DNA from: Fidelibacterota bacterium
Lineage (GTDB): Bacteria > Fidelibacterota > Fidelibacteria > Fidelibacterales > Fidelibacteraceae
Assembly: GCA_021734505.1 (NCBI GenBank)
Contig: JAIPIT010000003.1
Location: 1-56,471, forward strand
Direction: 5' to 3'
DNA length: 56,471 nucleotides
The notes under the pieces are model-generated. The model was not told the DNA's origin. It worked only from the letters and a program-made list of their open reading frames with translations, and did not search any database. Shown one piece after another: positions 1 through 56,471 of this stretch (position 1 is its first letter; each line of letters begins with the position of its first letter). A program made the position numbers and the translations under genes.

Positions 1-240
1 CCGGGTTTTAAACCCGGTGTTTTTATATTCATCATAAATATCAACCCCAACTTCATGGAGGGGTTGACCTCTTTGAATATCGAACAATTGAACATTTAAA
101 CAATTGAATTTGGTCAACCCTTCGACGGAGCCTGTCCCGATGAATATCGGTGCTCAGGGTTGAATATTTTTATTGAATCTATTTCCCGGCATTTCATGCC
201 GGGCTTTAACACGATTCACCCCTCGATGAACTCGGGGTTA
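1..240. repeat. Composite palindrome/heptad module, copy A (may extend left of window)
   Basis: S3 (1..17), S4-like (41..67), heptads (75..110), TTCGACGGAGCCTGTCCCGATGAATATCGG block to 162, S3 (185..203), S4 (219..237). Confidence 0.85.
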
Positions 241-244
241 TATC

Positions 245-363
245 TTAGCTCTTACATTATACGTCTCACGTCTTACGTTTTACGTTTTACGTCTTCGGAT
301 TCACGTCTCACGTTTTACGATTTTTGCCTTTGTACTTTTGCCTTTTGCCTTTAAATTTGCCCT
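245..363. repeat. Heptad tract H2, 17 in-phase degenerate 7-mers up to the ABC-F start codon
   Basis: ttagctc ttacatt atacgtc tcacgtc ttacgtt ttacgtt ttacgtc ttcggat tcacgtc tcacgtt ttacgat ttttgcc tttgtac ttttgcc ttttgcc tttaaat ttgccct. Confidence 0.85.
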
Positions 364-364
364 T

Positions 365-2275
365 ATGATACAACTCGTCGACATTTCGGTAAATTTTGGA
401 GCCCAAACAGTTTTTGACAGCTGCTCTCTTGCCTTACCTCCCGGAAAGCATTTCGGACTGGTAGGACAGAACGGCTCGGGCAAATCGACGCTTTTAAAAA
501 TGATCGCCGGGATGGCGGAACCTAACGAAGGTCAGGTCGTCGTTCCCAAGAGCATGAAAGTTGCCTATCTCCCCCAGGAGATCGCTTATAATAATGCCAA
601 AACATTCCTTTTAGAGGAAGTTCTGACCGTTTTTGAGCATATTTTTAAACTTGAACAAGAAATGCGCACACTCGAAGCCGACATTGCTGAAGATCATAGC
701 GCAGAATTACTGCAAGCTTATGACAAAGTTCAGGAAAAATTCCATCAGCTTAACGGATATGCCGTTGAAGCAAGAGCAAAAGAGATCCTGACCGGATTGG
801 GATTCAAAGAAAGCGATTTTAACCGTTCAGTCTCGGAATTTTCCGGCGGCTGGCATATGCGCATCGCTTTGGCAAAGATACTGCTTAAAGAGCCCGATTG
901 TCTCATGCTGGATGAACCGACCAATCATTTGGATATGGAAACCTTGGTCTGGCTAGAAAATCTGCTCTCCGCCTACCGCGGAACGCTGATCATGGTCTCT
1001 CATGATAGATATTTTCTTGATAAGCTCATCAATGCCGTTATCGAGGTTGAAAATGGAAAGATCATCAGCTATACCGGAAATTTTACCGATTATGAGATCC
1101 AAAAAGAACAACGCATTGAACATGAACTGGCCGTACTGAAAAATCAGCATCGCAAAATAGCTCATCTTGAGCAATTCGTAGAACGATTCCGTTATAAAGC
1201 CAGCAAGGCCAAACAGGTTCAGAGCCGTGTAAAACAATTATCCAAGATCAAAGTCACAGATGTTGATACGCATACCGCTAAGATCAGGTTTTCATTCAAT
1301 AAACCCGAACGAAGCGGCGATCCGGTTGTTGCAGCGCAGAATTTAGGTTTTTCCTATGATGTGACTCCGATCTTCACTGACTCTAACTTTGAGATCCGTC
1401 GCGGTGAAAAAGCCGCATTGGTCGGTCCTAACGGCGTGGGTAAATCTACGCTCATGAAGCTTATTACGGGAGAACTGGAAGCACAGGAAGGCAAACTGTC
1501 GCTGGGATACAACCTTTCGATAGGCTATTTTGCTCAGCATCATCTGGAACAGCTGGACGGACAAAATACCGTCCTGGATGAGATCTGGAATGCAGCGCCC
1601 TTTTTACCCCGCAATGAAGTCAGATCCATGTTGGGACGTTTCCTTTTTTCCGGTGATGATGTTGAAAAACGCGTATCGGTGCTGAGCGGCGGTGAAAAAA
1701 GTCGTATGGTGCTCATTAAATTACTGCTTTCCAAAGCAAATTTTCTCATTCTCGATGAACCGACCAATCACCTGGACATGCAAAGTAAAGAGATCCTGGC
1801 ATCCGCTCTGGATGATTTTGAGGGATCAGTCCTGATTGTATCTCACGATAGGTTCTTCCTGGATATGCTGGTCACTAAAGTTGTGTACTTCAAAAACAAT
1901 CATGGCAAAGAATTTCTGGGCAACTACTCCGACTATGAAGCAAAATTCCTTCTCACTGACGATAAAACATCAAAAATAGATGAAAAGCCTCTTGAACTCG
2001 ACCGGAAAGCCAAAAAACGACTTGAAGCGGAAGAGCGTCAAAAACGCTATCAGGCTCAGAAAAGTATCCGGGACGAGTTAGCTAAGTTGAATAAGCAGAT
2101 CGAGACATTGACAGCCTGCAAAAAAGAGTTGGATGACATGTTCATTGCACCCGATTTCAAGGATCTCTCTCTTGATGAGATGAGCAAGATGTCTCGGGAG
2201 CATGAGAAGGTTTCCAGAAAATTGGAAGAAAAAGAATTCAGATGGCTTGAGTTACAGGATATTTTAGAAAATTAA
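365..2275 (+). CDS. ABC-F family ATP-binding protein (Uup/EttA/YdiF-like)
   Basis: Two ABC domains: Walker A GQNGSGKST and GPNGVGKST, signatures SEFSGGW and LSGGEKSR, two LDEPTNHLDM. ATG at 365 preferred over ORF-track 338, whose first 9 codons lie in a heptad repeat tract. Confidence 0.95.
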   Translation: MIQLVDISVNFGAQTVFDSCSLALPPGKHFGLVGQNGSGKSTLLKMIAGMAEPNEGQVVVPKSMKVAYLPQEIAYNNAKTFLLEEVLTVFEHIFKLEQEMRTLEADIAEDHSAELLQAYDKVQEKFHQLNGYAVEARAKEILTGLGFKESDFNRSVSEFSGGWHMRIALAKILLKEPDCLMLDEPTNHLDMETLVWLENLLSAYRGTLIMVSHDRYFLDKLINAVIEVENGKIISYTGNFTDYEIQKEQRIEHELAVLKNQHRKIAHLEQFVERFRYKASKAKQVQSRVKQLSKIKVTDVDTHTAKIRFSFNKPERSGDPVVAAQNLGFSYDVTPIFTDSNFEIRRGEKAALVGPNGVGKSTLMKLITGELEAQEGKLSLGYNLSIGYFAQHHLEQLDGQNTVLDEIWNAAPFLPRNEVRSMLGRFLFSGDDVEKRVSVLSGGEKSRMVLIKLLLSKANFLILDEPTNHLDMQSKEILASALDDFEGSVLIVSHDRFFLDMLVTKVVYFKNNHGKEFLGNYSDYEAKFLLTDDKTSKIDEKPLELDRKAKKRLEAEERQKRYQAQKSIRDELAKLNKQIETLTACKKELDDMFIAPDFKDLSLDEMSKMSREHEKVSRKLEEKEFRWLELQDILEN

Positions 2276-2313
2276 TATATCCCGAGCATGTCGAGGGATT
2301 TTTCAATTTACAG

Positions 2314-2558
2314 CCCGGCATAAAATGCCGGGTTATCAAATTCAATATAAAAATCAACCCCGACCTTCTGGAGGGGTTGACCTCTTTGAATATCGAATAT
2401 CGAACAATAGAACATTTAAACAATTGAATTAGGTCAACCCTTCGACGGAGCCTGTCCCGATGAATATCGGGGCTCGGGGTTGTGATCGTTTTATGACCTT
2501 AGGTCCCGGGATTTCATCCCGGGTTATTACCAGTTAAACCCCTCCATTCGTCGGGGTT
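2314..2558. repeat. Composite palindrome/heptad module, copy B
   Basis: Same order and spacing as copy A; core 2354..2482 aligns to 41..162 with one extra 7-nt unit. Confidence 0.88.
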
Positions 2559-2576
2559 TTTCGTTTATATATATCG

Positions 2577-3830
2577 TTATTTCTTTAAATGCCGATCCCG
2601 GTACCCCAGCAAATACAAGATCCCGCCCAGACCGATGGTTGAAATGGAATGATTCGCGCATTCTTTAACAACAGGCTTTGCATGATAGGCAATGCCCAGT
2701 CCGGCCGTATTGATCATAGGAAGATCATTGGCACCGTCACCGACGGCGATGACCTGTTCAAGATTGATCCCTTCCATCTGGGCGATCAATTTCATGAGTT
2801 GGGCTTTTTTCTCGCCGTTCACGATCTCGCCGAGATGTTTTCCGGTCAATTTCCCATCCACGATCTCGAGATCATTGGCATATACATAGTCAATTTTGAG
2901 TTTTTTCTTGAGATAATTTCCAAAATATGTAAAACCACCCGACAGGACAGCCACTTTGTAACCCAAATCTTTTAAAGTTGAGATCAATCGTTCAGCGCCT
3001 TCGGTAATGGGTAGATTTTCCGCAATATTCTGCATAACGGATTCATCCAGGCCTTTCAGTAAAGCGACTCGTTGTTTAAAGCTTTGATCAAAATCAAGCT
3101 CTCCGCGCATCGCCGCTTCGGTGATCTCATGGACTTTATCTCCAACTCCGTGCCGTTTGGCAAGTTCTACGATACATTCTGTCTGAATAAGGGTTGAATC
3201 CATATCAAAACAAACGAGACGGCGGTTCTTGCGATAAACATCATCATGTTGAAAGGCAATATCCGCTTCTGTCGTATTCGCCAGGTGAAAGAATTCATCT
3301 TTCATCTTTTTTTCATTCTTTGGTCTGCCCCGGACTGAAAATTCGATACAAGCTTTTGTTGTTTTACCATTTTCTTCGATCGGAATACGTCCTGTCAAAC
3401 GGTTGATGATATCAATATTCAAGCCTTGCTTATAAATAATATTCGTTATTTTTGAAATTTGAGCGGCAGAGATCCTGCGAGACAGCATTGTGATGACATA
3501 GCGGCCTTTGGCTTGCTGATTTACCCATTCTTCATATCGTTCGCTCCCAATGGGCGAAAATTTAACAGTGATCTCCAGATCATATGATCTATAGAGAACG
3601 TCTTTTAAAATTGAAGATGTTTTTTCTTCTTCAACTTCCACCAGCATGCCCAGAGATAAGCTATTATGGATGACCGCTTGTCCGATATCAAGAATATTTG
3701 CATTGTATTCGGAAAGGATCTCCGTAATGGTCGTTGTTAAGCCCGGTTTGTCCTGTCCGGAAATCGTTAGTAATAGGATCTCTTTCTGTTTCACATTCCC
3801 TCCTGTTGGGCATTGAATAGATTTTTTCAA
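2577..3830 (-). CDS. serB: Phosphoserine phosphatase with N-terminal ACT domains
   Basis: HAD motif FDMDSTLIQTE, AVLSGGFTYF, VGDGANDLPM; N-terminal ACT-like LLLTISGQDKPGLT. Confidence 0.95.
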   Translation of the reverse strand: MKKSIQCPTGGNVKQKEILLLTISGQDKPGLTTTITEILSEYNANILDIGQAVIHNSLSLGMLVEVEEEKTSSILKDVLYRSYDLEITVKFSPIGSERYEEWVNQQAKGRYVITMLSRRISAAQISKITNIIYKQGLNIDIINRLTGRIPIEENGKTTKACIEFSVRGRPKNEKKMKDEFFHLANTTEADIAFQHDDVYRKNRRLVCFDMDSTLIQTECIVELAKRHGVGDKVHEITEAAMRGELDFDQSFKQRVALLKGLDESVMQNIAENLPITEGAERLISTLKDLGYKVAVLSGGFTYFGNYLKKKLKIDYVYANDLEIVDGKLTGKHLGEIVNGEKKAQLMKLIAQMEGINLEQVIAVGDGANDLPMINTAGLGIAYHAKPVVKECANHSISTIGLGGILYLLGYRDRHLKK

Positions 3831-3922
3831 ATACTAAAAATAAATCGACCTAATTTAACAAAATTTTATTAAATTATAAAACTGGTTTTTTGATTATTTT
3901 TGTATAAATTCGGGCATTATTT

Positions 3923-3943
3923 GACAATATATTGGATATTGTC
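3923..3943. promoter_or_regulatory. Perfect inverted repeat GACAATAT-N5-ATATTGTC overlapping the serA promoter region
   Basis: 8-bp perfect arms, 5-nt spacer; overlaps TTGACA at 3921; 31 bp before serA ATG. Confidence 0.5.
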
Positions 3944-3974
3944 CCATAACCCTTAATAATTATAGGAGAATACG

Positions 3975-4865
3975 ATGAAAGTGTTGATTTCTGACGGATT
4001 AAGCAAAGCCGGACAGGAAATACTTGAAAATGCAGGTATTGAATGTGTAAATCAGTTTTATACACCGGAAGAACTGGTTGAGAACATTAAAGATTACGAA
4101 TGTATTTTGGTCCGTTCAGCTACCAAAGTTCCCAAAGAAGCGATCGATGCGGGTGTAAAATTAATTTGTATCGCACGTGGTGGCGCCGGCATTGACAATA
4201 TCGATCATCAGTATGCAAAGACCAAGGGGATCCCTACCTTGAATACTCCGGCAGCGAACTCGGCTTCGGTGGCTGAACTTGCGATCGCGCACATGTTCGC
4301 ATTGGCTCGTTTCCTTCACAAATCCAATGTTACCATGCGCGAAGGAAAATGGAACAAGAAAGAATACAAAGGCATCGAACTTAACGGCAAGACCCTCGGT
4401 CTCGTCGGTTGCGGCAAGATCGGTCAATTGACTGCAGGTATCGCCAATGCGCTCGGCATGAAGGTGATCGGTTATGATCCTTATATCAAAGAAGCCGCCG
4501 GTATTGAGATGGTCTCCTTTGACGACCTGCTTAAGAGAGCTGATTTTGTTTCGCTTCACGTTCCGAAACAGCCTGAACCCGTGATCGGCGCCAAAGAGAT
4601 CGCCAAAATGAAAGACGGCGCTTATATCATTAACTGTGCCCGTGGCGGTGTGGTCGATGAAACTGCATTACTTGATGCTTTGAACAGCGGTAAAGTTGCA
4701 GGAGCCGGTCTTGATGTTTATGTTGAAGAACCCACCCGGAACATGGAGCTTGTCTCTCACCCCAATGTCTCTGTAACACCTCATGTCGGTGCTTCCACTA
4801 ACGAGGCCCAGGAACGAGTTGGTACTGAGATCGCTGAAAAGATAGTCGCTGCTTTAAAAGGCTAA
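3975..4865 (+). CDS. serA: D-3-phosphoglycerate dehydrogenase (2-hydroxyacid dehydrogenase)
   Basis: GLVGCGKIGQ NAD-binding motif, INCARGGVVDE, PHVGASTNEAQ; SD aggag upstream. Confidence 0.9.
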   Translation: MKVLISDGLSKAGQEILENAGIECVNQFYTPEELVENIKDYECILVRSATKVPKEAIDAGVKLICIARGGAGIDNIDHQYAKTKGIPTLNTPAANSASVAELAIAHMFALARFLHKSNVTMREGKWNKKEYKGIELNGKTLGLVGCGKIGQLTAGIANALGMKVIGYDPYIKEAAGIEMVSFDDLLKRADFVSLHVPKQPEPVIGAKEIAKMKDGAYIINCARGGVVDETALLDALNSGKVAGAGLDVYVEEPTRNMELVSHPNVSVTPHVGASTNEAQERVGTEIAEKIVAALKG

Positions 4866-4890
4866 GAATTAATTATGAATTATGAATTGA

Positions 4891-4915
4891 AGCCCCGAAT
4901 TTCGGGGCTTTTTTT
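4891..4915 (+). terminator. Rho-independent terminator of serA
   Basis: agccccgaatttcggggcttttttt. Confidence 0.85.
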
Positions 4916-4923
4916 GTTATATA

Positions 4924-4947
4924 AGACAGGCCATGGCCTGTCTCTAC
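4924..4947. repeat. S1 palindrome (AGACAGGCCATGGCCTGTCT + CTAC)
   Basis: 20-nt perfect palindrome with shell GTCTCTAC on right. Confidence 0.7.
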
Positions 4948-4962
4948 AGATAACTCTTTAAG

Positions 4963-4992
4963 CTATCGCAGAACGCTCTGGCGTTCTGCGAT
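4963..4992. repeat. Palindrome atcgcagaacgc-tctg-gcgttctgcgat
   Basis: 12-bp perfect arms. Confidence 0.7.
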
Positions 4993-5246
4993 CGATATAA
5001 GGCAATTTGCAGAGACCCACCATAGTGTGTCTCCGTAAAACGGTCATATTTATCATTCACAATCCAAACTCCATCATTATCTAACAATTACCCTGTAAAA
5101 CATCAACAAAGTGAAATATTATTATGCAAAATCGATAAAATTACAAATTGTCATTATTCTTTATAAATGACTGTGTTTTATATGATTATTGTTGTTTATT
5201 TTAAGTTTTTCCGTTAGTTTGTATCTTAATTATTCATTATGGAGTT

Positions 5247-6500
5247 ATGATGGTAAAGATCAAAGGATTTAAAGGTATTCGTCCCAAAAAAGAATTGGCT
5301 TCCCGAATTGCATCCCCGCCCTATGATGTGATCGATTCCGCAGAGGCCCGGCTCTTGGTCAAGGATGATCCTTACTCATTTTTACATGTTGTTAAATCTG
5401 AAGTGGACCTTCCGGTCAGTACGGATCTTTATGATCCCATGGTCTACCAGAAAGCTTCCGACAATCTCAGATCATTTCGAAGTAAATGGTTAATCCGGGA
5501 CGATAAACCGGTCATGTACATTTATAAACAGGTCATGGACGGGCGTTCACAAACCGGACTTATTGCCGTTCAGCATATTGACGATTATCTTGAAGGCAAG
5601 GTCAAGATCCACGAACTGACCCGCGAAGACAAAGAAAAAGACCGGATCACACATATTGATGTCGTAAATGCTCATACCGGTCCCGTTTTCTTCACATATC
5701 CCGATAATCACATTGTAGACGCCTTGATCGCACAGTCCATAATAAGTGAGCCTGAATATGATTTCACTTCTTCTGACGGTGTACGGCATAGCTTATGGCT
5801 TTTGGACAAGCCAGAGATCATTGATCTTCTAATAAAAGCATTTTCAAATATAGAACAGGTTTATGTTGCAGACGGTCATCACCGCTCTAAAGCATCCGCC
5901 ATGGTAGGTAAAGCACGACGGGAGGCAAACCCCCATCATACCGGAAATGAAGAATATAATTGGTTTTTAGCTGTATTTTTTCCTGCCGGCCAGCTAAAGA
6001 TCTTAGATTATAACAGAGTTGTCAAAGATCTACATGGACTTTCCCGGGAAATTTTCCTTTCGAAAATTGAAGAAAAATACACAGTGAAAAAAGTCTGCTG
6101 TAAGAATTCGGCAAAACCTTCCCGTCAGCATGAAATGGCGATGTACATGGATCATACATGGTATAAATTATCTCTCAAAGAAGACAATTTTGATATCAAT
6201 GATCCCGTAGAGAACCTGGATTCTGCATTATTGACCAGATTGATACTCTCACCCATTCTTGGGATCGAAAACCTGAGAAAAGACGAGCGGATCGACTTTG
6301 TCGGCGGCAAACGCGGCTTGGAAGAACTTGAACGCCGCGTGGACAGCAGTGAAATGGCAGTCGCTTTTGCCCTCTACCCTATCTCGATCCGGCAATTAAT
6401 GGATATTGCGGATTCCAATGCGCTCATGCCGCCAAAGACGACCTGGTTCGAGCCAAAATTACGAAGCGGACTTTTCATTCATAGCCTGGAAGATGAATAA
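5247..6500 (+). CDS. DUF1015 family protein
   Basis: GIRPKKELASRIASPPYDVID N-terminus and VYVADGHHRSKAS motif typical of DUF1015; next to serA. Confidence 0.85.
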   Translation: MMVKIKGFKGIRPKKELASRIASPPYDVIDSAEARLLVKDDPYSFLHVVKSEVDLPVSTDLYDPMVYQKASDNLRSFRSKWLIRDDKPVMYIYKQVMDGRSQTGLIAVQHIDDYLEGKVKIHELTREDKEKDRITHIDVVNAHTGPVFFTYPDNHIVDALIAQSIISEPEYDFTSSDGVRHSLWLLDKPEIIDLLIKAFSNIEQVYVADGHHRSKASAMVGKARREANPHHTGNEEYNWFLAVFFPAGQLKILDYNRVVKDLHGLSREIFLSKIEEKYTVKKVCCKNSAKPSRQHEMAMYMDHTWYKLSLKEDNFDINDPVENLDSALLTRLILSPILGIENLRKDERIDFVGGKRGLEELERRVDSSEMAVAFALYPISIRQLMDIADSNALMPPKTTWFEPKLRSGLFIHSLEDE

Positions 6501-6898
6501 TGCAACATCCGAGTTTAATAATATGGGAAAAAAAGCTGAAATCCGTCCTGGATGATATCGATATTCTTTTAGAAGATCGTTACGGCGATCAATATGATCT
6601 TCATCCCGCACGCCGGAAGCGAGGAACAACATCCAATCGTTCGCATGACGGACTTTTTGATATCCGTGCTGATTTCACTCTGGGTCTTGGTTCCCAAAAG
6701 GGCAAAGGGTATATTGTCGATATTGATCTCAAAACCCTTGAAAATATTCCAAAAAATATGATAGAACGGATAGAACAGGATGTTGTCGATGAACTGAGAT
6801 ATCGACTTCCGAAAGTATTTCCCGATCGTGATCTGAAAGTTGAACGAGATGGAGATCTAATTAAGATATTCGGGGATCTGTCATTGGGAAATGCATAA
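6500..6898 (+). CDS. Conserved hypothetical protein translationally coupled to DUF1015 gene
   Basis: ATG overlaps the TAA of the preceding gene (taATG); well-formed 132-aa ORF. Confidence 0.7.
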   Translation: MQHPSLIIWEKKLKSVLDDIDILLEDRYGDQYDLHPARRKRGTTSNRSHDGLFDIRADFTLGLGSQKGKGYIVDIDLKTLENIPKNMIERIEQDVVDELRYRLPKVFPDRDLKVERDGDLIKIFGDLSLGNA

Positions 6899-7098
6899 AA
6901 GAACTCACTAATCGCTAGATTTCGCAGAGTAAAGTGATGCATTATACCTTGTAAATCAATAAACCAAATTCATATATTTCTGTTTAATTTTTATATTAAT
7001 AGCAAATAAAAAATTTAATGTTTTTGTTGAATATCTATTTATAATTTTTTAACATATTATTATATAATAGATATCACTTTATACATCGAGGAGAAATT

Positions 7099-7767
7099 AT
7101 GAAAATATTTACAGCTAAAATTGTATTTCTTTTCGTCATAATTATCAGCTTCATATTTGCCAAAGAGATCATCCTTACAACTGACAATGGGGATAATGTT
7201 ATACTTCATGAAAATGGGACTTGGGAAATTCTGCCACAAGTTATTCAAGATAACAATTATGATTTTAGAAATATTAATTGGGGAATGACTTTTACCGAAG
7301 TAAAGGAATCTGAGCCTTTTAAATGGAAAAAAGGTGACATTGATGCCAATACACAATTTTTATGTACAAACACCCACCTTATGGGTGATAAAGCGATGCT
7401 TGTATATTATTTCAACCTAAATAGAGTTTATCGAGCAAGATATATATTAAAAGAGAGCCATTCAAATAAAACCGAATACTGGAACTTTTATAAACACCTA
7501 ATAGGTGAAATCAATAATAAATATGGAGAATCGGCTCCAAACTATACCGGTGAACCCATATGGTTAGACGATGTTTACAAAGATGATCCGGTCAATTGGG
7601 GAGAAGCAATTGCGACCGGCAAAATGGTTGCTACTGCAAATTGGGAATTACCCAAAAGTACTATTTGCGCCATAATTCAAGGTGATAATAACGAGATTGA
7701 ACTATGGCTTGAATTTGAAGCAGTTAACTTTAAAAAAATTGAAGCTAAAAAAACTGAGGCTTTTTAA
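7099..7767 (+). CDS. Secreted hypothetical protein (signal peptide; LTTDNGDNVILHENGTWE N-terminal segment)
   Basis: Hydrophobic N-terminal signal, SD gaggag, intact 222-aa ORF. Confidence 0.7.
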   Translation: MKIFTAKIVFLFVIIISFIFAKEIILTTDNGDNVILHENGTWEILPQVIQDNNYDFRNINWGMTFTEVKESEPFKWKKGDIDANTQFLCTNTHLMGDKAMLVYYFNLNRVYRARYILKESHSNKTEYWNFYKHLIGEINNKYGESAPNYTGEPIWLDDVYKDDPVNWGEAIATGKMVATANWELPKSTICAIIQGDNNEIELWLEFEAVNFKKIEAKKTEAF

Positions 7768-7802
7768 CAATTTCAATTCATGGATTTTAAATATTACTTA
7801 TC

Positions 7803-7832
7803 AATAGTCTCGGAGTTAAACCCGAGGCTATT
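7803..7832. repeat. Hairpin AATAGtCTCGG..CCGAGgCTATT
   Basis: Near-perfect inverted arms. Confidence 0.55.
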
Positions 7833-7950
7833 GGATTATTGTCATAAATACATTTGGAACAAACCTCGATCACCACTTCTTACGTTTTACGTCTTATATT
7901 ACAACCACTGCGTGGTTAAATATCATCAATCATTTGCAATTTATCCAAAT

Positions 7951-8008
7951 GTACGGGAGGCTCTCGAGCCTCCCATTTTTTATCGGGTGACTCTAGAGTC
8001 GCCCCTAC
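7951..8008. repeat. Double-hairpin intergenic element, copy 1 (GGGAGGCTC..GAGCCTCCC + GGGTGACTC..GAGTCGCCC)
   Basis: Near-identical to 49855..49914. Confidence 0.85.
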
Positions 8009-8052
8009 TTCTTCCTTGAATATTTCACAGATATCACATATCTTTATTCAAC

Positions 8053-10356
8053 ATGAAAAATAAATACTTTCTGCTAATCATTATTTTCGTCCTTGCCTTC
8101 TCTTCCTTCTCAAAAAAGGAAGAAATCAGCTATATGGGGTCCCGTTCTTGCATAGATTGTCATGAGCGTTTCTACGATCTTTGGGAATCATCCTATCACG
8201 GACGAGCCATGATGGATTTTTCGGAGGATTTTTCAAAAGATCATTTATCCGATTGCGAAAATTTCATATCTGTCGGCAGTGATGCATTTCAATTTAAGCT
8301 CAAGGGTAAAAAAGGCTTCATGGTCCAGCGTTCAACGATGAGATCTTACCCGATACGCCATGTTCTTGGTGGGAAGTATGTATATTATTTTTTAACACCT
8401 TTGGAAAAAGGCAAACTTCAGACGCTTCCACTGGGTTATGATGTCAAAAAGAAGCAATGGTTCGACATTACCGCATCAAGTATTCGTTTTCATCAGGATA
8501 TGCCGGATGAAGCCTTACCATGGACCGATCGGCGATATACCTTCAATACAGCTTGCTTCTCTTGTCATGTAAGTCAATTAAGCACCGACTATGATATTAC
8601 AAGCGACACTTATCATACAACCTGGATGGAGCCGGGGATAAATTGCGAAACTTGTCACGGTCCGGCGGAAGAGCACAATCGTATTTTTACGAACGCACAA
8701 AAAAACGGGACCACTCCCGATTCAATTTACCTCAAGACCTATACGCAATCACGTGGTTTTTCCCCGGAGATCGTTAATGCGACTTGTGCTTATTGTCATG
8801 CTAAATCAATTTCACTTACAGCAGAATATATCGTCGGCGAGGATTTTTTTCAGCATTATGATCTTGTCGGCCCCGAGCACCCCGATTTTTACCCCGACGG
8901 TCGTGATCTTGGAGAGAATTACACCTATTCAAGTTGGTTGATGTCACCATGTGTCCGCAACAGCGATATGGACTGTTTGCACTGTCATACCTCAAGTGGA
9001 AGATATAAACAAAAAGATGATCCCAATACTTCATGTTTGCCCTGTCATGCCGATCGGGTAGCGCATGCGACAGACCATACCAAGCATCAACCCACCTCTT
9101 CCGGAAATGTATGTATCAACTGTCACATGCCAAAAACCACCTTTGCCCGCATGACAAGGTCAGATCACTCCATGCGGCCGCCCGTACCTGCCGCCACGCG
9201 CGCATACGGCTCTCCTAACGCCTGTAATGACTGTCATACGACCAAGAGTCCGGAATGGGCGGAATCATTCATTCTAGAGCATTTTTCGGGTAAATTCCAA
9301 AAAGAGACTTTGATGTGGGCCGATTATCTGGATCAACTCAGGAGAGGTGAAACGGATAATTTGAATAACATCCTTCCAGATATGATCCGTCCCATTGACG
9401 AGGTCACACTTTCTGCCCTTATTAGAAGTCTTCACAATGTTCATGATGAGCGGATCATTACCCTGATGTATTTCTTTATGGGTCATGACTCTCCCCTTGT
9501 CCGGGCATCAGCCGCCACGATCATGGGTGATTATGATGCAAGTATTGCTTTGGATGCTTTATTCAATGCGACAAATGATCCTGTCAGACTGGTCCGTATC
9601 AGAGCAGCGGCGGAACTTCTTGAAATTCCGGTAAATGAGATCCCGGAAGTTTATCACAGGAGTGTTCTTTCTGCAATTGATGAATACAAAAATAGTCTTA
9701 CCGCTTATCCCGATCAGGAAATATCACAATTCAATCTCGGACATTTTCACGAAATGCAGGAAAACTATGAAGCGGCTGCAAGAGATTATCGCAGAGCACT
9801 TGCATTGCGTCCGGAATTTATGGAAGCATCGGTTAATCTTGGCATGTTATATTATCAAAGCGGACAATTGGATTCTGCAAAATTCTATCTGACAAAAGCG
9901 GCTCAACAAACGCCCGGACATGCCGGTGCCGGTCTGAACCTTGGCCTGCTCTATGCGGAACTGGGAGAATTCGATAAAGCGATCGTCGCTCTCTCGGCTT
10001 CCTTTGATCTACAGAAAACGGCTGTAGCAGCCAATAATCTTGCGATCCTCTTTTCAAAGTCCTCCCCTCTTAAAGCACTTGAATATGCTAAAGAGGCCTA
10101 TCTTATTGAAACAAATGATCCAAAATATGTTTACAACTATGCGTTTTATCTAATGGACAATGCTAAAAGCGACGAAGCCGCAGGCATTCTTGAAAAAGCC
10201 ATTCGAGATAATGTCGTATCATTCGATATTTATTATTTATTGGGATCGCTTTATAAAAACTCGGGTAAAGAAGATGCGTATCGGGGATTAATGAAAAAAG
10301 CCAATAAAGATAAGAGCTTATCGGAAAACGAAAGATCATATTTTAAACTCAATTGA
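8053..10356 (+). CDS. Octaheme c-type cytochrome with HEAT-like and C-terminal TPR region, secreted
   Basis: Eight CXXCH (CIDCH, CFSCH, CETCH, CAYCH, CLHCH, CLPCH, CINCH, CNDCH), signal peptide, TPR repeats (ALALRPEFMEASVNLGMLYYQSGQLDSAK..). Confidence 0.9.
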   Translation: MKNKYFLLIIIFVLAFSSFSKKEEISYMGSRSCIDCHERFYDLWESSYHGRAMMDFSEDFSKDHLSDCENFISVGSDAFQFKLKGKKGFMVQRSTMRSYPIRHVLGGKYVYYFLTPLEKGKLQTLPLGYDVKKKQWFDITASSIRFHQDMPDEALPWTDRRYTFNTACFSCHVSQLSTDYDITSDTYHTTWMEPGINCETCHGPAEEHNRIFTNAQKNGTTPDSIYLKTYTQSRGFSPEIVNATCAYCHAKSISLTAEYIVGEDFFQHYDLVGPEHPDFYPDGRDLGENYTYSSWLMSPCVRNSDMDCLHCHTSSGRYKQKDDPNTSCLPCHADRVAHATDHTKHQPTSSGNVCINCHMPKTTFARMTRSDHSMRPPVPAATRAYGSPNACNDCHTTKSPEWAESFILEHFSGKFQKETLMWADYLDQLRRGETDNLNNILPDMIRPIDEVTLSALIRSLHNVHDERIITLMYFFMGHDSPLVRASAATIMGDYDASIALDALFNATNDPVRLVRIRAAAELLEIPVNEIPEVYHRSVLSAIDEYKNSLTAYPDQEISQFNLGHFHEMQENYEAAARDYRRALALRPEFMEASVNLGMLYYQSGQLDSAKFYLTKAAQQTPGHAGAGLNLGLLYAELGEFDKAIVALSASFDLQKTAVAANNLAILFSKSSPLKALEYAKEAYLIETNDPKYVYNYAFYLMDNAKSDEAAGILEKAIRDNVVSFDIYYLLGSLYKNSGKEDAYRGLMKKANKDKSLSENERSYFKLN

Positions 10357-10564
10357 CAATTGACCTGCCTGCGTCCCTAAGGATTGGAACTACGGCATGG
10401 CAAGCAAAGAACAATTGAATGATCAATGTTAAATTGACAATGAATATGAGATGTGAATAGACCCCGACGGGGTCTGACAATTATATAACGAAATCACTCC
10501 CACAAAAAAACAACCCGGTCTGCCGCCCGTAGCTCCGATACTAAATATTTTGCGCATAAAAGAA

Positions 10565-10590
10565 AGAGACGCGATGCATCGCGTCTCTAC
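10565..10590. repeat. S1 palindrome AGAGACGCGATGCATCGCGTCTCT+AC
   Basis: 24-nt perfect palindrome. Confidence 0.8.
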
Positions 10591-10620
10591 ATATTTCGTC
10601 TCACATCTTACGTCTTACGT

Positions 10621-13600
10621 TTAACGTGACAATTTATCATTTATATATTCATTCACCGTTTCGGCTATCTTTTCCGCCATTAAAGTGCGAAACGCGGGAT
10701 CGGCAAGTTTGTTTTCATCTTCGGCATGGCTCATGAAAGCTTGTTCGACAAGGAATGAAGGACGCTGTGTCATGCGGCACATCATGTAGTTGAAAGAACC
10801 GACGGTTCCAAATTCAGCCAGATCAAGTTCCCGCAGTTTATCATATCCCAACTCAGCATAATCACGCCAAAATGGATTATGGTAATAAGTACTTGTTCCT
10901 GAAACACGCAGATATCCGCCATTGGCTGCATTTGCATGGATCGAAACAAAAATATCCGCATCCAGTGAATCGACCAGAAGCCAGCGTTCACGAAGATGCG
11001 GCGCCGTATCTTCCGGCCTGATCTCAACGACATCATAGCCCATTTCTCTTAGCATATCTCTGACCTTTTCAGCCGTATCGCGATTTACTTCTTTTTCTTT
11101 AAGTCCCGATAGTCCGACAGCTCCCCAATTCGTTTCACCACCGTGGCCGGCTTCAATTGCAATACGCAATTCATTGCGTTGTGGAGGATATTTTACGCTA
11201 AATGAGAGATATTTATCATTTTGTTTGAGATCATAACCCCAAATATTATTGTCCTTTAAATGTACATAAATATCATAGGTCTCAGCATCGCGCTGTTCCC
11301 ATGAAATGTGATCAATAACCTGCAAACCTTCACGATGAGTGATCCATGTTGAATTTGAATGTACGCCATAAAGTGTAATACGAATACGATCCTGCTCAGG
11401 TTGAGGCAAAACTGAATAAGGCACCGGTTCCGACCATGGAATGGTCAGCAGATCCTGAACAGTATCCGGTTTGACATTCAAATTATAAATATTGAATTCT
11501 GCCTTGGGAGTACCGGCAGGCAAAACTTTAACTTCGTTTTCAGGAATATATCCTATATTCGTTTTGCTCAATTGTACTCGGTAATCCTTTCCAAATTTTC
11601 CTGTCGTTTTAAAACGTACGCCTTTGGGATACTCATAAATATAGGGTCCGCCCAATCTGACGTCTCCGAGCGAGTAACTCACTTGAGTAAAATCAACATC
11701 ACTTTCAATGACCGGGAATCTATATTCATCTTGAATGATCAATGTCAGAGGCAAATTATATGAATAGTTTTCCCCTCTGATATCTCTTGCCGCAACCTGG
11801 AGGTAAACGATACTGTTGTTTGCAAACATTTTACAGGGAACCTCGCCGACGTAGCGTTTCCCATTATAATACAAAGGCAATGGAGATCCATTGGCATAAA
11901 GAAGAATTGTATCCATGTCATCAACCAGCAAAGAAGTAAAAGAAACACGCAATACATCATCCGGAGGTAACAGCACCGTATCCTGAGGACTGACGGAACT
12001 CATCACAACGGCATGTTTTGTCGTGGTATCGGGCATATTTCCAAAATAGATATCTTCATAAAAAATGCTTTCACCTCGGGTTGATACGCTTCCTCTGACC
12101 CTTGTTCTATGACCAAGGGGATTAAAAGCGATCTCTTTAAAGAAAATATGCGTATTGCTATAAGCTTCTATCGATTCACCGTTTATTCGTGTGTCGCCAA
12201 CACTTGCCCGGAAAAGAAAAGAAAAACTTGAATCGGAAGTTATGAACTCCGGCGCTTTTCGTAATTCAATATAATTTACCGGTCGTTCCACTTGATCTTT
12301 AGATTTTACATTATACCGGTATGGAACCACCCATTCTCGTGTTTGAAATTTCATTTTTTCCTGCATGCTTTGCAGTTTCATATACCGGGGCATTTCCTCT
12401 GTAATAATTGAAAGTTTATCGTATTGATCAATAAAATGAAATCTTGCATCATGTTCCGTGTAAATGATATCATAAGGTACATTTCTGCTTGAAAGATCCA
12501 GTTCGATAGCTTTGCTCCCTTTATGCGTTCGAGCCATAAAGGGAAGATCTGCACTTTCTGTAAATAGGGATTTTCCCATAAGAGCATCCTCTGCAGAATA
12601 GATAACCAGACCCTTTACGCCAAGTTTTTTTACATAATCCATCTCTTTTTTAATATCACTGTCGCGATAGGTATCTTCATCTCCCCGAAGTGAAGGAATA
12701 ATGTAATCCCCTAATTCAGATGCTTGATAATACATATCGAATAGCGAATTAAAAGATTTACTTTTTACATGAATTTGCGGCATTAGAAAGTCGATCAGCC
12801 CTTTTTCCAGCCAGGCGATCCCATCCTGAAAGTAGTAGGTGTCAGCAGCATTCATGGATTTAAAACTTTTAGATTCATGCACTAATGCCTGAGATTCAGC
12901 AGATATACTTAGATATGGTTTTAGCAATTTAATTTCAGTTACTATAGCTTCCAGGCATGATGTTAATATATTTTGCGCATAAGAATTCAGTTCAAGATGT
13001 GAAAATGCTTTAATAGCCTCATACTGGCGTATAAATACCTGAGTATCAACTATCTTATTATTGGGATAATACAGATGTGTCAAATGAATACCATCAAGCA
13101 TATAATTGCTTACCAGTTCATTGATCTGCATTTTTAAATATGATACCACTTGAGGATTTGATGGATCTAAATAATAGTTGGCATTTTCTGATATCGGTGA
13201 AAAGGAATCATCTGCCATGATCCATATTTTTCCATTTTGCATATACAGATGATCTATCGATTCCGGGCGATTAACCAGACTATAGGCACTCAATACATCA
13301 AATTGCGCATAAAGATGTAATCCGTGACGATGAGCTTCATCCAAAGCATATTGCAAAGGATCAAAACCCGGATCAATTTCATTGAAAAGAGTGCTCCAGG
13401 AACCATTCTTAGTGGGATAGAAACTCTCTCCCGCCTCACGGACCTGAAAAAATATGGCATTGTAGTTCTGTTCTTTAGCATTCAGCATGATCTTACTGAT
13501 AGCTTCCTGTTGAGCTTCCGTTCCTTGGGTGTATGCCCAATCCGCGCCAAGAACCACCAAACCCTGTAATGTCGAAACTGCAAATAAGGGAACAGCAAAA

Positions 13601-13671
13601 AAGACCAAGATCATAAGAAATAATCCAAATCTTCGTCCATAATGTTTACCGAAGCTAATATCCTTTGTCAT
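10621..13671 (-). CDS. GHL10 (DUF187)-type glycoside hydrolase fused to N-acetylmuramoyl-L-alanine amidase (Amidase_3)
   Basis: GHL10: YNAIFFQVREAGESFYP..PGFDPLQYALDEAHRHGLHLYAQF, YLDPSNPQV. Amidase_3: EAGHGGETNWGAVG, VSIHANA, FLVEQAFMSHAEDE. Start at residue 55 of the ORF-track protein (TTTGTCAT = M at 13671). Confidence 0.85.
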   Translation of the reverse strand: MTKDISFGKHYGRRFGLFLMILVFFAVPLFAVSTLQGLVVLGADWAYTQGTEAQQEAISKIMLNAKEQNYNAIFFQVREAGESFYPTKNGSWSTLFNEIDPGFDPLQYALDEAHRHGLHLYAQFDVLSAYSLVNRPESIDHLYMQNGKIWIMADDSFSPISENANYYLDPSNPQVVSYLKMQINELVSNYMLDGIHLTHLYYPNNKIVDTQVFIRQYEAIKAFSHLELNSYAQNILTSCLEAIVTEIKLLKPYLSISAESQALVHESKSFKSMNAADTYYFQDGIAWLEKGLIDFLMPQIHVKSKSFNSLFDMYYQASELGDYIIPSLRGDEDTYRDSDIKKEMDYVKKLGVKGLVIYSAEDALMGKSLFTESADLPFMARTHKGSKAIELDLSSRNVPYDIIYTEHDARFHFIDQYDKLSIITEEMPRYMKLQSMQEKMKFQTREWVVPYRYNVKSKDQVERPVNYIELRKAPEFITSDSSFSFLFRASVGDTRINGESIEAYSNTHIFFKEIAFNPLGHRTRVRGSVSTRGESIFYEDIYFGNMPDTTTKHAVVMSSVSPQDTVLLPPDDVLRVSFTSLLVDDMDTILLYANGSPLPLYYNGKRYVGEVPCKMFANNSIVYLQVAARDIRGENYSYNLPLTLIIQDEYRFPVIESDVDFTQVSYSLGDVRLGGPYIYEYPKGVRFKTTGKFGKDYRVQLSKTNIGYIPENEVKVLPAGTPKAEFNIYNLNVKPDTVQDLLTIPWSEPVPYSVLPQPEQDRIRITLYGVHSNSTWITHREGLQVIDHISWEQRDAETYDIYVHLKDNNIWGYDLKQNDKYLSFSVKYPPQRNELRIAIEAGHGGETNWGAVGLSGLKEKEVNRDTAEKVRDMLREMGYDVVEIRPEDTAPHLRERWLLVDSLDADIFVSIHANAANGGYLRVSGTSTYYHNPFWRDYAELGYDKLRELDLAEFGTVGSFNYMMCRMTQRPSFLVEQAFMSHAEDENKLADPAFRTLMAEKIAETVNEYINDKLSR

Positions 13672-13729
13672 TGTATCTCCAGGCTTATTATTTTTAATAT
13701 AAAAAATATAATTAATCAAACATAAAAAT

Positions 13730-13760
13730 AAAACAGGAGAATGCGATATTCTCCTGTTTT
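13730..13760. terminator. Hairpin aaaacaggagaat..attctcctgtttt downstream of tRNA-Pro
   Basis: 13-bp arms followed by T-rich tract on minus strand. Confidence 0.75.
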
Positions 13761-13765
13761 TACTG

Positions 13766-13839
13766 TCGGAGCGACAGGATTTGAACCTGCGACCCCTTGA
13801 ACCCCATTCAAGTGCGCTACCGGGCTGCGCCACGCTCCG
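13766..13839 (-). tRNA. tRNA-Pro (GGG)
   Basis: Minus strand CGGAGCG..CTTGA-ATGGGGT-TCAAG..GGTTCAAATCC..CGCTCCG A; CCA not encoded. Confidence 0.93.
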
Positions 13840-13962
13840 AAAAAGCTGCTTAATTTAATTTATTTAAGGTGCTTCTGCAATGATTTATATAATATTATTT
13901 AAATAGAAGCTCCATAAAATCAAATCATATTATATCCTGATATTTATGGATTATCGATAAAA

Positions 13963-14025
13963 GGAACAGGCATCAGTCTGCTCCGCCAGCCGACGGATTC
14001 GCCCGACAATTGCCAGTTCCCTACA
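13963..14025. repeat. S2 long element, copy 1 (GGAACAGGCAT-insert-GTTCCCTACA)
   Basis: Near-identical to 52485..52547. Confidence 0.8.
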
Positions 14026-14103
14026 TCTTTCGTATCACGTCTTAAGCCTGCCCTCGGTAGCCTTCTTGACCTTCGAAGCATTAGCGAAGAAAAGGGTCTC
14101 ACA

Positions 14104-14826
14104 TTATTCATTCAAAATATCAATGATATCCCGAATATTGCCGGATATCTTCTTTAATAATTCTTTAAGCTCCGGATCGCTTTTAGGTGCTTCCGTTATT
14201 GTTTTCATAGGTTCTGGCACAGGCTCAGGCTCGGGTTCAACTTGTTCAATTTCTTCGGTAACACCCGGTTCTTCAAATAAGCGAAGAGTTTCGATCCCGG
14301 CTTGCCTGTTCTCTTCAGGAACAGTTTCTTCTTCAATATACTCTTCATCCCCGGGCTCATCCAGAGGATAAATAAAGGTTCCTTCACTGGGTCTTACGAT
14401 CTCAATTTTCGCTTCGGGTTCAGAGCTTTCTTCTTGTATGGTTTCGTTTTCGGGTTCAGCATTTGTCTCTTCAATGACAGGTTCAGGTTCTATAGCTTCT
14501 TTTCCGGCTTCTTTAACCGGAGAAGGATGAGCAGCTTTTTGATTCAGTTCCTGCAGTTTCCGTTTATATAAACCTTCAGCTTTCAAATCCATGATCATCT
14601 CATTAGCCTCATGAATTGAAAGATGTTTTTCATGAACATAATGATGGATCAATCGCAGGACCGCAATATCATCTTTTTTGTAAATTCGATTTCCTGCCCT
14701 GTTTTTTTGGGGTTTTAATTCTTTGAATTCAGATTCCCAATACCTGATCACCGATTGCTTTATATCAAGCATTTCACTGATCTCACTGATAGAGTAATAT
14801 AACTTCTTGATACCCATGTACTTCAT
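14104..14826 (-). CDS. MerR family transcriptional regulator with long acidic C-terminal tail
   Basis: LYYSISEISEMLDIKQSVIRYWESEFKELKPQKNRAGNRIYKKDDI. Confidence 0.85.
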   Translation of the reverse strand: MKYMGIKKLYYSISEISEMLDIKQSVIRYWESEFKELKPQKNRAGNRIYKKDDIAVLRLIHHYVHEKHLSIHEANEMIMDLKAEGLYKRKLQELNQKAAHPSPVKEAGKEAIEPEPVIEETNAEPENETIQEESSEPEAKIEIVRPSEGTFIYPLDEPGDEEYIEEETVPEENRQAGIETLRLFEEPGVTEEIEQVEPEPEPVPEPMKTITEAPKSDPELKELLKKISGNIRDIIDILNE

Positions 14827-14915
14827 TATAACACCTCTGATAAAATATCTACTTAAAGATACACCTATAAGTGTCTAATAATCAAGCCTATTATAAACTT
14901 TTTATGAATAACTTA

Positions 14916-15683
14916 TTAAGATTTGATAATACGTTGTTTTAGTCGTGAAAGTAGAGAAAATGAATGGAATATACCTTCTTTTATTCCCTCAAAAAAGAGG
15001 TCTAAAGGGCAACTGCGAATTTTACGTAAAACACTGAATCGACTATCAACAACACGATAAACCGCAGAGCGCGATATAACACCATATCGTGACGGTTCAG
15101 TGAACCCGACAAGATTTTTATAAGCACTTGCTTTTGCTGCTGCAACCACTCCGGCATTATAAACACCGAATGGGAAACAAAAGGTTTCGACTTCATCACC
15201 GATCATAGATGTAAGGACTTCTTTGGAATGTTTCAATTCTCGCATTAGCGAATCGGGATGCATGCCTGTCATTGCTCTGTGATTCTCACCATGAGAAGCT
15301 ATCTCCCACCCCGCTGTGTGTAATATTTTGAGTTGTTCGGCATCCATATGCCTTGAAAATATATTTCCGGGTGTAAAGTCCCATGTATTGTTCTTACCGA
15401 GATAATTTGTTAAAACAAACACAGTTGCAGTAAAACCCAGTTCCTTAAGTAGAGGAAAAGCGTTTTTATATACGCTCTCATAAGCATCATCAAAGGTCAG
15501 TACAAAGTAATTGTCTTTTGGATCTGCAAGATATTCCCGAAGACTTTTGCCTACATAGCCCTTCTTTTCAAGATAGCGCATCTGTCGTTCAAAAGTATGA
15601 GGATAAAGCATGGTAAAAGAAATTTCCCATTGCTTAGTTACTTTATGATATGCCAATACGGGGTATTTAAGCTTTTTTTCCAT
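14916..15683 (-). CDS. Polysaccharide deacetylase family protein
   Basis: VLTFDDAYESVYKNAFPLL, EIASHGENH. Confidence 0.88.
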   Translation of the reverse strand: MEKKLKYPVLAYHKVTKQWEISFTMLYPHTFERQMRYLEKKGYVGKSLREYLADPKDNYFVLTFDDAYESVYKNAFPLLKELGFTATVFVLTNYLGKNNTWDFTPGNIFSRHMDAEQLKILHTAGWEIASHGENHRAMTGMHPDSLMRELKHSKEVLTSMIGDEVETFCFPFGVYNAGVVAAAKASAYKNLVGFTEPSRYGVISRSAVYRVVDSRFSVLRKIRSCPLDLFFEGIKEGIFHSFSLLSRLKQRIIKS

Positions 15684-16911
15684 TTGGTTTCAGTAGTAAG
15701 GTATGAAATAGTGATTCATCAAATAGTTCTTGAGATATATCCTGTATATCTATAGGTCTTATCGCTTCAATCTTTTTCAGTGATTCATCAATACTGACGA
15801 TCTTATTGTAGCGCACATGTTGTTGTATCATGCGTTCCATTTGGTTGGGCATGCTTTCAAGTCCCATGACCAGTGAGCCTTTGCTTTGCGCTTTGACTTT
15901 ATCCAGTTCGAGTTCACTGATACCATCGTTTTTCAATTTCATAAATTCTTTCCAGATCAATTCCTTCAGCGTATCGACGTGTTTCAGGTCTGTCGCAATA
16001 TAAACACCAAACAGGCCAGTCGTTTTAAAAGCATCGATAAAGGAATAAATGGTATAAGCAAAGCCGTATTTTTCACGGATATTGTGAAAAAGGCGGGATG
16101 TCATGCCTGCGCTCAGAATTGAGTTCAGGACGGCATATGTAACCCGACGTTTATCGTTATATCCCATTGCGCGACGTCCGATCAAGAGGTGAGATTGAGC
16201 GATATCTCTTGTAAGAACTCTGTCTTTTTCAACAGGATCAAAAAGCGGATATTCCTCACGTGCGTGAGTGATGGTCCTATAATCCCCCATCATTGATTCT
16301 ACTTTTTTGACAACTTTATTGTGATTCAGAGCACCCACCGCCACAACGGTTATACGGTAAGAAGTATATTCCTTATTAACAAAATCCCGTATGGAATCTA
16401 TTGATAAGGATGTGACCGTTTCCTCGGTTCCCATAATGGGATAACCATAGGGATGTTTGGGGAACATTTGTTCCATAAAGGAATCGTTTGCGATATCCTG
16501 GGGTGTGTCCAGGGAATCACGGATCTCTTCAACGATTACTGACTTTTCACGCTCTATCTCATCTATTGGATAGGTAGAGTTACGAACGATATCACACAGC
16601 ACTTCTAAGGTCTTTTCCAACTCAGTATCCAATACCCGGGCGTAATAAGCGGTCATTTCCCGACTGGTATAAGCATTGACATGTCCCCCGCGAGATTCAA
16701 TATCTTCAACGATATCGTAAGCTGATCGTGTTTCAGTTCTTTTAAAGGACATATGTTCAATAAAATGCGCAATACCGTTATTTTGCGGGTTCTCATCGCA
16801 AGAACCTGCTTGAATGAAAACACCAACCGCAACCGATCGAACTGAATCAACCGATTGGGTCAGCGTTGTTATTCCATTATTTAAAACGGTTTTATGATAT
16901 GGTAATTGCAT
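15667..16911 (-). CDS. M16 family zinc peptidase (processing protease)
   Basis: HFIEHMSFKRT (HxxEH), VEEIRDSLDTPQD. Confidence 0.9.
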   Translation of the reverse strand: MQLPYHKTVLNNGITTLTQSVDSVRSVAVGVFIQAGSCDENPQNNGIAHFIEHMSFKRTETRSAYDIVEDIESRGGHVNAYTSREMTAYYARVLDTELEKTLEVLCDIVRNSTYPIDEIEREKSVIVEEIRDSLDTPQDIANDSFMEQMFPKHPYGYPIMGTEETVTSLSIDSIRDFVNKEYTSYRITVVAVGALNHNKVVKKVESMMGDYRTITHAREEYPLFDPVEKDRVLTRDIAQSHLLIGRRAMGYNDKRRVTYAVLNSILSAGMTSRLFHNIREKYGFAYTIYSFIDAFKTTGLFGVYIATDLKHVDTLKELIWKEFMKLKNDGISELELDKVKAQSKGSLVMGLESMPNQMERMIQQHVRYNKIVSIDESLKKIEAIRPIDIQDISQELFDESLFHTLLLKPNGKKA

Positions 16912-16926
16912 TAATTCCGTATAAGA

Positions 16927-19086
16927 TTATCGACGACGATCCCGTGAATTGTTATTAGGTCTTCTGTCTCTGTCGGGACGTGGTTTCCGTTCGGGTTCCA
17001 CATAACCTTCAGGGGCATCTGTTGTCCGTTTAATACTCAAGTTCAAACGACCTTGACTATCTTTTTCGAACAATAAGACCTTTACGGCTTGATTTTCCTT
17101 AAGAACATCAGAAACGGCATTGGTTCGTTCCCAAGCTATTTCTGAAATATGGATCAAGCCTTCTTTACCGGGCATGAATTCGGCAAATGCACCGAAATCC
17201 ATTAAACGGGTAATGCGAGCATCATAAACCTTACCAACTTCAGGCTCGGCAACAAGTGCTTTCACCCAATTCAAGGCTTCTTCCGCTTTCGCAGCATCCA
17301 TGGTAAAGATCTTGACGGTACCGTCTTGATCAATATCCATTTCCACGCCGGTCTTAGCAACGATCTCTTTGATAACCTTACCGCTCGGTCCGATCACCGC
17401 GCCGATCTTTTCGGTATCGATCTTCAGGGTGCTCATACGAGGAGCCCATTTGCTGAGCTCTGCGCGAGGCGTATCTAAGCCTTTCTTCATTTCATTCATG
17501 ATATGAAGACGACCTTCTTTTGCTTGTTCCAATGCGGTTTTCATGAGATCAAAGGACAAGCCTTGGATCTTCAGGTCCATTTGGATAGCTGTAATACCAT
17601 CTTCCGTACCCGTAACCTTGAAATCCATATCGCCATAATGATCTTCTTCTCCGAGAATATCGGAAAGAACAGCGAATTTTTCGCCGTCAGTAATCAATCC
17701 CATCGCAATACCGGACACCATCTTTTTCAGAGGAACACCGGCATCCATCAGAGACAAACAGCCGCCACAGACCGAAGCCATGGATGAAGAACCGTTTGAT
17801 TCCATGATATCAGAGACAATACGAATAGTATAAGGAAAGTCTTCAACAGCAGGAAGAACAGGTTTTAATGAGCGTTCTGCAAGATTACCATGACCGACCT
17901 CACGACGACTGACGCCGCGGATCATTTTGGCTTCACCGGTACAGAATGGCGGGAAATTATATTGAAGCATATAGACTTTATCTTCTTTACCGTCAATACT
18001 ATCCAATAATTGAGCATCACGTGATGAACCAAGTGTCGTTACGACCAAGGCCTGGGTTTCTCCGCGAGTAAACAATGATGAGCCATGAACACGGGGTAGA
18101 ACGGAAACCTCAGCTGTGATCTTACGGATCTCATTGGTCTTTCTTCCGTCAACGCGAACACCCTTTTTCAAGATCTTCTTGCGAATTTCTTCCTTATGGA
18201 TATCATGGACGATGTTCTTTACATCATTTTCACATTCGGGATATTCTTCTTCGAGTGCTTCTATGATCTCTGCAACAAGCTTATCTTCGGCATCACCGCG
18301 TTCTTGTTTCATTGTAATGGAGAGAATATCGATCATTTTTTTGCCAACCATTTTAACAACGGCAGCATTGAATACTTCATTTTCTTCTTCAACGGGTTTT
18401 TCGCGTTTCACCGGGTTGATCTCGGCAACTAATTCATCCTGCATTGCAATAAATTCAATAATGGCTTCATGAGCTGCTTTAACTGCACCTAAGAATACAT
18501 CTTCAGAAACTTCTTTCGTTTCGCCTTCGACCATTACGATCGAATCTTTTGATCCCGCGACAACAATTTCCAAGTCAGATTCTAAAAGCTGAGCATATGT
18601 GGGGTTTATAACATATTCCCCTTCAATGCGTGCAACACGAACCGATGCGATAGGACCTTCAAAAGGAATGTTAGAGATACTGAGAGCTGCCGAAGCGGCA
18701 ACCGTACCCAACATATCCGGTTGGTTCTCGCCATCATATGACAATACACTTACGATAACTTGCGTTTCATAGTACCAGTTTTTTGGTAATAAAGGTCGAA
18801 GCTGGCGATCAATAACGCGAGAACTTAATATTTCCCGGTCAGACAATCTGGCTTCGCGGCGTAAGAAACCACCCGGGATCTTACCGCTTGAATAGAATTT
18901 TTCACGAAATTCTACTGATAAAGGTACAAAATCCGTACCTTCACGTACACTTTTGCTGGATACGACCGTAGCCAACACCATGGTATCGCCAACGCTTGCA
19001 AGAACAGAGCCATCTGCTTGTTTTGCAATACGACCCGTCTCCAGACGAACCGTTTTACCGGCGATCGTTTTTTCTTTAGTAATCAA
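16927..19086 (-). CDS. pnp: Polyribonucleotide nucleotidyltransferase
   Basis: RNase PH repeats, KH (IGPSGKVIKEI) and S1 domain (GKVYDARITRLMDFGAFAEF). Confidence 0.97.
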   Translation of the reverse strand: MITKEKTIAGKTVRLETGRIAKQADGSVLASVGDTMVLATVVSSKSVREGTDFVPLSVEFREKFYSSGKIPGGFLRREARLSDREILSSRVIDRQLRPLLPKNWYYETQVIVSVLSYDGENQPDMLGTVAASAALSISNIPFEGPIASVRVARIEGEYVINPTYAQLLESDLEIVVAGSKDSIVMVEGETKEVSEDVFLGAVKAAHEAIIEFIAMQDELVAEINPVKREKPVEEENEVFNAAVVKMVGKKMIDILSITMKQERGDAEDKLVAEIIEALEEEYPECENDVKNIVHDIHKEEIRKKILKKGVRVDGRKTNEIRKITAEVSVLPRVHGSSLFTRGETQALVVTTLGSSRDAQLLDSIDGKEDKVYMLQYNFPPFCTGEAKMIRGVSRREVGHGNLAERSLKPVLPAVEDFPYTIRIVSDIMESNGSSSMASVCGGCLSLMDAGVPLKKMVSGIAMGLITDGEKFAVLSDILGEEDHYGDMDFKVTGTEDGITAIQMDLKIQGLSFDLMKTALEQAKEGRLHIMNEMKKGLDTPRAELSKWAPRMSTLKIDTEKIGAVIGPSGKVIKEIVAKTGVEMDIDQDGTVKIFTMDAAKAEEALNWVKALVAEPEVGKVYDARITRLMDFGAFAEFMPGKEGLIHISEIAWERTNAVSDVLKENQAVKVLLFEKDSQGRLNLSIKRTTDAPEGYVEPERKPRPDRDRRPNNNSRDRRR

Positions 19087-19133
19087 AACTTACTCCTTCT
19101 TGACAGCAACTATTTCCTGCTGTCACATTTATG

Positions 19134-19406
19134 TTATTTTCTCAATCCTAGTATTTTAATTAGGTCAAGATAACGGTTGTAATCACCCTTTTGGATGTAG
19201 CGAAGCAAACGACGACGCTGACCAACCATTTTGGATAAACCGCGACGGTTATGATGGTCTTTTTTATGCAGTTTCGCATGCTCGGTCAGGTCTTTAATAC
19301 GCTGTGTTAAAATAGCGACCTGAACTTCAGGGGCACCGGTATCTTGTTCATTTTTTCCAAATTTCTTTACGATCTCTGCGATTTGATCTTTACTTAAAGT
19401 TGACAT
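19134..19406 (-). CDS. rpsO: 30S ribosomal protein S15
   Basis: [43 protein letters not shown]. Confidence 0.98.
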
Positions 19407-19416
19407 TTTTCCTCCG

Positions 19417-20331
19417 TCAATATGTTTTACATCTTTCTATGTCTTTTTCTATTTGCTCTATCAGAGCTTCTTTGTTTTCAAATTTCCGTTCTTTACGGAT
19501 ATAATGCATAAAGCGTATCTCGACTGCCTTTCCGTATTGATGCTCCAGATCCACATCAAAAACGTAAACCTCCATGGAAAGTCCTTCTTCATTAAATGTC
19601 GGACGCACCCCGATATTGCATATCGCGGGCATATCCTTGCCATCTAATCGGACTGATACACAGTAAACGCCATAAGCCGGGATCATACATGATACGAGAT
19701 CAGGTTTGATATTGAGCGTTGGATATCCTAAAGTACGTCCCCTTTTCATACCGGGTACGACTGTACCACAGATCCGGTAGGAATAGCCCAACATGGCATC
19801 TACATCGTCAATACGGCCTGTTTTAAGCGTTTTGCGAATAAGCTGAGAACTGATCTCTTGTCCCTTGTACTCTGTTTTCGGTACAACGAACAAGTCAAAA
19901 CCAAATATTTCTCCAGCTTTACGTAAATATTCGATCCCGCCTTCTTCTTTTTTTCCAATAGAATGGTCGGGACCGGCTACAACAGCTTTCAGGTCGAGAT
20001 ATGTCAATAAGCGTTTAAGAAAATCATCGGGGCTGATTTTTGCGAATTCAAGATCAAAGTGTTTCATACACACAAGATCAATGCCCATCGCGCGAATAGC
20101 ATCGATTTTTTCTTCGGGTTTCATCAAAGCGATCTCTTTCAGTCCGCTAAACACTTCTCGCGGTGTTGGTGAGAAGGTAATTATCATACTTTTCACACCA
20201 AGTCGCTTAGCTTCTTCGCGAACTTTATCCAAGATCTTACGATGTCCCTGATGCAGTCCGTCAAATGAACCAATAGCTAATACTACGGCAGGTCTATGCT
20301 TTATTTTATCGAGTGTGCTATAGATTTCCAT
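19417..20331 (-). CDS. ribF: Bifunctional riboflavin kinase/FAD synthetase
   Basis: [38 protein letters not shown]. Confidence 0.95.
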
Positions 20332-21023
20332 GCTTCAATAAATGTTTCTATTGTGTAGCATTCGTCCAGTGTAACTTCACCGACCTGCTCCCTGACCAGC
20401 GCATGCGCATAAGCGCCGCAGCCGAGAGCAGAGCCGATATCCGCCGCAAGGGTACGAATATAGGTTCCGGTACTGCAACTTACCCTACAAGTCAATTTTG
20501 GCCATTCATATTTAAGAATATCGATGGCGTTTATACGAACATGTATAGGGTCTCTTTCAATGATCTTGCCGGCTCTTGCCAAAGTATAAAGGCGTTTTCC
20601 CTTTACCTTTTTGGCCGAATACATCGGCGGAATCTGGGTGATCTCACCCGTAAATTCTGGCAAAACAGTCTGAATGTCATCCAAAGTTGGTGGCGAATCA
20701 ACGTCGTTGCTTTTCACGATCTGACCTTCACGATCTTGCGTGTCGGTCTCTTTGCCAAGCTCTATGTCAACGCGGTACACTTTGTCCTTATCCTTATGGG
20801 TATCCAGCAATTTTGTATGCTTTCCAAATCCCAGGATAAGTACGCCCTCCGCGAATGGGTCAAGGGTTCCGGCATGACCTACTTTTTTAAAGCCCGTGGC
20901 ATACCGGCATTTATTTACAACATCAAAGGATGTCCAGTCAATGGCTTTGTGCAAAGGAACGGTCATTCCCAGCACAACTCCATCTTCAGATATCTCGCAA
21001 TAATGTGTTAATGATTTCAACAT
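20301..21023 (-). CDS. truB: tRNA pseudouridine(55) synthase
   Basis: HKAIDWTSFDVVNK, VGHAGTLDPFAEGVL; start uncertain (ORF track runs to 21095). Confidence 0.92.
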   Translation of the reverse strand: MLKSLTHYCEISEDGVVLGMTVPLHKAIDWTSFDVVNKCRYATGFKKVGHAGTLDPFAEGVLILGFGKHTKLLDTHKDKDKVYRVDIELGKETDTQDREGQIVKSNDVDSPPTLDDIQTVLPEFTGEITQIPPMYSAKKVKGKRLYTLARAGKIIERDPIHVRINAIDILKYEWPKLTCRVSCSTGTYIRTLAADIGSALGCGAYAHALVREQVGEVTLDECYTIETFIEAWKSIAHSIK

Positions 21024-21324
21024 TATCCAAACTATCATCAATAAACAATTTAATTTTCGGCACATAGCGCATAATGACTTTATTCCCGATCTCAAGACGT
21101 ATACGTCCTCTTATCGCGACCAAAGCATTAAGGCATTGCTTGCGTAGTGCTTCATCAGGCGGATAGACTGAAACAAAGATCCTTGCTTCTTTGAGATCTT
21201 TTGTTAATTCCACATTTGAAACGGTCAGCATAGCTCCCTTGCACTCTTCAGGTGCCGAATGGACCAGCAGTTCCGCCACTGCGTGGCGAATCTCTTTTGC
21301 TAATCTTTCTGAACGTAATATCAT
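20986..21324 (-). CDS. rbfA: Ribosome-binding factor A
   Basis: Size, position and RSERLAKEIRHAVAELL..VSVYP. Confidence 0.9.
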   Translation of the reverse strand: MILRSERLAKEIRHAVAELLVHSAPEECKGAMLTVSNVELTKDLKEARIFVSVYPPDEALRKQCLNALVAIRGRIRLEIGNKVIMRYVPKIKLFIDDSLDNVEIINTLLRDI

Positions 21325-23969
21325 TGTTTTAAAGCCTCTAATTTACGTTTTACCGCTTTTTCCATATAGCTTTCAACGATATCGCCTTCTTTGAAATCAG
21401 TGAAGGAATCAATGTATATACCACATTCAAAACCTTCCTTAACTTCCTTTACATCATCCTTAAATCGTTTAATGGATGATAAATAACCTTTAAATATTTC
21501 TTCTCCATCCCGAAGGATACGGATCGTCGTATTTCGTTTCATAATACCGCTGGTTACAATAGAACCTGCAACCACACCCACTTTAGAAATCTTGATCAAC
21601 TGACGAACTTCGGCAGCACCAAGTATTTCCTGAACTTTATCCGGTTCCAACAAACCTTCCAATGCGAGGCGCACATCTTCAACCGCATCGTAGATGACGG
21701 TGTAATTTCGGATCTCAACATTGCGTTCCTTTGCAAGATCCAGTGCTTTTCCTGTTGCATTTACATGAAAACCGACAATCACGGCTCTGGAAGCAGATGC
21801 CAGGTTGATATCAGTTTCATTGATCATACCGATACCACGGTGGAGGACATTCACGGCAACTTCTTTAGTCGATAATTTCATAAATGAATCTGCAAGCGCT
21901 TCAATTGAACCATCCACATCACCCTTAATGATAAGGGCAAGTTCACGTGTTCGGCCTTCAGCGATCTGGCGACCGATCTCATCCAGTGTCTGCAATGATT
22001 GCCCGCGGAATTCCTGTTCACGATGAATCATCTTGCGTTCATTGGCAATGCGACGAGCTTCTTTTTCATCACTCATCACAATAAAACGATCTCCTGCCTG
22101 TGGCACAGAATCAAATCCCTGTATTTGGACAGGATCAGCAGGTAAAGCTACCTGAATTCTTTCTCCATACTCGTTCATCATGGCTCGAACACGTCCGGCA
22201 AAACGACCGGAAATAAATGCATCGCCAATTCTTAACGTACCGCGGTTGATCAATACGGTTGCGATGGGACCGAGGCCCTTATCCAACTGTGACTCGATCA
22301 CGATACCCCTTGAATCGCCTTCAGTAGTCGATCTCAACTCTAAAACTTCTGCTTCAAGTAAAATAGCATCAAGCAGAGCATTCATATTAAGACCTGTTTT
22401 AGCTGAGACTTTAACGCATTGCACAGATCCGCCCCAATCTTCGACCAGAACGTTCAATTCAGATAATTCACGCATTACTCTGTCGGTATCGATATCCGGT
22501 TTATCCATTTTATTGATCGCAATGATCATAGGTACACCGGCAGCTTGTGCATGGTTAATGGCTTCTTTTGTCTGAGGCATAACCCCATCATCAGCAGCAA
22601 CTACAACTACAACAATATCAGTTACTTGTGCACCACGGGCACGCATAGCGGTAAACGCTTCGTGACCGGGAGTGTCAAGGAAAGTAATTTGTTTGCCATC
22701 GTCAGTTATTATACTATAGGCACCAATATGCTGAGTAATACCACCTGATTCTCCATCCACGACCTGTGCGTCACGTATATAATCAAGAATTGATGTTTTA
22801 CCATGATCAACATGTCCCATTACCGTTACGACAGGTGGACGTTCTGTCAGTTCACCTTCAATATCGTCATCATCTTCTTCAATGATCTCTTCAGTATATT
22901 CGTTAAGTTTACTTACTTGAACTTCATATTCGCCGGCAAGCAATTCAATGGTATCCCAATCCAGGCGTTGATTGATTGTAACCATCAAGCCCATACTTAG
23001 GCATTTCCCGATAATATCGACTGCCGTTACATTCAAATGCTTTGCCAATTCATCTACCGAGATAAATTCTGTGATCTCAATGATACCGTCATCAAAAATT
23101 TCTTCACCGGTTTCTGCTTGACGTGTTTTATATTTTTTCTTTTTAGGTTTAGAACCCATGGATGCTAATGTAGCCTGGATAGATTTATTCACTTCATTCT
23201 GATCCACTACCTTTTTCTTCTTATTGCGACGCTTGGCTACAACGGGCGTTGCGGTTCCGGTTTCAAGATCATCAATATTCTTCGATTGACGGAATTTATC
23301 CAAACGAGATTCCATTTCAGAGACCTGAATGCGCTTCGTTGCGTGTTTATGACGCGCTTTTAGTTTCTCCAGCTTATTTTCAAACTGGTTCTCATCAGGT
23401 TTTTTAACTTTATCTTTTTTCTTCTTTTCGTCTTTATCGCTAGGTTTAGTTTTGTCTGATTGTTCTCTTTTCAACTGTTCGGCGGCTAATTTTTCCGCTT
23501 TCAGACGTTCTTCCTTTTGCTCTTTTAACTTTTTAGCTTCTTCAGCTGCTTTTAGTTTGACTTCTTTTTCTTTTTCAAGATAAGTGGTATCTGCACTTCC
23601 CTTTGTCTTGATCTTAATTGGTTCGGGTGCAGGTGGTGGTGGCTTGGGTTTATCTTTCAAAGAATCCAGAACCATATCCTCAACTTTTTTACGTGCGGCT
23701 TCCTCACCAATTTTTTCTTGCTCACGGGATTTGCGACGATCTTCTTCGGCAACACGCTTATGTTCACGCTGCACCAAAAGGTGGTCCGCTTTTTTTACAT
23801 CCTCGGCAAAATGTTTCAGCACGATCTCAAGGATCTCAGGTTCAAGGGCTTTATTTAGCGACGCAGCTATATCCTTGGATTTCAGATATTCAATAATATC
23901 CTTATGCGAGGTATTTAGTTGCTTCGCAAGCTGGAATATTTTTACCGGTTTGTCAGCGGAAGCTGTCAT
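21321..23969 (-). CDS. infB: Translation initiation factor IF-2
   Basis: VTVMGHVDHGKTSILD, DTPGHEAFTAMRARGA, NKMDKP. Confidence 0.98.
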   Translation of the reverse strand: MTASADKPVKIFQLAKQLNTSHKDIIEYLKSKDIAASLNKALEPEILEIVLKHFAEDVKKADHLLVQREHKRVAEEDRRKSREQEKIGEEAARKKVEDMVLDSLKDKPKPPPPAPEPIKIKTKGSADTTYLEKEKEVKLKAAEEAKKLKEQKEERLKAEKLAAEQLKREQSDKTKPSDKDEKKKKDKVKKPDENQFENKLEKLKARHKHATKRIQVSEMESRLDKFRQSKNIDDLETGTATPVVAKRRNKKKKVVDQNEVNKSIQATLASMGSKPKKKKYKTRQAETGEEIFDDGIIEITEFISVDELAKHLNVTAVDIIGKCLSMGLMVTINQRLDWDTIELLAGEYEVQVSKLNEYTEEIIEEDDDDIEGELTERPPVVTVMGHVDHGKTSILDYIRDAQVVDGESGGITQHIGAYSIITDDGKQITFLDTPGHEAFTAMRARGAQVTDIVVVVVAADDGVMPQTKEAINHAQAAGVPMIIAINKMDKPDIDTDRVMRELSELNVLVEDWGGSVQCVKVSAKTGLNMNALLDAILLEAEVLELRSTTEGDSRGIVIESQLDKGLGPIATVLINRGTLRIGDAFISGRFAGRVRAMMNEYGERIQVALPADPVQIQGFDSVPQAGDRFIVMSDEKEARRIANERKMIHREQEFRGQSLQTLDEIGRQIAEGRTRELALIIKGDVDGSIEALADSFMKLSTKEVAVNVLHRGIGMINETDINLASASRAVIVGFHVNATGKALDLAKERNVEIRNYTVIYDAVEDVRLALEGLLEPDKVQEILGAAEVRQLIKISKVGVVAGSIVTSGIMKRNTTIRILRDGEEIFKGYLSSIKRFKDDVKEVKEGFECGIYIDSFTDFKEGDIVESYMEKAVKRKLEALKQ

Positions 23970-23987
23970 ACACGACTCCTAATTCAA

Positions 23988-25322
23988 TTATTCATTCTCG
24001 TCATCAGACGGAACTAAAACTTCTTTATCTTCACTGTTATGATCAATATCAAGTTCAGAATCTGAACTACGTTTCTTTGCTACGGCATCACTAATCAGTT
24101 TTTCGATCTTTTCAAATGTTTTTTCACCAATACCTTTAATTTCTAAGAGGTCACCGGCATCGGCATTGAGGAAATCAGCGGCAGTATCAATATCCGCATC
24201 AGATAGAGCATGTATCTGTGCAGATGAAATACCCTCTATATCTTCAATATAAATATCATCACCTTCAAAACGGTTGTATTCGGATTGACGAATAGCATCT
24301 ATCTCGTAGCCGGTAACACGACCGGCAAGATTGATGTTGATACCGCTGGATCCGATAGCTGTTGCGATCTCATCGTCATCAAAAACAGCAAGAACCGTTC
24401 GTTGTTCTTCGTCAATTTCAAGAAAAAGAGGTTTGGCAGGTGAAAGAGCACGTGAGATAAGCAATTCAGATTCTGAACTGTAATTGATAATATCAATATT
24501 CTCACCACTCAATTCTTTCACGATAGCTTTAATACGTGAACCCTTGATACCCACACAAGCACCCACAGCATCAATACGCTTATCATTTGATTCCACTATG
24601 ATCTTAGAGCGTTTGCCCGGCACACGTGCTATAGAACGTATCTCAACAATGCTATCAAAGATCTCAGGAACTTCCAATTCGAACAAACGACGGAGGAAAG
24701 AATCATCGGCACGGGTGATAATGATCTCAGGACCGCGGGTTGTCATGCGGACTTCCTTGATAATGGCTTTAATGGTATCGCCACGATAGTAATGTTCTGT
24801 CGGGATCTGTTCGGGACGGGGCATTTTCAGCTCTGTCTTGTCAATATTTACATAAACCGCATCATTTCGACGGATCTGATGGATATTGCCCATAATGATC
24901 TCGCCAACACGATTCTGATATTCTTCGAATACCTGGTTGCGTTCAACTTCACGAATTTTTTGTCCAAGCACTTGCTTGGCGGCAGAGATCATCCGCCGGC
25001 CAAATACTTCAGGATCAATGACCCTAACAACGACTTCGCCGATCTCGGGATTATCTACATCAGGTAGTTTAACTGCTTCAGAAAGTGGAATTTCGACAAA
25101 TTCATCATCAAGATCCTCATCAGCAACCACTGTTAATTCTTGATAAATTTCAATTTCACCCTTGTCCGGGTTTACAATAACATCAAAGTTGTCAACCTCG
25201 CCATATTGTTTTTTAATAATGGTATCAAATACTTTGACGATGATTTCACCGACTTCAGAACGGTTGATGCCTTTTTCCTTGGCTAGGGTAGCAAACGCTT
25301 CAATGAGACTTTTGGTATCCAA
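23988..25322 (-). CDS. nusA: Transcription termination/antitermination factor NusA
   Basis: S1/KH domains (KIIVESNDKRIDAVGACVGIKGSRIKAIVKEL), HhH tail. Confidence 0.97.
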   Translation of the reverse strand: MDTKSLIEAFATLAKEKGINRSEVGEIIVKVFDTIIKKQYGEVDNFDVIVNPDKGEIEIYQELTVVADEDLDDEFVEIPLSEAVKLPDVDNPEIGEVVVRVIDPEVFGRRMISAAKQVLGQKIREVERNQVFEEYQNRVGEIIMGNIHQIRRNDAVYVNIDKTELKMPRPEQIPTEHYYRGDTIKAIIKEVRMTTRGPEIIITRADDSFLRRLFELEVPEIFDSIVEIRSIARVPGKRSKIIVESNDKRIDAVGACVGIKGSRIKAIVKELSGENIDIINYSSESELLISRALSPAKPLFLEIDEEQRTVLAVFDDDEIATAIGSSGININLAGRVTGYEIDAIRQSEYNRFEGDDIYIEDIEGISSAQIHALSDADIDTAADFLNADAGDLLEIKGIGEKTFEKIEKLISDAVAKKRSSDSELDIDHNSEDKEVLVPSDDENE

Positions 25323-25337
25323 TTGATTATCTCCTAT

Positions 25338-25784
25338 TTACCATTTTAAGCTTACCTCAGCGGATATCACCTTTTTCATAGGTATCCGGATGGTAGTATT
25401 TTCTTTTTTCAGTTTCACTTTGAGGATCAGGACGTCATTATCCACATCTTCTATAGAAGCCTTTAAAGGGCTTTTATATTCCTCGCAGTCATGTTTCAGT
25501 TCAATATCACGGCCCAAGTTCTTTACAAAATGCCGTGCTTTAGTCAGCGGCATATCAATTCCCGGCGAAGATACCTCCAAACGGTAATTGACAGCATATT
25601 TTTCATCATACTCGCTATTCTTAAGTATCTTCTTACTAACAGCCACTAATTTAGAGGAAGTTATGCCCTTTTCGGTATCACAAACGACCTTGATCGTTCC
25701 ACCTGTTTCGGACATTCTAATGTCTTCTACTATCAAGCCCGAAGCTTCCACTATGTCTGTTATAAGTTTCTTTATCTCATTCAT
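25338..25784 (-). CDS. rimP: Ribosome maturation factor RimP
   Basis: YRLEVSSPGIDMPLTKARHFVKNLGRDIEL. Confidence 0.93.
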   Translation of the reverse strand: MNEIKKLITDIVEASGLIVEDIRMSETGGTIKVVCDTEKGITSSKLVAVSKKILKNSEYDEKYAVNYRLEVSSPGIDMPLTKARHFVKNLGRDIELKHDCEEYKSPLKASIEDVDNDVLILKVKLKKENTTIRIPMKKVISAEVSLKW

Positions 25785-25803
25785 TTTTCCATGTCCTCAA
25801 AAA

Positions 25804-25830
25804 CGAAAAGTGGGAATTTTCCCACTTTCG
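25804..25830 (-). promoter_or_regulatory. Hairpin in 5' leader of rimP-nusA operon (terminator/attenuator-like)
   Basis: Minus strand CGAAAGTGGGAAAATTCCCACTTTTCG followed by TTTTT just before rimP ATG. Confidence 0.6.
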
Positions 25831-26055
25831 CGCCTAATATATGTATATCAGGCCCTTTGTGCAAGTATTTTTAGCACTTTAAATTCTTTGCAATTAAGCA
25901 ATTGCAATATGTATTGGTGAGTTGTTGAGTGGCCTTTCCTTCGCCGTGCCATGGCGAAGCTTCAGCGAAGGCTGGTAGCCCACTGAACGCAGAAGGATAA
26001 GTGGTGAGTAGGGAAATATGATATTGGATTTAGGGTGTGTGAAAAATCACAGGTA

Positions 26056-26086
26056 AAGAAAAAGGGCAAATGATCATTCGCCCTTT
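26056..26086 (-). terminator. Terminator of the TPR gene
   Basis: Minus strand AAAGGGCGAATGATCATTTGCCCTTTTTCTTT. Confidence 0.75.
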
Positions 26087-26117
26087 TCAAATTCTTAAAT
26101 AGTTACGCGTTAGGATC

Positions 26118-26780
26118 CTAGCGTATTGCCAATGCTTCGATCCTGGTTTTTTCAGTTTTGTTTAGCTCAAGTGTTTTCAAATATTTGATCACAGAATCCA
26201 ATTTTTTGGCGTCTCCAGCTTCAATAAATGCTTCGCCCGAACGAATACCTAAATTTAGCTTTTCGCTGGTAGCTAAAGTTTTTTTAGCAGCTTGAAAGTA
26301 ATTATTACCGGCTGATATCATATCGCCGTTTCGGTAATAGTATGTTCCGATCAATTGATATGCACTGGCCTTTAATGCAGGATCTTTCAGATCGGAATTA
26401 ACAAAAGTTTCTAAATAATCAAGCGTTTCTTCTTCGCTTCTCATTAATTCGCGGCTTATAAGTCCGAGATAATAATATGAGCGAATTCCCCAGTCACTGC
26501 GTTTATATTGTTCAGCAACAAGTAAGAATTGATCTTCAGCTTCTATCAATTGGTTTTTGCCATAGTAGTCCATAGCAATTCCAAAATTGCCTGATGCATT
26601 ATCGTTCTGTTTTTTAAGATAAGCTTTTCCGCCAAAAAATCCGGATAAGATAAGGGCTAAAACTATTAAGATGGTCCATAATAATCTTTGATGCTTTCTA
26701 AAGAAACCAACTATATGAGCCACTTCTTCAAAAAATGGATCTTCATTAAGTTCTTTTTTTGACATGTGTTTCTGAGACAT
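26118..26780 (-). CDS. Membrane-anchored tetratricopeptide repeat protein (YfgM-like)
   Basis: Single TM WTILIVLALILSGFFGGKAYL, TPR-like helices. Confidence 0.75.
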   Translation of the reverse strand: MSQKHMSKKELNEDPFFEEVAHIVGFFRKHQRLLWTILIVLALILSGFFGGKAYLKKQNDNASGNFGIAMDYYGKNQLIEAEDQFLLVAEQYKRSDWGIRSYYYLGLISRELMRSEEETLDYLETFVNSDLKDPALKASAYQLIGTYYYRNGDMISAGNNYFQAAKKTLATSEKLNLGIRSGEAFIEAGDAKKLDSVIKYLKTLELNKTEKTRIEALAIR

Positions 26781-26812
26781 TTTCTACCTTTCATTTAAAT
26801 TGCTACTTGTCG

Positions 26813-26886
26813 TACCCCCGGCCCGATTCGAACGGGCGACCTCAGGTTTAGGAAACCTGCGCTCTATCCGTCTGAGCTACAGGGGC
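26813..26886 (-). tRNA. tRNA-Arg (CCT)
   Basis: Minus strand GCCCCTGTAGCTCAGACGGATAGAGCG CAGGT-TTCCTAA-ACCTG GGTCGCCCGTTCGAATCGGGC CGGGGGT A. Confidence 0.93.
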
Positions 26887-26935
26887 AAAGGACAGTCGCA
26901 ATTATAGCAAATTCGTAAATCGTTTACAAACTCTT

Positions 26936-29107
26936 TTATCGGATAATGATGAACTTCAAGAATGTTGATTCTCCCAGAGCAAGCAAAACAGCACCGGTTT
27001 CTTCATCTAACACTTCTTCAGTCACAACGATCCGTGCAATATACACGCCACTTTTAACCAGTTGGTTCGTTTCTGTTTTCATATCCCATGATTCATCGCC
27101 TGTTGGAAAAGAGTGCACAATGGTTTTTATTTTCTCACCACGCTCAGAATAGATCATGATATCACATTTTGGCGGTATACCGTAAAAGTTAATTTTATTC
27201 TTATCGCCTGTACCCTCTCCATACTGCAAAGACCTGGCTCTTCGGTTATAGGGATTTGGTACCACGCGAATATTATCCAAATTTGAACTTGCGGGACGTT
27301 GTAATGAAGCTGACTCGTTGGTCATCGTATGAAATTTACTACTTGCGAGCTCTTTACCCGTACTGCCATCATCATAACTTTCAATATAGTAATAATATGA
27401 AAATCCACGAATAGCTGAACGGTCTTCACAAGTATTCACAAGAGGGTTACCTGTTGTACCTCCGTTTTCATAGATCAAATGGTAAGTTGAATCAGGTTCC
27501 TGTAAAGCACGATAGACCCTATATCCGGCAAAATTAGGATGAGCTTCAGCATTATCTGACCATTCCAAAACAATACGGTCGCCACCGGGAAGAACTGAAA
27601 AAAGCGAAGGTGGCGGCGGAGGGGTAGGAACCGTATAACCTGCTCCGTTATTATAATTATCTATAGCGCGTTGGAACGCTTGAAAAATGCTGTCTTTTCC
27701 TGTCATTACCCAAGCTCTTTTGTAAGCATCAATATCAGTGGTAAAACCACTCCCAGGCAAAGGTAGATTACCACTTGCCCCTGTGTATAATGAGTTTGCA
27801 GTGAAGTTGGCACGTTTACACCAATTTAGTCCGACTTCTTTACGATGTTCCCAATCCAAGGTACCAATTGCTTCGGCAAGAACGATCTTAACCGATTGAC
27901 CGTGAGCAAGATCATAAGGTCCAAAACCCATGCCTACACTGGCACCACCGGATCCGCCGGCTGTCCATTTATCTGCAGGCTCGCCGGAAGCTATAACTTC
28001 ATCCGCATGTGAGCTACCGCGACCTTCGCCTGCGGGAATATCGATTGCCGGAGCAACATTCGAAGGATTATCTTCCATGTGCAGATAACGCATGGTCATC
28101 ATGCTGGGGTCAAATTCAAGCGGGTCGTATTCAACTGTAGAATTTGAACCTAACCAACGATAAGTGCTCGGTTGAGCAGGATCATCGGAATGATCTATAG
28201 CCGATTTATCGGCATGAACAACTCCGGTTCCTGAAAAATGAGGACTTGCAAGGTGTCCGTCAATTTTAAAATCGGGGGCACCTAGGTTATCATATGGTGC
28301 CGTAAAACGTTCACTGTGAGTACCATTCCATGACCATACTGCACGAAGACCTTCATAACCGACATAATCTTTACCGGGGTAAGACCAATCGTTCATTTGG
28401 TTTTCTCCCCACTTGGCAGCACGTGTAACCAAGCTAAGGTCATAATCGGCCGCCTCATATGCACAGCCATATCGCCATTGCCAATAAAAGATCAAATCAT
28501 TCAGCGTCAAGTTGTGAGTTGTACCGGCAGCATCATAAATACCCGTGTTCTCAAAAGTATATTCATAAATGAAATAATTCTGATGGTCACTATGACTGAA
28601 GGCATAAATATCACGTGTAACTGTAATACCAAGTGATGTGTTGATCTTTGTATGTATCATTCGATCTGCAACAAGTGTTTCATCAATTATATCCACTTGA
28701 TCCGTATATATATGACGGGCAGCCGGTACACCATTAACAAGTACTTCTACTTGATCAAATTGACCAACAAGATCAAATTCCTGATTCATCCAGCTACCCA
28801 CCTCATCGACACGGCGGGGACCATCTATAATAACTTTATGGTCATATGGCAATGAATTGATGGGATCTGTAAAGTTCTTACATCCGATCCAAAAGCCTTT
28901 AGCGGCCTGTACATCCTGAAAACCTCTGAATTGAGGATAAGACAGACCATCAACCTGAGTATCTTTTGGACCTTCAGATTCCAATTCGCTTCCATGATCG
29001 AAAAACCAGTTTGAAAGTTCAGTGATCTGTAAATACTTCTTCTCACCGGCAAAACTAAGCGCAACCAGTATAATAAGAAGTAAAAAAGTGATTTTTTTCA
29101 TATTCAT
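26936..29107 (-). CDS. Secreted protein with FN3-like domain and VxPNPY FlgD/T9SS-like C-terminal domain
   Basis: Signal peptide; DNIRVVPNPYNRRARSLQ..GVYIARIVVTEE. Confidence 0.75.
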   Translation of the reverse strand: MNMKKITFLLLIILVALSFAGEKKYLQITELSNWFFDHGSELESEGPKDTQVDGLSYPQFRGFQDVQAAKGFWIGCKNFTDPINSLPYDHKVIIDGPRRVDEVGSWMNQEFDLVGQFDQVEVLVNGVPAARHIYTDQVDIIDETLVADRMIHTKINTSLGITVTRDIYAFSHSDHQNYFIYEYTFENTGIYDAAGTTHNLTLNDLIFYWQWRYGCAYEAADYDLSLVTRAAKWGENQMNDWSYPGKDYVGYEGLRAVWSWNGTHSERFTAPYDNLGAPDFKIDGHLASPHFSGTGVVHADKSAIDHSDDPAQPSTYRWLGSNSTVEYDPLEFDPSMMTMRYLHMEDNPSNVAPAIDIPAGEGRGSSHADEVIASGEPADKWTAGGSGGASVGMGFGPYDLAHGQSVKIVLAEAIGTLDWEHRKEVGLNWCKRANFTANSLYTGASGNLPLPGSGFTTDIDAYKRAWVMTGKDSIFQAFQRAIDNYNNGAGYTVPTPPPPPSLFSVLPGGDRIVLEWSDNAEAHPNFAGYRVYRALQEPDSTYHLIYENGGTTGNPLVNTCEDRSAIRGFSYYYYIESYDDGSTGKELASSKFHTMTNESASLQRPASSNLDNIRVVPNPYNRRARSLQYGEGTGDKNKINFYGIPPKCDIMIYSERGEKIKTIVHSFPTGDESWDMKTETNQLVKSGVYIARIVVTEEVLDEETGAVLLALGESTFLKFIIIR

Positions 29108-29121
29108 CGTATTGGTCCTTA

Positions 29122-32100
29122 TTATTTATTAAGGTCAAATGACAGGTTAATACCAAAGAATATATCTCTTGGATTCAGGAAGTTGAATGAGGAGAAGTTT
29201 GGCATATCAATATATGCTTTCGAATCGAGTACTTCCTGTACATGTGCATCATCTTCAAGGACGTAAATGCCTTGATCGAAGCGATAGTAATCTTCATCGG
29301 CAGCATTGTAATAGATAACACCTGTTTCACCTACACCCGCTGATGCAATATCCCAAACATGTTCCATGGGAACATATTCAACACCGATATCACGAAATTC
29401 GCCAGGACTGTCATTTCCGGGAATATTGCCGTAATCGTCTATCTCATCAATGATCTCTTGAGGGTAATGCAGTGAATAGTAATAACTATCACTATCTGTT
29501 GAGCTGAAAACTGATCCGGTATATAAAGATTTCTTATTTATCACATTATAAATATCTACAAAGAACGAAAGTGTAAAGCGGTCAAAATAGAATTTCTTAT
29601 TGAATTTCATATCTGCATAATAAGAATCTTTCCAGCGAATATTATTGATGATCTTAATGCCATTTTCGCGTTTACTTGTCGGATTCCAGGTTATCCAGTT
29701 ACCTTGTGTCCAGCCACCGATAAGACCGCAATGCCAGCCGCCTAAAAGATTCACACCTGCAACTTTCGGTCCAAAATCTTCAGGAGTATGAAAGTCAAGA
29801 TAAGCTTTCATACGAGGTACGGGAAGAGCTTGTCCGTAAATGGGCTCATTTCGTTCATATTCGCGCTGTACCATTACATCCTGATAATATTGTTGCAAGC
29901 CGAACTGACCCCAGGATTGAACCCGGTATTCAAGATTTATATTACCCGTAAACCATTCACCATATACTTTAGACAATTCAATTTCCGCACCGCGGATGTC
30001 TTCATAACTGTTTGCAGTGAGCAAACCATAATCCGCGCCACCATCCACGCTCTGGAAATAAGTGCGGTCTTCTTGGTTAACGATATCTTTATAATACCCT
30101 GAAATTCTCAGCAAATAATCATCGAATACTGCCTGGTCAAAACCGATCTCATAGGATGTTGTGTTTGCCAGAGGAACTGTCGGATTACCCATGGTGATAA
30201 CCTTACCGGTTGCATAACGTTGTACCCGATACATGCTTTCTGACGCAGGCAACTGAACATATTGGCCATAATTGAAAAATAGTTTAGATGTTTCACTGAT
30301 CGGGTGCGAAATACCAATTCGCGGACTGATATATAATTGCGGTTTGATCTTAACCATCTCAACTTCTGCACTCGGACTGCCAAAGAATGCATCATATTCA
30401 GTCACATTGTACCACTCACCATTTGCGTTGATATACTGACCGGTGACACCAAGGTTAGCAACTAAACCTTCATACTCAAGTTTATCCTGCGCATAGAAAA
30501 TAAAGCGATAAGGATTTTGCTCGTATTCCGTCCAGTATTGTCCGCTTGGGAGGATCGTCCATGAACCAAAATTCATTTCTAAGTGATCATACTGGAATTC
30601 AATACCGGCTTTGAGCTGATTGTGTTCGTTAAGCTGATTTCCATAATCGGCACGAACACGGTAAGTTACTATAGAACTGGAATCGCGGCCGGTGCCAAAT
30701 GCACCACCCATCATCATACCGGTGATACCAACGAGAGAAAGATCTTCGTGCCAGCCGAAAGGAGAATCGTCATAATAGTAACCGGGGACAACCTCCACCA
30801 TATTTGCTTCAGTAGTATCTCGGTAAGGCATTGGTCCTGTCTCATAACGTTTAGTTTGGATCTGACCAATAATATCCAAAGTACTGTTGTCAGTTAATAG
30901 ATTCGTGTATTTCAAAGAATAGGTATTATCATATTCGCTTGATATTGAATAATAAGAATCCGAGAATACGCGGGTATCAAATACATTAAGATCGGTAACA
31001 GCAGATGCGGGACCGGAAACACTGCTCATCATACCGGCGTATCCGCTACGTGAAGTTGATGTGCCGTTCTTATAATGCATCATGCCGATAAAAGACAGTT
31101 TTTGGTTAGATGAAAGATTGGACGTCATTTTCAACATACCGGTGCGATCTGTAATACCATCAGTACACATCGGAACTATATACATGCTTTTGTCTTCACG
31201 ATAGGATGCAAAAAATCTTAGATTACCCAGTTTTTTGCTTATGAAAGGAACCGGACCACCGAAACCCGCATCAATATTATAATCCCAGTCTTTAATAACA
31301 CCATAACGGCGATGTTCATATAAATAAGCGCGTTGAGCACCTGCTGAGGTTAGATCATCATTGGGATTTGTGTTTGACAATAATGACAAAGCTTTACTGT
31401 TCCAGCCATTGAAAGATATATATTGTTCCTGAGTATATGATGGCCAAGGTGATACATCGTAAACACCGTTCCCATTGATATCATCATAGTATTCACCAAT
31501 ATCCCACTGACCGTTTCCGTTTATATCATTATAGGAATCGCCGCTGGTACCATTCCAACATACTTCATCATCCATATAAGGTTTTAACCAGAATGATTCG
31601 GGATCGTAGGGAGAAATATTAAACGCTTTATTTGCTCCGGGACTACCTTTAAGATTCATGACAAATTCATATTTATCGGGATCACCATCGCGCATCACAA
31701 CATTGACCACACCTGATCGAACATTGTTATATTCAGCACCCATACCACCTGTTTGAACCGACAAGGCCTGAACGGCGCTGAGAGGAACAACTGATGTCGG
31801 CTCATTGGTACGAGCATCTCTTTGTATCACTCCGTCAACCATAAAGGAAACCTCATCACTTCCCGATCCACGAATACCGTAACCGGAAGTAACACCGACT
31901 TTCAAAGAAACGACTTCACCGATAGTAGTTGCAGGTAGTGCATCGATCTCGTCCTTAGAGATATTTGACATCGAACCCGTAACGTCAACTTCCACAACTT
32001 TTTGAACGGCTTCAACGATCACACCTTCAAGGCCAATAACATCAGCTTGCATTTTGTAGTCAAGACGATTAGTAAGATCAATTTTTACTGCAACATCTTT

Positions 32101-32364
32101 CATGGTTACTCTTTCGTAACCGATATATTGTGCGATCACGTTATATGTACCGGGAGGTACATTCATGATCACATAGTATCCTTCTGCATTTGTTGCGGCA
32201 CCTAACCTGGTCCCCTCAACAAGTACATTTGCACCGGCTAATGACTCACCGGTTTTTTCATCTGTAATTGTACCCATTATTTTACCGGTAACACCGGCAA
32301 AAGCAATACCAACTACAAACAATAAACATAAAATCCGTTTCAGATTACTCATTATATACCTCAT
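29122..32364 (-). CDS. TonB-dependent receptor with N-terminal carboxypeptidase-regulatory-like domain
   Basis: GKIMGTITDEKTGESLAGANVLVEGTRLGAATNAEGYYVI; plug GIRGSGSDEVSFMVDGV; beta-barrel. Confidence 0.9.
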   Translation of the reverse strand: MRYIMSNLKRILCLLFVVGIAFAGVTGKIMGTITDEKTGESLAGANVLVEGTRLGAATNAEGYYVIMNVPPGTYNVIAQYIGYERVTMKDVAVKIDLTNRLDYKMQADVIGLEGVIVEAVQKVVEVDVTGSMSNISKDEIDALPATTIGEVVSLKVGVTSGYGIRGSGSDEVSFMVDGVIQRDARTNEPTSVVPLSAVQALSVQTGGMGAEYNNVRSGVVNVVMRDGDPDKYEFVMNLKGSPGANKAFNISPYDPESFWLKPYMDDEVCWNGTSGDSYNDINGNGQWDIGEYYDDINGNGVYDVSPWPSYTQEQYISFNGWNSKALSLLSNTNPNDDLTSAGAQRAYLYEHRRYGVIKDWDYNIDAGFGGPVPFISKKLGNLRFFASYREDKSMYIVPMCTDGITDRTGMLKMTSNLSSNQKLSFIGMMHYKNGTSTSRSGYAGMMSSVSGPASAVTDLNVFDTRVFSDSYYSISSEYDNTYSLKYTNLLTDNSTLDIIGQIQTKRYETGPMPYRDTTEANMVEVVPGYYYDDSPFGWHEDLSLVGITGMMMGGAFGTGRDSSSIVTYRVRADYGNQLNEHNQLKAGIEFQYDHLEMNFGSWTILPSGQYWTEYEQNPYRFIFYAQDKLEYEGLVANLGVTGQYINANGEWYNVTEYDAFFGSPSAEVEMVKIKPQLYISPRIGISHPISETSKLFFNYGQYVQLPASESMYRVQRYATGKVITMGNPTVPLANTTSYEIGFDQAVFDDYLLRISGYYKDIVNQEDRTYFQSVDGGADYGLLTANSYEDIRGAEIELSKVYGEWFTGNINLEYRVQSWGQFGLQQYYQDVMVQREYERNEPIYGQALPVPRMKAYLDFHTPEDFGPKVAGVNLLGGWHCGLIGGWTQGNWITWNPTSKRENGIKIINNIRWKDSYYADMKFNKKFYFDRFTLSFFVDIYNVINKKSLYTGSVFSSTDSDSYYYSLHYPQEIIDEIDDYGNIPGNDSPGEFRDIGVEYVPMEHVWDIASAGVGETGVIYYNAADEDYYRFDQGIYVLEDDAHVQEVLDSKAYIDMPNFSSFNFLNPRDIFFGINLSFDLNK

Positions 32365-32558
32365 TGTTTAGATGAGCTTATTGACTCTTTCCCCAAAATC
32401 CACCTTGTTTATCAAAAGCTTTTTAAAATAAAAGAAATGCTAAACATATACAATTGATTTTATGTTTTTTTATTAAAAAAGCAGAAGGAAATTCGAAGGA
32501 ATTATGAAAACACAGCGCTTTGATTCATAACTGATTAATATTCACTGAATAAAAGGAA

Positions 32559-32582
32559 AAGGCGATCAAATGACCGCCTTCT
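32559..32582 (-). terminator. Terminator of MFS gene
   Basis: Minus strand AAGGCGGTCATTTGATCGCCTTTTCCTTTT. Confidence 0.65.
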
Positions 32583-32605
32583 CTGAAGAGTATTGTTTTA
32601 TGTCT

Positions 32606-33925
32606 TTATTTTAAGAATTCAACTTCTTTTTTACCTTTTTCAATATCAACTCTGCGTAAAAGCAGTCCACCGATAAGGAAAAGGGCCAATATTGAGAGTA
32701 CACCGTAACGAACACCCATGTTTTCCAGTTGCATACCACCAATAGTTAAATCCGAAGCGTTGCGTGCAAGCAGTGCAACGACAGCCATTAAACTCGGACC
32801 GATAACCGCTGCGAATTTTCCCAGCAAGTTAAAGAATCCGTAGAATTCCGCCGATTTGTTCGCAGGAATAATACGCGAATACAAGGATCGGCTTATTGCC
32901 TGTATACCGCCCTGGAAAAGCCCGATGGCAACTGCCAGTGCATAAAAATGCCAGACCTGGTTCATAAAGAATCCGATAAAAGTGATCACGGCATATGCGG
33001 CAATACCAATGTATAAGGAATTCTTGGCACCGATCTTTCTGGCTACAAGACTGTATAAAAGTGATCCTCCGAAAGCAACGAACTGAACGATCAATAAAGC
33101 TACGATCAGCGCGGATGAGGGAAATTCAAGTGCGGTTCCGATCGAAATGGCCATGCGGATGATCGTATCCACTCCATCAATATAGAACCAATAAGCCAAG
33201 AGGAAAGTCCCCACAACTTTTAAGTGCCGGATCTCTTTGAACGTCCCGATCAGCTGGAGCCATCCTGCTTTGATGGTTGCCCAGAGTCCCAAACCCGTTT
33301 TTGCGAATTGAGGTTCTTTTACGACCAGGAAAATGGGAATTGAGAAAAGCGCCCACCAAATGGCAACGGATAGAAAGGATATTTTGATCGCCAATGTGCC
33401 ATCGGCTATGCCAAACATCTCAGGTTTAAGATACATCATGACATTGATCAGAAAAAGAAGGCCTCCCCCAATATAACCCATGGCAAAGCCAAGCGATGAT
33501 ACATGATCGACTTTCTTCTCAGAGGCAACTCCGGGTAATAAAGAATCATAAAATATGTTACCACCCGAGAAACCGATCGTTGCAACTACGTACATAAACG
33601 CAGCTACCTGCCACTGTCCCTGATGAACCATAAAAAGTCCACCTGTCATAACTATTCCAATGAATGCAAAAGTAAACAGGAATTTTTTCTTCGCGGATCC
33701 TTTATCGGCAATAGCTCCAAGAAAAGGAGCTAATATTGCGACAACCAGAGATGCGATAGAATTTGCAAATCCCAATCGGGCCGTTGTATCCACATTGGCG
33801 ACACCCGAACTCCAATACTGTGAGAAAAAGATGGGGAAAAATCCCGCCATCACGGTCGTAGCAAAGGCAGAATTTGCCCAATCATACATAGCCCACGACC
33901 AAATCGTTTTCTTTTGATCTAACAT
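32606..33925 (-). CDS. MFS transporter, UMF1/Atg22-like
   Basis: Starts KKTIWSWAMYDWANSAFATTVMAGFFPIFF; about 12 TM. Confidence 0.9.
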   Translation of the reverse strand: MLDQKKTIWSWAMYDWANSAFATTVMAGFFPIFFSQYWSSGVANVDTTARLGFANSIASLVVAILAPFLGAIADKGSAKKKFLFTFAFIGIVMTGGLFMVHQGQWQVAAFMYVVATIGFSGGNIFYDSLLPGVASEKKVDHVSSLGFAMGYIGGGLLFLINVMMYLKPEMFGIADGTLAIKISFLSVAIWWALFSIPIFLVVKEPQFAKTGLGLWATIKAGWLQLIGTFKEIRHLKVVGTFLLAYWFYIDGVDTIIRMAISIGTALEFPSSALIVALLIVQFVAFGGSLLYSLVARKIGAKNSLYIGIAAYAVITFIGFFMNQVWHFYALAVAIGLFQGGIQAISRSLYSRIIPANKSAEFYGFFNLLGKFAAVIGPSLMAVVALLARNASDLTIGGMQLENMGVRYGVLSILALFLIGGLLLRRVDIEKGKKEVEFLK

Positions 33926-34037
33926 AATTCCCTCCTTAAATCAATTGATCCTTCTTCGTCAAGACTTCCATCTTCGCCAAGGCTACGATGGACAAGACAA
34001 AGGGCAGGCAATTGACAATTATAAATACCAAAGAAGC

Positions 34038-34628
34038 TTATGTGCTTTTTTGCTTCTCGGTGTCCTGACTTTTTAATTTATATTCTTCCAATGGAAGATA
34101 AGCTAATTTACCTTGGCGATAACAACTTTCATACCAAATAATCCGGTCGATCTCAAATACTTCGGGTTCTAATGTAATGTCGTAAAATGTAGATAACAGG
34201 TCTTCATGAACTTTATGTTTAATCCGTCCAAGCGTAATGTGAGGTGCAAACCGTTTACCGGTATCATCAAATCCCATAGCTATAAAACCGGTATTCATTT
34301 CATCGGATAATTGGTAAACCACATGGGGGCTTTTCTGTAGACCTGCCCACAATATACGCGGTTCACCTTCTCTGGGAAACTGACCCAGATCACTTAGTTG
34401 AAGCTGAAATGGTTCAACGTTTGAAACAATACGCTTAAATTCATTTCTAACATCCTCCAGAATCCAATCCGGAGTATCACCCAGAAATTTCAACGTAATA
34501 TGTAAAAGTTCAGGATCCGTCCATTTTACACCCTCTGAAACAGATTCGAGTTGTGTCTGCACCATTTTTAACTTTTCTTTAATAGCATCCGGTAGCGGTA
34601 ATGCAATAAAAGTTCGCTTATCTGGCAT
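34038..34628 (-). CDS. thpR: RNA 2',3'-cyclic phosphodiesterase
   Basis: Two HxT motifs: LHITLKFLGD and PHITLGRIK. Confidence 0.93.
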   Translation of the reverse strand: MPDKRTFIALPLPDAIKEKLKMVQTQLESVSEGVKWTDPELLHITLKFLGDTPDWILEDVRNEFKRIVSNVEPFQLQLSDLGQFPREGEPRILWAGLQKSPHVVYQLSDEMNTGFIAMGFDDTGKRFAPHITLGRIKHKVHEDLLSTFYDITLEPEVFEIDRIIWYESCYRQGKLAYLPLEEYKLKSQDTEKQKST

Positions 34629-34645
34629 TGAATATCTCCTTTGAA

Positions 34646-35887
34646 TTATTCGTCGTCAATTAAAGTCAATCGAACACGGTTCAGAGCTGCGCGAGCCGCA
34701 TATTCCTTGTTCTTTTTTCGTCCTCTGTTAAAATCTAATTTTTGTATATGAATTTTTTCTTTGTATGCAATGGCAAGATAGATCAAGCCAACCGGTTTAC
34801 CGGGCGTTGCGCCATCAGGACCCGCTATCCCGCTGACCCCGATGGCGATATCCGCTCCGGTTTTATTTTTTAAGCCTTTTACCATGGCTTCCACTGTTTC
34901 TGCACTTACGGCACCGTATTTATCAAGAATATGTGGGTCAACGCCCAGCGATCGTATCTTTGCTTCATTGCTATAAACAATAAATCCTTCTTTAAAAACT
35001 GAGGATGAACCGGATATATTGGTGATCATATCGGCGATGGCGCCTCCGGTGCAGGATTCTGCAACCGTGATGATCAAACCCTTATCCTTACATAAATTCA
35101 CCACGATCTCCGCCATGGATTCGTCAAGCAAGGAATAAACCGAATCTCCGAGTAATTCTTGTATCTTCATTTGAGCTTCTTCAACTTTTAGCTTATCGCT
35201 TCCGCCGAGCCGAAGGGTGATCCCTTTAACGGAAGGATAATACCCAATGCTCAACTCTTTTTCAATATCAGGCATGACAGCCATGATCCGGTCGGCGATC
35301 TCCGATTCGGGTAAACCAAATGTATTGATCTGTAATTCGGTGTTCAAAACCTTTGAATACTTCGATAATTCGGGTAAAATGCTCTCCGTCATCATATTTT
35401 GCATTTCATAAGGAACGCCCGGCATGACAAAAAAGCTTTTTTCATCTTTACGAAAGATCATTCCACTGGCCGTACCCATCTTGTTAATGATGCGTTCTGC
35501 ATTATCGGGAATAACGGCTTGACCCTTATTCCTTTCTGACGGTATTCTTCCACGCTTCTTAAAGAATTCTTCTACCCATTTATATGCTTCTTCGGAAAAA
35601 ACCAGGTTTCCGCCAAAATATGAGGTGATCACCGCCTTGGTGCGATCGTCCTCCGTAGGACCAAGCCCTCCGGTTATAAATATATAATCCGTTGCTTTTT
35701 CAACTTGGTCCAATGCTTTTATGATAGCCTCTTTTTCATCGGCGATCACGACATGTTTAATGACCTTTACGCCAATATTTTTTAATTCCTTGCTCATCCA
35801 TGTGGCATTCGTATTCACGGTATGCCCGGCGAGAAGCTCGTCGCCGATGTTAATGATCTCGGCAATTTTTTGATTATGATCGTTCAT
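34646..35887 (-). CDS. cinA: CinA family nicotinamide-nucleotide amidohydrolase
   Basis: IINIGDELLAGHTVNTNA, TGGLGPTEDDRT, VAESCTGG; internal start at 35887 chosen. Confidence 0.94.
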   Translation of the reverse strand: MNDHNQKIAEIINIGDELLAGHTVNTNATWMSKELKNIGVKVIKHVVIADEKEAIIKALDQVEKATDYIFITGGLGPTEDDRTKAVITSYFGGNLVFSEEAYKWVEEFFKKRGRIPSERNKGQAVIPDNAERIINKMGTASGMIFRKDEKSFFVMPGVPYEMQNMMTESILPELSKYSKVLNTELQINTFGLPESEIADRIMAVMPDIEKELSIGYYPSVKGITLRLGGSDKLKVEEAQMKIQELLGDSVYSLLDESMAEIVVNLCKDKGLIITVAESCTGGAIADMITNISGSSSVFKEGFIVYSNEAKIRSLGVDPHILDKYGAVSAETVEAMVKGLKNKTGADIAIGVSGIAGPDGATPGKPVGLIYLAIAYKEKIHIQKLDFNRGRKKNKEYAARAALNRVRLTLIDDE

Positions 35888-35901
35888 ATTTTTTCGATTT
35901 T

Positions 35902-35929
35902 GTAAAGACGCAAAATCTTGCGTCTCTAC
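35902..35929. repeat. S1 palindrome GTAAAGACGCAAAATCTTGCGTCTCTAC inside the pgpA-cinA junction
   Basis: Inverted arms with S1 shell. Confidence 0.75.
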
Positions 35930-35931
35930 AG

Positions 35932-36408
35932 CTACAGGAATAATCTCCAAATCCCAAACGTTATTAACCATGCCGGCACTGCAGCCAACACATCATCCAG
36001 CATGATACCAACGGCTCCGGGTATCTTTTCGGCTTTGCGTATGAGCCAGGGTTTCCAGATATCAAAAACCCGAAACAGGGTAAAAGCGATCAATACCACC
36101 CAAATGTTATCCTTGGGTAAGGCGATCAGCGCCAACCACATCCCCGCAACTTCATCCATGACGAACCATTTGGGGTCTTTTATGTCTTTATGACGGATCA
36201 GATCATATCCGGACAGCAAGCCGATGAGTAACAAAATAAAAAATATTTCAATATCCCAGATCAGTTTTATATCAAACGTACCTGCCACAATAAAGATGAT
36301 AGCAACGGTAACAAGCGATGCTATTGTTCCGGGAAATAAAGGAAAATATCCGATCCCCAAAAAGGATCCGATCATATGAGAGAACCAACGTGATCTTTCT
36401 TTATTCAT
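35932..36408 (-). CDS. pgpA: Phosphatidylglycerophosphatase A
   Basis: GIGYFPLFPGTIASL, DEVAGMWLAL, DDVLAAV. Confidence 0.9.
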   Translation of the reverse strand: MNKERSRWFSHMIGSFLGIGYFPLFPGTIASLVTVAIIFIVAGTFDIKLIWDIEIFFILLLIGLLSGYDLIRHKDIKDPKWFVMDEVAGMWLALIALPKDNIWVVLIAFTLFRVFDIWKPWLIRKAEKIPGAVGIMLDDVLAAVPAWLITFGIWRLFL

Positions 36409-37003
36409 TCGATGATTTACGAAATTTTATATAATAATCCACACCCGTGTATACAGTAAAAACCATGATTACGATCATGGTGATCATAATAGCCGGACCG
36501 CTAACAAGATCAGCAAAGAAGTTATATAATTTAGCGGGGATCGGAAGACCCATAATTGCCGGAATGGCCAATACAGCCCCAATAAAAGTCATTTGTATCG
36601 CTGTCTTCGCCTTGGCAATATTGCTTGTCTTAAAGCTGATTTCCATTGCCTTGGATCTTTTTCTCAAATAGTTGACAAAAATATCACGCGCAAGGATCGG
36701 AATAATGATCCATAAAGGTAATAATGATATACGATAAAAAGCAAAAAGCATTAGAAATACCAAGACCTTATCCGCCATTGGATCCAATTCCTTACCCAAT
36801 TCGGTAACCATATTGAATTTTCGCGCAATAATGCCATCTATTAGATCTGTCAAAGCGATCACAACATATAAAATTAAAAAGAACATAGATGACAGAAAAG
36901 CGGGATCCTGATAATGCCGGACATATAGCAAATATAAAATCGCCGATGCTACAATGCGCAAGAGTGTGATTATATTCGGCAATTTTAGAATATCTCTATT
37001 CAT
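36401..37003 (-). CDS. pgsA: CDP-diacylglycerol-glycerol-3-phosphate 3-phosphatidyltransferase
   Basis: CDP-alcohol motif DLIDGIIARKFNMVTELGKELDPMADK. Confidence 0.9.
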   Translation of the reverse strand: MNRDILKLPNIITLLRIVASAILYLLYVRHYQDPAFLSSMFFLILYVVIALTDLIDGIIARKFNMVTELGKELDPMADKVLVFLMLFAFYRISLLPLWIIIPILARDIFVNYLRKRSKAMEISFKTSNIAKAKTAIQMTFIGAVLAIPAIMGLPIPAKLYNFFADLVSGPAIMITMIVIMVFTVYTGVDYYIKFRKSSNE

Positions 37004-37598
37004 TCGGTATTTCCATCCTTCCTTCAATGGCACGTGCTAAAGTCGCTTCATCGGTATATTCCAGGTCTCCGCCGATAGGAATTCCGCGAGCAAGGCGAGT
37101 GATCTTTATCGGTTTATCCTTAAGAAGTCGGCTCAAATAAAAACTTGTCGTATCCCCTTCTACAGAGGGGTTAATGGCAAAGATGATCTCTTTGACCGGC
37201 CCTAAACGGTTTAATAAACTATCTATGGCCAGATCATTGGGTCCCACGCCATCCAGTGGTGATATCAATCCGCCTAAAACATGATATTTGCCACGATATG
37301 AAACTGATTTTTCCAGGGCGATAACATCCAAACTATCCTCAACCACGCAAATGATGCTTTCATCCCGTTTGGTATTAGCACAAATGTCACAAGGTGATTG
37401 CTCAGTAATGTGATTACAGATCGTGCAATGTTCTATCTTATCTTTAAGATCAAGCATAGCTTGACCGATCTCAAGTATATCTTCGCGCTTTTTATCCATT
37501 AAATAAAAGGCAATACGGCGGGCGGATTTTCGTCCGATACCGGGAAACTTGGAAAAGATCCGTTCTACTTCAGTAATAACATCGGGGATACCGGCCAT
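36996..37598 (-). CDS. recR: Recombination protein RecR
   Basis: FPGIGRKSARRIAFYL, C4 zinc motif CTICNHITEQSPCDIC, TOPRIM. Confidence 0.97.
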   Translation of the reverse strand: MAGIPDVITEVERIFSKFPGIGRKSARRIAFYLMDKKREDILEIGQAMLDLKDKIEHCTICNHITEQSPCDICANTKRDESIICVVEDSLDVIALEKSVSYRGKYHVLGGLISPLDGVGPNDLAIDSLLNRLGPVKEIIFAINPSVEGDTTSFYLSRLLKDKPIKITRLARGIPIGGDLEYTDEATLARAIEGRMEIPNE

Positions 37599-37608
37599 GA
37601 AATTTCCT

Positions 37609-37923
37609 TTAGAATCCTGGTATGTTCATACCGCCGGTAATGCCGCCCAGCGTACTTTGAGTCAGTTCATCTACCGCCTGCATTGCCTGATTCACCGCAG
37701 CAACGATCATATCTTCGATCATTTCGGGATCTTCTTCAAGGATCTCAGGAGATATCTTGATCGATTTCAGGGATTTTTTTCCGGTGGCAACCACGGTGAC
37801 CATTCCACCGCCAGCGCTTCCGGTGACTTCTTTGGCTTCCAACTCTTTTTGGGCTTGTTCCATTTGTTTCTGCATTTGCTGAGCCTGTTTCATCAGCTGT
37901 TGCATATTTCCTTTGGGTAACAT
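37609..37923 (-). CDS. YbaB/EbfC family nucleoid-associated protein
   Basis: QMQKQMEQAQKELEAKEVTGSAGGGMVTVVATG. Confidence 0.95.
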   Translation of the reverse strand: MLPKGNMQQLMKQAQQMQKQMEQAQKELEAKEVTGSAGGGMVTVVATGKKSLKSIKISPEILEEDPEMIEDMIVAAVNQAMQAVDELTQSTLGGITGGMNIPGF

Positions 37924-37999
37924 ATTCGTTTCCTTATGTCTTTAAATAGTGTTTACCGTTAAAGATAAATAAAAACTGTGGGGAATGAAAACAATAAAG

Positions 38000-38048
38000 A
38001 ACGATAAACGATAAACGATGAATTATGAATGATGGATGATGAATTTAA
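38000..38048. repeat. Heptad tract H7 (AACGATA/AATTATG/GATGATG units)
   Basis: Seven consecutive 7-nt units in one phase. Confidence 0.75.
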
Positions 38049-38053
38049 TTTCC

Positions 38054-38079
38054 GGAACAGGCATGCCCGTTCCCTACAC
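38054..38079. repeat. S2 short palindrome GGAACAGGCATGCCCGTTCCCTACAC
   Basis: Same shell as 55042..55067. Confidence 0.75.
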
Positions 38080-38130
38080 TTCTCACGTTTTATGTTTTAC
38101 TTTTACGTCTTACGTGTTACGTTTTATATC

Positions 38131-38391
38131 TTACTCATAATGCGTCCACATCCGAATCACTTTTACGATCTTCTTTTCCTCGTGGACCTGATAAACTAAA
38201 CGCTGCTGAATATTGATACGTCTGGAATCTGCACCTGTCAGATCTCCGAGCAATTTTTCAAATGGTGGAGGATCTTGGTATGGATTCTTCTTAATTACAT
38301 CCAACAAATTAATAATTTTGGGTTTTAAACCGGCAGAGGCAGCCTTTTTGGCATCTTTTTTGGCTTGTTTTGTGTAGACAAGAGTATACAT
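38131..38391 (-). CDS. Txe/YoeB family toxin
   Basis: YTKQAKKDAKKA..NPYQDPPPFEKLLGDLTGADSRRINIQQRLVYQVHEEKKIVKVIRMWTHYE. Confidence 0.9.
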   Translation of the reverse strand: MYTLVYTKQAKKDAKKAASAGLKPKIINLLDVIKKNPYQDPPPFEKLLGDLTGADSRRINIQQRLVYQVHEEKKIVKVIRMWTHYE

Positions 38392-38393
38392 GC

Positions 38394-38636
38394 TTACCAA
38401 TCGAGTTGGGTATCGCATTCATCAGGATTCTCTTTTAATCCCTCAATAATTGATTCTCTCATGCCGGGAATGGACGTGAGGTACATCGTCTCCTCGATAG
38501 CCCGCCAATCTTCTTCAGATAACAGAACGGCTGTGTTGTTCTTGCCGGTAATATATACCGGTTCATGAGCTTCTTTGACTTGGTCAACAAGTTTGTATAG
38601 CTCTTTTCGAGCATTTGTAACATTGATCGTTTTCAT
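38394..38636 (-). CDS. Phd/YefM family antitoxin
   Basis: NVTNARKELYKLVDQVKEAHEPVYITGKNNTAVLLSEEDWRAIEETMYL. Confidence 0.93.
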   Translation of the reverse strand: MKTINVTNARKELYKLVDQVKEAHEPVYITGKNNTAVLLSEEDWRAIEETMYLTSIPGMRESIIEGLKENPDECDTQLDW

Positions 38637-38644
38637 ATTATCTC

Positions 38645-38696
38645 CGTACGGTATTGCGTACGCTTATATTATACTCTAATTCTGCGAGCAATACAA
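38645..38696 (-). promoter_or_regulatory. TA promoter (-35 TTGTAT, 17-bp spacer, -10 TATAAT) and twin CGTACG operator
   Basis: CGTACG at 38645..38650 and 38657..38662 (centres 12 bp apart); -10 at 38668..38673, -35 at 38691..38696 (minus strand). Confidence 0.75.
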
Positions 38697-38770
38697 ATGA
38701 TTTTATTAATATACTCTCGACAGGCAGAGAAATGAGTGACGTATGTTTAAGGTTTAGGGTTTAGTTCTTC

Positions 38771-39052
38771 AACCCCTAGCGGGGTTATTTTAAAGATATT
38801 CGTGTTTATATTCTTCTTGAATCCCTCACGGGATTCCCTTATCACTTTAAAATTATTATGAGCATATTTTTATAAAAAACACCAACGGTTGGTAAATTCT
38901 GTAGATCGGTGCTCTATAAATTACTATAGCAAGAACCCTGCAAGGGTTTAAGAAGAATATATCTTTCATCCTACACAAAAGGACCCCCCCCAAGGGGTTC
39001 AACATTAAACGCTTAAACCTTATACAAATTTGCATGAACCCCGTTAGGGGTT
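38771..39052. repeat. Cluster of six short CCC/GGG-type hairpins
   Basis: 38771..38786, 38819..38836, 38881..38893, 38934..38948, 38982..39000, 39037..39052. Confidence 0.7.
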
Positions 39053-39209
39053 GACCATCTTAAATCTTAAACCATTTTAACCCTTCACCCCAATTCAACC
39101 TTATTCATCTTTCTTCAACCTTCTTCAACTTAATTCTGATTTTGTCAATTGGAAATGTCTGATTTTTTTCTTAATATCATATCGAATTTCATACGTAAAA
39201 GGGGCTTTA

Positions 39210-40076
39210 ATGCAACAGTATCTTGATCTGGTTCAATATGTCTTAGAAAACGGAGTAAAAAAGACCAATCGAACAGGTGTATCGACTCTTTCCAGCTTTG
39301 CCTATTTTTATAAAGTCGATATTTCAAATGGCTTTCCCCTGCTAACAACAAAAAAAATGTACTACAAATCAATGTTGCATGAATTGCTTTGGTATTTGAG
39401 CGGCGAGGAACATATCAAGAATTTGTGTCAAAAAACCAAAATATGGGATGCGTGGGCTAATAATGAAGGCTTACTGGAAACTGCCTACGGACGATTCTGG
39501 CGCCGTTTTCCGGTGCCCGAAACCGGTCATCTTCCCGGAGAGAACTGGAAAACAAAATGGACCAAGGCAGATCCTGCGACCGGTACATTGGTATTTGATC
39601 AGATCCAATTCGTGATCGACACACTCAAAGAGATCAAAATAAACGCCGAAACACCGAATTTGCGGCGCATGGTCGTTTCCGCATGGCACCCGGGTAATGC
39701 AGCGGAAAGCAAATTGCCTCCTTGCCACTATAGTTTTTGTTTCAATGTCAGCGGGAACAAGCTTAATTGCCACTTGACCCAGCGTTCAGGTGATATTGCG
39801 CTGGGCATCCCCTTCAATCTTGCCTGCTATTCACTTCTGACCATGATCCTGGCCCAAGAATGCGGCTATGAAGTGGGCGAATTTGCACACACGATCATTG
39901 ATGCACATATTTATGAAAATCATGTTGAGGGTCTTAAAGAACAGCTGAAACGTGTTCCAGGTCCCCTGCCCACCATGACGATCGCGAATAAACCCATATT
40001 TGAATTGACCTTTGAGGATTTTGAATTGAAAGATTACGAAGCGGCACCAAAGATAAAATTTGGGGTGGCGGTATAA
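39210..40076 (+). CDS. thyA: Thymidylate synthase
   Basis: KKTNRTGVSTLSSF, LPPCHYSFCFNV, LTQRSGDIALGIPFNLACYSLL. Confidence 0.97.
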   Translation: MQQYLDLVQYVLENGVKKTNRTGVSTLSSFAYFYKVDISNGFPLLTTKKMYYKSMLHELLWYLSGEEHIKNLCQKTKIWDAWANNEGLLETAYGRFWRRFPVPETGHLPGENWKTKWTKADPATGTLVFDQIQFVIDTLKEIKINAETPNLRRMVVSAWHPGNAAESKLPPCHYSFCFNVSGNKLNCHLTQRSGDIALGIPFNLACYSLLTMILAQECGYEVGEFAHTIIDAHIYENHVEGLKEQLKRVPGPLPTMTIANKPIFELTFEDFELKDYEAAPKIKFGVAV

Positions 40077-40217
40077 ATAGACCTTCCAACTGGTATCCGA
40101 ATGAAATGAGGATCTGCTGGATGGTCGAAAACGATAATAAATATTTATTTCGACCAGCCAGCACCTCACCTTCGCCAAAGCTATGGCGAGTCGAGCTGGC
40201 AGGTCTTTGGAGAACAA

Positions 40218-40691
40218 ATGAAACAACCCGTCATTATCATTGTCGGTATGACAAAAGACCGTATCATCGGTAAAGGCAACGAGCTTCCCTGGCATATTTC
40301 CGAGGATCTGAAGCATTTTAAGCGAGAGACCACCGGAAATACGGTTATCATGGGGCATAATACCTACCTGTCTTTACATCTTTCCTCATTACCAAATCGC
40401 AATAATATCGTGATCTCGCCCGAATTGGAATCAAACGAACATATTACAGTGTGTCGAACACTGGACGAAGCGCTTGAAATTGGACAAAACTTTGGCAAAC
40501 CCATCTTTATTATGGGTGGCGCATACACCTATGAACATGCACTGCCATATGTGGACTATCTGTACATTTCATGGGTAAAAAAAGATTATGAAGGCGATGT
40601 TTATTTTCCTATATTTGACGTCGATCATTGGACTAAAGAATCGTCAGAAGAATATGACGAATTTGTATTTATTAAATATAAACGACTATAA
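40218..40691 (+). CDS. folA: Dihydrofolate reductase
   Basis: IIVGMTKDRIIGKGNELPWHISEDLKHFKRETTGNTVIMGHNTY. Confidence 0.96.
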   Translation: MKQPVIIIVGMTKDRIIGKGNELPWHISEDLKHFKRETTGNTVIMGHNTYLSLHLSSLPNRNNIVISPELESNEHITVCRTLDEALEIGQNFGKPIFIMGGAYTYEHALPYVDYLYISWVKKDYEGDVYFPIFDVDHWTKESSEEYDEFVFIKYKRL

Positions 40692-40705
40692 GTGGAGGTT
40701 TAACC

Positions 40706-42244
40706 ATGGATTTAACTCTATTAAAAAAATTGGATATCCAAAAGATGAACAGCGGCTGTTCAACAGGTCAAAAATGGATCAAATCTACTACATCAAAAGT
40801 TTTAGATATCACATCACCCATTAATGGTGAAGCTATTGCGAAAGTACAAACTTGCTCGCATGAAGATTATCTCGAAGTAAAAAAACAGGCACAGCGTGCC
40901 TTCACGGTATGGCGTACGGTTCCCGCACCTCAACGTGGTGAAATTGTTCGTCAGATCGGACTGAAATTGCGTGAATACAAAGAAGAACTCGGCAAGCTGG
41001 TCACGCTTGAAATGGGCAAATCCATTCAGGAAGGCTACGGCGAGGTTCAGGAAATGATCGATATCTGTGATTTTGCAGTCGGTTTATCTCGTCAGCTTTA
41101 CGGAGTTACCACACAGTCGGAACGCCCGGAACATCGCATGTATGATCAATACCATCCCATTGGTATCGTGGGTATTATTTCTGCTTTTAACTTCCCCGTT
41201 GCCGTTTATGCATGGAATGCCATGTTGGCAGCCGTTTGCGGCGATGTCTGTATTTGGAAACCTTCTTCAAAGGTTCCTCTGACAGCCATTGCGGTTCAAA
41301 AGATCGTTGCCGAAGTTCTTAAAGAAAATAAGCTCCCTGAGGGTATTTTCAGCCTCGTGATCGGTTCAGGTCGTGATGTAGGCGAAGCCATGTTACAAGA
41401 CAAAGAAGTCGGCTTGATCTCTATTACCGGTTCCACTCGAGTTGGACGTCATGCCAATGAAGTCATTGCCCGCCGTTTCGGAAAGGTCATTTGCGAACTT
41501 GGCGGCAACAATGCCATTATCGTGACCCCCAATGCAGATCTTAAACTTGCTATCCCCGGTATCGTTTTCGGTGCCGTCGGAACTGCGGGTCAACGTTGCA
41601 CATCAACGCGCCGTGTGATCATTCATGAAGACATGTATGATACCGTAAAGAAAACCCTGCTTAAAGCATACAAATCCATAAAGATCGGAACACCTCTGGA
41701 TGAATCAAATCACGTCGGTCCCCTCATTGATACCGATGCCGTCAAGATGTATGAGGATGCCATTGCACAAGCTAAAGAACAAGGCGGCAAAGTCATTTGC
41801 GGCGATCAAGTACTTAGCGGAAAAGGCTATGAATCAGGAACTTATGTTAAACCAACTATAGTGGAAGTTACGAACGATATGGCAATTGTTCAGGATGAGA
41901 CTTTTGCGCCGATCCTTTATCTTATTAAATACAGCGGCGATGTCGAAGATGCCATTGCCATTCAAAATGATGTCGTTCAGGGATTGTCATCGGCTATCTT
42001 TACTCAGGATGTCCGTGAAGCAGAATTGTTCTTGTCATCACGCGGATCAGACTGCGGTATTGCCAATATAAATATCGGAACTTCCGGTGCCGAGATCGGT
42101 GGTGCTTTCGGCGGTGAAAAAGAAACCGGCGGCGGACGCGAATCCGGGTCGGACGCATGGAAAGGTTATATGCGCCGTCAGACCAATACGATCAACTACA
42201 GTAAAGAATTACCATTGGCACAAGGAATAAAATTCAATCTTTAA
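40706..42244 (+). CDS. Aldehyde dehydrogenase, ALDH7 (aminoadipate-semialdehyde dehydrogenase-like)
   Basis: ICELGGNNAIIV, GTAGQRCTSTRR, GGAFGGEKETGGGRESGSDAWKGYMRRQTNTINYS. Confidence 0.9.
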   Translation: MDLTLLKKLDIQKMNSGCSTGQKWIKSTTSKVLDITSPINGEAIAKVQTCSHEDYLEVKKQAQRAFTVWRTVPAPQRGEIVRQIGLKLREYKEELGKLVTLEMGKSIQEGYGEVQEMIDICDFAVGLSRQLYGVTTQSERPEHRMYDQYHPIGIVGIISAFNFPVAVYAWNAMLAAVCGDVCIWKPSSKVPLTAIAVQKIVAEVLKENKLPEGIFSLVIGSGRDVGEAMLQDKEVGLISITGSTRVGRHANEVIARRFGKVICELGGNNAIIVTPNADLKLAIPGIVFGAVGTAGQRCTSTRRVIIHEDMYDTVKKTLLKAYKSIKIGTPLDESNHVGPLIDTDAVKMYEDAIAQAKEQGGKVICGDQVLSGKGYESGTYVKPTIVEVTNDMAIVQDETFAPILYLIKYSGDVEDAIAIQNDVVQGLSSAIFTQDVREAELFLSSRGSDCGIANINIGTSGAEIGGAFGGEKETGGGRESGSDAWKGYMRRQTNTINYSKELPLAQGIKFNL

Positions 42245-42286
42245 AATTAACGGGTGGACAGATGTTCGCCATGAAAAGGAGAATAT

Positions 42287-43594
42287 ATGATAAAAGCAAA
42301 AGAAGTAAAAAAAGTCTTGTCAAAACACATGCTGACAGACGGTTTTGATGTCATTGTCGATCTCGACAAATCACACGGCTCATGGCTGGTTGACAAACGT
42401 AACGGTGATGAATATCTTGATTTTTTCTCAATGTTCGCTTCTCTGTCGATCGGATTCAATCATCCTTATTTAGTATCCAAAAAAGATGAATTTGGCCGTA
42501 TTGCCATAAACAAACCCACTAATTCCGATATATATTCAGAAGAAATGGCATCTTTCCTTGATACATTTTCACGCATTGGTATTCCAGACTATCTCCCCCA
42601 CGCATTTTTTGTTTCGGGTGGTGGACTGGCAGTCGAGAATGCCTTAAAAGCTGCGTTTGACTGGAAAGTCCGCAAGAATTTTGAAAAAGGCGAAACGGAT
42701 GTAGTCGGATTAAAAGTACTCCATTTCAAACAAGCATTTCACGGCAGAACAGGCTATACTTTATCTTTGACAAACACAGCTGATCCAAGAAAAACACAGT
42801 ACTTCCCTCTTTTTGATTGGCCACGAGCTACAAATCCAAAATTGATCTTCCCCCTTGAAGAGAACAAAGAGACCAATGAAGCATTGGAAGCAAAAGCCAT
42901 AGCCGAGATCAAAGAGATGGTCGCTAAAGATGCCAAGAATATTGCCTGTATCATTATTGAGCCTATCCAAGGTGAAGGCGGAGATAACCATTTCAGTAAA
43001 TCTTTCTTTAAGGCATTGCGAGATATATGTGATGATAATGAAATGTTATTGATCTTTGATGAAGTTCAAAGTGGCGTCGGACTAACGGGTAAATTCTGGG
43101 CACACCAGAATTATGATGTTAAACCCGATATCATTTCTTTCGGTAAAAAAGCACAGGTCTGCGGTATTTTGGCCGGTCCTCGTATGGATGAAGTCAAAAA
43201 CAACGTCTTCGTTGAATCAAGTCGCATCAATTCCACATGGGGTGGTAACCTCGTTGATATGATGCGTTTTAAATATACGCTTGAAGTCATTGAAAAAGAA
43301 AACCTGATAGAAAATGCGGTTAAAATGGGTAAAGTCCTGCTTGCCGAACTTAAAAAGATCAAAGAGGAATATCCCAAATTGATCTCCAATGTCCGCGGTG
43401 TAGGCCTGATGTGCGCATTTGATCTGCCTGATGGTGAAAAACGCAATGAGTTCCTAAATAAAATGTGGGATAATAAAGTCATGATCCTCCTTTGCGGAGA
43501 CAGATCCATGCGCTTCCGTCCGCATTTGAACGTTACTGAAGACGAACTGATGTACGGTTGCAACGTTATTCGAAAGGTACTTGCAGAAATGTAG
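42287..43594 (+). CDS. lat: L-lysine 6-transaminase (LAT-type class III aminotransferase)
   Basis: FFVSGGGLAVENALKAAFDWK, IIEPIQGEGGDNHF, IFDEVQSGVGLTGKFWAHQ, SFGKKAQVCG. Confidence 0.9.
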   Translation: MIKAKEVKKVLSKHMLTDGFDVIVDLDKSHGSWLVDKRNGDEYLDFFSMFASLSIGFNHPYLVSKKDEFGRIAINKPTNSDIYSEEMASFLDTFSRIGIPDYLPHAFFVSGGGLAVENALKAAFDWKVRKNFEKGETDVVGLKVLHFKQAFHGRTGYTLSLTNTADPRKTQYFPLFDWPRATNPKLIFPLEENKETNEALEAKAIAEIKEMVAKDAKNIACIIIEPIQGEGGDNHFSKSFFKALRDICDDNEMLLIFDEVQSGVGLTGKFWAHQNYDVKPDIISFGKKAQVCGILAGPRMDEVKNNVFVESSRINSTWGGNLVDMMRFKYTLEVIEKENLIENAVKMGKVLLAELKKIKEEYPKLISNVRGVGLMCAFDLPDGEKRNEFLNKMWDNKVMILLCGDRSMRFRPHLNVTEDELMYGCNVIRKVLAEM

Positions 43595-43596
43595 GA

Positions 43597-43630
43597 ACTG
43601 GTGACTGGTGACTGGTGACTGGAAACTGGT
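43597..43630. repeat. Heptad tract H9 (TGGTGAC)n directly after lat stop
   Basis: actggtgactggtgactggtgactggaaactggt. Confidence 0.85.
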
Positions 43631-43645
43631 AAAAATTATAAAGTA

Positions 43646-43683
43646 AAGGGCTCTCTCGAAAAATCGGGTTGAGCCTTTTTTTT
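43646..43683 (+). terminator. Terminator of lat
   Basis: gggctctctcgaaaaatcgggttgagcctttttttt. Confidence 0.65.
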
Positions 43684-43770
43684 CAATTGACTCAATGAGA
43701 TTATTTTCGATTGACTCAATGGGATTATTTTCAATTGACTCAATGAGATTATTTTCAATTGACTCAATGC
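43684..43770. repeat. 24-bp tandem repeat, 3.6 copies, each with ATTGACTCAAT palindrome
   Basis: Units start at 43684, 43708, 43732, 43756. Confidence 0.93.
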
Positions 43771-43890
43771 TTATTCACTCCCCTCAAAAACTTTTCCCGA
43801 AACATTTACCCTGCTTTCTTGTTGTAATTACATGGAGTAACTTTTATATTCACCGGAATATGTTTTGATTAATTTGTATTGGAGGAATAG

Positions 43891-44772
43891 ATGAAGAAAA
43901 TTGCAGTATTTTTGATGTTGTTCGCAACATTGCTATCGGCACAGGTTATGGTCACAGAAGTTCAGGTCTTGGATTTTGGAAGGAACACGATCAAGCCGGT
44001 ATTCAGTGATGATGGACAGTATTTACTTTTTAGCTCATTTGAAGGTGGAAATTATCATAAACTAAGTGATAATAAAACTACCACTTTCGCCTCAGCAGCC
44101 TATGATTACAGTATGGATGTTGATGGCAAGATACGTTACCGGACAGATTCATTTGTTGATGATTTGCACATGAATTCCGTCATGATGTATGATTCCAAAA
44201 TTAATGAAACAACAGTAATTATTGATAAAAAAAGATTGGACATAGTCCCAAAGATTACTGAACATGGTGTTTATTATTTAGAAGACAGCAAAATAAAAAC
44301 AAACAACGTATTGGCAAAGCCTTCAGCAAAACCGGTTGTCATGTCTTATAACAGATCATTACTCATCCATTCCTATGGTACATCCAAGATCTTGAAACCG
44401 CTTGGTGAAGACAAATTCTATATTTGGCCTTCCGTTTCCCCGGATAATTCGAAGGTCGTGTTTGTTGATATTAATGATCTCTACGTTATAGATATGAATG
44501 GTAATGTCATTTTTAATATTAAGGAAGCGCGGGCACCCAAATGGTCTCCGGATGGTAAATGGATCGCTTTCATGCGGGATTCGGACGATGGTCATGCTTT
44601 CATTTCTTCAGATATTTATGTTGTCAGAGTTGAGGATCAGAAAGTATTCAAGCTGACCGACACGGAGGACAGGATCGAAATGAATCCATCATGGTCGCCC
44701 GACGGCACTCAGATCGTTTGTGAAGATGTTGCGAATGATAAATTATTAATCTTAACACTTAGCATAAGATAA
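43891..44772 (+). CDS. TolB-like WD40/beta-propeller repeat secreted protein
   Basis: Signal peptide; PKWSPDGKWIAFMRDSDDG, NPSWSPDGTQIVCED. Confidence 0.8.
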   Translation: MKKIAVFLMLFATLLSAQVMVTEVQVLDFGRNTIKPVFSDDGQYLLFSSFEGGNYHKLSDNKTTTFASAAYDYSMDVDGKIRYRTDSFVDDLHMNSVMMYDSKINETTVIIDKKRLDIVPKITEHGVYYLEDSKIKTNNVLAKPSAKPVVMSYNRSLLIHSYGTSKILKPLGEDKFYIWPSVSPDNSKVVFVDINDLYVIDMNGNVIFNIKEARAPKWSPDGKWIAFMRDSDDGHAFISSDIYVVRVEDQKVFKLTDTEDRIEMNPSWSPDGTQIVCEDVANDKLLILTLSIR

Positions 44773-44781
44773 GGATAGAAA

Positions 44782-47472
44782 ATGAAAAAGATAATCATCA
44801 TACTTCTCTCGCTTGTCACGCTTATTTCAGCGCAAGATCTAAGTGGAAAAAAACTTTACATCAATGCCGGACACGGTGGCCATGATTCAGGTGACCGTCC
44901 CCCCATTAACGATGCCGGATACTTTGAAGCTGAAGGAAACCTGACCCGAGCACTTGTTGTGGAAACCATTTTAAAAAAATGGGGAGCAACCGTTGTGATG
45001 TCAAGAAGACATAATCGCTCATCTGATGGTGTCGCTCTATCTAGTTTGGGATCCGATGCCACTAATCAGAACTGTGACTGGTTCCATTCAATTCATACGA
45101 ATGCTGCTGGCGGCAATTCAACTTTAATGCTGTATTCCGGTTTTACCGGTGATCCAAGGATCAACAACGGATTGACAACCAGTCCTTCAAGCAATAAATT
45201 TCCTGGTATGTTGACCCTGTCAGATTTTATGGGAAATAACCTTGTTGCTGCCTTGCAAACGACATTCTATAAACATGCCGGAGATTATACGTTTTATGGG
45301 AGTGGTGACAATTACCTTGGTGTGTTTAGATATTTAAATATTCCCGGTACTTTAAGCGAAAGTTCTTTCCATGATTACTGGCCCAATACCTACCGTTTGC
45401 AAAATCTTGATAACAGGATCAATGATGCATGGGCGATCGCATTGGCATTTGCTCAATATTATGGTGAGCCAAAGCCGCAATTTGCAAACCTTGCCGGTAT
45501 CGTTAGAACGAAAGAACTCAAAACAAATTATGAATATATTGACGGAACAGACGATGAATATCAACCTATTGACAGCATTGTCGTTACTGTAAATCCCGGT
45601 AATCGGATATATTATGGCAACAGAACCATGTATATTGACAGCTATACCCCCCAGTGGTCTCAAATAACGACAGGCTCTCCCATTGATCCCAACAATTGGG
45701 CTGCGGTTGATAATCGTTATACGACTCTCGGATCAAGTTATAACTACGATTACTACATGAACGGTTATAATAACAATCATGGATACAACCGTAATAATGG
45801 TTTCTATCTTTTTGATAGTCTTGCCTATGGTACATATGAAGTTATTTATAATGCTCCCGGTTATTGGCCGGATACGTTGGAAGTGACTGTCAGCAGCGCA
45901 AAATTCTTCTGGACTCAAAATATATTCATGGATTCTTCCGTTCCTCCTTTTGTCAGAAGTTTTTCTCCTGCAAACAACGAACCCGTACACCCTGCTTGGG
46001 AACCCATTGTCCTGTCATTTTCACATGAAATGGATACCACGGCAGTTAGAAACGGTTTTTCGATCGCACCGGCAGCCGATTTGATCTTTAATTGGAATTC
46101 TACCAACAAAGTACTGACCCTCAATGCAGTTGGCGACAGTCTGGAAGTTGAAACTTCTTATACGCTTACTCTTGAAGCAGACAGTATTTTCGGCAATCGT
46201 CATCAAAATCTTGATGGGAACGGCGACGGAATAGGCGGAGACGATTTCGTACTTGAATTCACAACTTCTCCTCCTGATATTTATCCTCCCTTAGTCGCGG
46301 ATTATTTTCCTCCCCGTGCAGCGAAATATGATGATCTTCAACCGATCATTTCCTATTTCTTTGATGAGATCGTTGACTCGACCGGTGGGCTTGAAGACAA
46401 ATTCGAACTTATTCGTACAAGTGGTACAGATATTACCATTCCAACGGTCTTTGATATGTATGTGATCAATGGTAAAACGATCATATCTCTATTTACCACT
46501 GAAGAACTGGAGCGTGGTAAACGTTATGCCCGTTGGTCTTACAGTGGATTATCCGATCTTTTTAATAATGTAACCGAGTCTGATCAGGTAAGTAGTTTAC
46601 TGATCGACAGCGACACTCCTTGGTATGCCGATACCTTGATTATTGACGGCTTTGGCTCTAATTCACGTGATATTTGGTGGAAACCCAGTGCAAGTGGTTC
46701 AACCGTTAATGTGCTCGAGGCCGATAGATATGCTAATAATACTGTGGTCAATCACGGTAGCGGCAGTGCTTATTCAATGAAACTGTACTATAAATTCGAT
46801 TCCAGTAAATCCGATTGCTTTTTAAGAGAGTATATGGATGCTGGCTCAGCACCTGCACAACGTAAATTCAATAGCAACGGTATTCTTCAAACATGGGTCT
46901 TTGGTGACGGTACCGGTAACCTGTTCCGTTTCGCGGTAGATGACCCCTCAGGCACAGGTACTTCTGAAGTAAGTCCTTGGTATCCCCTTGATTTTACCGG
47001 CTGGAAGCTCATTAAATGGGATCTGCGTGATGGAGAATGCGGCACATGGCCATCTGTATCGGATGGAACATTGAACGGTCAGCTGAATTTCGATTCATTC
47101 CAGATCGAGTATGTTGATAGCCTCGGTAACAATGAAGGAACCTTGTACTTTGAAGACCTCTGGTTCCTCACACCCGGTGGCGTTGCAGTTACCGAAACGG
47201 ATATTCCCGTCGATTTTACCATGAATCAGAATTATCCGAATCCCTTCAATCCCACCACAGCCATCAGCTATCAGCTGCCGACTGATAATCATGTAAATCT
47301 CTCAGTTTTTGATATTCATGGACGTCGTGTTGCTACACTGATCAATGAAGCTCAATCTGCAGGAACTTACAGCGTTAATTTTAATGCCGGTCCTCTGCCA
47401 AGCGGTGTTTATATTGCAAGCTTGAAGACCAATATGGGCGTTCTAAATCAAAAGATGCTTTTAGTCAAATAG
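44782..47472 (+). CDS. Secreted N-acetylmuramoyl-L-alanine amidase with Ig-like domains, carbohydrate-binding-like module and T9SS type A sorting tail
   Basis: INAGHGGHDSGD, EAEGNLT, HSIHTNAAGG, GTLSESSFHDY; tail NQNYPNPFNPTTAISYQLP..GVYIASLKTNMGVLNQKMLLVK. Confidence 0.88.
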   Translation: MKKIIIILLSLVTLISAQDLSGKKLYINAGHGGHDSGDRPPINDAGYFEAEGNLTRALVVETILKKWGATVVMSRRHNRSSDGVALSSLGSDATNQNCDWFHSIHTNAAGGNSTLMLYSGFTGDPRINNGLTTSPSSNKFPGMLTLSDFMGNNLVAALQTTFYKHAGDYTFYGSGDNYLGVFRYLNIPGTLSESSFHDYWPNTYRLQNLDNRINDAWAIALAFAQYYGEPKPQFANLAGIVRTKELKTNYEYIDGTDDEYQPIDSIVVTVNPGNRIYYGNRTMYIDSYTPQWSQITTGSPIDPNNWAAVDNRYTTLGSSYNYDYYMNGYNNNHGYNRNNGFYLFDSLAYGTYEVIYNAPGYWPDTLEVTVSSAKFFWTQNIFMDSSVPPFVRSFSPANNEPVHPAWEPIVLSFSHEMDTTAVRNGFSIAPAADLIFNWNSTNKVLTLNAVGDSLEVETSYTLTLEADSIFGNRHQNLDGNGDGIGGDDFVLEFTTSPPDIYPPLVADYFPPRAAKYDDLQPIISYFFDEIVDSTGGLEDKFELIRTSGTDITIPTVFDMYVINGKTIISLFTTEELERGKRYARWSYSGLSDLFNNVTESDQVSSLLIDSDTPWYADTLIIDGFGSNSRDIWWKPSASGSTVNVLEADRYANNTVVNHGSGSAYSMKLYYKFDSSKSDCFLREYMDAGSAPAQRKFNSNGILQTWVFGDGTGNLFRFAVDDPSGTGTSEVSPWYPLDFTGWKLIKWDLRDGECGTWPSVSDGTLNGQLNFDSFQIEYVDSLGNNEGTLYFEDLWFLTPGGVAVTETDIPVDFTMNQNYPNPFNPTTAISYQLPTDNHVNLSVFDIHGRRVATLINEAQSAGTYSVNFNAGPLPSGVYIASLKTNMGVLNQKMLLVK

Positions 47473-47492
47473 AACATCACAAGATATAATAG

Positions 47493-47526
47493 AACCCTTC
47501 TTCGATTGATTTTGAAGAAGGGTTTT
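47493..47526 (+). terminator. Terminator of amidase gene
   Basis: aacccttcttcgattgattttgaagaagggttttt. Confidence 0.8.
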
Positions 47527-47792
47527 TCTTTTTTAGGCGTAAAGGTTTGGGGTGTGGAGGTTTAAATGAGTTCTCAACCTTTTAAACGTTTCAACAATAC
47601 CATCTCATGAGTAGATCTTTCCAGTCTTCGCTCTTCGAGCTTCGGCCGGCAGGCGACTTCGGCTCGCATACTCACCTACGCTCAAGATGACAGTTTATTT
47701 TGTATTTCAACTTCTTCAACGCTTCAACCTCTTCTCTTTTATCTTTAAATTATCATCTTTAATCTTTACATTACGCAGGAAAAGGAGCCCGC

Positions 47793-48572
47793 ATGCGTAA
47801 TCAAATCGTTAATATTCTTACAGAAGCCGGAAAGATCATTTCAAGTCGTATTCATACCCTAAAGATCATTGACCATAAATCCACGGAGGTCGATCTGGTC
47901 ACTGAAGTGGACCGTGAAGTCGAGCTATTTCTAATGGAAAAACTAAGTGCGCTTCTCCCCAATAGCGAATTTTTATCTGAAGAAACAGCAAGTGAAATTA
48001 AGGAAGCGGACAAGCTTTGGGTTATGGATCCCATTGACGGGACGCTGAATTTTGTCCATGGTTTCCCTATGGTCTGTATCTCTCTCGCCCTTCATGAGGA
48101 CGGTGTGCCAACTCATGCCTATGTTTATAATCCAATGATCAATTATCTGTTTGAAGCTCAGCGAGGAAAGGGTGCGAAACTGAATGGACTTGATATACAT
48201 GTCTCCACTCACACAAAATTGATAGAATGCCTCTTGTCTACAGGTTTTCCTTATGATTACCCGACAAATAAAGAAAACAATTTAAATTATTTCGACCATT
48301 TCAATCGTCGCGTACAAGGGGTTCGCCGACCGGGATCAGCCGCCCTGGATATGGCATTTACTGCCGCAGGGACTTTTGACGGATTTTGGGAATGGCATCT
48401 CAAACCCTGGGATGTGGCTGCCGGTATCCTGTTGATCAAAGAAGCAGGCGGTATCGTAACAAATTTTGATGGGCATCCCTATACATTTCAAGATGACCAT
48501 ATTGTTGCCGGAAATCCGGCTATACATGCCTTAATGTTAAAAGAAATTGAAAAAATAAAAATTACTTTGTAG
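47793..48572 (+). CDS. suhB: Inositol monophosphatase family protein
   Basis: WVMDPIDGTLNFVHGFPMVCISLAL, WDVAAGILLIKEAGG. Confidence 0.93.
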   Translation: MRNQIVNILTEAGKIISSRIHTLKIIDHKSTEVDLVTEVDREVELFLMEKLSALLPNSEFLSEETASEIKEADKLWVMDPIDGTLNFVHGFPMVCISLALHEDGVPTHAYVYNPMINYLFEAQRGKGAKLNGLDIHVSTHTKLIECLLSTGFPYDYPTNKENNLNYFDHFNRRVQGVRRPGSAALDMAFTAAGTFDGFWEWHLKPWDVAAGILLIKEAGGIVTNFDGHPYTFQDDHIVAGNPAIHALMLKEIEKIKITL

Positions 48573-48596
48573 AGACGCAGCATTGCTGCGTCTCTC
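48570..48596. repeat. S1 palindrome GTAGAGACGCAGCATTGCTGCGTCTCT overlapping suhB stop codon
   Basis: TAG of GTAGAGAC is the suhB stop. Confidence 0.8.
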
Positions 48597-48614
48597 CCAT
48601 ATACCATTTTATAA

Positions 48615-49841
48615 TTGGAGATTATCATGAAAAAACTGATCATCCTTTTTGCAATGTGCAGTTTTATTCTTGCACAAACCACTCTTAACTACAAAGAAAA
48701 ATACCATGATCCAGTTCATGCCAAGATCATGGAAATTAGAAACTTAAAACAAGATGCTGAAAATAAGATCACGGAAGAGATCCGTGATGCGGTTAAAGAC
48801 GAACAAGAATATACTCTATTTGCCTCTGTTGAGGGAATTGAGGTTCCCACTTCCATTGATGTTTTCCAAGCATTTTTTCATTTTCCCCCGAAACATCAAG
48901 GTCTAACCTCTTCATGCTGGGCTCATACGGGGATCTCGTTTATCGAGACGGAAGTACAGCGTTTGCAGGGAAAAGAGATCAAATTATCGGTCATGCAGAT
49001 CGTGTACTGCGATTATCTTGAAAAAGCTAAATATTATATTGAAACAAGAGGGGAAAAAGATCTCCGCCGTGGTTCTGAAGTTGCAGGAGTTTTTCGCATA
49101 GCTGAAGAATATGGTCTGATACCTGAAGCAAACTACGCCGGAAATCCGACTGCCGAAGGGTTTGATACCGGTCTACTTCACGATGAACTCCGGGCTTATC
49201 TTGATCATGTTTATGAAAATAACTTTTGGGACGAAGAAATTGCGATGACCGCAATTCGTGCCATCTTGGATAAGCATCTGGGAAAAATACCCGAAACATT
49301 TGCTTATAGGGGAAAAGACTACACCCCAGAAAGCTTTTATAAGAAAGTCCTGAAATTCGAACCGAAAAAATACACAGCTATTCAATCAACATTAGCTTTC
49401 CCTTTTCACGAGTATACCGAATTCCCATTCCCCGATAATTGGTGGCATGGAAAAGAATATTACAACCTGCCTGTAGAAGAATTTTATCAAGCGATAGTAA
49501 AAGCAATTAAAAATGGTTATTCGGTTCCCATCGGTGGTGACACCAGTGAACCGGGCTTCAATCGATATGCGGGTATTGCTTTCATTCCAACGGCTGATAT
49601 CCCTTTAGAATACATTGATCAGGATGCAAGAGAATACCGTATCAATAATGAAACGACCGGAGATGATCATGCCATTCATATTGTCGGGTATGTTCAGATA
49701 AACGGTGTGGATTGGTTCCTGATCAAAGATTCATCCCGAACAGCCTATCAAAGCAGTCATCCGGGTTATTATTATTTTCGTGGCGATTATATAAAACTGA
49801 AAATGCTGAATGCGGTAGTACCCACAGATTTTATAAAATAA
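48615..49841 (+). CDS. Secreted C1 (papain-like) family cysteine peptidase
   Basis: Signal peptide; GLTSSCWAHTGISFIETEVQRL, DDHAIHIVGYVQINGVDWFLIKDSSR. Confidence 0.8.
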   Translation: MEIIMKKLIILFAMCSFILAQTTLNYKEKYHDPVHAKIMEIRNLKQDAENKITEEIRDAVKDEQEYTLFASVEGIEVPTSIDVFQAFFHFPPKHQGLTSSCWAHTGISFIETEVQRLQGKEIKLSVMQIVYCDYLEKAKYYIETRGEKDLRRGSEVAGVFRIAEEYGLIPEANYAGNPTAEGFDTGLLHDELRAYLDHVYENNFWDEEIAMTAIRAILDKHLGKIPETFAYRGKDYTPESFYKKVLKFEPKKYTAIQSTLAFPFHEYTEFPFPDNWWHGKEYYNLPVEEFYQAIVKAIKNGYSVPIGGDTSEPGFNRYAGIAFIPTADIPLEYIDQDAREYRINNETTGDDHAIHIVGYVQINGVDWFLIKDSSRTAYQSSHPGYYYFRGDYIKLKMLNAVVPTDFIK

Positions 49842-49854
49842 ATGGATGATAAAT

Positions 49855-49914
49855 GTACGGGAGGCTCTGGAGCCTCCCGTTTATTTTCCGGGCGACTCCA
49901 GAGTCGCCCATACA
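49855..49914. repeat. Double-hairpin intergenic element, copy 2
   Basis: gtacgggaggctctggagcctcccgtttattttccgggcgactccagagtcgcccatac. Confidence 0.85.
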
Positions 49915-49923
49915 ATACCAAAA

Positions 49924-51216
49924 TTATAAACTTTGAATATTTATCACAAGTTCCGCCAGCAGATCGTAATCCACAGCATCGATGATCTCGACGTCAACAA
50001 ATTCCCCTTTTTTCAGTTCACCGGGAATAATGACGCGATTGTCAATATCGGGTGAATCACGGAAAGTACGACCGTAACTATCGCCGCTTAGGCTGTCATA
50101 AGTATCAATAAGAATCTTTTGAGTTGTTCCGATCAACGCTTGATTTTTCTCAAGCGATATTTCCTGTTGAGCCGTCATGATCGCTTCCAATCGTCGTTGT
50201 TTGATACCTTCCGGAATGGGATCACCCAATGATTCGGCCGGTGTGCCATCTTCCTGACTGTAGGTAAATCCGCCAAGTCGATCGAATTTGGTTTCTTTGA
50301 CAAATTCAAGCAATTCATTGAAAGCTTCTTCCGTTTCACCCGGAAAACCAACCATCACAGTGGTTCTTAGGGAAAGATTTGGGATCTCAGCTCTGAGTTT
50401 AGTGATCAATTCACGAATATGCTCACCGTCTTTTCCGCGTTTCATGGCACGGATCATATCGGTTTGAATATGCTGAATGGGAATATCAATATAGGGCAAA
50501 ATACTTTTAGATTCATTGATCACGTCGATCAATTCAAGATCAAAATGAGCGGGATGAGCATAATGCAAACGTATCCAGGGAAAAGCATTCATCGCATCCA
50601 GATCCCGTAATAGTTTGGGAAGTCTGATGTCTTTCCCAAGATCCCAGCCGTAAGTCGTGGTATCCTGTGCGATCACGATCAGTTCTTTTACGCCCTGTTT
50701 GGCCAGATTTTCGGCGTCTTTTAAAATTATATCGGGTTTTAGGCTGACTTGCTTTCCCCGAATAAGGGGAATTGCACAATAAGCGCAATTATTATTGCAA
50801 CCCTCAGCGATCTTAAGAAAAGCGTAATGACCGGGAGTCATCAATGACCGTGGCGCCGGTATGGCATCGCGATGCAGAAGATATTTTGCCACATCTTGAA
50901 TTTCATCCACACCAAAAAATGCGTCGACTTCGGGCAGTTCTTTCTTAAGTTCCTCGCGATATCGTTGGGATAAACATCCCATCACGATCACGGATTTGAT
51001 CTGTCCGTTCTCTTTTAACTTGATCGCCTGTAAGATCGTATTAATACTTTCTTCTTTTGCCGGTAATATAAAGCCACAGGTATTAATGATCAAAATATCG
51101 GACTCTTCCGCTGCCTCCACGTATTTAAAGCCACCGCTGAGCAACAAACCCTTCACTTCTTCACTGTCTACCAGATTCTTAGAACAGCCCAGGGATATAA
51201 TATTGAATTTTTTCAT
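49924..51216 (-). CDS. rimO: Ribosomal protein S12 methylthiotransferase RimO
   Basis: SLGCSKNLVDSEE, radical SAM KIAEGCNNNCAYCAIP, TRAM C-terminus. Confidence 0.96.
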   Translation of the reverse strand: MKKFNIISLGCSKNLVDSEEVKGLLLSGGFKYVEAAEESDILIINTCGFILPAKEESINTILQAIKLKENGQIKSVIVMGCLSQRYREELKKELPEVDAFFGVDEIQDVAKYLLHRDAIPAPRSLMTPGHYAFLKIAEGCNNNCAYCAIPLIRGKQVSLKPDIILKDAENLAKQGVKELIVIAQDTTTYGWDLGKDIRLPKLLRDLDAMNAFPWIRLHYAHPAHFDLELIDVINESKSILPYIDIPIQHIQTDMIRAMKRGKDGEHIRELITKLRAEIPNLSLRTTVMVGFPGETEEAFNELLEFVKETKFDRLGGFTYSQEDGTPAESLGDPIPEGIKQRRLEAIMTAQQEISLEKNQALIGTTQKILIDTYDSLSGDSYGRTFRDSPDIDNRVIIPGELKKGEFVDVEIIDAVDYDLLAELVINIQSL

Positions 51217-51258
51217 AAGTTTTAAATCGTTTAGGGTTTAGGGTTTAGGGTTTAAAAA
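51217..51258. repeat. Heptad tract H10 (TTAGGGT)n abutting rimO start
   Basis: aagtttt aaatcgt ttagggt ttagggt ttagggt ttaaaaa. Confidence 0.85.
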
Positions 51259-51264
51259 GTTCAA

Positions 51265-51360
51265 CCCCTCGACAAGCTCGGGGTTGGTGATTGTGGGATT
51301 CGCTTTCCCGGGATTTCATCCCGGGCTATTACTTAGTTATACCCCTCGACAAGCTCGGGG
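51265..51360. repeat. S4-S3-S4 palindrome module
   Basis: CCCCTCGACAAGCTCGGGG (51265..51283), CCCGGGATTTCATCCCGGG (51307..51325), CCCCTCGACAAGCTCGGGG (51342..51360). Confidence 0.85.
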
Positions 51361-51486
51361 TAATTGATCATATTCATCTTCAACTTTTCAACAACACCAT
51401 CTCATGAATAGATCCTTCACTTCGTTCAGGATGACAGTCTAAGTAACATTTCAACCTCTTTCAACACTTCAACGCTTCAACCTCTT

Positions 51487-52461
51487 TCAACCTTCTTCAA
51501 ATCCTTCAAACATGGCATGAACGTAACGAACGGGATCAAACGCCTGGAGATCTTCCAATTTTTCCCCCAAGCCGATATATTTTACGGGAATATTCATTTT
51601 TTGTCTGATCCCGATCATGGACCCGCCTTTGGCTGTTCCGTCCAATTTTGTAACGATCAATCCGGTGATCGGTGTTACTTTTGTAAATTCCTGCGCCTGA
51701 ACGACCGAATTCTGTCCGATCGAACCATCAAGAACCAGCAGCGTTTCATGCGGAGCCTCAGGAATGATCTTCTGGATAACGCGTTTGATCTTATCAAGTT
51801 CTTCCATCAAATGTGCTTTATTATGCAAGCGACCGGCCGTGTCAATGAGAATAACATCACTGTCACGCGATAGTCCCGCCTGAATTCCATCGTAAACGAT
51901 GCCTGAAGGCGCTTTCGCTTCGAGGTTCTTAATGATATCCACTCCAGCGCGTTCGGCCCATATATCCAATTGCTCAATAGCGGCTGCCCGGTAAGTATCA
52001 CCGGCGATGATCAGGACTTTCTTTCCCTCACCGCGATAAAATGAGGCCAATTTACCGATCGTGGTTGTCTTCCCTGCTCCATTCACGCCAACGACCAAAA
52101 TCACACAGGGATGATAGGAATCGACAGGGATGCTCAGATCGTCATCTTTGAACAGGTCTTCAAAAAGTTCGGCAATGATATCGCGGACATCTTCATAAGC
52201 CAACAATTCTTTTTTCCGGGATGCCGATACGATCTTTTCAAGGATCAATTCGCAGACATCCGCACCAAGGTCCGATTCATATAAAAAGGCCTCGATGTTT
52301 TCCATAAAATCATCCGAAATTTTCATTCCGCGCCCAAAAAGCGATAACAATCCCTCTTTGAAGCGATTCCTGGATTTACTCAGACCTTTTTCGTAACGGT
52401 CGTCTTTTTGGAGTTCCTGAACTGTCTCTTTTTCTTTATTTTTTCTTTTGAATAGACCCAT
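51487..52461 (-). CDS. ftsY: Signal recognition particle receptor FtsY
   Basis: GVNGAGKTTTIGKLA, AGDTYRAAAIEQL, DTAGRLHNKAHLMEEL, TKLDGTAKGG. Confidence 0.97.
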   Translation of the reverse strand: MGLFKRKNKEKETVQELQKDDRYEKGLSKSRNRFKEGLLSLFGRGMKISDDFMENIEAFLYESDLGADVCELILEKIVSASRKKELLAYEDVRDIIAELFEDLFKDDDLSIPVDSYHPCVILVVGVNGAGKTTTIGKLASFYRGEGKKVLIIAGDTYRAAAIEQLDIWAERAGVDIIKNLEAKAPSGIVYDGIQAGLSRDSDVILIDTAGRLHNKAHLMEELDKIKRVIQKIIPEAPHETLLVLDGSIGQNSVVQAQEFTKVTPITGLIVTKLDGTAKGGSMIGIRQKMNIPVKYIGLGEKLEDLQAFDPVRYVHAMFEGFEEG

Positions 52462-52484
52462 AATTCTCATTTTATTTCAGTTAC

Positions 52485-52547
52485 GGAACAGGCATCAGTC
52501 TACTCCGCCAGCCGGCGGATTCGCCCGACAAGCGCCTGTTCCCTACA
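52485..52547. repeat. S2 long element, copy 2 (GGAACAGGCAT-insert-GCCTGTTCCCTACAC)
   Basis: Near-identical to 13963..14025. Confidence 0.8.
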
Positions 52548-52565
52548 CATCGTTTCAATTTTTCG

Positions 52566-53192
52566 TTATTCAGGCTTCTCGCTTCCCGCTTTTGCCTTCT
52601 TGCTTCTAAATAATTTTGCACTCTGAACACCATACACAACCCAGGAGATCAGCATCAATAGGGTTGAAAAATACAGAACATAGATCGCATACAAATTTAC
52701 GCCAAGGTAAAATTCCAACAACCAGAACACACCGGCAATGGTCAGGAAAAGAATGAATAACTTGCCTGCAATATTTGCTCCGTTCACGATCTTGTATTTA
52801 TTATAAAAGATCCGTTTCGTTATAAAAATACTGGCATCTCTCACCGTCAGAGCGACCAGGAACCAAAGCGGAAAATCCATACGGATGACCATCAGGACGA
52901 TCATACCTGCGGCCACTACTTTATCGGCAAGGGGATCGATGAATTTCCCGAAATCGGAAACCTCATGAGATTTCCTGGCAACAAAGCCGTCCAGCCAGTC
53001 CGAGATCACACAGATCCCAAGGATCACAAGTCCACATTCCCATTGATCTGTAGCAAAAAGCCAGACGGCAGGAATGGTCAGCACTATACGACCCATACTG
53101 ATGATATTGGCCGCGGTGAAGTATCGGTTCGTGTCCGATTTTTGCGTAACGAATTTATCTTTTATTTCATCTTCAAACATTCCGTACCTCAT
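52566..53192 (-). CDS. CDP-alcohol phosphatidyltransferase (second PgsA-like paralogue)
   Basis: SDWLDGFVARKSHEVSDFGKFIDPLADK. Confidence 0.9.
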   Translation of the reverse strand: MRYGMFEDEIKDKFVTQKSDTNRYFTAANIISMGRIVLTIPAVWLFATDQWECGLVILGICVISDWLDGFVARKSHEVSDFGKFIDPLADKVVAAGMIVLMVIRMDFPLWFLVALTVRDASIFITKRIFYNKYKIVNGANIAGKLFILFLTIAGVFWLLEFYLGVNLYAIYVLYFSTLLMLISWVVYGVQSAKLFRSKKAKAGSEKPE

Positions 53193-53862
53193 TTTCGAAT
53201 GAATAATAGTTTAAAATATGATCTTTTTCAATGATTTGTTCAACGGGAAAATGTTCTGCGATCGTCAGGTTTTCCATACGGATCACGTGATCGGCAACCG
53301 CTATGCAATCCAGCAAACGGTGTGAAATGATAAAAACCCTGCTTCTTTTTCGAATTTCATTGATCAACTCGTACATGCTCTGACGATACGCCATGTTCAA
53401 TGCCGTCGTGGGCTCGTCCAGGATCGTGACGGGTGCTTTGACCGCGGCGGCGAGACAAAGTCCCAAACGCTGACGTTCGCCTTCTGAATAATGCGCCAAT
53501 CGACGATTTTTTGACATTAATTCATCAATTTCTAGTTTTTTGGCATAATGATTGAACAGTGCAGGATCAAAATGCTGTCCGACGGTATAGCGTTTATCTT
53601 TGTAGAGTTCAAGAATGCTATCCGGCGTATTCCCCGTAAACAGTCGTGTCAGATCCTGAGACAGATAGGCACAAAAAGGATATTCCGAAAAAGCATTGAT
53701 CTCACGCAAATGAGAATCGGACAAAAGTTTTATCAATAGAGATTTTCCGCTTCCAACCGGCCCCATGATGGCGGTACATGACGAGGCGGACAGATCGATC
53801 TCAAGAGCATTGACAAGCTCTTTTGTGTCCGAGATATTGTATATAAAAGGAAGTATCTTCAT
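53173..53862 (-). CDS. ABC transporter ATP-binding protein (EcfA/CbiO-like)
   Basis: GPVGSGKSLLIKLL, YSEGERQRLGLCLAAAV, VTILDEPTTALN. Confidence 0.88.
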   Translation of the reverse strand: MKILPFIYNISDTKELVNALEIDLSASSCTAIMGPVGSGKSLLIKLLSDSHLREINAFSEYPFCAYLSQDLTRLFTGNTPDSILELYKDKRYTVGQHFDPALFNHYAKKLEIDELMSKNRRLAHYSEGERQRLGLCLAAAVKAPVTILDEPTTALNMAYRQSMYELINEIRKRSRVFIISHRLLDCIAVADHVIRMENLTIAEHFPVEQIIEKDHILNYYSFENEVRNV

Positions 53863-54588
53863 TTATTGACCGATCTCCATTAAACGCTTTTCTACCAGAT
53901 CAGAATCAAGAATTATATTATTGACCGTAAAAGCTTCCGGACACTCATTAGTCGAGAATTGGGCTTTGATACACCCCCGATCCATGATCCATACTTTGTC
54001 GTTAAAACAGTATTCATCGGGACTTTGAGAAGTAATGCAAATGCTTTTCCCGCTTTTTGCCATTTCCCTCATGCAGGAATAAAATATTTTGATCGCAGGT
54101 GGATCAAGATGCGACGTGGGCTCATCCATCAGGTAGATGTCCGCCTCGGTCAAACAGGTCGCCGCGATCATGACCAATTGTGTTTCGCCGAAGGACAAGG
54201 TCGATATATCCCGGTCCAGCAAATGCTCGATCTGAAGAAGTTCTGCGATCTTATTGATCTCAAACATGGCTTCATCCTTATTCTTACCCGCATTTTTCAG
54301 GGGAAAGGACAATTCATCCCGCACATATTGCATAATGATCTGGTGAAAGGGATTTTGCAGGAGCATTGCTACGCGCTTACCATCTGTTTCAATTTCGCCT
54401 GCCTCAAGGTCCGAGAATCCGGCAATGGCTTTAAGCAAAGAGGTTTTACCGCAGCCCGAATTACCGAGAAGCAGAATGCTTTCTCCGCTTTTGATCTCAA
54501 GATCAACTCCCAGAGGCGTGGTGAAATATGAAAGATGTGCATTACTAATAAACATGGTAGAATATATGAGATTTAATGGAGGTTTCAT
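53863..54588 (-). CDS. ABC transporter ATP-binding protein (EcfA/CbiO-like)
   Basis: GNSGCGKTSLLKAIAG, LSFGETQLVMIAATCL, IYLMDEPTSHLD; start may be internal (54555). Confidence 0.88.
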   Translation of the reverse strand: MKPPLNLIYSTMFISNAHLSYFTTPLGVDLEIKSGESILLLGNSGCGKTSLLKAIAGFSDLEAGEIETDGKRVAMLLQNPFHQIIMQYVRDELSFPLKNAGKNKDEAMFEINKIAELLQIEHLLDRDISTLSFGETQLVMIAATCLTEADIYLMDEPTSHLDPPAIKIFYSCMREMAKSGKSICITSQSPDEYCFNDKVWIMDRGCIKAQFSTNECPEAFTVNNIILDSDLVEKRLMEIGQ

Positions 54589-54598
54589 AGAATAAGAA

Positions 54599-54623
54599 GT
54601 AGAGACAAGGCATTGCCTTGTCT
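54599..54623. repeat. S1 palindrome GTAGAGACAAGGCATTGCCTTGTCT
   Basis: Inverted arms with S1 shell. Confidence 0.75.
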
Positions 54624-54658
54624 GGATGATGGATTATGAATTATGAGTTATGGATGAT
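54624..54658. repeat. Heptad tract H13 (GGATGAT GGATTAT GAATTAT GAGTTAT GGATGAT)
   Basis: Five exact 7-nt units in phase, joined to the S1 palindrome. Confidence 0.8.
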
Positions 54659-55041
54659 CTCAGAACAGTGATAAACGATGTTCGAACTATGAAGTAAATA
54701 TTCACTCCGTAAATTGCATATTGGTGTTCCTTGTTCATTATTCATAGAGACCCCAGCGGGGTCGTACAATAATTGACTTTAATTCTAATAAATAATTACA
54801 ACCACAGCGTGGTTGAACAGGGGTTTTTTATTACCCCGACCTTGTGGCCTGCCATGCCGAAGTTTTAACGAAGGCTGGAGGGGTAAAACATCAATAACCC
54901 GGGTTAAAACCCAACAATTATTATTTCTTTTTATCCCGGAGCTAAAGCAAGGGGCTATTTATTACTAACGTTTAACGATTATAATGGGCGTATACAATAC
55001 GCCTTTACCATTTACGTCTTACGATTTATGATATTTGCCTT

Positions 55042-55067
55042 GGAACAGGCATGCCTGTTCCCTACAC
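55042..55067. repeat. S2 short palindrome GGAACAGGCATGCCTGTTCCCTACAC
   Basis: Perfect 20-nt palindrome plus CTACAC tail. Confidence 0.8.
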
Positions 55068-55237
55068 CTATCACGACGTTTCACCTCTCACATCTTACGT
55101 CTCAAGTCTTACCAGCCTGCGCCGAGGCTTCGGTCGGCAGGCGTCTTACGATTCAACACTTAAACGATTCAACATTTCAACATCTTTTGCCTTTTGCCTC
55201 ACCTTCGCTAAAGCTATGGTGAGCATGCTTTTGCCTC

Positions 55238-55271
55238 GGAACAGGCCCCGAAGCCTCGGGGTTCCCTACAC
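55238..55271. repeat. S2 variant GGAACAGGCCCCGAAGCCTCGGGGTTCCCTACAC
   Basis: S2 shell with different internal palindrome CCCCGAAGCCTCGGGG. Confidence 0.7.
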
Positions 55272-55340
55272 TCGCTTTAAAGAGATCATTGGTTGCCACT
55301 TTAATCTTTTTCCTTTTATCTTTTATCTTTAAGTTATCAC

Positions 55341-56471
55341 ATGATAACAAACTGGTTCACTCTTCAGAAATGCGCGGATTACTTACAAGGACACTACGCG
55401 TCGGCCGTTCTTGATAAATGCATGACCTTTGAAAAAAATGAGCTGTGGCTGCAATTCAGGGATAAACCTTCGCTAAAAGTGCATCTCGGACAGCCATTTC
55501 AGTATATATTGCAGTCCTCACAGGTCATAAAAGTAAATAAATCCACCATACGGATCTTCCCCTCACTGGAAGGTGCGATCGTTGATACCATTTCGATGAT
55601 CCCGGGTGAACGGATCATGAAGATCTCTTTTACCAATACCTCCGGTCTGTATATCACTTTTTTATCCAATCGCGGTAATGTTGCTTATGTTTCGGACGAT
55701 AACTTGGAGCTTTTCAAGAAAAAGATCCCCGTTGAGATCCCTGAGTCCGAACATGATATAACATATCATTCTTTAGATGATGACCCGCGTTTTTCTCCCT
55801 TTTGGAAACGAAGTGCCCTTGATATTTTTGGTGTAGAAGATTACGATCAACTCATAAACATCATTCAAAATTCCAACGGAAATATCCTCGGGAACCGATT
55901 TGTCCTGACTCAAACACCCGATCCCTACGAACCTGAAACCTTTTACAGAAATTATTGTAGGTATATTATCTCCGATCTGAAGGAAGATCATTTCGAGAGC
56001 GAATATAGATCGCTTGAAAAACGTATTTCGGATAAATTGAACGATCTTCAGAAGCATATTCACCATACGAAAGATGACGGACGGGTTGCCAGGCGCGCGG
56101 AAAAATATCGGTACTTTGCTTCCATTTTGTCTTCTTGCCGGCATATGATCACGGACCACAGTGAGGAATTCGAAATACCAGAAATGTATAGGCAGGAGGA
56201 CTTCCCCACTCTCATTCCCCTCAAGAAAGAGATCAGTTTAACGGAGAACATCGATCAGTATTTCAAAAAAGCCCGCTCATCCGAAAATCGTATTCTTGAG
56301 GACAAGCAACGACATACCGACCTTATCCGTGAATACGAAAAATGGGAAGTGCTTTATAAAGAACTAATAGAAATTAAAGACATTCGACCGCTGAGAGAAT
56401 TCCAGAAGAAACATAGTGATATCTTGAAAAGGGTTACGAAATCTTCGTCGAGCGACAACGAACGACGACCT
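55341..56471 (+). CDS. NFACT family protein (RqcH/FbpA-like), 3' end beyond window
   Basis: Open frame of 377 codons to window end, missing from ORF track; MITNWFTLQKCADYLQGHYASAVLDKCMTFEKNELWLQFRDKPSLKVHLG..; ISLTENIDQYFKKARSSENRILEDK. Confidence 0.8.
   Translation, partial: MITNWFTLQKCADYLQGHYASAVLDKCMTFEKNELWLQFRDKPSLKVHLGQPFQYILQSSQVIKVNKSTIRIFPSLEGAIVDTISMIPGERIMKISFTNTSGLYITFLSNRGNVAYVSDDNLELFKKKIPVEIPESEHDITYHSLDDDPRFSPFWKRSALDIFGVEDYDQLINIIQNSNGNILGNRFVLTQTPDPYEPETFYRNYCRYIISDLKEDHFESEYRSLEKRISDKLNDLQKHIHHTKDDGRVARRAEKYRYFASILSSCRHMITDHSEEFEIPEMYRQEDFPTLIPLKKEISLTENIDQYFKKARSSENRILEDKQRHTDLIREYEKWEVLYKELIEIKDIRPLREFQKKHSDILKRVTKSSSSDNERRP

Follow-up and report, generated by a model that had tools for sequence, protein, structure and literature searches.

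Introduction

According to Mrazek et al. (2007), heptanucleotides form the most abundant class of long repeats in the majority of bacterial genomes; polymerase slippage was proposed as their origin, with 7 nt perhaps being the length that contacts DNA polymerase (both as related in PMC4679880 and PMC4692102). In Xanthomonas and Nostoc, GGGAATC/GGGGATT heptads are described as following stop codons on the coding strand at a distance of up to 50 bp, some of them overlapping the stop, and GGGAATC-type heptads as lying just before starts on the non-coding strand (Rehm, 2015; PMC4692102). The TAACTGA repeats of marine Beggiatoaceae, which are also found in cyanobacteria and Bacteroidetes, place stop codons in all three frames when copies run forward, and 13 sets are said to share bases with the stop codon of the gene before them (MacGregor, 2015; PMC4679880). 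PMC4692102 cites a report of three families of tandem heptanucleotides from a single genome, that of Calothrix PCC 7601. At the level of description, the genome studied here likewise holds several heptanucleotide families. We take the Calothrix repeats to be those that go by the name STRR.

Here we extend the heptanucleotide-repeat phenomenon to Neomarinimicrobiota, in which arrays gather around stop codons in a constant strand orientation, whatever their unit sequence, or alphabet. As in the repeats of the Mrazek class, the heptanucleotide is the commonest unit, mostly extragenic and of many sequences; the host arrays differ in being strongly degenerate, and the phylum is not named where that class is described in PMC4679880 and PMC4692102. 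The geometry is that of the heptads in PMC4692102, but those form one G-quadruplex-forming family, placed mostly at conserved positions between two species, whereas here there are many alphabets with few G runs (most units of the listed arrays lack the GGG of a G-quadruplex-capable run), and few orthologues keep the array. With the TAACTGA repeats, as PMC4679880 describes them, the arrays share a 7-nt unit holding TAA or TGA and some overlap with stops; that family, however, is a single sequence found mostly a few nucleotides upstream of starts, whereas the nearest alphabet here, TAACTGG/TGACTGG, is one of many, lies mostly behind stops and falls outside the family. Neither the preference for 7 nt nor the geometry at gene ends is without precedent, and what is added is the geometry over many alphabets and in another phylum. 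The strand and gene-end rule offers a testable handle on the 7-base preference, through transcription, R-loops and terminators, beyond the footprint of the polymerase.

Seven-nucleotide arrays in the window and the host genome

The window, by which we mean the whole stretch of 56,471 nucleotides that was analysed, is contig C86 of a draft genome of 1.98 Mb (116 contigs, 78% complete), and the nearest named relatives of its PNPase gene belong to Candidatus Neomarinimicrobiota (90% identity). Genome-scale counts were made on 1.036 Mb of this host genome, window included. Genes were called as the longest non-overlapping open reading frames (ORFs), with no annotation pipeline, and ORFs of at least 450 nt were taken as real genes; the earliest possible start codons were used, and distances on the start side are rough.

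The original prediction, that many heptad sequences share a unit length of 7 nt, is confirmed. In the noncoding DNA of the 1.036-Mb sample, Tandem Repeats Finder (TRF) reports 128 repeats of period 7, with harmonics at periods 14 (35) and 21 (14) and a weaker signal at period 8 (35), versus 5.8, 1.4, 0, and 5.6, respectively, in dinucleotide shuffles. Periods 3 to 6 are near nil in the noncoding DNA, and the unit lengths form a peak, not a broad distribution. In coding DNA the multiples of three stand out (period 6, 27; period 9, 70; period 12, 37), and period 7 (36) gives no sharp peak over the periods next to it (27 repeats for 6, 21 for 8). The noncoding DNA of the window alone contains 11 period-7 runs, compared with an expectation of 0.13 and a maximum of 2 in 100 dinucleotide shuffles, and periods 4–6, 9, and 11–13 have 0–1 runs each. 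Its autocorrelation is 0.314 at lag 7 versus about 0.275 at adjacent lags, coding DNA being flat there, and the noncoding DNA of the larger sample peaks at lags 7, 14, and 21. Among 58 strict period-7 runs, 38 are noncoding, 15 cross an ORF end and 5 are wholly within ORFs, a near-exclusively intergenic location. In both respects, the dominance of 7 among above-chance arrays (relative to dinucleotide shuffles) and the exclusion of units that are not multiples of three from coding DNA (the 58 strict runs), the arrays conform to the class of heptanucleotide long simple sequence repeats.

Eight of the tracts predicted in the window were recovered by TRF at or near their expected places. The core array at 37989–38044 drifts from AACGATA through AATTATG to GATGAAT in a single register (TRF 37999–38044, 6.6 copies, 82% match), and a TTACGTY array at 38085–38126, reading ACGTAAR on its own, minus strand (TRF 6.1 copies), lies just 3′ of a small minus-strand ORF at about 38130–38400. 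Two plus-strand arrays sit 2 nt past a stop codon: AATTATG at 4868–4888 (TRF 4871–4888, 2.6 copies, perfect) behind the gene at 3975–4865 (+), followed by a terminator-like hairpin, and ACTGGTG at 43597–43630 (TRF 4.9 copies) behind the aminotransferase gene at 42287–43594, whose stop is conserved, again with a terminator hairpin beyond. The minus-strand ACGTAAG array at 10597–10620 (TRF 3.4 copies) abuts the stop codon of the gene at 10621–13833 (−; GHL10 plus amidase). GTTTAGG is repeated 3.7 times, perfectly, at 51229–51254 (TRF and run scan), a TGGATTA/TGAATTA array at 54623–54652 (TRF 54629–54652, 3.4 copies) lies upstream of the gene at 53863–54588 (−), and a CTTTTAT array occupies 55299–55330 (TRF 4.6 copies). 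Two further predicted tracts are weak: at 75–110 TRF reports period 8 (83–105), and at 2387–2430 a perfect but short GAATATC repeat (2388–2404, 2.4 copies; TRF and run scan) precedes a GAACAAT stretch with no strict period 7. Absent from the prediction were a degenerate TTACGTY array of about 8.6 units at 238–323 (TRF 250–319/260–319, period-7 run score 29), just upstream of an ABC-F-like ORF (338–2275, +); a period-7 repeat at 322–352 (TRF); a GTTTAGG array of 2.9 copies at 38745–38764 (TRF and run scan); and a CTTTAAT/TCTTTTA array at 47729–47768 (TRF 47735–47768 and run scan), upstream of 47793–48572 (+).

Other elements were also seen in the window. Short palindromes with GTAG/CTAC-type ends (GAGACGCGATGCATCGCGTCTCTAC, GGAACAGGCATGCCTGTTCCCTAC) occur at 10550–10600, 38060–38080, 52480–52550, and 55060–55090; they are intergenic, REP-like and often beside TTACGTY arrays. 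The host genome has four matches to the Y1 transposase (PF01797). Two small minus-strand genes at 38130–38640 form a putative lookalike, judged by eye, of a YoeB/YefM-type toxin-antitoxin pair, and the array at 38085 follows the first.

Unit sequences and their drift

The tract sequences had been described as unrelated, and this part of the prediction does not hold. The 91 arrays fall into 67 exact classes, compared with 84 for random heptads, and single linkage at one mismatch gathers them into 9 groups, compared with 20. The alphabets are thus diverse yet linked in a connected network: they recur, resemble one another beyond random heptads, and merge in one register where they are neighbours. 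Along the arrays, identity between units falls from 0.71 for adjacent units to 0.48 for units five apart, which is the expected trace of repeated local copying combined with point mutation.

The arrays are degenerate members of the known bacterial class of heptanucleotide simple-sequence arrays, probably with a slipped-strand origin followed by mutation and selective survival. Slipped-strand duplication with a preferred step near 7 nt, and 8 nt as second choice, would create arrays, and point mutation would then degrade them. Against this reading, slippage alone does not account for 7 over 5 or 6, and a clear 14-nt higher-order duplication is present in just one of 42 long arrays. Loss of mismatch repair was rejected as a cause, given three MutS-type genes and the near absence of periods 3–6. 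Compound units of 3 + 4 nt were also rejected, similarity at lag 3 within units not exceeding that of within-unit permutations, as were inverted pairs of arrays flanking a mobile element: of 493 spacers, only 16 have at least two arrays, and inverted sharing is not above direct.

The constant period had been read as the sign of a length-measuring mechanism. That the step stays at 7 nt while the sequence is largely free argues for length-dependent copying and against the spread of a single sequence, a conclusion that is partly supported. The idea of an exact 7-nt ruler is weakened, because 8-nt arrays also exceed chance, because alphabets are partly shared (e.g., GTAACTGGTAACTGG), and because the arrays are far from randomly placed and oriented with respect to genes, something not predicted by a mechanism that depends on length alone.

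Position and strand relative to genes

Stop codons are the preferred site. Of the 83 arrays located near real genes, 22 extend through a stop codon and another 21 start between 2 nt before and 9 nt after one (43 of 83), and only 3 start at +10 to +30 nt; in an earlier sample of 0.78 Mb, 25 arrays lie within 5 nt of a stop versus 3.9 by random placement in the same spacers. On the gene's strand, stop-proximal arrays with more G than C outnumber the reverse by 38:2 (20:1 through the stop, 18:1 just after it), compared with 137:130 in array-free post-stop DNA, in a test that is exploratory because it used the data that suggested the rule. In relatives the ratio is 8:2. Stop codons are in excess on the sense strand in all 20 informative arrays that run through a stop (20:0) and by 14:4 in arrays after it. 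For the penetrating arrays such a bias follows from the definition of an ORF, which closes at its first in-frame stop; for arrays beginning after the stop, the G bias exceeds the stop-codon bias. The finding of a stop codon in the array register (20 of 41 stop-adjacent arrays) was discarded as evidence of function, as it is partly tautological for arrays entering the gene. Within 150 nt upstream of starts the sign is reversed (8:25), and this is the weaker half of the rule because upstream DNA without arrays also has an excess of C (95:148). The arrays therefore have the G-rich strand as coding strand behind stops and as non-coding strand before starts, the geometry described by Rehm (2015), with the start side partly background. 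Terminator-like hairpins stand behind 15 of 42 stop-adjacent arrays versus 48 of 290 controls.

If slippage is combined with selection, arrays would persist where they are harmless, that is, outside reading frames and between stop codon and terminator. Arrays crossing a gene end would survive chiefly if stop codons are present on their sense strand; because 7 equals 1 modulo 3, repeating a unit that contains TAA or TGA places stops in every frame. Selection would remove arrays from frames, from terminators and, at gene ends, from read-through orientations. This avoidance of harm accounts for the excess of stop codons in penetrating arrays, but it leaves unexplained the 18:1 excess of G in arrays that begin 0–9 nt past the stop.

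There is a small chance that expansion is instead coupled to gene ends. The ribosome-free, G-rich RNA past the stop would form an R-loop at which replication or repair slips, and arrays would be born at stop codons with their G-rich strand as sense. The concentration of arrays at and through stops and the sense-strand excess of G, seen also in relatives, are what such coupling would give, and in Kapabacterium G149 most stop-abutting AATTATG arrays share this orientation (L189, L191, L199, L202, L204; the exception is L200, at 16 nt). Yet arrays before starts tend the opposite way, albeit in C-biased surroundings, many arrays are remote from stop codons and unbiased, and tolerance in the space before the terminator, where the hairpins are found, could yield the same pile-up. 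A broader version, which we also hold to be unlikely, is that a transcription-linked process (slippage linked to ribosome-free RNA and R-loops, or 3′-end extension), and not birth anywhere followed by filtering, writes the arrays outward from gene boundaries, so that the G/purine strand leaves the gene in the 5′ to 3′ direction, whatever the alphabet and in two phyla or more.

A slighter chance attaches to the arrays being functional sites with a 7-nt pitch, read on RNA or DNA, for example by a cold-shock (OB-fold) protein at each heptamer or by a translational regulator, as MacGregor suggested for TAACTGA. Such a role would fit the non-random strand and position of the arrays, and Bacillus CspB, as cited in PMC4679880, binds one protein per heptamer. 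The variety of sequences is too great for a single reader, though, orthologous genes mostly have no array, and in an informal look no gene category stood out in the window.

Arrays in related genomes

Heptads occur beyond the host. In other Neomarinimicrobiota they have different alphabets (GTAGTAG, TTCTGGC, GTTGATG, GGTATAA), and in two relatives period 8 is as common as period 7 (10 versus 6 in G001, 17 versus 15 in G019). A Nostoc PCC 7120 plasmid stretch has arrays too few for judging position.

The orthologous loci point to turnover. DNA comparison of orthologous spacers yielded three comparable loci, at none of which the relative has an array. The ACTGGTG array at 43597 is missing at eight orthologous loci (L076–L082 and L084), where the aminotransferase gene stops at the identical residue; in the closest relative (G008, aminotransferase 91% identical at the protein level) this spacer holds an array of another type, TACACCC, at a more downstream position. 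C-termini could be compared in an informative alignment for six stop-adjacent genes. For the array at 10597, ACGTAAG is kept in L001 (82%), and L003 (63%) has the same stop without the array; substitutions account for most of the differences in the L001 copy, and the number of units shows no clear change by eye, so this array appears not to be slippage-active. At L027 and L053, where arrays run through the stop, the C-termini diverge from those of relatives where the array begins. Since orthologous loci in relatives mostly have no array, we conclude that the arrays were gained within lineages; they are lineage-specific gains, some of which persist.

It is improbable that the alphabets spread as ready-made sequences, by gene conversion or horizontal transfer, with the length of 7 inherited and not measured. 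In its favor, GTAACTGGTAACTGG has 32 overlapping matches in the host genome and is present in 7 of the 10 genus genomes searched (the host and six congeners) but in only 5 of 139 genomes elsewhere in the phylum, and exact AATTATG arrays are abundant in Kapabacterium G149 (88 matches; reversed control, 0). The number of exact classes among the host arrays speaks against it, as do the differences in alphabet and place between the arrays of an orthologous spacer and the drift of alphabet inside single arrays. A BLAST search of plasmids with simple heptad queries found nothing, possibly owing to low-complexity filtering. Chance or misassembly, for which one could cite the fragmented and incomplete draft, deserves next to no credence, as counts exceed those of shuffles at least twenty-fold, the arrays, all under 130 nt and degenerate, are hard to mis-assemble, and separately assembled relatives show the same pattern. 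We retain slippage near 7 nt with selective survival as the probable origin.

Repeats of other kinds were also noted. Two spacers of the window, at 39093–39131 and 51449–51509, carry degenerate arrays whose period of about 10 nt (TTCAACCTTY) departs from the 7-nt rule. At six loci of Kapabacterium G149 (L175, L178, L182, L185, L194, L200), AATTATG arrays are joined to a repeated element, GTTTGCAAACNGTTTGCAAA, forming a composite of two repeat kinds. In the window, the spacer with the ACTGGTG heptads also holds 3.8 copies of a 24-bp unit (TTTTCAATTGACTCAATGAGATTA) at 43680–43769, and units resembling it (ATTGACTCAATG) lie behind thyA in a relative (L170).
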